Shown here: positions 1 to 35,556 of the stretch, piece after piece
How the letters are laid out: every line of letters starts with the position of its first letter
Position numbering within the stretch: the first letter of the stretch is position 1
Source of the DNA: a virus
Direction: 5' to 3' (one strand)
IMG/VR virus record: IMGVR_UViG_3300042937_000157
Coordinates: 1-35,556 of that record
DNA: 35,556 nt
Position numbers and translations under genes: made by a program
The notes under the pieces: model-generated
What the model was told of the DNA's origin: nothing
Seen by the model: only the letters and a program-made list of their open reading frames with translations
Databases searched by the model: none

Positions 1-554
1 TGTCTGCTGAAGGAGGCCTGCTGTCCATCCAGGACGCCGACCTGCCCTTCATCGAGATCAGCGACATGGACACGCTGCGGGAGGCTTACACCTGGCTGAC
101 TCAGTCCGACGAGGCCAAGGGGTTCCAGTCGGTGGCGCTCGACTCCATCAGCGAGATCGCTGAGGTGGTCCTGAATGCCGAGAAGAAGGCCACCAAAGAC
201 CCACGCCAGGCCTACGGTGCGATGCAGGAGCAGATGGCCGACATCATCCGCGCATTCCGCGACCTGCCTGGCCGGCACGTCTACATGAGCGCCAAGCTGG
301 AGAAGACCCAGGACGAGATGGGCCGCGTGCTGTATGCGCCATCGATGCCTGGCAACAAGACCGGCCAGGCGCTGCCTTACTTCTTCGACGAGGTGCTGGC
401 GCTGCGTGTCGAGAAGGACAGCGAGAACAACACCCAGCGCGCCCTGATGTGCGACTCGGACGGCCTCTGGCTGGCCAAGGACCGCAGCGGGAAGCTGGAC
501 GCCTGGGAGGCTCCTGATCTGGGAGCCATCATCGCCAAGATCGGAGGGAAGTGA
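1..554 (+). CDS. Sak4-like AAA ATPase, 5'-truncated by window edge (left allele)
   Basis: The open frame runs in from position 3 and ends at TGA 552-554. It gives 183 residues that align without gaps to residues 42-224 of the complete copy at 33808-34482, so only the first 41 residues, including the Walker A loop, are missing. Differences from that copy are mostly synonymous. Protein changes are few: D for E in DTLREAY, K for N before GFQSV, SE for TD near ENNTQ and I for V near the end. The Walker B-like segment VALDS is present. The family (phage P-loop ATPases, Sak4/AAA_24 type) is RecA-like and promotes single-strand annealing or recombination of phage DNA. The ATG at position 66 is internal, not the start. 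This is either a strain variant of the same locus or a true second copy. Confidence 0.85.
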   Translation, partial: SAEGGLLSIQDADLPFIEISDMDTLREAYTWLTQSDEAKGFQSVALDSISEIAEVVLNAEKKATKDPRQAYGAMQEQMADIIRAFRDLPGRHVYMSAKLEKTQDEMGRVLYAPSMPGNKTGQALPYFFDEVLALRVEKDSENNTQRALMCDSDGLWLAKDRSGKLDAWEAPDLGAIIAKIGGK

Positions 555-556
555 TC

Positions 557-955
557 ATGACCAAGTCGATGGAACAACTGGCCGCCCAATGGCTGGAGGC
601 CAAAGAGGCCGAGCGCAAGGCCACCGAGCGCCGCCGTGACTTCGAGGATGCCATGCGCGAGCTGGCTGGTTTTTCGGAGCAGACCGAAGGCACTGAGAAC
701 GTCAAGACGCCTGGCTTCGCCATCAAGATCGTCGGCCGCATCGACCGCAAGGTCGACGCCGACAAGGTGCAGGAGCTGGCCGCCGAGCACGGACTGACCG
801 ATCACCTGAGCACACTTTTCCGGTGGAAGCCGGAAATCAACATGGCCATCTGGAAGGCGACAGATGAGTCCATCACCAAAGCACTCGCCGGAGCAATCAC
901 GGCCAAACCTGGCCGCCCTTCTTTCACCATTGAACCCATCACCACCAAGGAGTAA
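557..955 (+). CDS. Conserved phage protein between Sak4 and DUF669 genes, left allele
   Basis: This 132-residue protein has unknown function. I place the start at ATG 557 because GGAGG at 543-547 lies 9 bases upstream. The GTG at 551 is only 3 bases from it. The N-terminal 60 residues are charged and probably helical (LEAKEAERKATERRRDFEDA). The C-terminal half holds the conserved block RIDRKVDADKVQELAAEHGL followed by a W/K-rich stretch and ends in a basic-proline tail. That half is almost identical to the allele at 34482-34922, while the N-terminal half is largely different and 14 residues shorter. Its place between a Sak4-like ATPase and a DUF669 protein suggests a role in the recombination module, perhaps as a partner or adaptor. 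That role is inferred from context only. Confidence 0.75.
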   Translation: MTKSMEQLAAQWLEAKEAERKATERRRDFEDAMRELAGFSEQTEGTENVKTPGFAIKIVGRIDRKVDADKVQELAAEHGLTDHLSTLFRWKPEINMAIWKATDESITKALAGAITAKPGRPSFTIEPITTKE

Positions 956-958
956 ATC

Positions 959-1477
959 ATGGCTTTTCTCGGACAAACCTTTGCAGCATCTGACCTGCCC
1001 CAGGGCACCAACAACTTCGAGCCGCTGCCGGCTGGATGGTACACGGCCAACATCACGCAGGCAGAGCTGAAGAGCACGGTCGCTGGCGATGGCCAGTACA
1101 TCAAGCTGCGCTACGACATCACCGGGCCGACTCACCAGGGCCGCGTGGTCTTCGGCAACCTCAACATCAAGAATGCCAGCGCCAAGGCTGAGGAGATCGG
1201 CCGCCAGCAGCTTGGCGAGATCATGCGCGCCATCGGCCTGGCTAAGGTCCAGGACACCGATCAGCTCATCGGTGCCAGCATCCAGGTCAAGCTGGACGTG
1301 CGCCCTGCGCGCACCGACGACAAGACTGGCAAGACCTACGAGGCCAGCAATGATGTGAAGGGGTTCAAGGCCGTCAATGGTGGCGCAGCGCCCACCTTTG
1401 CCGCTGCAGCTCCTGCAGCAGCTCCTGCAGCCTCTGCAGCGCCGGCCAAGGCCGCGCCGCCCTGGCAGAAGAAGTGA
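959..1477 (+). CDS. DUF669 family protein, putative ssDNA-binding protein (left allele)
   Basis: This 172-residue protein matches the DUF669 phage family, seen in the segments FEPLPAGWYTANI, YIKLRYDITG and GRVVFGNLNI. An alanine/proline-rich linker (about residues 140-165) leads to the short C-terminal tail APPWQKK. DUF669 proteins are regularly encoded beside Sak4-like ATPases and Cas4-like nucleases and are thought to act as single-strand DNA-binding or annealing accessories; this role is inferred. The start ATG 959 follows the previous stop by 3 bases, and AAGGAG lies upstream at 947-952. A strong hairpin follows at 1486-1512. The allele at 34929-35447 has the same length and only a few substitutions. 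Confidence 0.8.
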   Translation: MAFLGQTFAASDLPQGTNNFEPLPAGWYTANITQAELKSTVAGDGQYIKLRYDITGPTHQGRVVFGNLNIKNASAKAEEIGRQQLGEIMRAIGLAKVQDTDQLIGASIQVKLDVRPARTDDKTGKTYEASNDVKGFKAVNGGAAPTFAAAAPAAAPAASAAPAKAAPPWQKK

Positions 1478-1485
1478 AGTGAAAA

Positions 1486-1512
1486 GCCCCAGCCTCGTGA
1501 GAGGACTGGGGC
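1486..1512 (+). other. Strong intergenic hairpin (left copy)
   Basis: GCCCCAG + CCTC, loop GTGA, GAGG, one unpaired A, CTGGGGC: an 11-bp stem with one bulge, between the DUF669 and Cas4-like genes. No T-run follows on the plus strand, so it is a poor intrinsic terminator in the direction of transcription. It may process or stabilise mRNA or attenuate. Read on the minus strand it is followed by CTTTTC, but no minus-strand gene needs it. It is perfectly conserved in the right copy (35456-35482), although that region is also the shared 127 bp. Confidence 0.7.
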
Positions 1513-1544
1513 AAGTTGGCAACTACAGAAGGAGAGTGGGCACC

Positions 1545-2570
1545 ATGAAAATACCCGAACCAGAGCATAGCATCCAAGGCCTGATCGACAAACACCACGA
1601 GAAGCAGGCCGAGCCGCCCAGGCCGCACATGGGCTGCAGCCAGTTGGGTCACCCATGTGACAGGTGGCTGTGGCTGTCGTTTCGCTGGGCCGTCCAGCCC
1701 CAGTTTCCTGGCCGCATCCTGCGCCTTTTCAGGCGTGGCCAGATGGAAGAGGCCACCATCGTGTCGGACCTGCGCGCCATCGGCATGGACGTGCGCACCA
1801 GCCGGCAGCAGGCGCGCGTGGACTTCGGTGCGCATGTGTCCGGCAGCATAGACGCCATCATCGAGTCTGGCGTGCCTGCAGCGCCCAAGAAGCGCCATGT
1901 GGCCGAGTTCAAGACGCACAGCTCCAAGAGCTTTGCCGACCTGGAGAAGAACGGGGTTGAGAAGTCCAAGCCCGAGCACTTCGTTCAGATGCAGCTCTAC
2001 ATGCATGGCACCGAGATCGACCGCGCCTTGTACCTGGCCGTCTGCAAGGACGACGACCGCATCTACACCGAGCGTGTGCGTTACGACAAGGAGGTGGCCG
2101 AGAAGTTCATCAGGCGTGGCCACTACCTGGCCACATCAGACCGCATGCCGCCGCCTATCAGCACCGACCCGAGCTGGTACCAGTGCAAGTTCTGCGATGC
2201 GCACGAGTTCTGCCACGAGACCAAGACCACCAAGCACGTCAACTGCCGCACCTGCGCGCACAGCACGGCCAAGGAGGACAGTACCTGGCGCTGCGAGAGG
2301 CACGAGGCCGATGGCATTCCGGTGGAGTTCCAGCGCCAGGCCTGCGACAGCCATGTCCTGCACCCTGACCTGGTGCCCTGGGAGCGCAAGGACGGCCTGG
2401 ACCAGTGGACGGCCGTTTACGTCATTGAAGGCCGTGATGTGGCCAACGGTGAAGGCGATGCGCACGTCTACACCAGCCGCGAGATTCTCGTGAATCCCAA
2501 GATGTGCAGCCTTGTGGATGAATATGTGGAAGAGCTGCGCGCAACCTTTGACGCGAGGATTGTGGGATGA
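1545..2570 (+). CDS. Cas4-like PD-(D/E)XK nuclease with probable Fe-S cluster
   Basis: This 341-residue protein starts at ATG 1545, with AAGGAG at 1529-1534 upstream. The nuclease core is visible: D103 in GSIDAII, E121-F-K123 in AEFKTHS, and a QMQLYMHG motif near Q149. This is the RecB/Cas4 arrangement. A cysteine triplet C214-x2-C217-x5-C223 follows, and earlier cysteines C31 and C38 lie before the core. One N-terminal plus three C-terminal cysteines is the layout that holds a 4Fe-4S cluster in Cas4 and AddB. A further Cys/His-rich tail (CRTCAHS, RCERHE) may bind zinc. The likely job is 5' or 3' resection of DNA ends to feed the Sak4-like annealing system encoded just upstream. The gene overlaps the next one by 4 bases (ATGA). 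Confidence 0.82.
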   Translation: MKIPEPEHSIQGLIDKHHEKQAEPPRPHMGCSQLGHPCDRWLWLSFRWAVQPQFPGRILRLFRRGQMEEATIVSDLRAIGMDVRTSRQQARVDFGAHVSGSIDAIIESGVPAAPKKRHVAEFKTHSSKSFADLEKNGVEKSKPEHFVQMQLYMHGTEIDRALYLAVCKDDDRIYTERVRYDKEVAEKFIRRGHYLATSDRMPPPISTDPSWYQCKFCDAHEFCHETKTTKHVNCRTCAHSTAKEDSTWRCERHEADGIPVEFQRQACDSHVLHPDLVPWERKDGLDQWTAVYVIEGRDVANGEGDAHVYTSREILVNPKMCSLVDEYVEELRATFDARIVG

Positions 2571-2872
2571 CCAATGACGACATCATCCGCATGGCGCGGG
2601 AGGCTGGACTTTACAGCGGGTCGCCACGCACACCGAGCACTGGCCGCATGATCGAGAAAAGGCTCGAACGCTTCGCCTCCCTTGTCGCCGCAGCCGAGCG
2701 CAATCGCACATGGACGCAGGCGCACTGGACAGAGTACGAGCGCAGCATTGCCGCAGCCGAACGCAAGCGCCTGCACGACAAGTTCATGGAGATTCACAAG
2801 TCGCAGCAGCACAGCAACAACTACTGGCACTTTGCCGCACGCAAGATCATGGAGGAACCTGATGCTGCGTGA
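2567..2872 (+). CDS. Small conserved phage protein
   Basis: This 101-residue protein has unknown function. It starts with MTNDDIIRMAREAGL and has a helical, charged middle with repeated AAAER segments (LVAAAERNRTW, SIAAAERKRLH). Proteins with this start are common in phages of Proteobacteria and have no assigned role. The start ATG overlaps the preceding stop (ATGA at 2567-2570), and the end overlaps the helicase start by 11 bases, so all three are probably translated in series. No cysteine motif, signal peptide or membrane segment is seen. Confidence 0.7.
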   Translation: MTNDDIIRMAREAGLYSGSPRTPSTGRMIEKRLERFASLVAAAERNRTWTQAHWTEYERSIAAAERKRLHDKFMEIHKSQQHSNNYWHFAARKIMEEPDAA

Positions 2873-4463
2873 CTACCAACAGCGAACCATTGACCAGCTT
2901 TATGCGTGGTTCGAGGCAGGCCATGTAGGCAATCCCTGCCTGGTGCTGCCAACCGGGTCCGGCAAAAGCCACATCGTGGCCGCGCTGTGCAAGGACGCGC
3001 TTCAGAACTGGCCAGAGACCGTGGTGCTGATGCTGACTCATGTGAAGGAGTTGATCGAGCAAAACGCAGAGAAGATGCGCCAGCACTGGCCTGGCGCGCC
3101 GATGGGCATCTACAGCGCCAGCATCGGCAAGAAGCAACTCGGAGAGCCGATCACCTTCGCAGGCATCCAGTCCATCCGCACCAAGGCCAAGCAGATCGGC
3201 CACGTTGACCTGGTGATCATCGACGAGTGCCACCTGGTCAACCACAAGGACGAAGGCGGGTATCGCCAGTTCCTGGCCGACCTGAAGGCTATCAACCCTG
3301 CGCTGCGGGTCATCGGTTTGACGGCCACGCCCTACCGCCTGGGGCACGGCCTGATCACCGACAAGCCTGCGCTGTTCGACGACCTGATCGAGCCGGTCAG
3401 CATCGAGGAACTGGTGTTCAAGGGTTACCTGGCCACGCTGCGCAGCAAGGTCACCAAGGCCAAGCTGGATACCACTGGCGTTCACAAGCGTGGTGGCGAG
3501 TTCATCGAGTCCGAGCTGCAAGCAGCAGTCGACACCGATGACAACAACCAGAAGGTGGTGCGCGAGATCATCGAGCTGGCTGGCGACCGCAAGGCCTGGC
3601 TGGTGTTCTGCACTGGCGTCAAGCACGCGCACCATGTGGCCGAAGTCCTGCGCCAGCGTGGCGTGGCCGCGGAGTGTGTGACTGGCGAGACGCCGAAGAA
3701 GGAGCGCGAGCGCCTGCTGGCCGAGTTCAAGGCTGGCCGCCTACGCGCCTTGACCAATGCCAATGTTTTGACCACTGGGTTCGACTACCCAGACATCGAC
3801 CTGATCGCCATGCTGCGCCCGACCATGTCGGCCAGCCTGTACGTCCAGATGGCCGGCCGCGGCATGCGGGTCAAGAGCCACATCGACCACTGCCTGGTAC
3901 TGGACTTCGCTGGCGTGGTGGCCACGCATGGGCCGATTACGGCCGTGCAGCCGCCCAAGAAGGCAGGCGATGGCAATGGCGAGGCACCAGTCAAGGTATG
4001 CGACAACTGTGGCGAGCTGTGCGCCATTGCCGTGGCCATCTGCCCTGCGTGCCTGACGCCATTCCCAGAGCCGGAGCGCAAGAAGCTGGAGCTGCGCAAC
4101 GACGACATCATGGGCCTGGAAGGCAGCGACCTGGAGGTCACGTCCTGGAGCTGGCGCAAGCACGTCAGCCGCGCATCAGGCAAGGAGATGCTGTCCTGCA
4201 CCTACTACGGCAGCCTGTCTGACAAGCCGATCACCGAGTACCTGCCAGTGCTGCATGAAGGGTATGCCGGCCAGCGTGCGCTGCAGCAGCTCTTCACGAT
4301 GGCCAACTCGTCAGGCGCGCACCTGGCCGAAGCCGAGCGCATGAGTGACAGCGAAGGCCTGGAGTACCTGGCCACGCAGATGAGCAGCAGCAGGCCGCCC
4401 AAGGTCATCGAGTACCGCATGGACGGGAAGTTTCACCGAGTCATCAAGAGGAGCTGGGCATGA
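2862..4463 (+). CDS. SF2 DEAD/DEAH-type DNA helicase with zinc ribbon
   Basis: This 533-residue protein carries the superfamily 2 motifs in order: Walker A LPTGSGKS (about 29-36), DECH (121-124), TATP (154-157) and QMAGRGMR (329-336, motif VI). A four-cysteine zinc element follows (C380, C383, then C394 and C397, with C387 between). This is the UvrB/RecG/restriction-helicase-like group of phage helicases that unwind DNA during replication, recombination or branch migration. I chose ATG 2862, preceded by GGAGG at 2851-2855 and giving the family-typical start MLRDYQQRTIDQL, over an upstream in-frame ATG at 2682. It overlaps the previous gene by 11 bases and the next by 4 (ATGA). Its place between a Cas4-like nuclease and a VRR-NUC nuclease supports a recombination or replication role. 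Confidence 0.88.
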   Translation: MLRDYQQRTIDQLYAWFEAGHVGNPCLVLPTGSGKSHIVAALCKDALQNWPETVVLMLTHVKELIEQNAEKMRQHWPGAPMGIYSASIGKKQLGEPITFAGIQSIRTKAKQIGHVDLVIIDECHLVNHKDEGGYRQFLADLKAINPALRVIGLTATPYRLGHGLITDKPALFDDLIEPVSIEELVFKGYLATLRSKVTKAKLDTTGVHKRGGEFIESELQAAVDTDDNNQKVVREIIELAGDRKAWLVFCTGVKHAHHVAEVLRQRGVAAECVTGETPKKERERLLAEFKAGRLRALTNANVLTTGFDYPDIDLIAMLRPTMSASLYVQMAGRGMRVKSHIDHCLVLDFAGVVATHGPITAVQPPKKAGDGNGEAPVKVCDNCGELCAIAVAICPACLTPFPEPERKKLELRNDDIMGLEGSDLEVTSWSWRKHVSRASGKEMLSCTYYGSLSDKPITEYLPVLHEGYAGQRALQQLFTMANSSGAHLAEAERMSDSEGLEYLATQMSSSRPPKVIEYRMDGKFHRVIKRSWA

Positions 4464-4900
4464 GCCGAGGCCGCGCCTTGCAGCACTATGGCAAGCTGGG
4501 TGTGGCCAACCTGTCCAGTGAGGTCAAGGCCATCTGGTACAGCCGCCACATCGAGCCAGAGCCGTGCGAGCCGGTGGACACCTTTTGGCCAACCTGCACC
4601 GATCCTGACCTGGTGCTGCGCCAAGACTTTGCCAGGCGTCTGGTGGCCATCACGCCACTGACCGAGATGGAGGAGTGGGCTGTGGCGCTGTGCGTGCTGG
4701 ACAACTGCACGCTGCGCGAGGCAGGCCAGGAAATGGACCGGACGCAGGAGCGTGTGCGCCAGATTCTGATGAAGGCCATGCGCAAGTTTCGGACATGCCA
4801 GAAAGCACTGACTGGCATGCATTTGTGGGAGTTAGACACCAGGGACATGTCGTACTTCTGGTGGAGGCATGAACAAAGGAGAGAACATGATCGACGTTGA
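4460..4900 (+). CDS. Sigma-70 region-4-like DNA-binding protein
   Basis: The 146-residue protein contains a helix-turn-helix at about residues 83-112 (TLREAGQEMDRTQERVRQIL, then KAMRKFR). It closely resembles region 4.2 of sigma-70 factors, the part that reads the -35 box. Regions 2 and 3 are absent. A helical segment (62-80) before it fits region 4.1. Phage proteins of this size and type are usually transcription activators of late genes, such as ArpU/RinA-like or sigma-mimic proteins. Here it sits in the early rightward unit, so it could switch on part of the 26-kb leftward unit; that is inference. The start ATG overlaps the helicase stop (ATGA). Confidence 0.75.
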   Translation: MSRGRALQHYGKLGVANLSSEVKAIWYSRHIEPEPCEPVDTFWPTCTDPDLVLRQDFARRLVAITPLTEMEEWAVALCVLDNCTLREAGQEMDRTQERVRQILMKAMRKFRTCQKALTGMHLWELDTRDMSYFWWRHEQRREHDRR

Positions 4901-5138
4901 AGAACACCTAAAGCGCGCTGCCGGATGCGAGTCCGTCACGCTGCCTGCAGCCATGTGGCTGGATGCGCTGTGGGAGCTGCAGAGCAGGCGCAGCGATGAG
5001 ATGGTCACCATCGGGCCATTCTTCCTGAAGCGCTACGACGAGCACAGCTTCTGGCTTGGCCACGAGAGTGGTGAAGGCATGCAGGTGCGTGATCACCGCG
5101 TGCTGGATGTGCTTAATGAACTGTGGAAGGAGTTCTGA
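4887..5138 (+). CDS. Hypothetical protein
   Basis: This 83-residue protein has no recognised domain. I start at ATG 4887 because AAAGGAGAG at 4875-4883 lies just upstream. An in-frame ATG at 4869 would place that site inside the coding region. The sequence is acidic and aromatic (TIGPFFLKRYDEHSFWLGHE) and probably a small alpha/beta fold. It lies between the sigma-like gene and a cysteine-rich gene and is likely co-transcribed with both. Confidence 0.65.
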   Translation: MIDVEEHLKRAAGCESVTLPAAMWLDALWELQSRRSDEMVTIGPFFLKRYDEHSFWLGHESGEGMQVRDHRVLDVLNELWKEF

Positions 5139-5140
5139 GC

Positions 5141-5338
5141 ATGAGCACCAGACCACCAGAGCCAGAGTTCCTGATCCAGTGGCGTGAATGGGTTAAGGCA
5201 GGGCCGCCAAAGTGCTGTCACACATGCGAACTCTACGACCATCATGGAACATGCTTTGAGTTCAACACGACACCACCGGAGGACTTTGCAGCCACCGTGG
5301 ATGCCTGCGATAAATGGGAGCCAGAGGTGCCATTTTGA
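5141..5338 (+). CDS. Small Cys-rich protein, probable zinc binder
   Basis: This 65-residue protein contains KCCHTCELY, then HHGTCFEF and DACDKWEP, giving a C-x2-C ... C ... C pattern that fits a small zinc-binding fold. The start ATG 5141 has GGAAGGAG at 5125-5132. The stop overlaps the TTG start of the nuclease gene (TTGA, 5335-5338). Small phage proteins with this pattern are common next to VRR-NUC genes, but their role is not known. Confidence 0.65.
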   Translation: MSTRPPEPEFLIQWREWVKAGPPKCCHTCELYDHHGTCFEFNTTPPEDFAATVDACDKWEPEVPF

Positions 5339-5691
5339 CCGAGCGCATGCCCACCGAGCACGAGGAGCAGCGCGAGGTGGTGCGCTGGTTCCGGCAGACC
5401 TGGCCAGGCGTGCGCATCCATGCCATCCCAAACGGTGGCGCGCGCAGCAAGGCCACCGCTGGCCGTCTGAAGGCCGAAGGCGTGGCCTCTGGAGTGCCGG
5501 ACCTGTTCGTGCCTGCTTGGCGTCTGTGGATCGAGATGAAGCGCGCCAAAGGTGGCAGCCTCAGCCCAGAGCAGAAGGACTGGATCGAATACTTGGAAGG
5601 TGTGGGATATTGGGTTATAGTGGGAAAAGGTGCGGATCATGCCAAGCAGCAGATCAGCGCCTTTTTCACCACCAACCAAGGAACCCAATGA
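5335..5691 (+). CDS. VRR-NUC domain nuclease
   Basis: The 118-residue protein is a stand-alone VRR-NUC domain, a PD-(D/E)XK branch found in phage nucleases and FAN1. Visible motifs are the early E10, PNGGARSKATAGRLKAEG (about 32-49), GVPDLF with D56, and WIEMKR with E67-x-K69, then SPEQ. These enzymes cut branched or flapped DNA, and here it could resolve recombination or replication intermediates. TTG 5335 is chosen because AGAGG at 5323-5327 lies 7 bases upstream and the codon overlaps the previous stop. ATG 5347 is the alternative and would lack a spaced ribosome site. Confidence 0.82.
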   Translation: MTERMPTEHEEQREVVRWFRQTWPGVRIHAIPNGGARSKATAGRLKAEGVASGVPDLFVPAWRLWIEMKRAKGGSLSPEQKDWIEYLEGVGYWVIVGKGADHAKQQISAFFTTNQGTQ

Positions 5692-5930
5692 GCACTCGCA
5701 TCTACCTGGTCACCGACATCGAGACCAACAAGCACCGCTTGATCCGCGCTGCCAACCAGGCGCAGGCCATCCGGCATGCTGCCCAGACCCGATTCGACAT
5801 CGAGGTGGCCGGCCAGGACGACCTGGTCAGCCTGCTGACGCATGGCGTGCCTGTCGAGCTGGCCACCGGCCAGGCAACCGCCGATATGTTCGAGGAAGCC
5901 GCCATCGCCAACCCAGGCGGGACCGACTGA
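5688..5930 (+). CDS. Hypothetical small protein
   Basis: This 80-residue protein starts MSTRIYLVTD and continues with a RLIRAANQAQAIRHAAQ segment and an acidic end. Similar short proteins of the form 'IYLV...RLVRA...QA..HV' occur in other proteobacterial phages, always of unknown function. The start overlaps the nuclease stop (ATGA at 5688-5691) and the end overlaps the next ATG by one base (TGATG). This is typical translational coupling in this part of the unit. Confidence 0.68.
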   Translation: MSTRIYLVTDIETNKHRLIRAANQAQAIRHAAQTRFDIEVAGQDDLVSLLTHGVPVELATGQATADMFEEAAIANPGGTD

Positions 5931-6121
5931 TGAAAGCGCCGACCACTCCCAAGTCGTCGGCCTCGGCCGTCAAGGACCGATACCTGACGATCCGCGTGCC
6001 GCCCGAGGTCGAGCTGGCGCTGCGCCGCCAGGCCGATGCCGACACCAGGACGCTGGCCGCCCAGGTGCTGCACTACATCAAGCAAGGCCTGGCCAAAAGC
6101 CAGGAGGAGGCTGCCGCATGA
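5930..6121 (+). CDS. Arc-like ribbon-helix-helix DNA-binding protein
   Basis: The 63-residue protein has a disordered N-terminus, then RYLTIRVPPEVELALRRQAD (beta strand and first helix) and a second helix TRTLAAQVLHYIKQGL. This is the Arc/MetJ ribbon-helix-helix layout. Such dimers bind operators through the strand pair, so this is a candidate regulator of one of the two divergent units. Both ends overlap neighbours by 1-4 bases. Confidence 0.72.
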   Translation: MKAPTTPKSSASAVKDRYLTIRVPPEVELALRRQADADTRTLAAQVLHYIKQGLAKSQEEAAA

Positions 6122-6249
6122 AGCTGCGTCCTCGCATGTCTGTGCAGTGGTTCCCTCGCCGCTGGCCGTACTTCGCCATCGGGTTCGACCGTGGCGAGTT
6201 CCACCTGTACCTATGGATCGTCGAGATCGAGGTCTGGAGGTCGTACTAA
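6118..6249 (+). CDS. Very small hypothetical protein
   Basis: A 43-residue, tryptophan- and arginine-rich peptide (SVQWFPRRWPYFAIGFDRGE, then EFHLYLWIVEIEV). It starts in an ATGA overlap with the ribbon-helix-helix gene and ends in TAATG, shared with the next start. The tight overlaps on both sides and the ordered hydrophobic/aromatic pattern argue that it is translated. Function is unknown. Confidence 0.55.
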   Translation: MKLRPRMSVQWFPRRWPYFAIGFDRGEFHLYLWIVEIEVWRSY

Positions 6250-6422
6250 TGGCTGCTGACAGCCCGAACGACAAGCGCCACATCCTGGTGGCGCTGCTGC
6301 GGCCTTCACCGATCAGCTTGGCTGCGTGCCAGGTCATCGGTGGGCCGCGGCCTCCGGCCATCGCCGTGTTCTTCGACCGCGAGGAGCACGCCTTCAACCT
6401 GGTGGACGTGGCCGCGCCATGA
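6249..6422 (+). CDS. Very small hypothetical protein
   Basis: A 57-residue protein (MAADSPNDKRHILVALLRPS...) with a central AIAVFFDREEHAFNLVDV segment. It is coupled to both neighbours: its ATG overlaps the previous TAA and its TGA overlaps the next ATG. No domain was recognised. Confidence 0.55.
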   Translation: MAADSPNDKRHILVALLRPSPISLAACQVIGGPRPPAIAVFFDREEHAFNLVDVAAP

Positions 6423-6913
6423 AGAAGTCAGGCAAGCGCAAGCCTGCTGGCAGGCCGGTGACATACACCCACTGGGACGAGCTGATGGCCAGCGCCAGCG
6501 AGCCGCTGCCGCAGGAGCAGCGCACCTACCAGCTCACGCGCATGTACCAGGGGCTGCACGCCCTGGAGACGGCCGCGGAGCCTGGCAAGGAGGACTGGCG
6601 GGTCGTCAGCGATGCCGTCAATATGCTGGAGACACTGGTGGTCGAGATGCAGGTCTGCGAGGACGCCAGCGGCCTGCTGATGGACGCCATCCGCGGCCTG
6701 GCATTGGCCGGCCAGCGCCACAAGCGCGAAGGCAAGCCCATCAGGCTGGACGGACCCGGTATCCAGGCCGTGCGCACCGTTCTGGCCAACTACGGGGATC
6801 TGCTGGACATGCTGCCGGCACGCACCATGATCAGGTGCCACCGCCTGACCGAGAAGCGCATCCACGCCATCCTGGACGGTCGCAAGCAGCCGCACGATGT
6901 CGAGGTGGTCTAG
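6419..6913 (+). CDS. Conserved phage protein of unknown function
   Basis: The 164-residue protein has a basic N-terminus (MKKSGKRKPAGRP) and a mainly helical body with QLTRMYQGLHALETA and a long segment around VVSDAVNMLETLVVEMQVCE. Proteins with the 'YQLTRM..GL..E......DW..V.DAVN..ETL' pattern are frequent in podoviruses and siphoviruses of Proteobacteria with no assigned role. It starts in an ATGA overlap. A candidate promoter follows its stop at 6928-6958, so it may close the first rightward transcript segment. Confidence 0.68.
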   Translation: MKKSGKRKPAGRPVTYTHWDELMASASEPLPQEQRTYQLTRMYQGLHALETAAEPGKEDWRVVSDAVNMLETLVVEMQVCEDASGLLMDAIRGLALAGQRHKREGKPIRLDGPGIQAVRTVLANYGDLLDMLPARTMIRCHRLTEKRIHAILDGRKQPHDVEVV

Positions 6914-6927
6914 GGGTTTTCACCTAC

Positions 6928-6958
6928 TTGCGTGCATCGTGGGAAATCGTGGTAAGAT
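6928..6958 (+). promoter_or_regulatory. Candidate extended -10 promoter
   Basis: In the 79-base gap between two rightward genes lies TTGCGT (6928-6933), a 19-base spacer, and an extended -10 TGGTAAGAT (TG at 6950-6951, TAAGAT at 6953-6958). The direct repeat ATCGTGG occurs at 6936 and 6946 within the spacer. The expected start is near 6965. It would serve the last four rightward genes. The spacer is longer than ideal, but the extended -10 can compensate. Confidence 0.45.
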
Positions 6959-6992
6959 GTGGCCATCGCAACCAACCAGCAAGGAGCTGACC

Positions 6993-7271
6993 GTGAATGC
7001 AACCACCACCCTCGAACTCGGTCCCACTTTCGAGACATTTGTGCCTGCCAACAAGCGCGACTCCAAAGGCCGTCACATTGGCTATGTCGTCGGCCTGCGC
7101 GACAACGGGGTCAACTTCTACGCTTGGGTTCAAAACGCCCGGTATCTTGGCAATGGCGAGTGGGTCGAGTTTGGTGTGCAGCAGCGCTCGCGCTGCTTCG
7201 ATAGCCTGAAGGCTGCCAACACCTGGGCCTATGCCACCGCACGCGAGCGCATCGCCAAGTTGCACGCCTGA
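6993..7271 (+). CDS. Hypothetical protein
   Basis: The 92-residue protein starts at GTG 6993, with AAGGAG at 6981-6986. The in-frame ORF continues upstream without a good site. Its sequence (PANKRDSKGRHIGYVVGLRD, WVQNARYLGNGEWVEFGVQQ) looks like a small beta-rich fold. It ends in a helical ANTWAYATARERIAKLH segment. Similar proteins are known from phages of Burkholderiales and have no function assigned. Confidence 0.62.
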   Translation: MNATTTLELGPTFETFVPANKRDSKGRHIGYVVGLRDNGVNFYAWVQNARYLGNGEWVEFGVQQRSRCFDSLKAANTWAYATARERIAKLHA

Positions 7272-7320
7272 TCAACCCAGCGCCCTCCGGGGCACTCCAA
7301 CAACCACCAAGGAGAACACC

Positions 7321-7524
7321 ATGAACAAGACCCAAAAGCGCGAGATCGAGAAGGCGCGCGACTTTCACAGCCTCGGCCATCACGAGACGGCCGCGCGCAT
7401 CCTGGCCACCTGCCAGCGCTGCGCTTTGACCAAGCGCGCCCAGCAGGCCATCATTGAGGTGGCGCAGGAGCTGGACCTGATGCGCTTCATGCGCATTGAG
7501 AATGGCTGCCTCGTGACCGACTGA
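7321..7524 (+). CDS. Hypothetical small helical protein
   Basis: A 67-residue protein starting at ATG 7321, with AAGGAG at 7309-7314. It is rich in helix-forming residues (KREIEKARDFHSLGHHETAA, TKRAQQAIIEVAQELDLM) and resembles a single short helical-repeat unit. No known domain was recognised. The preceding 49 bases hold only the ribosome site and a weak GCCC/GGGGC inverted repeat. Confidence 0.6.
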   Translation: MNKTQKREIEKARDFHSLGHHETAARILATCQRCALTKRAQQAIIEVAQELDLMRFMRIENGCLVTD

Positions 7525-7535
7525 AGGAGACCACC

Positions 7536-7727
7536 ATGCAACTCAAACGCTACCACGTCATCCTGGGCCTGATCGGCCTAGTGATCGCAATGGGGATCGT
7601 CGGCCAGTCCGACTTTGAGGAGGCCGAGCGCCAGCAAGCTGAATACTGCGAGATGGTCAAGCTGTGGAAGCAGACCAAAGGCCAGGCCGGCTGGCCTGCC
7701 TACAACGGTGAAGGGATGTGCAAGTGA
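7536..7727 (+). CDS. Small inner-membrane protein
   Basis: A 63-residue protein with one clear N-terminal membrane segment (HVILGLIGLVIAMGIVG, about residues 7-23). An acidic periplasmic or cytoplasmic domain follows, carrying two cysteines (YCEMV, GMCK). It may be anchored or exported; there is no clear cleavage site. Comparable small membrane proteins are common late in early operons of such phages and may affect host envelope functions, but the role is unknown. It overlaps the next gene (GTGA). Confidence 0.65.
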   Translation: MQLKRYHVILGLIGLVIAMGIVGQSDFEEAERQQAEYCEMVKLWKQTKGQAGWPAYNGEGMCK

Positions 7728-7945
7728 ACTGCTGCGACGAGTATGGGAACTGTCGCCAGGGCCGCGACTGTCCTGTGCGCAAGAAGACCGAGTGCCAGTG
7801 GTGCTACGGTCTTGGCTACGACTCAAGTGGCCAGAAGTGCGTGTGCCAGCCTGATCACTTTGGTGACAAGCTGGCCTGGATTCTTGGTGCGTTTATTGCC
7901 GTGATGGTGCTCCTGATCACACTCAGGGCTTGGTTTTTGAACTAG
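7724..7945 (+). CDS. Cys-rich membrane protein with DnaJ-like zinc motif
   Basis: The 73-residue protein starts at GTG 7724, where AAGGGA at 7711-7716 gives good spacing. GTG 7718 is too close. The N-terminal half has eight cysteines, including CQWCYGLGYDSSGQKCVC. This has the C-x2-C-x-G-x-G ... C-x-C form of a DnaJ zinc-finger repeat. A C-terminal membrane segment (about residues 49-69, LAWILGAFIAVMVLLITLRA) anchors it, with the zinc part probably cytoplasmic. It is the last rightward gene. Its TAG stop lies in the same CTAG as the stop of the opposing endolysin gene. Confidence 0.68.
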   Translation: MNCCDEYGNCRQGRDCPVRKKTECQWCYGLGYDSSGQKCVCQPDHFGDKLAWILGAFIAVMVLLITLRAWFLN

Positions 7946-8412
7946 AGCAGCTTGGCCTCTGCCTCGCGTCTGCGCACAAGGCCTGGCAGCACTTTGCCAC
8001 CACCACGCACCCACAGCATCAACTGCTCTTTAGCGCCTTCCCAGTCCTGTGCATCAATGCGTTTGCGCAGCGTGCTGGACCGATACCTGGCCACGCCAAG
8101 GTTGTAGGCGAAGTCTGACATCGCACCGAGTGCTCGTGGACGCGCCAGGAGGCCAGGAGAGGCCTTCAAAACACCTGCCAGGTAGTTGTGCCTCAACTCA
8201 TGTACCAGCCACGCCTCAGCCGTTTCTTTGCTAATTGGCGGGTGGTCCATTGTCACCTTGGTGCCATCTGGCTTGAAGACCGTGCCATATCCGATGGTCG
8301 GATAGCCGGCTGGGCAAATGTAAGGCTGTAGCCTCAGACCCTCAAATGGCCTGCAGAGCATGGCGGCCACATCGACGGCCTCATCGATTGCGCTCGTAGA
8401 CACGGCCGACAA
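7942..8412 (-). CDS. Endolysin, glycoside hydrolase family 24 lysozyme
   Basis: The 156-residue muramidase cleaves the MurNAc-GlcNAc bond of peptidoglycan at the end of infection. The catalytic signature E-8-(D/C)-5-T is present as E24 (FEGLRL), C33 (ICPAG) and T39 (YPTIGYGT), the Cys variant found in many phage lysozymes. There is no signal peptide or SAR helix, so release should depend on a holin from the genes just upstream. The start is uncertain: TTG 8412 gives the longest form and GTG 8403 would give MSTSAIDEA. Neither has a strong ribosome site, which fits coupling to the upstream gene it overlaps by about 30 bases. It is the last gene of the leftward unit. Confidence 0.9.
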   Translation of the reverse strand: MSAVSTSAIDEAVDVAAMLCRPFEGLRLQPYICPAGYPTIGYGTVFKPDGTKVTMDHPPISKETAEAWLVHELRHNYLAGVLKASPGLLARPRALGAMSDFAYNLGVARYRSSTLRKRIDAQDWEGAKEQLMLWVRGGGKVLPGLVRRREAEAKLL

Positions 8413-8848
8413 ACCAGAAGCTGATGATCATGTTGAAGACGGCCAGGTCGTCACTGCCCCACATTGTGGTCAGGACTTCCTTCCAGTTGCCACCCTGCTC
8501 GATGGCGATCAGGTAGGCAGCCACTTTCACGGCTGCATACAGCCCCAGGAACATATAGGTCACGGTCGGCCGCACCAGGGCAGAGATGGCTGCAACCAGC
8601 GAGCCGGCAGCCTTGGCTGTGGAAGACTGTTCCTGGATGGCAGCCACCATTGCGTCCAGCTCGGAGGTCTGAAGCTGCACATCGGCCTGGCGCATGGCGA
8701 TCTCGCCCTTGATCTTAGCAAACTCCATCTCGGCCTCAAGCATTCGCAGCTCGTGCGCGCGCTCGTTCTTCTTGTCGAAGAGCTTGAACAGCTCAGGAGC
8801 CAAACGCAGCACACCACCGAAAACTCCACCAAGTAGTGTCTCGAACAT
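8381..8848 (-). CDS. Membrane protein of the lysis cassette, holin candidate
   Basis: The 155-residue protein has an amphipathic N-terminus (LLGGVFGGVLRLAPELF) and a charged coiled-coil stretch (about 25-75). Two or three membrane segments follow (about 82-118, TVTYMFLGLYAAVKVAAYLI, and about 133-150, FNMIISFWFVGRVY). This resembles the 3-TM holin group encoded beside endolysins and gene-transfer-agent lysis genes, but the match is by pattern only. It overlaps the endolysin start. Confidence 0.6.
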   Translation of the reverse strand: MFETLLGGVFGGVLRLAPELFKLFDKKNERAHELRMLEAEMEFAKIKGEIAMRQADVQLQTSELDAMVAAIQEQSSTAKAAGSLVAAISALVRPTVTYMFLGLYAAVKVAAYLIAIEQGGNWKEVLTTMWGSDDLAVFNMIISFWFVGRVYERNR

Positions 8849-8849
8849 C

Positions 8850-9278
8850 TCAGGCCTCCTTCTTGGTAGTTATCATGTCGTCACCCTTGCGCACTGTCAC
8901 CCTGTCGCCTTCGACATCCACGCGCATTGGCTGCTCTGGCCTGTCGAGTCGATCTAGTCGCTCGATCAGTGACTTGATCACCTCGAACTCAGGCTTTTCT
9001 TGTTTGGGACTAGCTCCGGCAATGCCGTTGAGCATGGAGATCAGCGCTGTCAGCGCAGCCCCAAGCAAACCCATGACAGCCGCAATTTTCTCGTTGTCAA
9101 GAACAATGGATGCACCAACCCCAATGCACACAATAAACGTGATGTAGAACAGGCCTTGCTTGCCAATGGCTCGACCAGCCACGTCTTTGGCTGGAGAAGT
9201 GGCCTCCAGCTTGTTCAGCTCTATCCTGGCCTGCTCTTTGACGATGGCCAGCTCGCGGGTCAAGTCTTGGTCAGACAT
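8850..9278 (-). CDS. Two-helix membrane protein, probable holin
   Basis: The 142-residue protein has two adjacent membrane segments (about 43-61, LFYITFIVCIGVGASIVL, and about 66-88). A charged N-terminal helix precedes them and a charged C-terminal helix follows (FEVIKSLIERLDRLDR). Two membrane helices in a hairpin with charged tails are the class II holin form. Its position two genes before the endolysin agrees. Which of the three membrane proteins here triggers lysis cannot be told from sequence. Confidence 0.6.
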   Translation of the reverse strand: MSDQDLTRELAIVKEQARIELNKLEATSPAKDVAGRAIGKQGLFYITFIVCIGVGASIVLDNEKIAAVMGLLGAALTALISMLNGIAGASPKQEKPEFEVIKSLIERLDRLDRPEQPMRVDVEGDRVTVRKGDDMITTKKEA

Positions 9279-9280
9279 GC

Positions 9281-9514
9281 TCAGTGCTTAAAGTAGTTCA
9301 AGGCGTAACCTACCACTGCCGAGACGCCAGACACGATGCTCATACCAAACCAGAGGCCTCCCTTGCCCTTATTGGCCAGGGCAAGCAGCTCCTCAATGTT
9401 GCGCTCCAGCTTGTCGACCTTCTTGTCCATCTCTTGGACCTTCTGCCAGAGCACGCCGTACTTGACCAGGTCAATGCCTTCTTGTTGTTCCTGCAGCATC
9501 GTGTCCGACTCCAT
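9281..9514 (-). CDS. XhlA-like single-span lysis accessory protein
   Basis: The 77-residue protein has a coiled coil (VLWQKVQEMDKKVDKLERNI) followed by one C-terminal membrane segment (LWFGMSIVSGVSAVVGYAL). This is the layout of haemolysin XhlA-type phage proteins that assist holins. The start is ATG 9514, overlapping the previous stop (TGATG). A TTG three bases earlier is less likely. Confidence 0.62.
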   Translation of the reverse strand: MESDTMLQEQQEGIDLVKYGVLWQKVQEMDKKVDKLERNIEELLALANKGKGGLWFGMSIVSGVSAVVGYALNYFKH

Positions 9515-9867
9515 CAAAGACCTTCGCCAGGGGTCATGTAGACCGTCGAGGCACCAGCAGCCGCACCGCTGAAGTACAGGCCAGCAGAGAAGCGCAGGAT
9601 TTCAACAGCGCCAGCTACCAGCGGGACGCTGGGGGCCGGGTTGCCTGCAGTGGCTGCCACAGCGTTAGCCTGAGCCTCAGCAGCAGTCGGGCCATAGCCA
9701 AGGTGGACCGTGTTGTTGCTGGCGTTCACGATGCGCATCTGGCCAGCAACATGGTCCGAAAACTTCTGGTAGACCGGCACCTGCACGCCAAGCGGAGGTG
9801 CGACAGCAGCAGCGATGACTACGGTTTCGCCTTGCGGGTTGAATGCGATTTGGCTGTTGGTTGCCAT
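9514..9867 (-). CDS. Hypothetical virion-associated protein
   Basis: The 117-residue, Ala/Val/Gly-rich protein (IAFNPQGETVVIAAAVAPPL, HLGYGPTAAEAQANA) looks like a small beta-sandwich with few charged residues, typical of minor structural or decoration proteins. The start ATG 9867 has AAGGAGAAT just upstream. It lies between a fibre gene and the lysis cassette. The function is unknown. Confidence 0.6.
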   Translation of the reverse strand: MATNSQIAFNPQGETVVIAAAVAPPLGVQVPVYQKFSDHVAGQMRIVNASNNTVHLGYGPTAAEAQANAVAATAGNPAPSVPLVAGAVEILRFSAGLYFSGAAAGASTVYMTPGEGL

Positions 9868-9879
9868 GATTGATTCTCC

Positions 9880-10701
9880 TTAGTTCGTGGTGATGAAGTC
9901 TTGGCAAAGCACGCGAGTGGCCGACAATGCACCAGACGTGCTTGTCACTGTTAGCGTCAGATTATTTCCACTGACACCAATCGCAATCGTCAATCTTGCC
10001 CCAGTGCGCCAGTCATTGCCGCCAAGCGACTCGCTGTATGTCGGTGTCTTCATGCCATAGTTGATTAGCGTATTGTTTGAGAACCCAAAGAAGATTTGTG
10101 TCTCAGCACGCATCGTGGAGCCGTCGGTATTGCTGTAGGCAACTACGTTCACATCGATGCTGCCAAACCCACGGTAGTAGGTCGGGAATACTGTGACCAC
10201 GCTGTTGCCGCCAGCGCTGATTGCACCGATGTTGATGTTGCGGAATCGTTGATTTCCAAGATCAGCATTGGCCGGGTCTGCAGCAATCACTGTGTCGCCA
10301 GTGACCTTGGGGGTAGCAATCGTTGGCGAGGTGGCCAGCACGTTGTTGCCCGAGCCAGTGTTCGTGACGCTGACAACTTCTTTGCTGGCATTCAGTGCCA
10401 ATGCAGTCGATGCAGTCAGTGCAGACAAGGTACTGGTGCCAGACACACTGAGGTTCACGCCATTGAGATCAGCGCCTCCTTCGATGCGTTGCCAGGTCGC
10501 TCCGTTGAAGGCCACAACATCGCCAACACCCCAGTTGGAGATGCCGTCAAGAGCCGTCGAGCCAGCAACACTTACCTGGTAGTAGTCGCCCTTGGTGCCA
10601 ACACCAGAGGCCAGTGCAGGCGTGTTGGTGCTGGCATTCCAGGTGCCCTTGTAATTCAATGCACCAATGGCATTGGTGATGGCAGAGACAGTCTTGAGCA
10701 T
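9880..10701 (-). CDS. Second tail-fibre-like protein
   Basis: The 273-residue protein starts with a helical MLKTVSAITNAIGALNYKGT segment followed by the DYYQVSVAG/WGVGDVVAFNGATW element. This element is common in phage fibre and baseplate-associated proteins with short carbohydrate- or virion-binding beta modules. A Ser/Thr-rich beta region follows. The last about 120 residues (from IGAISAGGNSVVTVFP) resemble the end of the tailspike at 11061-12893, including GVSGNNLTLT and the final ITT. It is probably a receptor-binding or accessory fibre attached beside the tailspike. The start has AAGGAGACAG upstream. Confidence 0.7.
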   Translation of the reverse strand: MLKTVSAITNAIGALNYKGTWNASTNTPALASGVGTKGDYYQVSVAGSTALDGISNWGVGDVVAFNGATWQRIEGGADLNGVNLSVSGTSTLSALTASTALALNASKEVVSVTNTGSGNNVLATSPTIATPKVTGDTVIAADPANADLGNQRFRNINIGAISAGGNSVVTVFPTYYRGFGSIDVNVVAYSNTDGSTMRAETQIFFGFSNNTLINYGMKTPTYSESLGGNDWRTGARLTIAIGVSGNNLTLTVTSTSGALSATRVLCQDFITTN

Positions 10702-10711
10702 GGCTGTCTCC

Positions 10712-11050
10712 TTACTTGGTCAAAGGCCACTGCAGTGAGACAACAGCAGGCGCAGGAGACTTCATCTTGTCGATGGCCTCCTGGACTTCCAGCTCTGCAC
10801 ATCGAATGTCGTCAGGAGCAACAGATGAATGCACGAAGCCGATCACATCCTGCTCAGTCAAAGAATCTAGGGCTTTGAAGTCTGCAGGGTCTGGCGCACC
10901 AAGCCCAATCGTGCGCACAACAGATGCCTCATGGTCTCCGTCTTTGCCATGCACGATGTACTCGACAGAGTACACAACATTTTGCAATCCCTGTTCACTG
11001 GCCACAGGCATCACGTTGAGCTTGTTGATTTTGATGTTGAAGGTGGTCAT
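10712..11050 (-). CDS. DUF7936-like small protein between the two fibre genes
   Basis: The 112-residue protein has an N-terminal beta part (FNIKINKLNVMPVASEQGLQ, VVYSVEYIVHGKDG) and a helical end (LTEQDVIGFVHSSVAPDDIR). It fits the group of small phage proteins, DUF7936-like by pattern, that sit near tail-fibre genes. They may be fibre assembly helpers or minor virion parts. That role is inferred. AAGGAGAACC lies just before the ATG. Confidence 0.55.
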   Translation of the reverse strand: MTTFNIKINKLNVMPVASEQGLQNVVYSVEYIVHGKDGDHEASVVRTIGLGAPDPADFKALDSLTEQDVIGFVHSSVAPDDIRCAELEVQEAIDKMKSPAPAVVSLQWPLTK

Positions 11051-11060
11051 TTGGTTCTCC

Positions 11061-12893
11061 TTAAGAGGTGGTGATAATCATGCCGATGCGAACACGTCGC
11101 ATGTCGTCTGGGCCAGTGTTTGCAATCGTCATTTGAAGGTTGTTGGAAGACGCTCCAATGGTGACAGTCATGCTGGTGAGGGCACGATAGTCTGCAACAC
11201 CTTGACTTTGTGCGTACACCACGGCGCTAAGCCCTGTGTTATCAAGCAAGCCACCATCCCACTTGGCCAAAATTTGACCAGTAGCGGTATCTGTGGCGTT
11301 CAACGTAAGTGGCAATGTAGGAGTTTTTTCCCATGCAGTGACAACAAACTGAATCGTGACCTGTTGGTTTGTTGCTTGCGCTGGATAAATGGTCACAGTA
11401 GCTGAGCCGCCGGCATTGATGTCGCCAACGGTGACAGCACGCAGCTTCTGATAGTCCGTGTAGTAATCGTCCGATGAACGGATTTTGAATGTTGGCCAAA
11501 TCGTAATGTTTGGAGCGCCAGGAATTTGGCTGTTCGCTTGGTACAGAAAACCAGGCAAAAACTGTGGCGTCAGTGATGCGTCATCACCAATCATCACCTT
11601 TGGATTTTGCGTCAACAGCATCGAATACGGGGCACCAAACGAGCACCCATAGAATTCGCTGTATGCGTTTGCATTGTCGAGGCTGCGGGTGTTGGCCTCC
11701 AACATGCAGCCGAAGAAAATGTTGGTGTTGTTGTCCGCACCAGTTGCGCCAGTTTGCTTGATCTTGATTGCTGTCGGCGTAGTGTTTGGGGCGGTTCCAG
11801 TGTTGACCCCCTCCATGTGAACCTGCGTGAAGACGTTGGTTCCACCATCATCAATCTGCACGCCAGTGTTGACCTGCTGGCCGATCCGCATGTTGGTGAA
11901 GTAGTTGCGGTTCACACCAGATGAACCAACAGGGCAGTCCATCAGCCAGACACCGCGCTTGGTGAAAATGATGAATACGTTGATGAAGCTGTTGTACCAG
12001 CAACCACTGTCTGTGCCACCAACATCCGGGCCGGTGCGCATGGCGATGCCTTCATCGCATCCAGTGATGTAGATGTCGGTGAACTCGTTGTAAAGCTGGA
12101 AGGTCACCGTGCTCGTTTGCGTCATGTCCTCTGGAACAAGACCAAGCGCCCAGACGCTGTTTTTGCCATTGCCATCGATGGAGAACCCTTGCATCGAGCA
12201 ATGGCTGTCTGACCAGCGAACAACGATCATGTTGTTGTCGCCAGCTTTGAGAACGGTCGATGCACCGTCACCAATCAAACTCACCCTGTCGGATGTAGAG
12301 TTTGCATTCGTGAACGGGATCACCAGGCCGTTATCCTTGCTGTCTGGTCCAGTGGTCGACCGGATCAGGTAAGAGCCAGCAGGGAAATAGACCGATGCGC
12401 CGATGGCCTTTGCAGCATCGATGGCAGCCTGGCAGGCTGCTCGATCATTGGTCACGCCATCGCCAGTTGCCCCAAAGTCTTTGACGCTGAGCATCTGTGC
12501 GAACTTAGACTGAGCAGTTGTCTGAACAGCGCCCGTATATGGAGCCAGATAGCTGACCTGGCTGGCACTGATACTGGAGATCACGCCACCGTTGTAGCGC
12601 TCGGTGGCTTGTGGTGCGCTGTAGACAGTGCTTCCGTTCTTGTTCATCACGCGGATGCTGTAGTCGCTGTTGACGTACAGGCGCGCAGGCGTGCCGCTGT
12701 TGGACGGGTAGCCAGCCAGCGTGCGAATGGGTTGCGCAGCCAGAATCGTCAGCGCTGCGTCCCAGTAGACCTGGATTGGGTTGCCCTGCGGATCAAGATT
12801 GGCAGCACCGATCCAGACATAGCCGTCCTCAAGGGGTTGGCCATCGATGTCCGTAAAGATCGGATAGGTGGGTTGAATGGAAAGAGCGCTCAT
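11061..12893 (-). CDS. P22-type tailspike with pectate-lyase beta-helix
   Basis: The 610-residue protein has a P22-tailspike-like head-binding domain (about residues 5-105: PIFTDIDGQPLEDGYVWIGA, YVNSDYSIRV). A linker with Gln/Ser follows, then a pectate-lyase-type beta-helix beginning at SVKDFGATGDGVTND (about 135-160) and running to about 440. A C-terminal beta domain (about 480-610) is shared with the fibre at 9880-10701. Such spikes form trimers that bind and often cleave surface polysaccharide; P22's has 666 residues. The catalytic residues cannot be named from sequence alone. It overlaps the ejection-protein gene by 4 bases (ATGA). The central part is less GC-rich than the flanking structural genes, as expected for exchanged host-range genes. 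Confidence 0.88.
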   Translation of the reverse strand: MSALSIQPTYPIFTDIDGQPLEDGYVWIGAANLDPQGNPIQVYWDAALTILAAQPIRTLAGYPSNSGTPARLYVNSDYSIRVMNKNGSTVYSAPQATERYNGGVISSISASQVSYLAPYTGAVQTTAQSKFAQMLSVKDFGATGDGVTNDRAACQAAIDAAKAIGASVYFPAGSYLIRSTTGPDSKDNGLVIPFTNANSTSDRVSLIGDGASTVLKAGDNNMIVVRWSDSHCSMQGFSIDGNGKNSVWALGLVPEDMTQTSTVTFQLYNEFTDIYITGCDEGIAMRTGPDVGGTDSGCWYNSFINVFIIFTKRGVWLMDCPVGSSGVNRNYFTNMRIGQQVNTGVQIDDGGTNVFTQVHMEGVNTGTAPNTTPTAIKIKQTGATGADNNTNIFFGCMLEANTRSLDNANAYSEFYGCSFGAPYSMLLTQNPKVMIGDDASLTPQFLPGFLYQANSQIPGAPNITIWPTFKIRSSDDYYTDYQKLRAVTVGDINAGGSATVTIYPAQATNQQVTIQFVVTAWEKTPTLPLTLNATDTATGQILAKWDGGLLDNTGLSAVVYAQSQGVADYRALTSMTVTIGASSNNLQMTIANTGPDDMRRVRIGMIITTS

Positions 12894-15646
12894 TGTTGGT
12901 TCTCCTGATCAAATTGGCGTCCGGTTTGGATTGCGCTCTGCAAGAACTGGATGCGCGCGTCCAAAGATTGTGGCAGGTTGGCCTCTTTTGCGAAATCCCC
13001 GAAGGCTTTGCTCATGGCCGTGCGTCGGATCGAAGCCTGGCTTGGCTGGCCACCCTTGGTGGCAGCCTGCACGGCCAGCTCCTGAAACTCTGGTGATGCA
13101 AAGAGCTTGGATGCCTTCTGCACGCCAGCGCCCTTGGCAGCCGACATCCACTGCACGATGTCAGGCGCAATCAAGCCGCCGCCAGGAATAGTGCCCACAG
13201 TGCCAGTGACGGCTCGTTGCGCCAGGCTGCTGGACATGATTTTGCCCATCAGGCCTTCGACTGCTGCCTCGCCAAGAATCTGGTTGGCCTTGCCAGTGGT
13301 TGGAATGCGAGCCTGTGCGTCAGCGATGCGCCTGGAAATCTCGTACAGGTCACGCGATGCACGATCCCACTCTGGACCCATGATCTTGACCATCTGAGCG
13401 TAGACAGGCGGGTTGGCGCGCAGGCCGCGGTAGATTTTGGTGTACTCAGCAGGGCTGAACACTGTCTCGACAGCGCCTGCCGCTGCTCGGCCTGCTGCCT
13501 TACCTGCCGTCACAGAAGCCAGCGCCGTAGCCAGCGTCTCTTTCTGCAGCTCTTCTGGCACCACCTTCATCAGCCTGTTGAAGGCTGCGGCATCGCCCTT
13601 GGCCGCCGTGGTGATGGCCGTCTGCATGCGCTGGGCCACGCTGCCGTCTATCTCCTGGCCGAATGCGCCGATGATGCGCTTCTCCAGTGCTTTCTGCTTG
13701 GCAGTCAGCAGGTTGGCTGCGCGCAGCTCACGCCGGGCCTCTTCGCCTGCCAAGGTCGCCACGTTGTCCAGTTGATCCTGCGCCAGCGCGCCGTACAGGC
13801 GCTTCAGGTCGCCTTTGGCCATGTTCTCGTAGGGCGACTTGCCGCCCTCAAGAGCCTGGCCGATCAGGTTCTTCTCGCGCAGGAGTCCGAGGTAGGTCAG
13901 CTCGCCCTTCTCCAGCATCTTGGCCAGGTTGGTCTCCTGTGGCGTCATGCGGCCTGCTTCGCCAAGGTTGGCGCGCAGATCGTCGAGGTAGGCTCTCAGG
14001 TTGTTCAAGTCGACTGGAGAGTTCTTCGGAACCATCTCGTCAATCCGGTCGTAGATCGCCTTGGCGTCAGACTTCAGCGTCTGCCTGGTCTGCTGCAGCG
14101 TGTCCACGATCTTCTGCGAGGTGGCACCAGGCGCAGGCCGGCCAGCGACAAATGCGGCATCGAACTGCTGCGAGATGTCATCAGCACGCTGGATGGCTTG
14201 GCGCACCGTGTTTTCCCATGCGGCCTCGGCCTCGCCTGCAACCAACGCGCGTGTCAGGCCCACAGCACTGCGCACCTGCGGGTTGTCGCTGAACACATCG
14301 AAAGGCAGGTCCATGTTAAGGCGCTCGGCAGCAGCCCGAGCCTCTGGGTTAACCTGCGCCAGATCGACCAGCTTAGCCTTGGCAGCAGATGAGCCAGGGC
14401 CAAACCCTGCCGCTTTGCGCGCCAAGTTCAGAATCTCACCCACATCTGCGCCTTCTGCCGCTGCTGCCGCGGGAGGCACTTCAGGGGCCATTGCTGTGCC
14501 CATAGGCGCGCCAGCAGGGCCAGGAGCAGGAGGTGGTGCCTCTGGTATGGCTGCGGCTGCTGGAGCCGCTGCAGGCGCTTCTGTGGCCGCTGGCGCAGCC
14601 GCTGCAGCCGGTCTGCCTCTCAGTGCGTCAATCTGCTGCTGCACCTCGCCAAGCCTGGCCTCTCGGATTCCTCTGGATTCACCCTGCCTCAGCGGTTGCT
14701 GGGAAAGCATTTCCAGCTCGAACTCAAGCGCCCGAAGCTGCGCCTCTGGTGCTCCAGTTGGCGGTCCCATGTCAAAAGTCGGCTCGACGCGAGATGCTGC
14801 GGGAACCGGAGGGGCTGCAGGAGCTCGACCAGTGGCACGCTGGACGCCTCGACGCACGGCTGCAGCCACCGGAGGTGCTGCGCGCTGGATGATCTGCCCA
14901 GCAGGGCCGGTGGCGGTGGCCAAGGCAACTTCTGTGCCGCTGATCTCTCCACCAGTCGCAGCCTGCGTTCCTTCAATTACCGCCTGAGTCGCACCAGCTT
15001 TCAGCGCAGCGCCAGGAATGGTGGCTGCCCGACCTGCTGGTGTGAACGCAAACAGGCCACCCAGTGCTCTTGGAATGTCGCCAGCACTGAATCCAGGCGG
15101 GATGGCGTACTCACGCTGGTCCACAGAAGACCGGATGATGAAGTTGCCTCTTGCATCCTGTCGGACCTGAATTCCAGGAAAGTTGGCTTGCAGAATCTGC
15201 ACGGTTTCCTGCGGGTTGGACAACAAAGTGCCCAGCGCCGACTTGAAGGACGCCATGCTCATCTGGTTGAGTTCTGGCATCGAGGTCCACTCTGGCAGCG
15301 TCATGGTCTCAGGCGTTGCGCGCCTGGTGCCTGTGACCATCTCGCCAATGGACTCGAAAAACCCCATCTTCGGCAGATCGACTTGGCCGCCAAACTGAGC
15401 CACCAGAGCCGACTGATCGACCGCTGGCGCTGCAACGACTGGCGCAGCCGCAGGAGCAGGAGCCACCATTGGTGCAGGACGCACAGCCGCGGCCGGTGCA
15501 GGCACAGGAACTGGTGCAGGACGAACTGCAGCAGCTGGTGCTGCAGCAGGCGCAAGTGCGGGTGCAGGCACAGGAGCTGGCGCTGCAGCCGGTCCTACTA
15601 CCGTGCCGCCGAACTGCCGTGCGAGTGCTTCGTAATCAGTTGCCAT
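12890..15646 (-). CDS. Large Ala/Pro-rich DNA-ejection protein (gp16-like position)
   Basis: The 918-residue protein fills the place of P22 gp16 (609 aa), just before the tailspike. It begins with YEALARQFGGTV, then a long Ala/Pro/Val linker, then a second copy of the motif, QSALVAQFGGQV (about residue 80). A further Ala/Pro-rich stretch lies near 340-400. The rest is mainly helical with coiled-coil-like segments and ends in a Gln-rich tail. It is most likely released into the host envelope at infection to help form a DNA conduit. The assignment rests on position, size and composition, not on a clear motif match. The start overlaps the previous stop by one base. Confidence 0.65.
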   Translation of the reverse strand: MATDYEALARQFGGTVVGPAAAPAPVPAPALAPAAAPAAAVRPAPVPVPAPAAAVRPAPMVAPAPAAAPVVAAPAVDQSALVAQFGGQVDLPKMGFFESIGEMVTGTRRATPETMTLPEWTSMPELNQMSMASFKSALGTLLSNPQETVQILQANFPGIQVRQDARGNFIIRSSVDQREYAIPPGFSAGDIPRALGGLFAFTPAGRAATIPGAALKAGATQAVIEGTQAATGGEISGTEVALATATGPAGQIIQRAAPPVAAAVRRGVQRATGRAPAAPPVPAASRVEPTFDMGPPTGAPEAQLRALEFELEMLSQQPLRQGESRGIREARLGEVQQQIDALRGRPAAAAAPAATEAPAAAPAAAAIPEAPPPAPGPAGAPMGTAMAPEVPPAAAAAEGADVGEILNLARKAAGFGPGSSAAKAKLVDLAQVNPEARAAAERLNMDLPFDVFSDNPQVRSAVGLTRALVAGEAEAAWENTVRQAIQRADDISQQFDAAFVAGRPAPGATSQKIVDTLQQTRQTLKSDAKAIYDRIDEMVPKNSPVDLNNLRAYLDDLRANLGEAGRMTPQETNLAKMLEKGELTYLGLLREKNLIGQALEGGKSPYENMAKGDLKRLYGALAQDQLDNVATLAGEEARRELRAANLLTAKQKALEKRIIGAFGQEIDGSVAQRMQTAITTAAKGDAAAFNRLMKVVPEELQKETLATALASVTAGKAAGRAAAGAVETVFSPAEYTKIYRGLRANPPVYAQMVKIMGPEWDRASRDLYEISRRIADAQARIPTTGKANQILGEAAVEGLMGKIMSSSLAQRAVTGTVGTIPGGGLIAPDIVQWMSAAKGAGVQKASKLFASPEFQELAVQAATKGGQPSQASIRRTAMSKAFGDFAKEANLPQSLDARIQFLQSAIQTGRQFDQENQQ

Positions 15647-17160
15647 CAGCGAATCCCCGCTGCTCTTTTGAAGGCGTCAGCCGCCTGTTGACTTGGGAAG
15701 GTTGAAGTCTGGCCATTGGGCAACGTGATCGTCACAGGTGCGCCAGCAGCTCCTCTGGTCCGTGCTCCTGAGTAGAAGTCCTCGCCAAGGATAGAACCCA
15801 GACTCGTGTCAAACCTTGCGATTTCCTCCTCACTGTATTTGTCCTCGCGGATCAACTTGCGCGCATGATCAGCAAGTTTTGCGGAGCGCACAGCGAAGGC
15901 CTCAGCGTACTTGGCCATCAGCTCACGGCCGCCTTCAGAGTTGGCCAGAGACGGGAAGGCCGAGACGAATGCCCTGAACTCGGTGTCAGACGTAGAGCCA
16001 GAACCAGGAGCACGCAGTTGAGTTGCGCCACGAATCGCCAGTGAGTTGGCAAGATCGTTGGCTTTGACCGTGTCTGTCTCGAAACCAAGAGTCCTTGCGA
16101 AGTCGCTGGTCAGCTTGACAGTTGCGCCGCCTCCCTTGCCCCTGAGCAGGTCGGCGATGACTCGTGAATCGCGCGCCAGTGAACGAGCCGAAGCCGCAGA
16201 AGCAGAGAACTCCTGCGCCCTGGGCACATCCAACTCCTTCAGCGCCAGCGTGTCTCGTTGCTGGCCGAGGTCGATCTTCACCAGCTCCTTGCTGACAGGC
16301 TCGATCTTCTGCGTCTTCAAGTTGCGCTGGTAGACGCCAGGTGCAAGCCCAAGCTGCGCCCTCTCTGCTTCTGGAATGATTGCAAAGCCTGGGTCCGGCT
16401 TGGCCTCTTCTGCGGCCTTGGCGATGCGCGACTTCACTGTGGCAGCAGCCACATCTGCATCGGCTCTTTCTTTCCTGGCTTTGGCCTGCTCAAATTCACG
16501 CAGAGCCGTTGCTCTGGCGATGTCATCGGTGGCGGTTTCCACTGCCACTCGTGCTTTCGCCTCGGCCTCTCGTGCCCTCGACTGTGCCTCCAGCAACTTG
16601 GCTGGAGCCTCTGCTGCAGTCCTGCGCTCGGCAGAAACCTTCAGCGCTGCTTCAAGCACATCCTTGCCGCCAGGCATTTCGGCCAAGATGCCGCCGAAGT
16701 AGTCCTCGGTGGCAGTTGGGTTCTCCTTGGCCACATCTCGCCAAGTCTCAAGGAACCTTGCGCCCGGCTCATCTCCAGTGTTGCGTTTGGCGTCAATCTG
16801 CCGCTGGATCAGGCCGATGGCAATCTCAGGCTTGCCGGAGCGAAACGCTGAGAAGACCTGTGCAGCCTGCGACCTTGCAGATTGCTGCTGGTCTGTGGTC
16901 AGCATGTTGAAGCTCTCGCGCACAGCCTTGGCCTGCGTCTCGGGCAGCAACATGGACAGATTGGCGTAGTCCTGGACTGTTGCGCCAGGCTGCCGCAGCC
17001 GCGCAAATGCGTCTTGAATCTGCTTCTGCTGCTCAGCCTGGCGTGCGGCCTGCTCTTGAGCCAGACGCGCCTCAGTGACGGCCGTGCCGGTCTTGAACGC
17101 TTGCAGGAATGCCTGCGTTGGGTCTGGAATGTCGACGCCGTAGTTGATTGGTTGGACCAT
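15646..17160 (-). CDS. DNA-ejection protein (gp20-like)
   Basis: The 504-residue protein starts QPINYGVDIPDPTQAFLQAF, typical of phage internal virion proteins placed between gp7- and gp16-like proteins (P22 gp20 has 471 residues). It has a long Ala/Glu/Lys/Arg-rich helical middle (about 180-270, with repeated AREAEAKARVA and KARKERADADVA units). The C-terminus ends in an NGQTSTFPSQQAADAFKRAAG motif, a short peptide often found at the ends of such proteins. It probably leaves the capsid with the DNA. It abuts the gp7-like gene by one shared base. Confidence 0.72.
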   Translation of the reverse strand: MVQPINYGVDIPDPTQAFLQAFKTGTAVTEARLAQEQAARQAEQQKQIQDAFARLRQPGATVQDYANLSMLLPETQAKAVRESFNMLTTDQQQSARSQAAQVFSAFRSGKPEIAIGLIQRQIDAKRNTGDEPGARFLETWRDVAKENPTATEDYFGGILAEMPGGKDVLEAALKVSAERRTAAEAPAKLLEAQSRAREAEAKARVAVETATDDIARATALREFEQAKARKERADADVAAATVKSRIAKAAEEAKPDPGFAIIPEAERAQLGLAPGVYQRNLKTQKIEPVSKELVKIDLGQQRDTLALKELDVPRAQEFSASAASARSLARDSRVIADLLRGKGGGATVKLTSDFARTLGFETDTVKANDLANSLAIRGATQLRAPGSGSTSDTEFRAFVSAFPSLANSEGGRELMAKYAEAFAVRSAKLADHARKLIREDKYSEEEIARFDTSLGSILGEDFYSGARTRGAAGAPVTITLPNGQTSTFPSQQAADAFKRAAGIR

Positions 17161-17882
17161 CAGAATTTACCTCCGAGGCCGGAGAAGATGCCGAGGCCTC
17201 CAGAGATTGCCGCAGGAATCGCACCAAAGGCTCGGCCTTGGGCAATCTCTGCGCCTGCTTGTGCGGCACCTTGCTGGGCCAGCAAGTTGGAAATGTTGGA
17301 GCCAAGAGCCTGGGCCTGTGAAGCCTGATTGGCTGCCGATGCCTGGCCACCGCGATAAAGCTGTTCTGCCACGCCCAAGCCAGCACCAGCAAAGCCTCCG
17401 AGCCGCCCGTATTGTTGCTCGATGGCCTGCTGCAGCATCTGCGGCCTGAACTGCGCCAGAGCAGCCTGCACGTTGCCGCCACGCAAGCCGCCAGTGGCTG
17501 ACGCACGCTGCAGGAGCGCCTCCTCGCCTCGCTGAATCTGGCTCTGCAGGAATGGGCTGGATTCGATCTGACTGATGGCCTGGCGCTGCGCCTCTGGGCC
17601 GAGTAGGCCAGCAATAGCCTGCTGCTGTTGAAATGCTTGCGCGCCAGCCTGCTGGAATGGCTGCAGTTGACCGATGGCTCCTGTGCCTGCTGTAACGTAT
17701 GGTTCGAGCAGCTTTTGCACTGCATCAAACTGGCGACGCTGTTCTGCAATGCCGGCCTCAGATGCGCCGGCCTGCGCAGCCGCCGCGGATTGAGCAGCAT
17801 CGGCCTGCGCCAGGCCGGAGACGAGCGTTGCGCCGCCGACAGCAATGCCGGCAAGTGCTGCTCCAGATAGTCCAAAACTCAT
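17160..17882 (-). CDS. DNA-transfer protein (gp7-like)
   Basis: The 240-residue protein has a hydrophobic, glycine-rich N-terminus (ALAGIAVGGATLVSGLAQAD) followed by Ala/Gln-rich helices. It carries the conserved internal-virion pattern LLEPYVTAGTGAIGQLQPFQ ... SPFLQSQIQRGEEAL ... QYGRLGGFAGAG. P22 gp7 (229 aa) is the positional and size equivalent, a capsid-internal protein ejected with the genome. The glycine/alanine-rich ends (LGIFSGLGGKF) could interact with membranes. The start overlaps the cupin gene by 4 bases. Confidence 0.78.
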   Translation of the reverse strand: MSFGLSGAALAGIAVGGATLVSGLAQADAAQSAAAAQAGASEAGIAEQRRQFDAVQKLLEPYVTAGTGAIGQLQPFQQAGAQAFQQQQAIAGLLGPEAQRQAISQIESSPFLQSQIQRGEEALLQRASATGGLRGGNVQAALAQFRPQMLQQAIEQQYGRLGGFAGAGLGVAEQLYRGGQASAANQASQAQALGSNISNLLAQQGAAQAGAEIAQGRAFGAIPAAISGGLGIFSGLGGKF

Positions 17883-18343
17883 TTTTTGCCCTCCAGGTGC
17901 GGATGTTGGACGGCCTCAAGAACAGGGGCCGGTGCAGGGACGGTGTACATGTCCCAGATGGCCTGTGGGTCTGTCTTGTTCGTCGGATTGGCGTGGAAGG
18001 TGGTGACCTCGACGTCCGTCAGCGCCACGCCAGCACGCTTGGTGTTGGGCTTGGTGACGCTCATGAAGCCAGGGCCGACCTGGGCCGATCCATCGTCAGT
18101 GGTGACGATCAGGTGGCCTTTGCGAACCACGAAGAAGGACTCGTCCTTGTGCACAGCGCCAGTCAGGACGGTGCCTGCCGGGATGTGCATGGTCCGAGCG
18201 TAGAGGCCGTTGCAGAAGTCGTGATCGACAGGCATGTCAACCTGGGGCAACTTGAGCAGTTCAGCCTCCAGGCGGTAGATCGGCAAGTGCTCCGCAGGCA
18301 CACCGGCCTGCTTGGCAACTTCCTGAACCGCGACATCGCTCAT
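17879..18343 (-). CDS. Cupin-fold phage protein
   Basis: The 154-residue protein is translated from ATG 18343, with AGGAGGA at 18348-18354. The in-frame ORF reaches further upstream but has no site there. Residues from about 55 show a small cupin: IPAGTVLTGAVHKDESFFVV, RKGHLIVTTDDG, and VTTFHANPTN. One His and a Glu/Asp remain at metal-site positions, so metal binding is uncertain. Similar cupins lie among head-tail genes of many podoviruses with no proven role. The 82-base gap upstream holds no convincing promoter. Confidence 0.7.
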   Translation of the reverse strand: MSDVAVQEVAKQAGVPAEHLPIYRLEAELLKLPQVDMPVDHDFCNGLYARTMHIPAGTVLTGAVHKDESFFVVRKGHLIVTTDDGSAQVGPGFMSVTKPNTKRAGVALTDVEVTTFHANPTNKTDPQAIWDMYTVPAPAPVLEAVQHPHLEGKK

Positions 18344-18425
18344 CGAATCCTCCTGGTGGGGGCTGTGAGCTACTGGCTGCTCGGACGGCTCAGTGGACCA
18401 TATTTTCCCACAATCTGCCATTTGG

Positions 18426-18833
18426 TCAATCTTCCTCGAACTCGCGCTCTTCCCAGGCCTGGCAGGAGCGCATGTCGTGGCAGATGAAGTCGAACTTGTT
18501 GCAGTAGCCACGGAAACCTGCGCCCACGTCCCACTGGTTCCAGGGAATCTTGTCCATCTTCACCTGGGTCATGACCGAGTTGTCGTAATACTCGCAGTTG
18601 GAGCAGCGCCTGCGCCTGGCCTCAGCCTCGTCGCACTGCATGGCCTTGGCCAGCGCCATCCAGTAGGGTTTGTTGGCTCCGCGCTCGTTGCTGGGCTTTT
18701 CAGGGCCAAGCATCCAGTCGTCGATCACCACCTGGGTGTTCTTCTTGTTCTCGGCCGCCGTAATGAACGGTTCTTCGTAGGGAATGCCGCCGAAGCCGGC
18801 CAGCATCATCTTGGGCATTTTTGCGTCTTCCAT
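18426..18833 (-). CDS. Conserved phage protein with Cys pairs
   Basis: The 135-residue protein (136 if ATG 18836 is used) has cysteines arranged as RCSNCEYYDN, then FRGYCNKFDFICHDMRSCQA. This is a four- to five-Cys pattern suited to zinc or Fe-S binding. ATG 18833 is preferred because AAGGAG lies 6 bases upstream. The N-terminus is Met-rich (MEDAKMPKMMLAGFGG). Homologous short proteins with the CEYYDN/GYCNKFDFIC pattern are found in several podovirus groups among tail genes. The function is unknown. Confidence 0.62.
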   Translation of the reverse strand: MEDAKMPKMMLAGFGGIPYEEPFITAAENKKNTQVVIDDWMLGPEKPSNERGANKPYWMALAKAMQCDEAEARRRRCSNCEYYDNSVMTQVKMDKIPWNQWDVGAGFRGYCNKFDFICHDMRSCQAWEEREFEED

Positions 18834-18844
18834 CATGGACTCCT

Positions 18845-19180
18845 TCAGGTGATCTCGCGGCCGGAAATGCGCAGCGTCAGCGAGGTGGCATTGCTGGCGA
18901 TGGTACTGATGAATGCACCAGGGTCCAGCTCTTGTCCGACCAGCTCAGGACAGAGATAAGTCTCGCCAGGCACCACCGAACGGTCGTCGATGATCAGGTT
19001 GGCATTGCCAGCGACACCACCAACCTGAACCAGGTTCACGCTGAACGTGCGGTTCACTGTGTCGGTGTTGGTGACCGTAGCCTTGTCGATCAGCGCCTTG
19101 GCTGCAGTGGCTGTGTACTGCGTGGTCTGGACAGCCTCCATCTGCTTGGGAGGCACGAGGGTTTTTACGATGACGGTCAT
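18845..19180 (-). CDS. Small structural protein, hypothetical
   Basis: The 111-residue beta-rich protein shows the pattern QTTQYTATAAKALIDKATVT ... TFSVNLVQVGG. It is shared with short phage virion proteins that carry an immunoglobulin-like or beta-sandwich fold. It may decorate the tail or head. It overlaps the needle gene by 4 bases. Confidence 0.6.
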   Translation of the reverse strand: MTVIVKTLVPPKQMEAVQTTQYTATAAKALIDKATVTNTDTVNRTFSVNLVQVGGVAGNANLIIDDRSVVPGETYLCPELVGQELDPGAFISTIASNATSLTLRISGREIT

Positions 19181-20046
19181 TGGATACCTCCGATGTTGTT
19201 TGCGACAGTAAGAATGATGGACGGGATGCCAGGATGTGGCGCAACAGCTCCAGAAGCCAGCAACTGCACGCCGAGATTGCTCACGCTGAACATGACCTCG
19301 ACGTAGTCTCCTGCCTTCAAGTTGAAAAACAAATTCAGCGCCACAAACACTTCAGCATTGTTGCCCTGAATGCGCACTTGGCTGGCTGAATTGGTGACAT
19401 CAGCTCCATTGAGTCTGAACCACACATAGAACTCTTCAGCCGTTGCGACTGTCGAATCAAGCTGCACAGAAATCTGGAAGTTGTAGATGCCTTCAGTGTC
19501 GACGTAGACGCGCGAAGTTGGCGTGCCAAGGTAGACGCCATGACTCAAGTCTGTGGTGTTGAACGTAATGGCCTTGGCCGTGTTGATGACCGTTGCAGTC
19601 TGCGTAGTGGTGTCGTAGAACGAACCATACCGGCTGCGCTTGAACTCGCGCTTCGGTGGCAGCATCTGCAGCCCTTCAACAGCCTCAGCCAGCCTGGACA
19701 GCAGTGCCATTGCCTGGTTGGCCTTGTTCTCTGCTGACGCAATGCTGACTGCGGTCTCCTGCGCCAGCATGGCAATCTGATCCAGCGCCTGCGTGGCCTT
19801 GATGTCGCTGATCGAGCAACAGACGGCCACCTCCTGCGCCAGCGCAGCGATCTGCCCGAGTGCCTGCACAGCCTTTGCATCGGCATTGCCGGCCAGAATG
19901 GTGGCGACCTCAACCTGATCAGGGGCCACCGAAGCAGCCACCGCAAACAGATTCTCGAACTGCTTGATCTGCTCGAAGTCCTTCAGGAACGTGGCGAGCT
20001 GATCTCGGGTCAGTCCGAGTGGCGGGATGCGTGGATTGGTGGCCAT
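19177..20046 (-). CDS. Tail needle candidate (gp26 position) with TNF/C1q-like knob
   Basis: The 289-residue protein directly follows the gp10-like gene, where P22 encodes its tail needle gp26. After an N-terminal anchor (LTRDQLATFLKDFEQIKQF, about 12-30) come three helical repeats of exactly 25 residues (KA-x-QA at 58, 83 and 108). They form a likely trimeric coiled coil. From about 137 to the end there is an all-beta domain (GIYNFQISVQL, FYVWFRLNGADV, LKAGDYVEVMFSV) with the look of a C1q/TNF jelly roll. The Sf6 needle knob is known to have a TNF-like fold. The needle would seal the portal after packaging and pierce the outer membrane. The shaft is shorter than that of P22. A head fibre is the main alternative. 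Confidence 0.68.
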   Translation of the reverse strand: MATNPRIPPLGLTRDQLATFLKDFEQIKQFENLFAVAASVAPDQVEVATILAGNADAKAVQALGQIAALAQEVAVCCSISDIKATQALDQIAMLAQETAVSIASAENKANQAMALLSRLAEAVEGLQMLPPKREFKRSRYGSFYDTTTQTATVINTAKAITFNTTDLSHGVYLGTPTSRVYVDTEGIYNFQISVQLDSTVATAEEFYVWFRLNGADVTNSASQVRIQGNNAEVFVALNLFFNLKAGDYVEVMFSVSNLGVQLLASGAVAPHPGIPSIILTVANNIGGIQ

Positions 20047-21449
20047 CAGTAGAGCAGCCCTTCAATCTGCGCCTCAAGCCGTGCGAAGGCCAGGTGCGCA
20101 TCGCTGTCTCCGCGGAATCGCTGGATGCGCCAGTTGCGCATGCTGCCCTGCTGGAACCAAGCCAGGCGCTTCTTGGTGTTGCCTGTGGTGCCGGCACGCA
20201 GTGGCCGGTCCTGGCTCCAGGATTGGCCGTCCAGGCTGTAGCTGGTGGTGATGATCGGATCGACGCCAAGCGCCACGCGGCCGGTCAAACTGACCAGCTC
20301 CAGCTCGTGGAACAGTGCGCCGTTGCCCTCGTTGTAGGCGATCAGCGTGCCGAACTCCCAGCGCACCTTCTGACCCCAGTGCGTGCCAATGGTGTCCACC
20401 AGGTAGCCGATGTTGCTGGACTGTGGGTCACCGACCAGCCACTTGTCATAGGCCCAGACCAGGTTGCGCGCACGGTACTGTGCAAAGCCGACGACCGTGG
20501 TCGTCAGCGTGAACCAGACCAGCTCGCCCAGCGCCTCGCTGGCCGCCGCGTCATAGACCAGCGTGCGGTCAGGCAGGTGGACGTAGAGATGCTGGTGCGC
20601 CTTGTCGTTGCGCGCCTCCAGCTTGACCGTGGCGAGCTGTGCCTCGGTGTACTGCAGCAGAATCTCGTCGATCTCCTGCGTGCTCACCTTGGTGGCCGTG
20701 GCGTTTGCACCCATGTAGATGCCTGGCGCTTCGTTGCGGCCGCTTCCCAGAAATGCCACCTGCTCCATGAAAACACAGCAGCCGAACGTGCCGATGACGC
20801 CCTTCTGAATCTGCGCACCGTCGATGCGTTGAAACGGGAAGAACTCGCCGCCCACGTTGTCGAACACCTCGATGGTGTTGCGGTTTAGCGCGTAGACCTC
20901 GTTGCGCAGCTTGACCAGGGCCACTACCGGATCAGGGTCTACCTCAGAGCTGCCGTACTTTAGCGGATTGACCTGAGTTGGGTCTGACAGCTCAGTCACC
21001 ACCAAGTTGGCACCGTCAGTGGTCATGAAGTAGCCGTCCACCCAGCAGAAGTCCAACACCACGCCAAGGTCTGGATCAGTCACCTGCGTGAGAACGCCAT
21101 TCCAGTAGTACAGCCGTCCACCAGACGCAATGGCCAGCCTGTCGAAGCTGTAGTCCATCGTCACCAGCGTATTGACCGGGCCGCCGACATCGCCCAGCAC
21201 AGTCACAGCTCCATTGCTGGCCACCGTCACCAGCTTGGTGCCCATGACCCGGTAGCAAATGCCATTCCAGTTGATGCCGCCGCGGTCGATGCCAGGTCCG
21301 CTGCCATTGGCCACGATGCCGTCGCCAGGCCGCAGGAAGCCGGAGCTGATGCCGCTGTTCTTCGGCACCGGCACCATGTTGACCGGATAGGACGTGCGGA
21401 AGTCCGGGCCGTTGTCGGTGTAGATGCCGTTCAGGATTGGTATCTGCAT
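20046..21449 (-). CDS. gp10-like packaged DNA stabilization protein (tail hub)
   Basis: The 467-residue protein matches the Phage_stabilise family of P22 gp10 (472 aa). It starts MQIPILNGIYTDNGPDFRTS and has a beta-propeller-like sequence of repeats (RLAIASGGRLYYWNG, EVYALNRNTIEVFDN, YDKWLVGDPQSSNIGYL). It ends AHLAFARLEAQIEGLLY. In the virion it joins gp4 below the portal and carries the needle. The start is preceded by GTGAGG. The stop shares one base with the needle start. Confidence 0.9.
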   Translation of the reverse strand: MQIPILNGIYTDNGPDFRTSYPVNMVPVPKNSGISSGFLRPGDGIVANGSGPGIDRGGINWNGICYRVMGTKLVTVASNGAVTVLGDVGGPVNTLVTMDYSFDRLAIASGGRLYYWNGVLTQVTDPDLGVVLDFCWVDGYFMTTDGANLVVTELSDPTQVNPLKYGSSEVDPDPVVALVKLRNEVYALNRNTIEVFDNVGGEFFPFQRIDGAQIQKGVIGTFGCCVFMEQVAFLGSGRNEAPGIYMGANATATKVSTQEIDEILLQYTEAQLATVKLEARNDKAHQHLYVHLPDRTLVYDAAASEALGELVWFTLTTTVVGFAQYRARNLVWAYDKWLVGDPQSSNIGYLVDTIGTHWGQKVRWEFGTLIAYNEGNGALFHELELVSLTGRVALGVDPIITTSYSLDGQSWSQDRPLRAGTTGNTKKRLAWFQQGSMRNWRIQRFRGDSDAHLAFARLEAQIEGLLY

Positions 21450-21453
21450 GGCC

Positions 21454-21741
21454 TCACCACTTCACCTTGTCTGCCCAGTAGGCAGCGCTCATCTTTCCCT
21501 TGGCGATGTTGCCGGCATGCCTGGCCTTGAACGACTCGCGCCTGGCCTTGTCTGCCTTGGACTCGCCTTCTTTTTTGGGGCTGCCAGAGACGCCCTGCTG
21601 GCCGAACCTGATCGTCTTGACCTGGTCGCCAGACTTGGCCACCACGACATGCGACTTGGTCGGATGCCCAGGCGTGCGCTTGGGCTTGTTGAAGCCCTCG
21701 ACGCCTGCGCGCTCCAGCCGTGGGTCTTTCTTGGCCGCCAT
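21454..21741 (-). CDS. DUF6321-like basic protein
   Basis: This 95-residue lysine-rich protein has the conserved pattern DPRLERAGVEGFNKPKRTPG ... KTIRFGQQGVSGSPKKEGES ... SAAYWADKVKW. It is widespread in phage structural clusters and is the form called DUF6321. The high positive charge suggests DNA or capsid-interior contact, but no role has been shown. It lies between the gp4-like and gp10-like genes. Confidence 0.72.
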   Translation of the reverse strand: MAAKKDPRLERAGVEGFNKPKRTPGHPTKSHVVVAKSGDQVKTIRFGQQGVSGSPKKEGESKADKARRESFKARHAGNIAKGKMSAAYWADKVKW

Positions 21742-21743
21742 GA

Positions 21744-22199
21744 TCAGGCAATCCGATACCAGGAGTTGGTGGCCTGCACGAAGCGCATGCGGAAGAAGTC
21801 CTCGGCAGCCAGCGTGGCTGGAGCACCATAGGCTGCCGTGGCACCGTTTGCGCCAAGTGTGAAAGCCGTGATCTGCTGTGTGGTTGTGACCAGCACCTCA
21901 GTGCCGTCAGGCGTCTGAGTGTTCAGCGGCAGCGTGACAGTCCCAGTGGCCAGCGTGCCGGCCGGCTGGATCAGCATCCATTGCTGCTGCGCCACAGGCG
22001 TGGGCACAGGCAAATTGAAGCCAGTGCCTGGCGTGTAGACGTTGGTGGCCAGCGTGGGGCTGGCAAAGGTCTGCTGGAAGTAGGCCAGCAGCGCACTGAT
22101 CGGCAGACGCCGTGCATCGCCGTTGTTCGGGCTGTAGATCGGAACCTGGTCACCAGGCGATACCTGGGCCAGCAGGGGGAGTTGGTAGATTTGCGGCAT
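21744..22199 (-). CDS. Hypothetical structural protein
   Basis: The 151-residue protein starts IYQLPLLAQVSPGDQVPIYS and has a helix (LPISALLAYFQQTF) followed by a beta-rich part ending FFRMRFVQATNSWYRIA. This start-and-helix pattern is common in minor tail or fibre-adapter proteins of phages. It is unnamed and has no catalytic motif. Confidence 0.6.
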   Translation of the reverse strand: MPQIYQLPLLAQVSPGDQVPIYSPNNGDARRLPISALLAYFQQTFASPTLATNVYTPGTGFNLPVPTPVAQQQWMLIQPAGTLATGTVTLPLNTQTPDGTEVLVTTTQQITAFTLGANGATAAYGAPATLAAEDFFRMRFVQATNSWYRIA

Positions 22200-22209
22200 G
22201 GTGTGTTCC

Positions 22210-22692
22210 TCAGTTGTACTCGATGGGGCCGTCCGGGCCTGCAGTGACCGGGTCGACCGGCTGACTCAGGAACGGGTTGTCGTACACGCGCCAGGGCTTG
22301 TTGCCGGCACCGGATGGCATCGTGTTCGGGAATTGCTGCTCCAGCGGGGCAGTGGCGCGCTGCATCAGCGTGTCGTAGCCCTGCTTGGCCGTGGCCTTGG
22401 TCTCGTTCATGACCTGCTTGCCGTAGCTCGGAGCCAGGCGCACGCCCAGATTGCAGATGATGGTCTCGTAGGCCGAGTCAGGCACGTTGGTCTGCTCGTC
22501 GATGCTGCCGTCCTGTGGGCTGGCCGGGATCGGGTAGCCGAGACGGATGCCCTTGCCATTCCAGTCGGCCATCATGGCATCGAGCCTTCGCCTGGCAGAC
22601 TCAAGCTGCTCCGGCTGCAGGTCGAAGACGTAGGACGCAAGGCCGATCTCCTCGAAGGCTGCATAGACGAACTGGCGCTTGCTATATCCCAT
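22210..22692 (-). CDS. gp4-like tail accessory factor (head completion)
   Basis: The 160-residue protein fits the P22 gp4 family (166 aa). The N-terminus is RQFVYAAFEEIGLASYVFDL, then LESARRRLDAMMADWNGKGI, and the C-terminus is Pro-rich and extended (NKPWRVYDNPFLSQP). It would add to the portal after packaging and form the binding ring for gp10. GGAG lies upstream of ATG 22692. Confidence 0.88.
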   Translation of the reverse strand: MGYSKRQFVYAAFEEIGLASYVFDLQPEQLESARRRLDAMMADWNGKGIRLGYPIPASPQDGSIDEQTNVPDSAYETIICNLGVRLAPSYGKQVMNETKATAKQGYDTLMQRATAPLEQQFPNTMPSGAGNKPWRVYDNPFLSQPVDPVTAGPDGPIEYN

Positions 22693-22693
22693 G

Positions 22694-23155
22694 TCACTCT
22701 CCTGATGTCTGCTGTGCGAGCGCAGTCTCGATCAGGCTGGCCAGCTTCTTGTCAGACGTGCGCTTGTTGAATGGTATCGCCAGCTCGGTGGCTTTGGCCT
22801 CCAGCTCTGCGCGAGTCGGTGGTGCGTTGTCATCAACGACAGGCGCAACAGGCTCGGGTGCGAATGCTGGCGCAGGCTTTTGCTTCTTGGCAGCCTTGAC
22901 CATCGATGCGCGCCGTTCGACAGGCGGTTTCTGCTTCACAGGCGTGCGCCTGGGGTTCTTGGACTTGCGCCCCATCAGGTGGCGCGCTGCCAGCGGTCCT
23001 GCTGCCTCGATGGCTGCCTCCAGCGTCATGTGCCAGCCGGAAGCCAGCTTGGCATCCAGTTGCGCCTGGCCATGCATTGGCATGGCGTCATAGGAATAGC
23101 GTGCGCGCTGGATCGAGCCAGGCGCGCGATAGACGAGGCAGGGGAATGTGGTCAT
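22694..23155 (-). CDS. Basic protein with HeH/LEM-like C-terminus
   Basis: The 153-residue protein has a conserved N-terminal part (MTTFPCLVYRAPGSIQRARY, GWHMTLEAAIEA). A long Lys/Pro/Ala linker (about 60-110) follows, then a terminal helix-extended loop-helix-like motif (TRAELEAKATELAIPFNKRT, SDKKLASLIETAL). The N-terminal pattern is common in phage head-tail clusters. A role as a minor head protein that touches DNA through the HeH part is inferred. Confidence 0.65.
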   Translation of the reverse strand: MTTFPCLVYRAPGSIQRARYSYDAMPMHGQAQLDAKLASGWHMTLEAAIEAAGPLAARHLMGRKSKNPRRTPVKQKPPVERRASMVKAAKKQKPAPAFAPEPVAPVVDDNAPPTRAELEAKATELAIPFNKRTSDKKLASLIETALAQQTSGE

Positions 23156-23325
23156 CTCTTGGCCTTCGGTTTCTTGGCGGTCTTGGCCGCGGCCTTGAAT
23201 GCAGCCTCAGTGGGCGCGCCTTTGGTCCCAGGCTTGCGCATGCGATCAGGCGTTTTGCCTGCAGCCTTCTGGCGCTCGATGCGCTCGCGCTTGGCGTGGA
23301 TGTTGGCGTAGAGACCGGCCTTCAC
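23152..23325 (-). CDS. Very small basic protein
   Basis: A 57-residue lysine/arginine-rich peptide beginning at GTG 23325 (KAGLYANIHAKRERIERQKA) and ending in an AKTAKKPKAKR tail. The GTG overlaps the preceding TGA (GTGA), and its own stop overlaps the next ATG. The 'GLYANIHAKRxRI' start is widespread in small phage proteins found near portal and coat genes. The function is unknown. Confidence 0.66.
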   Translation of the reverse strand: MKAGLYANIHAKRERIERQKAAGKTPDRMRKPGTKGAPTEAAFKAAAKTAKKPKAKR

Positions 23326-23492
23326 TTCTTGGCCTTCTTCGGTGCTTTGCTGGGCTTTCCTGCTGCCTTGGCAGCCATGCGCGCAGTGGACAGCGCCACA
23401 GCGACAGCCTGCTTCTGGGGCATGCCCTTCTTCATCTCCTTGGAGATGTTTTTGCTGATGGACTTCTGCGAATAACCCTTGGTCAATGGCAT
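23322..23492 (-). CDS. Very small basic protein (SQKSISKNI type)
   Basis: A 56-residue peptide: MPLTKGYSQKSISKNISKEM, then KKGMPQKQAVAVALSTAR and a Lys/Ala tail. AAGGAG lies 6 bases before ATG 23492. The 'S-K-x-I-S-K-N-I ... KPQKQAVAIAL' pattern is very common in small phage proteins encoded around coat genes. The next gene starts inside its stop codon. Confidence 0.68.
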   Translation of the reverse strand: MPLTKGYSQKSISKNISKEMKKGMPQKQAVAVALSTARMAAKAAGKPSKAPKKAKK

Positions 23493-23510
23493 GGTGATCT
23501 CCTTGGCAAT

Positions 23511-23530
23511 GGGGGGACCGAAGTCCCCCC
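23511..23530 (-). other. UUCG-tetraloop hairpin after the coat gene
   Basis: On the transcribed (minus) strand: GGGGGGAC, loop TTCG, GTCCCCCC. This is a perfect 8-bp G/C stem closed by the extra-stable C(UUCG)G loop, 15 bases after the coat stop. No U-run follows, so it is unlikely to be a full terminator. A role as a 3' end stabiliser or partial terminator for the abundant coat message is plausible. Confidence 0.75.
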
Positions 23531-23545
23531 ACTCTTGCCGTCAGC

Positions 23546-24838
23546 TTACTGGTTGAACAACAAGATGCCGGACATCTCGGGCTGCTTGTTCACAACACCG
23601 AACAGCGTGTCCAGACGATACTTGATCGTCATGCTGTCGATGTCGTAGAACTTCTGCATCACCACTTCGATGTTGTTGTCGGTGGTAGCGCGCATCACTG
23701 CGGTACCAGCGTCAGACGGAACAGCGTAGCGGCCAGGCAACAGCTCAAGTGCATCACGCTGCCAGAACACGTTCACAGCAGCCGTGTTCACGTTCAGGAA
23801 GGTGATGGCAGCAGCAGCGTTCGGAGTCACGATCACGTTCTGATACTGGAGTTCAGCATCAGAGCCACCCTGGGCCGAGATGATCGGCGGGGTGATGACC
23901 AGGTCGGTACCACCGGCAGGCACGCTCACCACGCGGAAGGTCTTGGGCTGGCCAGTACCTTGCTTGGTGATGTGATGCACGGCCTCGACGCCATCGATAG
24001 TGAACGCATCGCCGGCCACAACACCAGCCGTCGCGTTGACGGTGATGGTCTGGAAGCGGTTGTCCACGTTTTGGGTCTCGCCAGAGATGGCGGTCGAGGT
24101 GGCTTGCGGGACGTAGTAGTTGTTCGCCGCGGCCTGGGTGTCGATGGTGACAGGAGCTGCAGGAGCAGCGCCGACCAGACGGTTGGCGTAGTCGAACTTG
24201 AACGTCTCGAAGCCAGCGACCATGCCGACGAACGAGCGCTCGAAGGCGCTGTTCGACTTGTTGCCGTTGAACGAACGAGCTGCGGTACCAGTCGCGCCGG
24301 TAGCGATGTTGCCAGCCAGACCGTTGTAGTCGCGGCTGGACAGGGCCATGAAGCGGTCATAGTTGGCCACGCCCTGCTCGTTCATGATGCTGTCGCACAG
24401 GGCCACATCATCATAGGTGCCAGCAGGAGCGCCAACGTCCACCACCAGCGAGCCGAGGTTCGCAGCAGCGTTCATGATCGCCAGGTTGATGTCCGAGGCC
24501 AGCTTCTGCTTGGCAGCCTCTCCCAGACGGCCTTCCTGCAGTGCATCACGCAGGTCAAGCGCAGTCATGGTCCAGGGCACCGTGCGGCTGAAGCCGATGG
24601 TGGCCGGAACTGCCAACTGCGTCATGTCCTGGTAGCCAGGGATGGCCACACCGGGAGTCGAGGAGATCGACTGCGCGATGTAGGGCTGGGGACGCCAGAT
24701 GATGTCGTTGGTACGCGCCATCATCGTCTGGTCGGTGTTGTAGATGCTCACGTTGCGCGAGAGCACCAGGGCATCGTGAAAGCCTTCGAGAAGATTCTCG
24801 AACGCAACACGCTCTTCTTTGGAAAAACTATTTGCCAT
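23546..24838 (-). CDS. Major coat protein, P22 gp5-like
   Basis: At 430 residues it has exactly the length of P22 coat gp5. The HK97-fold P22 coat family is indicated by ALVLSRNVSIYNTDQTMMAR near the N-terminus, PWTMTALDLRDALQEGRLGE (about 88-107) and an inserted beta-rich region (about 220-330, with TITVNATAGVVAGDAFTIDG). The end is VNKQPEMSGILLFNQ. The insertion has the position of P22's I-domain. AGGAG lies 8 bases before ATG 24838. It follows the scaffold gene by 21 bases, as in P22. Confidence 0.92.
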   Translation of the reverse strand: MANSFSKEERVAFENLLEGFHDALVLSRNVSIYNTDQTMMARTNDIIWRPQPYIAQSISSTPGVAIPGYQDMTQLAVPATIGFSRTVPWTMTALDLRDALQEGRLGEAAKQKLASDINLAIMNAAANLGSLVVDVGAPAGTYDDVALCDSIMNEQGVANYDRFMALSSRDYNGLAGNIATGATGTAARSFNGNKSNSAFERSFVGMVAGFETFKFDYANRLVGAAPAAPVTIDTQAAANNYYVPQATSTAISGETQNVDNRFQTITVNATAGVVAGDAFTIDGVEAVHHITKQGTGQPKTFRVVSVPAGGTDLVITPPIISAQGGSDAELQYQNVIVTPNAAAAITFLNVNTAAVNVFWQRDALELLPGRYAVPSDAGTAVMRATTDNNIEVVMQKFYDIDSMTIKYRLDTLFGVVNKQPEMSGILLFNQ

Positions 24839-24859
24839 GATTGGCTCCTATTTCAAAAA

Positions 24860-25753
24860 TCAGTTTCTGGATGCTGCTTGCTTCTGCCGTTTGTACTGGA
24901 GCACCTTGGTGTAGTTTCCAGTCTTCTCAGCTTCGGCGCGCAGCCGTTCAAGGGTTGAGTCCACCGTGCCGGATGCTCGGCCAGTTCCCTGGACGATGCG
25001 CTCAGGCGCGGGTGCTGCTCTGCGATTTGTGACTTTCAATTCTTTCTCCAGTCTTGCCACCGCAAAAGCAAACTTCACGGGGTCGGTAATCTTTGAGAGG
25101 TCGGCTGCCTTCTTCGGATTCTTTCCGAGTGCATACACCACCAGTGCAGGGTTCTCAGCTCCTTGCAGGATCACGCCTTGCTGGGTGACGCTAAAGACCT
25201 CCTGGGCAATCGCCTCGGCATCCTCATAGTCTCGGACCTTCAGCTCGGCCTTGGCCTTGCTGTAGCCCTCCAGCTTGGCTTGCCAGGCTTGCTGCTGCGC
25301 TTGCTCGGCCTGGCGGACCCTCTCGGTCTCCAGATCGTGCTGGCGCTTGCGCTCATGCCAGGCGTCCAATGCCTGCTCGAATCTCTCCGCATCGTAGTCG
25401 TGGTCCTCCAGCTTTGGTTTCGGTCCCAACTGCACTGGCTTGTTCTCAGGTGCAGTGGTGGCGAGACGCGCTTCGAGTTCACGAATTCGACGCTCTTTTT
25501 CCCTGTTGGCTTTGCGTAGCTCTCGAACCCATTCAGGTGCGCGAACTTCCTCTTCGGTGGGTGGCGACTCCTCACCTATGGAGACCACAACTTCGTCCGG
25601 CTCCTCCGCGTGCTCGTCATCGGAACCCACAGCCTGCTGGCCATCAGCGGATTCATCCTCGCTGACTTCAATCTCAACAGGTTGCTGCTCGTCATCCAGC
25701 ACCGCGGCCTCGCCGCCGTTGTCGTTTTCTCCTGCTTCTGCCTTCAAATTCAT
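24860..25753 (-). CDS. Scaffolding protein, P22 gp8-like
   Basis: The 297-residue protein (P22 gp8: 303) is very acidic at the start (EVSEDESADGQQAVGSDDEH) and then highly helical (WVRELRKANREKERRIRELE, a coiled coil with Gln/Ala repeats near 130-160). It ends in a basic tail (KVLQYKRQKQAASRN) that could bind coat. This is the form of capsid scaffolds lost at maturation. The start is uncertain: ATG 25753 is preferred, and GTG 25774 or ATG 25765 would add 7 or 4 residues. Confidence 0.85.
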   Translation of the reverse strand: MNLKAEAGENDNGGEAAVLDDEQQPVEIEVSEDESADGQQAVGSDDEHAEEPDEVVVSIGEESPPTEEEVRAPEWVRELRKANREKERRIRELEARLATTAPENKPVQLGPKPKLEDHDYDAERFEQALDAWHERKRQHDLETERVRQAEQAQQQAWQAKLEGYSKAKAELKVRDYEDAEAIAQEVFSVTQQGVILQGAENPALVVYALGKNPKKAADLSKITDPVKFAFAVARLEKELKVTNRRAAPAPERIVQGTGRASGTVDSTLERLRAEAEKTGNYTKVLQYKRQKQAASRN

Positions 25754-25782
25754 CGTTGACCCCATCAAACTCACCCAATTTG

Positions 25783-25803
25783 AACGGCTGGGTGGTTGCC
25801 GTT
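25783..25803 (-). other. Inverted repeat between portal and scaffold genes
   Basis: AACGGC, a 9-base spacer, GCCGTT, in the 74-base gap between the portal stop and scaffold start. The stem is only 6 bp with no U-run. It may be a weak mRNA-processing or regulatory element. No clear promoter is seen beside it. Confidence 0.35.
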
Positions 25804-25827
25804 TCTCACATTTTCACCCATTGCCAC

Positions 25828-27885
25828 TCATCTGACAACGGGCTGCACCTCCTGGCCCATGACGGCCTGTTGAGTTGCTTCCAGGGCTGTGAGCGCCATG
25901 TTCTGTTCTTGCACGCCAGTCTTGGCCAGTGTCTCTGCCGTACGTGCGCGCGACAGGCCTGCGTCGGCCACCGTCTTGACGGTATCGGCGCGCGCCTTGG
26001 CCGCCTTGGCAATGGCCTCCTCGGCTGCGGCCTGCAGGAAAATCTTGTTCGGGTCTTCGGGCTGGCCTTGCAGCTCGACCATCATCTCCTCCTGCTCCTG
26101 CTCGGTGGGCTTGACCACGCCCATGCGCACGAGTTGCTTGCGGAAGAAGTCGCGCACCTCGCCAATGCCCTCGCCCTCCATGTTCATCATGGCCATCGCC
26201 TGCAGCACCTGCTTGGTCTGCTGGTCGTCGGTGATAGCCATCATGCCGGTGAGTGCGCGCACGGTCGCCGCGCGCTTGCTGGTGCTGGACGGTCCGACAT
26301 CGACATTCACGTCGAACTTGGCACGGCTGAGGTCGTTCTCCATGACCACCTCGCCGGTCTCGCTGACCATTGGTTTCATCAGCTCGATCATGCCGACCGA
26401 CTCGTCGGCCTCGACGACCTTCATCTTGCGGCCTTCCTCGACGTAGATGTCGCGCGCCATCGAGAGCCAGATTTCGCCACAGCGCTTCATGCCCTTGGCA
26501 AAGTTGCTCATGTAGATGAAGGTCTGCATGTCCAAGCGGGTCTGGATCATCTCGATGGCCTTGCCGGAGATGTTGCTGACCATCTTGTCGGCCTGCTGCG
26601 AGCTGCCCAGGATGTCCTGCATGTCCTGCTCGGTGATCTGCAGCAGGGCCGCCATCGCCGGAGGAATCTGTGGGCTGCGGGTGTAGGCCACGGGGCCGCT
26701 GATCTGCTGGCTGCCGTCCGGGCCAGTGATCGGGTTCACCAGCAGGTACGGGTAGTTGCGCAGGTTGTCGTCTGCCCACATGACCTGGTGACCTGCCACC
26801 TGCTCGGGCACCAGGATCGGTTTCTCGACGCTGGACAGCGCGCTGATCTCGCCCAGCTTGGAGAGCTGCATGTTCTTCAGGCGCTGCGCATCCTTGGCCA
26901 AACGCACATGGCCCATGCAGCGCTCGACGTTGTCGACGAACCAGCGCTTGCCGTAGACCGGCACGATGGGGATTTCCTTGCCTGCGATGTAGCCGGCATC
27001 CTCCAGAATCTTGCCGCCCGACATGATGTATTTGTGGACGCGCCTGGACTTGATCTTGCGCTGCCGGACCTCCTGGCTGCCGATGGCCGCCAGCGTCTCT
27101 TCGAGCGCAGGGTCTGCATCGAAGTCGGCCTGGCGGTAGCGCTCCTCGGTGCCGTCGATGGCTCGGAAGATGCGCACAGTCTCGGTCACGTCCTCGACCT
27201 TGTAATACTCGGCCACATAGACCACGTCAGGCGTACACCAGTCGAACTCGTACTGGTGAATGATCTTCGGCCAGTCGGTCGGATCGTCGCCCCACTCTTC
27301 CTTGTAGCTGGCGCGGGTCATCGATGTGACCACGAAGGCAAAGCGCGCATCGGCCTTGTCCTGGCGCTTGGCGTTCAGGTCGAAGAAGACCGAGCTGTCG
27401 GCATCGAAAATTGGTTCAATACGGATGCGCTGCTTCTCGTTGTCCTCGTCCTCTTCGTCCTCGTAGACCGTGCGCAGCCGCCAGGCACCGAACCCACCAC
27501 CGACTGCCTCCTCGAAGGCGTTGTCGTAGGCCTCGTCGGCCACCGAGTCCTGCTCGTCAGCACGGTACAGGCCATCGCATGTCTCGGCCAGCTTGTCGTT
27601 GTCGCTGCCGTCCTTGCTGACGTAGTCGACCGTGATGCGGTTGTTGCGGTACTCGTTGATGATGCGGATGACAGCCAGGTGAACCTTGTTCACCTCGAAC
27701 CTGGGCTTGTTCTCGTAGACATCCCAGAGTGGTCCTTCCCACTGGCTGCCGGCCAGGCTATAGAAGCGCCGGTCCTGCAGGCACTGCAGGCGCTCGTCGC
27801 GCAGAGCAGTCTGGATGTCGTTGAATTGATTCAGCGCATCACTGTGGAGATTGTTCAGATACTGCTCTTTTGACATGCGTGCCAT
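25828..27885 (-). CDS. Portal protein, P22 gp1-like
   Basis: The 685-residue protein (P22 portal: 725) belongs to the P22 portal family. Markers are FYSLAGSQWEGPLW, VNKVHLAVIRIINEYRNNRI, RIEPIFDADSSVFFD and the helical barrel region near IPPAMAALLQITEQDMQDIL. The C-terminal about 100 residues (AAAEEAIAKAAKARADTVKT) are coiled coil, matching the barrel that reaches into the head. It forms the 12-mer through which DNA passes and docks TerL. The ribosome site is a weak GGGG run, and an in-frame ATG at 27876 is an alternative. Confidence 0.92.
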   Translation of the reverse strand: MARMSKEQYLNNLHSDALNQFNDIQTALRDERLQCLQDRRFYSLAGSQWEGPLWDVYENKPRFEVNKVHLAVIRIINEYRNNRITVDYVSKDGSDNDKLAETCDGLYRADEQDSVADEAYDNAFEEAVGGGFGAWRLRTVYEDEEDEDNEKQRIRIEPIFDADSSVFFDLNAKRQDKADARFAFVVTSMTRASYKEEWGDDPTDWPKIIHQYEFDWCTPDVVYVAEYYKVEDVTETVRIFRAIDGTEERYRQADFDADPALEETLAAIGSQEVRQRKIKSRRVHKYIMSGGKILEDAGYIAGKEIPIVPVYGKRWFVDNVERCMGHVRLAKDAQRLKNMQLSKLGEISALSSVEKPILVPEQVAGHQVMWADDNLRNYPYLLVNPITGPDGSQQISGPVAYTRSPQIPPAMAALLQITEQDMQDILGSSQQADKMVSNISGKAIEMIQTRLDMQTFIYMSNFAKGMKRCGEIWLSMARDIYVEEGRKMKVVEADESVGMIELMKPMVSETGEVVMENDLSRAKFDVNVDVGPSSTSKRAATVRALTGMMAITDDQQTKQVLQAMAMMNMEGEGIGEVRDFFRKQLVRMGVVKPTEQEQEEMMVELQGQPEDPNKIFLQAAAEEAIAKAAKARADTVKTVADAGLSRARTAETLAKTGVQEQNMALTALEATQQAVMGQEVQPVVR

Positions 27886-27911
27886 ATATCGCCCCTATTT
27901 GCAAGTATTTT

Positions 27912-29138
27912 CTACCATTTACTGGTCACGGGCAATGGTGTGAAATCCACCTGCCTGCTGACCACCGCGGCACGCCTGACGCCTTCGCATGCGTAGCGCA
28001 GTGCGTCGATGACGTGGTTTTGCTTGTCCTGCAGCACCGGCAGCACCTTGCCGGTCAGCGGGTCCGTCTTGTAGCTGTAGAACGTCAACTCATCGATGGT
28101 GTGCGTGCAGCGTGGATGGACCACGATGTCGTAGGACTTCAGCCACTCGACGCCCTCGACCACCGAGTCCTTTCCTTTGACGGCCGGCATGATCTTCGGG
28201 AACCCGTTCTTGCGCATGTGGCTGATGGTCTCGGGCCTGGAGCTGTCGGCCACCATTGGCCACTTCTCGGCCTCGGGCACGGTCATGAACAGCTCAGGCG
28301 TGTTCATGATCTCGCAGCCCACCATGTAGGCCTCGTGGTCGATGTACAGCGTGCGGCCGACGATGTGGCAGCGCACCAGGACGGTCGGGTCATTGGCAAA
28401 ACCCCAGTCAGCGCCGAGCCGGTGAATGGCATCCTTCGGTGCCTCGAACTCCTCGACGCGCCAGTTGCGGAAGACGCGCGAGCTGCTGTTATGCAGGTAG
28501 CCGCCACGCCAGACGTGAGCGTACTTGTCCGGGTCGCGCGCCTTGTCGTACTCCATCTCGGCGCGCAGCACGTCCGGAAACCAGGGGTTGTCGTCGAAGT
28601 TGACCTCCAGCACCACCGAGTCGGGTGGTGGCTTGTCGCCACGCAGGAGCTGGTCGACCGGATCGCTGGCCTGGCTCGGGTTCCATGTGAACCACAGTTC
28701 GGAGCCTGGCTTGCGGATGGTCGGCCGCAGCAGGTCCAGGCTGCGCTGTGAGAGGCTCTGCGCCTCCTCCACCCAGGCACGGTCGTAGCCCTCCAGAGAC
28801 TTGATCGAGTCGGCCGTGTGGTTCTGCATGCCCTGGAAGATGATCAGGCCGTCTCCCTTCTTGGACTTAATCACGGCCTCCTGGACCTCGAAGTAGGCAC
28901 CAGCGTTCATGGCCTCGATCTTCAGCTCCAGCAGGCGCTTGACCGACTGCGCCAGGGACTTCTGGACCTCACGCACGCAGACCGACCGGCTGGTCGGGTC
29001 CATGATGTGCGCCTCGATCAACATCTCGGCAAAGGTGTGCGACTTGCCGGAGCCGCGGCCGCCGTGCGCACCCTTGTAGCGTGCCGGCTCGAGCAGTGGC
29101 AGCGCCCAGGCTGGAGTTTCGATGCGCAGGGTCGTCAC
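27912..29138 (-). CDS. Terminase large subunit (PBSX/Terminase_3 family)
   Basis: The 408-residue motor-nuclease shows Walker A GGRGSGKS (26-33) and Walker B WVEEA (about 122-126). Three acidic nuclease residues sit in LGADWGFAND, MVADSSRPET and NHVIDALRYA. It cuts and pumps DNA into the prohead, powered by ATP. The start is GTG 29138, overlapping the small-subunit stop (GTGA). No strong ribosome site is present, so it should be translated by coupling. Shorter than many TerL (450-600 aa) but typical of this family. Confidence 0.95.
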   Translation of the reverse strand: MTTLRIETPAWALPLLEPARYKGAHGGRGSGKSHTFAEMLIEAHIMDPTSRSVCVREVQKSLAQSVKRLLELKIEAMNAGAYFEVQEAVIKSKKGDGLIIFQGMQNHTADSIKSLEGYDRAWVEEAQSLSQRSLDLLRPTIRKPGSELWFTWNPSQASDPVDQLLRGDKPPPDSVVLEVNFDDNPWFPDVLRAEMEYDKARDPDKYAHVWRGGYLHNSSSRVFRNWRVEEFEAPKDAIHRLGADWGFANDPTVLVRCHIVGRTLYIDHEAYMVGCEIMNTPELFMTVPEAEKWPMVADSSRPETISHMRKNGFPKIMPAVKGKDSVVEGVEWLKSYDIVVHPRCTHTIDELTFYSYKTDPLTGKVLPVLQDKQNHVIDALRYACEGVRRAAVVSRQVDFTPLPVTSKW

Positions 29139-29572
29139 TTGCCGACCACCACGCGCTCGATCTTGCGGTATTCGATGGGCGCTCCATCGATGCCGCTGTG
29201 CTCATGCTGCTGCACTTCCTTCCAGCGCATCTGGGTCTTAGACCACCAAATGGCCGCCGTTGTGTCGCCTGCCATGACCTTCTGGAATAGGGTTTTCCCT
29301 ACCTGCCCATTGGCCTTGGCCTTGCCAGAGATCAGTTCCTGGGCAAAGTGCTTGCGCAGGGTGTCGGTGTCGATGCCGTCGCGCACCAGGACTGCGATCT
29401 GCTCGATGGGCAGGCCGTAGCCGGACAGGGCTTCGACCTGTTTGCGCTCGGGATCGGTGGGCACAAAAGCCGGTCGGCCAGCGCCTGGCATAGCACCTCC
29501 AGTGCCCGGCCGAGCACCGCCGCGCTTTTTTGGAACCGATTTTTCTTCAACCTTGGGTTTCTTCGTTGCCAT
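29135..29572 (-). CDS. Terminase small subunit
   Basis: The 145-residue protein has a disordered, basic Gly/Pro-rich N-terminus (KKRGGARPGTGGAMPGAGRP), a helix-turn-helix (about 42-75: QVEALSGYGLPIEQIAVLVR, TDTLRKHFAQEL) and a C-terminal helix (FQKVMAGDTTAAIWWSKTQM). This is the layout of small terminases that recognise the packaging site. It is directly upstream of TerL and overlaps it by 4 bases. The 5' end overlaps the methyltransferase gene by 26 bases. GGAGG lies 6 bases before the ATG. Confidence 0.82.
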   Translation of the reverse strand: MATKKPKVEEKSVPKKRGGARPGTGGAMPGAGRPAFVPTDPERKQVEALSGYGLPIEQIAVLVRDGIDTDTLRKHFAQELISGKAKANGQVGKTLFQKVMAGDTTAAIWWSKTQMRWKEVQQHEHSGIDGAPIEYRKIERVVVGK

Positions 29573-30815
29573 TTTTAACCTCCGCGAAAGGTTTTCCAGT
29601 TTCTGCGTGTGTTGCCTGCTTGCCAGTGAACTCCTGCCAGCGCTTGACGATGACGTCGCAGTAGCGTGGGTCCAGTTCTATGATCATGGCCGTGCGGCCG
29701 TTCTTCTCGGCAGCGATCAGAGTCGTGCCCGAGCCGCCAAACGAGTCGAGCACGATATCGCCACCCTTCGTGTTGTTCAGCAGTTGGTACTCGAACAGCG
29801 CCACCGGTTTCATGGTCGGATGCTCTCCGTTGCGCGCTGGCTTATCGAACTCCAGGATGGTCGTCTGCTTGCGGTCCGCTGCCCAGAGGTGGCCAGCGCC
29901 ATCTTTCCAGCCGTACAGGCACGGCTCGTGTTTCCACTGGTAGTCCTGTCGGCCAAGCACCATGCTGGACTTCTTCCAGATCAAGCACTGCCGCACGGTC
30001 CAGCCAGCGTCTTTGGCCGCGCCACGGAAGTTGTAGCCCTCGCTGTCCGCGTGCCAGATGTAGAAGACAGCGCCGGGTTTCATGACCGTGTCAGCCGCCG
30101 TGTAAGCATCACGCAAAAACTGCCGGAACTGGTCGTCGCCCATCGAGTCGTTCTTGATGGTCAGCTTCTCCTTCGTGCCGCCCTCGTAGGCCACGTTGTA
30201 GGGCGGGTCGGTCAGCCACATGTCCACCAGGCTTCCCTGGGTCAGCTTAGCCAGGTCATCGACGCTGGTCGAGTCGCCGCACAGCAGCCGGTGCTTGCCC
30301 ATCACCCAGACGTCACCAGGCACGGTGACCGGGTTTTCCTGCACGGCCGGAGCATCGTCCGGGTCGGTCAGACCTTCGGTCACTTCCACCGGCATCAGGG
30401 CTTTGATCTCCTCGTCGGAGAAGCCGGTCAGTTCAACGTCAAAGCCCAATCCATCGAGTTCGGCCAACTCCAGCGCCAGCAACTCGTTGTCCCAGCCAGC
30501 GTTCAGCGCCAGCTTGTTGTCCGCGATGACGTAGGCGCGCTTTTGGGCCTCGCTCCAGCCCTTGGCCACCATGACTGGAACTTGAGCCATGCCTAGCTTC
30601 CTGGCCGCCATGACGCGGCCGTGTCCGGCAATAATGCCGGCTTCCTCGTCCACCAGGATGGCCGAGGTGAAGCCCCACTCCTTGATGCTGGCCGCCAGTT
30701 GTGCGATCTGGTCCTCGGAATGCGTGCGCGAGTTCTTGGCGTAGGGCACCAGCTTTTCGATGGGCCACTGCTCGACCTTGTCGGCTGGATTTACTTTGTG
30801 GGACTTTGTGGTCAT
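29547..30815 (-). CDS. ParB-like nuclease/DNA methyltransferase fusion (N6/N4 class)
   Basis: The 422-residue fusion has an N-terminal ParB-like domain (about 15-135: IEKLVPYAKNSRTHSEDQIA, GIIAGHGRVMAARKLG). The methyltransferase follows with DPPY at 203-206 (LTDPPYNV) and FGGSG at 359-363. The order DPPY then FGGSG gives a beta-class N6-adenine/N4-cytosine enzyme using S-adenosylmethionine. No cognate restriction enzyme gene is near, so it is an orphan, likely marking phage DNA against host nucleases before packaging. The ParB part could bind DNA or contribute NTP-dependent clamping. The target sequence cannot be inferred. It begins in an ATGA overlap with the DUF6378-like gene and runs into the small terminase. 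Confidence 0.9.
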   Translation of the reverse strand: MTTKSHKVNPADKVEQWPIEKLVPYAKNSRTHSEDQIAQLAASIKEWGFTSAILVDEEAGIIAGHGRVMAARKLGMAQVPVMVAKGWSEAQKRAYVIADNKLALNAGWDNELLALELAELDGLGFDVELTGFSDEEIKALMPVEVTEGLTDPDDAPAVQENPVTVPGDVWVMGKHRLLCGDSTSVDDLAKLTQGSLVDMWLTDPPYNVAYEGGTKEKLTIKNDSMGDDQFRQFLRDAYTAADTVMKPGAVFYIWHADSEGYNFRGAAKDAGWTVRQCLIWKKSSMVLGRQDYQWKHEPCLYGWKDGAGHLWAADRKQTTILEFDKPARNGEHPTMKPVALFEYQLLNNTKGGDIVLDSFGGSGTTLIAAEKNGRTAMIIELDPRYCDVIVKRWQEFTGKQATHAETGKPFAEVKNGNEETQG

Positions 30816-31093
30816 GCTGCATTCTCCTCTTTTTCCAGCCGGTTGGCCACCAGGGTAGCGTAGCCGGCGATGTCGACCCAGTTGTCGGCGTAGTTCGGAT
30901 CGCCGTTCAGGATGCGCGCGATCTTGTGCTGAATCATCTCCAAGGCCTCGCGCTGGTCGGCCTGGAGTCCATCCCAGCCGCTGCGCTCGTGCATGGCAGC
31001 CTTGAGGTCTTGGCTAATCTTGGCATGTCCCTGGAAGCTGCCATACCGACCTTCACGGCCGGCCAGCATCTCGTTCACGTTGGTCTGTGTCAT
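30812..31093 (-). CDS. DUF6378-like protein
   Basis: The 93-residue protein has the pattern NEMLAGREGRYGSFQGHAKI ... LQADQREALEMIQHKIARIL ... DNWVDIAGYATLVANRL. This is the DUF6378 phage family, a helical protein related by look to MazG/NTP-pyrophosphohydrolase-type folds. The E/D residues of the 'ALEMIQHKIARI...D...D' part could bind a metal, but catalysis is unproven. It overlaps neighbours by ATGA at both ends. Confidence 0.78.
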   Translation of the reverse strand: MTQTNVNEMLAGREGRYGSFQGHAKISQDLKAAMHERSGWDGLQADQREALEMIQHKIARILNGDPNYADNWVDIAGYATLVANRLEKEENAA

Positions 31094-31473
31094 GGTTTCT
31101 CGCTCATGTTCGGAGTTACAAGATCATGCCATTTTCGATGGCATGTGCGGCAGAGATACGCAACGGGCCAGCGGTTGGCCTCGTCACCGAATAAATACTG
31201 TGGTGCCCAGTGGTGCAATTCACCTTCATTTGCATCGCACACTTCGCATTTAATCTGGATTTGTTTTTTCTCAATATATTCTGCGGTTTTTGTTTTGACA
31301 TATTTCAACGGTCCATTTTCTTTTGCATATTCCTGTGCGATTATTTTCTTCACATATTTTGCGAATACTTCACCGCATGCATCGCAGTAGATCGGATAGA
31401 CAGTCGCTCCTGATGCAATGTTGGTGATGCCGATCTTGAGCTGGTCTGATCCGCATGTCTTGCACTTATCCAC
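31090..31473 (-). CDS. HNH-type endonuclease
   Basis: The 127-residue protein starts at GTG 31473, with AAGGAG 6-8 bases upstream. It carries two Cys pairs at the N-terminus (CKTCGS, YCDACGE). The C-terminal HNH core is CEVCDANEGELHHWAPQYLF with LHH, then LCRTCHRKWHD; the four cysteines bind zinc. HNH proteins near terminase genes can aid terminase cutting in other phages; here two genes separate them. The middle (about 31250-31400) is markedly AT-rich compared with neighbours, which suggests recent acquisition. The in-frame ORF reaches upstream into the repeat region but lacks a start site there. Confidence 0.75.
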   Translation of the reverse strand: MDKCKTCGSDQLKIGITNIASGATVYPIYCDACGEVFAKYVKKIIAQEYAKENGPLKYVKTKTAEYIEKKQIQIKCEVCDANEGELHHWAPQYLFGDEANRWPVAYLCRTCHRKWHDLVTPNMSEKP

Positions 31474-31514
31474 AGGTTGCTCCTTCCAGGTCGAAAAAAT
31501 CGCACATCGTGGCT

Positions 31515-31623
31515 GGGACAATGGGACACACCCTAAAGGTGTGTGTCCTGTCCTGTCCCAGGCTGCCTCGCCTTGTCCTCGGGACATTTGTCCCAGTTTG
31601 TCCTGTCTTGTCCCATTTGTCCC
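31515..31623. repeat. Iteron-like cluster of GGGACA/TGTCC motifs, candidate origin
   Basis: In the 153-base gap between the primase-helicase stop and the HNH start, the motif TGTCC(C) or its complement GGGACA occurs 11 times in about 110 bases: 31515, 31523, 31544, 31549, 31554, 31574, 31581, 31589, 31599, 31609 and 31618. Several are direct repeats in tandem. A 7-bp hairpin ACACACC/GGTGTGT (31526-31532, 31538-31544) lies inside the cluster. Repeats of this density beside a replication initiator-like gene suggest an origin or a protein-binding array; this is inferred. Confidence 0.6.
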
Positions 31624-31626
31624 ACC

Positions 31627-33516
31627 CTACTTTTCAGTCCTTCGGACCATCAGCGTTGCTGCCGTTGCGTTGTCTGAGACAACCCAGCCATGCTCGTGCG
31701 CCACAATAATCTGAGCGTTCAGCAGGTTATAAATCAGCCGTCCTTTTTTGCTTTCCTGAGCGTAGGTTTTTGCTGTCGATTCTGTCAGTCCTTCGTTTGT
31801 CGTAAGATATTGAAGCAGTGCGCTGCGCGACAGATAAGGCATTTTGTCTCGGTCTTCAGCGCCAGCATGCCACCATGCATTTGTGAATTTCCGAATATCT
31901 TTTTGAATCTCAGATTCTTTTTTAGGTTTTTGCTCAGGCGCATTTTCTTCAATCACGAATACTGCGCCTTTTATTTCCTCGCCATCCTCATCAATCCATC
32001 CAAGCGGCACCGTTTCCAACTTGCCGAAGAACGGATTGGGAGGCTCTGCGTCCTTCATCTTGGTGCAGGAAATCTCGATGCTGTTGTCGTTCTTGGAGAC
32101 CAGGATCGATGCGTCCAGCGAGGCCTTCCAGGCGCTGGAGCCGCGTGCGCGCTGCTTGGACTCTGCTGCATGTCCGGTGTGGTGATTCAGGCACACGCTG
32201 GCGCTTAGTGCTCGGGCCACGATGTTGCATGCGTTGAGCATGTTGCGGGTGTCCTTGGCGCTGTTCTCATCGCCACTCATGTGGTTGTTGACCGTGTCAA
32301 TGAAGATCGCCACCGCATCGTCCTGAGTGATCTCTCGCACCGCGTTGATGATCTGAGCTGCAGCGGCTGGACTGTCGATGTCGATCGCTTTGTTCGAGAT
32401 CAGCAGGTTGTCCAGATTCTGGACGCCGTTGGCCTTGCACCAAGCTGTGACGCGCTGGCGCAGGCCATAGTTGCCCTCGCCTGCCATGTAGACCACCAGG
32501 CCTGCCTTGGTCTTGTGGCCATGCCATTGCAGGCCGGCAGCGATGTGGCAGGCCATGTCCAGGGTGATGAAGGTCTTGCCGGAGCCTGACTCGCCGTAGA
32601 CCATGCTCACGCCACTGTCTGGAACCCATCCTTTGATGATCCAGCGCAGCGGAGCAGGCTGGCCAAGGTAGGACGTTGCCCTGGTGAAGTAGTATTCCTG
32701 CACCTGCGCTCTGGTGGCCTCCAGGATTGCCTCGGCTGCATCGCTGCCCAAGCTGGTGGCCGCAGCCACGTCTGATTCAGGCTCATATCGGCAGACCGAT
32801 CTGACGATCTGGGACAGCTCAGACGATGGCAGTGGAATCTCGCAGCGGGTCTCGTTGGCAATGGCCAGCGCCGCCATGATCTCTGCCTCGGTCATGCCGT
32901 AGCGCCGCATGGCACCACCCAGGGCTGTCAGACCGTTGTTCCGGCTGCCTTGGATCAGACCGCCGCCCGTGGTGACCGCCTGGCGTGTCTCAGGCTTGCG
33001 CATTGCCCTGTAGGACTTCAGCCACTGTTCCGGGATCGTGAAAGGTGCAACGCCATCAAACGGATCAGATGACGCCTCCCACTGGTAGCTGCGTCCTTCA
33101 ATCGTCGATGGGAAGGCCACAAAGTACCGGCCATCGGCAAGCAAGTCCACACCTTCGGCCAGCTTGCAGGATCGAATCTCTGGGTTGTAGACGCCGATGT
33201 GGTGCTCTCCACCACCTGCAGTCATCTGCATGGCACCGTCTGGCACCTTGCCATTGGACTCCAGCCAGCTCGACCAGGACGAGTCGCCACCATTCCTGGG
33301 GTCCACATCGAACACCACAATGCCAGATCGTTCGCCGGCCGCAATGCCGATGTTGAAGTCTGGGTTCTGCGCCCACCATCTGGCGATCTGCTCCGGGTCT
33401 GTCGTGGCGTCTTTGACCCCATGCTGAGTGGCAGGCACCTTGCCATTTGGCACCACTGGGATGACATGCCAGCCCCATGATGCGTAGGTCAGTGCTGCTT
33501 CAGCCTTGGTTGTCAT
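31627..33516 (-). CDS. Primase-polymerase/helicase (Prim-Pol + RepA-like ATPase)
   Basis: The 629-residue protein joins an archaeo-eukaryotic-type Prim-Pol domain (about 5-160) to a helicase. The first has YASWGWHVIPVVPNGKVPAT, metal aspartates D70 and D72 in FDVDPRNGG, and HH at 105-106. A PriCT-like linker (GSRNNGLTALGGAMRRYGM) follows. The helicase has Walker A GESGSGKT at 308-315 and Walker B IFIDT with D407, a RepA/AAA_25 type. It probably primes and unwinds phage DNA. The C-terminal about 110 residues (after 510) are Lys/Glu-rich and less GC-rich. The start overlaps the HTH gene by 17 bases. Confidence 0.92.
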   Translation of the reverse strand: MTTKAEAALTYASWGWHVIPVVPNGKVPATQHGVKDATTDPEQIARWWAQNPDFNIGIAAGERSGIVVFDVDPRNGGDSSWSSWLESNGKVPDGAMQMTAGGGEHHIGVYNPEIRSCKLAEGVDLLADGRYFVAFPSTIEGRSYQWEASSDPFDGVAPFTIPEQWLKSYRAMRKPETRQAVTTGGGLIQGSRNNGLTALGGAMRRYGMTEAEIMAALAIANETRCEIPLPSSELSQIVRSVCRYEPESDVAAATSLGSDAAEAILEATRAQVQEYYFTRATSYLGQPAPLRWIIKGWVPDSGVSMVYGESGSGKTFITLDMACHIAAGLQWHGHKTKAGLVVYMAGEGNYGLRQRVTAWCKANGVQNLDNLLISNKAIDIDSPAAAAQIINAVREITQDDAVAIFIDTVNNHMSGDENSAKDTRNMLNACNIVARALSASVCLNHHTGHAAESKQRARGSSAWKASLDASILVSKNDNSIEISCTKMKDAEPPNPFFGKLETVPLGWIDEDGEEIKGAVFVIEENAPEQKPKKESEIQKDIRKFTNAWWHAGAEDRDKMPYLSRSALLQYLTTNEGLTESTAKTYAQESKKGRLIYNLLNAQIIVAHEHGWVVSDNATAATLMVRRTEK

Positions 33517-33688
33517 GAGTGCGACCTTCCAAGTAGTTGGACAGCGCCATCAAGACCTTGTAGGTCGGATTGGCGTCTGGGTTGTCCCTGACCTCTCGGA
33601 TGGTGTTGTAGTGCAGCCCAGTGGCCTCTGCGACCTTGGCCGGCATCCTGTCGGATAAGGCCTTGCGAATCTGCTCCAGGGTCATCAT
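33500..33688 (-). CDS. Small Cro-like helix-turn-helix regulator
   Basis: The 62-residue protein MMTLEQIRKALSDRMPAKVA continues into a compact HTH with VAEATGLHYNTIREVRDNP as turn and recognition helix, then a helix YKVLMALSNYLEG. AGAGGA lies 7 bases before ATG 33688; the in-frame upstream extension crosses the promoter region and is rejected. As first gene of the leftward unit, next to overlapping divergent promoters, it is well placed to repress one or both. No second (CI-like) repressor was seen. Confidence 0.85.
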   Translation of the reverse strand: MMTLEQIRKALSDRMPAKVAEATGLHYNTIREVRDNPDANPTYKVLMALSNYLEGRTHDNQG

Positions 33689-33723
33689 GTTTGAATCCTC
33701 TATAAAAAAATTTCCGGTGGGTG

Positions 33724-33753
33724 TTGACATCCTACATTTTTTTGGAGTACAGT
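33724..33753 (+). promoter_or_regulatory. Rightward sigma-70-like promoter
   Basis: TTGACA (33724-33729, perfect -35), 18-base spacer with a T-run, TACAGT (33748-33753, -10). The start would be near 33760, leaving a leader of about 48 bases to the Sak4-like gene. A 10-base imperfect palindrome GTGCAAGCAC (33752-33761) covers the -10 edge and start, a possible operator. An inverted repeat CACCTC/GAGGTG (33761-33766, 33784-33789) follows in the leader. Confidence 0.7.
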
Positions 33754-33757
33754 GCAA
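33729..33757 (-). promoter_or_regulatory. Leftward promoter overlapping the rightward one
   Basis: Read leftward: TTGCAC (33757-33752), 17-base spacer, TAGGAT (33734-33729). The start would be near 33722, about 34 bases before the HTH gene ATG. It lies almost entirely inside the rightward promoter, so RNA polymerase could occupy only one at a time. The same 7-A/T run is in both spacers. Confidence 0.6.
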
Positions 33758-33807
33758 GCACACCTCGAACTGATTCCCAGACGGAGGTGCGAAAAAGGAG
33801 AGCCAAC

Positions 33808-34482
33808 ATGGCAATCAACGTGAAGACCACCGGCAGCCTGGCTGCCAATGGTGTGAAAGTCCTGGTCTACGGCCAGGCCGGTGCAGGCAAGACCTCACTG
33901 ATCAAGACCCTGCCGCAGCCCATCGTGCTGTCTGCTGAAGGAGGTTTGCTGTCCATTCAGGATGCCGACCTGCCCTTCATCGAGATCAGCGACATGGAGA
34001 CGCTGCGGGAGGCCTACACCTGGCTGACGCAGTCCGACGAGGCCAATGGGTTCCAGTCGGTCGCGCTCGACTCCATCAGCGAGATTGCCGAGGTCGTGCT
34101 CAATGCCGAGAAGAAGGCCACCAAAGACCCACGCCAAGCCTACGGGGCAATGCAGGAGCAGATGGCCGACATCATCCGCGCATTCCGCGACCTGCCTGGC
34201 CGGCACGTCTACATGAGCGCCAAGCTGGAGAAGACCCAGGACGAGATGGGCCGCGTGCTGTATGCGCCCTCGATGCCTGGCAACAAGACCGGCCAGGCGC
34301 TGCCCTACTTCTTCGACGAGGTGCTGGCTCTGCGTGTCGAGAAGGACACCGACAACAACACCCAGCGCGCCCTGATGTGCGACTCGGACGGCCTCTGGCT
34401 GGCCAAGGATCGGTCGGGCAAGCTGGACGCCTGGGAGGCACCGGACCTCGGTGCAGTCATCGCAAAGATCGGAGGCAAGTGA
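33808..34482 (+). CDS. Sak4-like AAA ATPase (recombinase), complete
   Basis: The 224-residue ATPase has Walker A GQAGAGKT at 22-29 and a Walker B-like VALDS (D88). The length and pattern fit Sak4/AAA_24 phage single-strand annealing ATPases, RecA-like proteins that act with an ssDNA-binding protein. ATG 33808 follows AAAGGAG at 33794-33800. It is the first gene after the rightward promoter. It overlaps the next gene by one base (TGATG). The protein differs from the left copy at only a handful of positions. Confidence 0.88.
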   Translation: MAINVKTTGSLAANGVKVLVYGQAGAGKTSLIKTLPQPIVLSAEGGLLSIQDADLPFIEISDMETLREAYTWLTQSDEANGFQSVALDSISEIAEVVLNAEKKATKDPRQAYGAMQEQMADIIRAFRDLPGRHVYMSAKLEKTQDEMGRVLYAPSMPGNKTGQALPYFFDEVLALRVEKDTDNNTQRALMCDSDGLWLAKDRSGKLDAWEAPDLGAVIAKIGGK

Positions 34483-34922
34483 TGAACATCCGCGAAATGC
34501 TCAAGACCGAAGGTTTCATCAAGACCGTCACAGACGTGGAGCAGTTGGCTGAAATGTGGCTCTACGCCAAGGACACAGAAACCACTGCAACTGCCGACCG
34601 CCGTGCGATTGAAGACCAGATCAGGAAGATCGCCAGCATCCGCGACGATGTGGAAGGCACTGAGAACCTGGCGCTCGAAGGCTTCAAGGTCAAGGTGGTC
34701 AGCCGCATCGACCGCAAGGTCGACGCTGACAAGGTGCAGGAGCTGGCCGCCGAGCACGGCCTGACCGATCACCTGAGTACGCTGTTCCGGTGGAAGCCGG
34801 AGATCAACATGGCCATCTGGAAGGCGACAGATGAGGCCATCACCAAGCCACTCGCCGCAGCAATCACGGCCAAGCCTGGCCGCCCTTCTTTCACCATTGA
34901 ACCCATCAAAACCAAGGAGTAA
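34482..34922 (+). CDS. Conserved phage protein between Sak4 and DUF669 genes, right allele
   Basis: A 146-residue protein, 14 residues longer than the left allele. The N-terminus is different (MNIREMLKTEGFIKTVTDVE, then AEMWLYAKDTETTATADRRA). From EGTEN onward it aligns closely, including RIDRKVDADKVQELAAEHGL and the tail PSFTIEPIKTKE. The ATG overlaps the Sak4-gene stop (TGATG), with GGAGG at 34471-34475. The function is unknown; see the left allele. Confidence 0.75.
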   Translation: MNIREMLKTEGFIKTVTDVEQLAEMWLYAKDTETTATADRRAIEDQIRKIASIRDDVEGTENLALEGFKVKVVSRIDRKVDADKVQELAAEHGLTDHLSTLFRWKPEINMAIWKATDEAITKPLAAAITAKPGRPSFTIEPIKTKE

Positions 34923-34928
34923 TTCATC

Positions 34929-35447
34929 ATGGCATTTCTCGGACAAACCTATGCAGCATCGGACCTTCCACAAGGCACCAGCAACTTCGAGCCGCTGCCG
35001 GCTGGCTGGTACACGGCCAACATCACGCAGGCCGAGCTGAAGACCACTGCCGCTGGCGATGGCCAGTACATCAAGCTGCGCTACGACATCACCGGACCGT
35101 CTCACCAGGGCCGCGTGGTGTTCGGCAACCTCAACATCAAAAACGCGAGCGCCAAGGCCGAAGAGATCGGCCGCCAGCAGCTTGGCGAGATCATGCGCGC
35201 CATCGGCCTGGCCAAGGTCCAGGACACCGACCAGCTCATCGGTGCCAGCATCCAAGTCAAGCTGGACGTGCGTCCTGCGCGCACCGACGAGAAGACCGGC
35301 AAGACCTACGAGGCCAGCAACGATGTGAAGGGGTTCAAGGCTGTAAATGGTGGCGCTGCGCCCAGCTTTGCTGCGCCAGCTCCTGCTGCTGCTCCTGCTG
35401 CCGCTGCCGCGCCGGCCAAGGCCGCGCCTCCCTGGCAGAAGAAGTGA
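34929..35447 (+). CDS. DUF669 family protein, right allele
   Basis: A 172-residue protein of the same length as the left allele, with a few conservative changes (S/T, V/A, D/E) and a slightly different Ala/Pro linker before the identical APPWQKK end. It is the probable ssDNA-binding partner of the Sak4-like ATPase, by context. AAGGAG at 34913-34918 precedes ATG 34929. Confidence 0.8.
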   Translation: MAFLGQTYAASDLPQGTSNFEPLPAGWYTANITQAELKTTAAGDGQYIKLRYDITGPSHQGRVVFGNLNIKNASAKAEEIGRQQLGEIMRAIGLAKVQDTDQLIGASIQVKLDVRPARTDEKTGKTYEASNDVKGFKAVNGGAAPSFAAPAPAAAPAAAAAPAKAAPPWQKK

Positions 35448-35455
35448 AGTGAAAA

Positions 35456-35482
35456 GCCCCAGCCTCGTGAGAGGACTGGGGC
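35456..35482 (+). other. Strong intergenic hairpin (right copy)
   Basis: Same sequence and place as 1486-1512: an 11-bp stem with one bulge and GTGA loop, no T-run after it on the plus strand. It lies inside the 127-base exact match. Confidence 0.7.
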
Positions 35483-35514
35483 AAGTTGGCAACTACAGAA
35501 GGAGAGTGGGCACC

Positions 35515-35556
35515 ATGAAAATACCCGAACCAGAGCATAGCATCCAAGGCCTGATC
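35515..35556 (+). CDS. Cas4-like nuclease, first 14 codons (cut by window end)
   Basis: ATG 35515 and the next 13 codons are identical to the start of the gene at 1545-2570, with the same AAGGAG upstream. The window ends here. In the circular interpretation it is the same gene, not a second one. Confidence 0.8.
   Translation, partial: MKIPEPEHSIQGLI

Follow-up and report, generated by a model that had tools for sequence, protein, structure and literature searches.

In the window, by which we mean the whole stretch of 35,556 nucleotides of the IMG/VR virus record IMGVR_UViG_3300042937_000157, a gene for a primase-helicase is read from the minus strand. It is preceded by a small gene for a Cro-like HTH protein and followed, only 3 bp beyond its end at 31627, by a dense array of short repeats. 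Past the array lie a perfect DnaA box and the start of the next gene (Table 1). An earlier sequence-only reading had taken the protein for a Prim-Pol/RepA-like helicase and had placed the repeats directly after its gene; both statements hold. The domain matches are PF09250, PF08708 and PF13481 (Prim-Pol, PriCT-1 and AAA_25), and the helicase part matches the structure of RSF1010 RepA (1nlf/1olo) with a TM-score, by target length, of about 0.69-0.70. At 29547-30815, again on the minus strand, a ParB N-terminal domain fused to an N6/N4 DNA methyltransferase is encoded just upstream of the terminase genes. Several sister phages also differ strongly, by divergence or replacement, in the region around the Cro-like gene (33500-33730, minus strand).

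Table 1. Features of the locus, their strand and the evidence or remark that goes with each
Feature	Position	Strand	Evidence or remark
Gene of the small Cro-like HTH protein, next upstream of the helicase gene; rival iteron reader, unsupported	33500..33688	-	
Prim-Pol / PriCT-1 / RepA-like (RecA-fold) helicase, 629 aa; proposed initiator	31627..33516	-	
C-terminal domain (CTD), residues 536-628, predicted winged helix; proposed iteron reader	31633..31911	-	AlphaFold2, word covariation
Predicted recognition helix, residues 579-585 (ESTAKTY)	31762..31782	-	nearly invariant in GGGACA clade
Iteron array, 11 sites; proposed origin core	31515..31623	-	site counts, shuffles, same place in relatives
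Helicase-proximal block of direct iterons, starts 9-10 bp apart	31589..31623	-	spacing common to different words
Direct iterons of the helicase-proximal block	31618-31623, 31609-31614, 31599-31603, 31589-31594	-	
Inverted iteron, end of first block	31581..31586	+	site scan, layout comparison
GGACAAGGCG element separating the two blocks; corresponds to the relatives' GGGGCAA-like element	31569..31578	-	
Iteron core within the GGACAAGGCG element	31574-31578	-	
Second block, three direct iteron cores in 5-bp steps	31544..31559	-	31554-31559, 31549-31553, 31544-31548
Hairpin GGACACAC-ACCTTTAGG-GTGTGTCC	31524..31548	-	stem complementarity kept in relatives
Two inverted iterons beyond the hairpin	31515..31528	+	31523-31528, 31515-31520
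Perfect DnaA box TTATCCACA	31466..31474	+	only one in record; overlaps GTG start of downstream gene
Downstream gene, GTG start 31473, carries the DnaA box	31090..31473	-	weak profile matches only

The repeats are GGACA/TGTCC sites. Eleven copies in about 110 bases, direct and inverted, had been claimed, and a fresh count yields the same number at 31515-31623. Seven of them are complete GGGACA/TGTCCC hexamers; on the helicase-coding (minus) strand eight read GGACA and three are inverted. Such a density is not reached by chance: the densest 110-bp stretch elsewhere in the window holds 3 sites, dinucleotide shuffles of the entire window (n=200) never exceeded 4, and shuffles of the array region itself (n=5,000) never exceeded 6. 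A second array was not found in the window, nor were exact terminal repeats in the record.

The open reading frame 31090-31587 has a possible ATG start inside the array. The array can nevertheless be regarded as noncoding, as had been assumed, because stop codons close this frame upstream in 39 of the 48 relatives that share the downstream start, and because the GTG at 31473 is preceded by a Shine-Dalgarno-like sequence. In L008, L041 and L043, which belong to subtypes without the window's downstream gene start, a sigma-70-like sequence, TTGCGT-17-TCTAAT or TATAAT, follows the array (seen by eye, unscored).

A common layout is observed in the arrays of this family. It begins next to the helicase gene with 2-4 direct sites, separated by spacers of mostly 3-5 bp (a period of about 10 bp), and 1-2 inverted ones. 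A middle part of about 20-38 bp follows, often with a GGGGCAA-like element, which is present in 64 of 91 arrays. The last part consists of two direct sites, a hairpin of 14-17 bp and two inverted sites. A cluster of repeats at roughly helical spacing, which is one criterion for an iteron origin, is thus at hand.

As to the hairpin, its presence had been predicted correctly, while its stem, given as 7 bp, is slightly better: 8 bp (GGACACAC at 31524-31531 and GTGTGTCC at 31541-31548) around a 9-nt loop of the CCTTTAGG type. Between relatives the stems vary in sequence yet stay complementary, often around a CCTTTAGG-type centre. We read this as pairing under selection, a reading that depends on comparison by eye and a stem search without any formal covariation test. 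Stem bases that change in step, together with a stability of -22 kcal/mol as RNA, could also mean that hairpin and repeats act in the transcript, be it as a terminator, a processing site or an attenuator after the helicase gene. This appears extremely unlikely. A scan of the coding strand revealed nothing like a terminator at the array, and the definition of an intrinsic terminator, which asks for a GC-rich hairpin with a T tract immediately behind it on that strand, is not fulfilled. A search of Rfam remained without a significant match. Moreover, the spacing of the sites near 10 bp suits binding to double-stranded DNA, and a role in RNA does not predict that the hexamer covaries with a domain of the helicase (see below).

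Used as a query against viral contigs, the helicase produced 72 loci, and three further searches enlarged the set to about 190 loci with related helicases. In the first 72, the array follows directly on the helicase stop in nearly all loci that include the 3' end of the gene, among them about 60 Prim-Pol relatives with the array at the same place; the comparison with close relatives that had been suggested as a check is thereby passed. At least 7 copies of one hexamer within the 350 bp after the helicase stop were seen in 75 of 131 non-redundant loci, compared with 6 of 2,221 background windows drawn from these loci. What changes is the repeated hexamer itself, here called the word. A relative with 58% identity (L063) has a GGTACC array at the same place, and distant relatives have arrays of the same layout with a different hexamer. 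GGGACA, GGTACA, GGTTCA, GGTACC, GGTAAC, CGTAAC, CTAACA and others are used by different phages, about twenty distinct words in a single layout.

Some of these phages are in culture. After a homologous helicase, Idiomarinaceae phage 1N2-2 carries GGTACA eleven times, the Alteromonas phages XX1924 and PB15 carry 12-13 copies of GGTTCA, and Salicola phage CGphi29 has a GGGACA/GAGACA array. The records of all four (PB15, XX1924, CGphi29 and 1N2-2) show no origin annotation at the place of the array. Their homology to the window protein is confined to the helicase part and the C-terminus, and the helicase proteins of PB15 and XX1924 are annotated as TOPRIM proteins; the array is therefore independent of the type of primase. 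In the complete circular relative MW202867 (L313), a hypothetical protein in GenBank (14428-14592) spans the iteron array and is probably an over-call.

A clear array is absent in about 28 of 133 non-redundant loci. These include a clade of about 23 with TOPRIM-type homologues (most of L324-L363, and L318), in which no hexamer array lies within about 3 kb of the helicase. Outside the arrays the phages do not avoid their own word: 104 occurrences were observed in 11 genomes and 97 expected. The low GGGACA count of the window relative to dinucleotide shuffles is therefore not to be taken as avoidance.

The neighbourhood of the array allows yet another idea. Terminase genes and the ParB-N/methyltransferase gene lie 1-2 kb downstream in the same orientation, and the array could be a pac or partition site with the terminase small subunit or the fusion protein as its reader. 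We can hardly credit this at all, since loci with other downstream genes still have the array beside the helicase, and the word goes with the CTD of the helicase, although terminase and ParB were not part of the covariation comparison.

This CTD deserves a closer look. The AlphaFold2 model of the whole helicase is of low confidence (pLDDT 67), but the CTD is modelled confidently, with a pLDDT of 83-93 inside the whole model and of 92 alone. Its predicted topology is helix-strand-helix-helix-helix-wing. Conservation of the domain within the GGGACA clade is highest in the predicted recognition helix (residues 579-585, 0.96) and in the helix that follows it (0.97). A sequence search of the CTD against the PDB gave no match. 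The structure search against the PDB gave nothing significant either (best E 0.08); its top non-significant matches were mostly winged-helix regulators, and P4 alpha was absent from the best 50. That the CTD reads the iterons is an inference, supported by the predicted winged helix and by the covariation described next; there are neither binding data nor a modelled DNA contact.

Among 275 pairs of loci with a CTD identity of at least 83%, none use different words, whereas 10 pairs do so at a core identity of at least 95%. When three regions of the protein compete in one logistic model, the standardised weights are 0.21 for the NTD, 0.00 for the core and 4.8 for the CTD. The pairs are not phylogenetically independent, and all these pair figures are to be taken as descriptive, not as p-values. 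Sister phages illustrate the coupling. L419 and L422 (GTAACA and GGTACC) have a core identity of 1.00 and a CTD identity of 0.51. For L410-412 versus L414-415 (ACCCCC and CTAACA) the values are 0.98 and 0.27-0.28, and for L402 and L403 (CGCAAC and CGTAAC) 0.97 and 0.82. In the last pair the changes cluster in the last 80 residues, three of them in or beside the predicted recognition helix. The reverse is seen in L403 and L406, which have a common word and practically the same CTD and diverge elsewhere. An adjacent initiator gene with a DNA-binding domain that covaries with the repeat, another criterion for an iteron origin, is accordingly found. L319/L321 was left out as a case of word change, because both carry the core TGGACAA. 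The word GGTACA occurs in L323, L391 and L314 with CTDs that are only about 20-34% identical, one word with perhaps different readers; a simple one-to-one code can therefore not be postulated.

Covariation of neighbours does not, of course, prove recognition. The end of the gene and the repeats are contiguous, and they might sit in a recombination-prone block and change together merely as neighbours. In two of the sister contrasts, L410/L414 and L402/L403, well-conserved DNA does lie on either side of the changed block; L419 and L422 show weaker conservation past the array. Linked exchange alone could thus explain part of the covariation. As the full explanation it is highly unlikely in our view, because it leaves too much aside: the fixed layout under a changing word, the pair L403/L406 in which CTD and word were kept while the rest diverged, the high conservation of the predicted recognition helix in a clade with one word, and the array-less loci, most of which share a CTD with a longer, replaced HTH segment where the recognition helix is expected.

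The other candidate for a reader is the small Cro-like protein. Proteins of this type bind short repeated operators, and its gene stands beside the helicase gene in many of these phages. The array might then be its operator or autoregulatory site and control early transcription, which would go together with the sigma-70-like sequences just after the array in some relatives (by eye, unscored). Yet identity in the HTH protein is a much poorer predictor of the word than identity in the CTD (AUC 0.79 versus 0.97 on the same pairs), and the protein was rejected as the word reader. L402 and L403 share the recognition helix of the HTH protein and differ in their words, while L403 and L406 share the word and differ in this helix. 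No such HTH was seen upstream in the array-bearing L410, L411, L414 and L415. Finally, the array sits after the gene, and the window scan detected no promoter-like site there. An operator is, on this evidence, very unlikely.

Other features expected of an origin are present in part. The DnaA box is 40 bp away from the array, so that a DnaA box near iterons, a further criterion for an iteron origin, is found. Perfect boxes occur near 24 of 95 arrays and in 3 of 1,009 background windows. However, 21 of the 24 cases come from the related Prim-Pol clade, and most boxes there overlap the start of a gene; because this start is conserved, the conservation of the box in the GGGACA clade is not independent. 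The few independent cases are L365 with three boxes, L417 with two and L419 with one. A change of GC skew near 31.5 kb, which had been proposed as a check, was not seen: the cumulative skew has no extremum at the array, neither in the window nor in MW202867. For a 35-kb phage with gene-strand bias this is a weak and non-defining criterion. Directly beside the array there is no convincing AT-rich opening element; an AT content of 0.62-0.72 is reached at 31260-31379, about 140 bp from the array and inside a gene.

GGGACA arrays are not restricted to this helicase. Elsewhere in viral contigs they often adjoin DnaD-like, O-like or DnaB initiators, and in a scan of a genome collection nearly all arrays lacked a helicase of this family; both statements refer to the matches listed. 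In L134, L189 and similar contigs, GGGACA arrays lie inside open reading frames of about 240 aa that are followed by one of about 458 aa, an arrangement like that of lambda O/P. DnaD- and O-like matches occur in the set that contains L134 and L189.

Most likely, the phage starts its replication here: the array would be the iteron core of the origin and would be bound by the primase-helicase itself. We hold this with considerable confidence, although no binding or origin experiment stands behind it. The sequence-only reading had called the array iteron-like, an origin or an initiator-binding site, and the conserved place, the covariation of word and CTD, and the adjoining DnaA box support this; binding and origin activity remain inferred. 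The following sequence of events can be envisaged. Several copies of the Prim-Pol/RepA-like helicase would bind the iterons via their C-terminal winged helices and, because the sites are about 10 bp apart, would sit on one face of the double helix. They might then assemble as hexamers around the central hairpin. The DNA would open at the array, where the hairpin and host DnaA at the neighbouring box may be of help, and the first primers would come from the Prim-Pol domain. Binding, helicase loading, the aid in opening and priming are all deduced from position, layout, word change and coupling to the CTD, which are the observed part.

Since reader and sites are encoded side by side, a single exchange could replace both, and phages might in this way acquire another self-specific origin word in one cassette. 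Whether this amounts to a fast-changing self/non-self code, in which word and reader are swapped together and an initiator fires only its own origin, is speculative, and we rather doubt it. If true, such a code would allow co-infecting relatives to remain compatible, or would deny satellites and rivals the use of the replication machinery, and the natural pairs of word and reader would be a ready collection in which to study how winged helices change the DNA they recognise. In any case, an origin and its initiator are predicted for widespread tailed phages in a testable form, and with about twenty words, each with its own reader domain, specificity and evolution of the origin become accessible to domain swaps.

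The literature search did not disclose any paper that describes these arrays. Related principles, however, are well documented. SaPI Rep helicases use their CTDs to recognise iteron origins that lie immediately 3' of their own genes, and SCCmec Cch2 binds such a site in vitro (PMC7581432). The same order of gene and origin is found in PICIs, for several of which iteron sequences are given (PMC6092414). Like the window, these systems have a primase-helicase, fused or adjacent, and short iterons immediately 3' of the gene; an array directly downstream of a primase-helicase gene is thus found as far as position goes, while origin activity is inferred. The differences are equally clear. Their helicases are of the DUF927 or Primase_Cterm/D5 type and reside on satellites or islands, whereas the present ones are RepA-like with a RecA fold, are joined to a Prim-Pol or TOPRIM primase, and occur in tailed phages. 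In PICIs two sets of iterons flank an AT-rich region; here a hairpin lies between pairs of iterons. A satellite should also lack virion genes, and this does not apply: the record encodes a large terminase and a P22-like portal and is therefore a phage, not a PICI. A change of word of such breadth was not found in the SaPI/PICI/Cch2 literature searched.

Further parallels come from other systems. The alpha protein of satellite phage P4, with its ori/crr, combines primase, helicase and an origin-binding winged helix that reads short repeats in one protein; its primase is of the TOPRIM type (PMC4234260). In the present family the partner of the RepA-like helicase is Prim-Pol in the window and TOPRIM in relatives. 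In pRN1, the Prim-Pol-helicase ORF904 has a winged helix at its C-terminus, an essential origin with a stem-loop follows just downstream of its gene, and the order of small repressor gene, Prim-Pol-helicase and 3' origin is that of the window (PMC4234260). Unlike the window, pRN1 is a crenarchaeal plasmid with an SF3 helicase and a large stem-loop without iterons. RSF1010 RepA shares the helicase fold, but initiation in RSF1010 is split among three polypeptides (PMC4234260). Origin recognition has been suggested earlier for the winged helix at the C-terminus of Prim-Pol fusions, some of which contain RepA-type helicases (PMC5862659). The O-type origin of phage lambda, too, resembles the window in that an iteron array has its initiator encoded at the site. 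Lambda's iterons, however, lie inside the O gene, and its initiator has neither a helicase nor a primase domain. The kind of origin is thus known already; what the literature searched does not describe is a version with a RecA-fold helicase that occurs in tailed phages and uses a word that changes rapidly.
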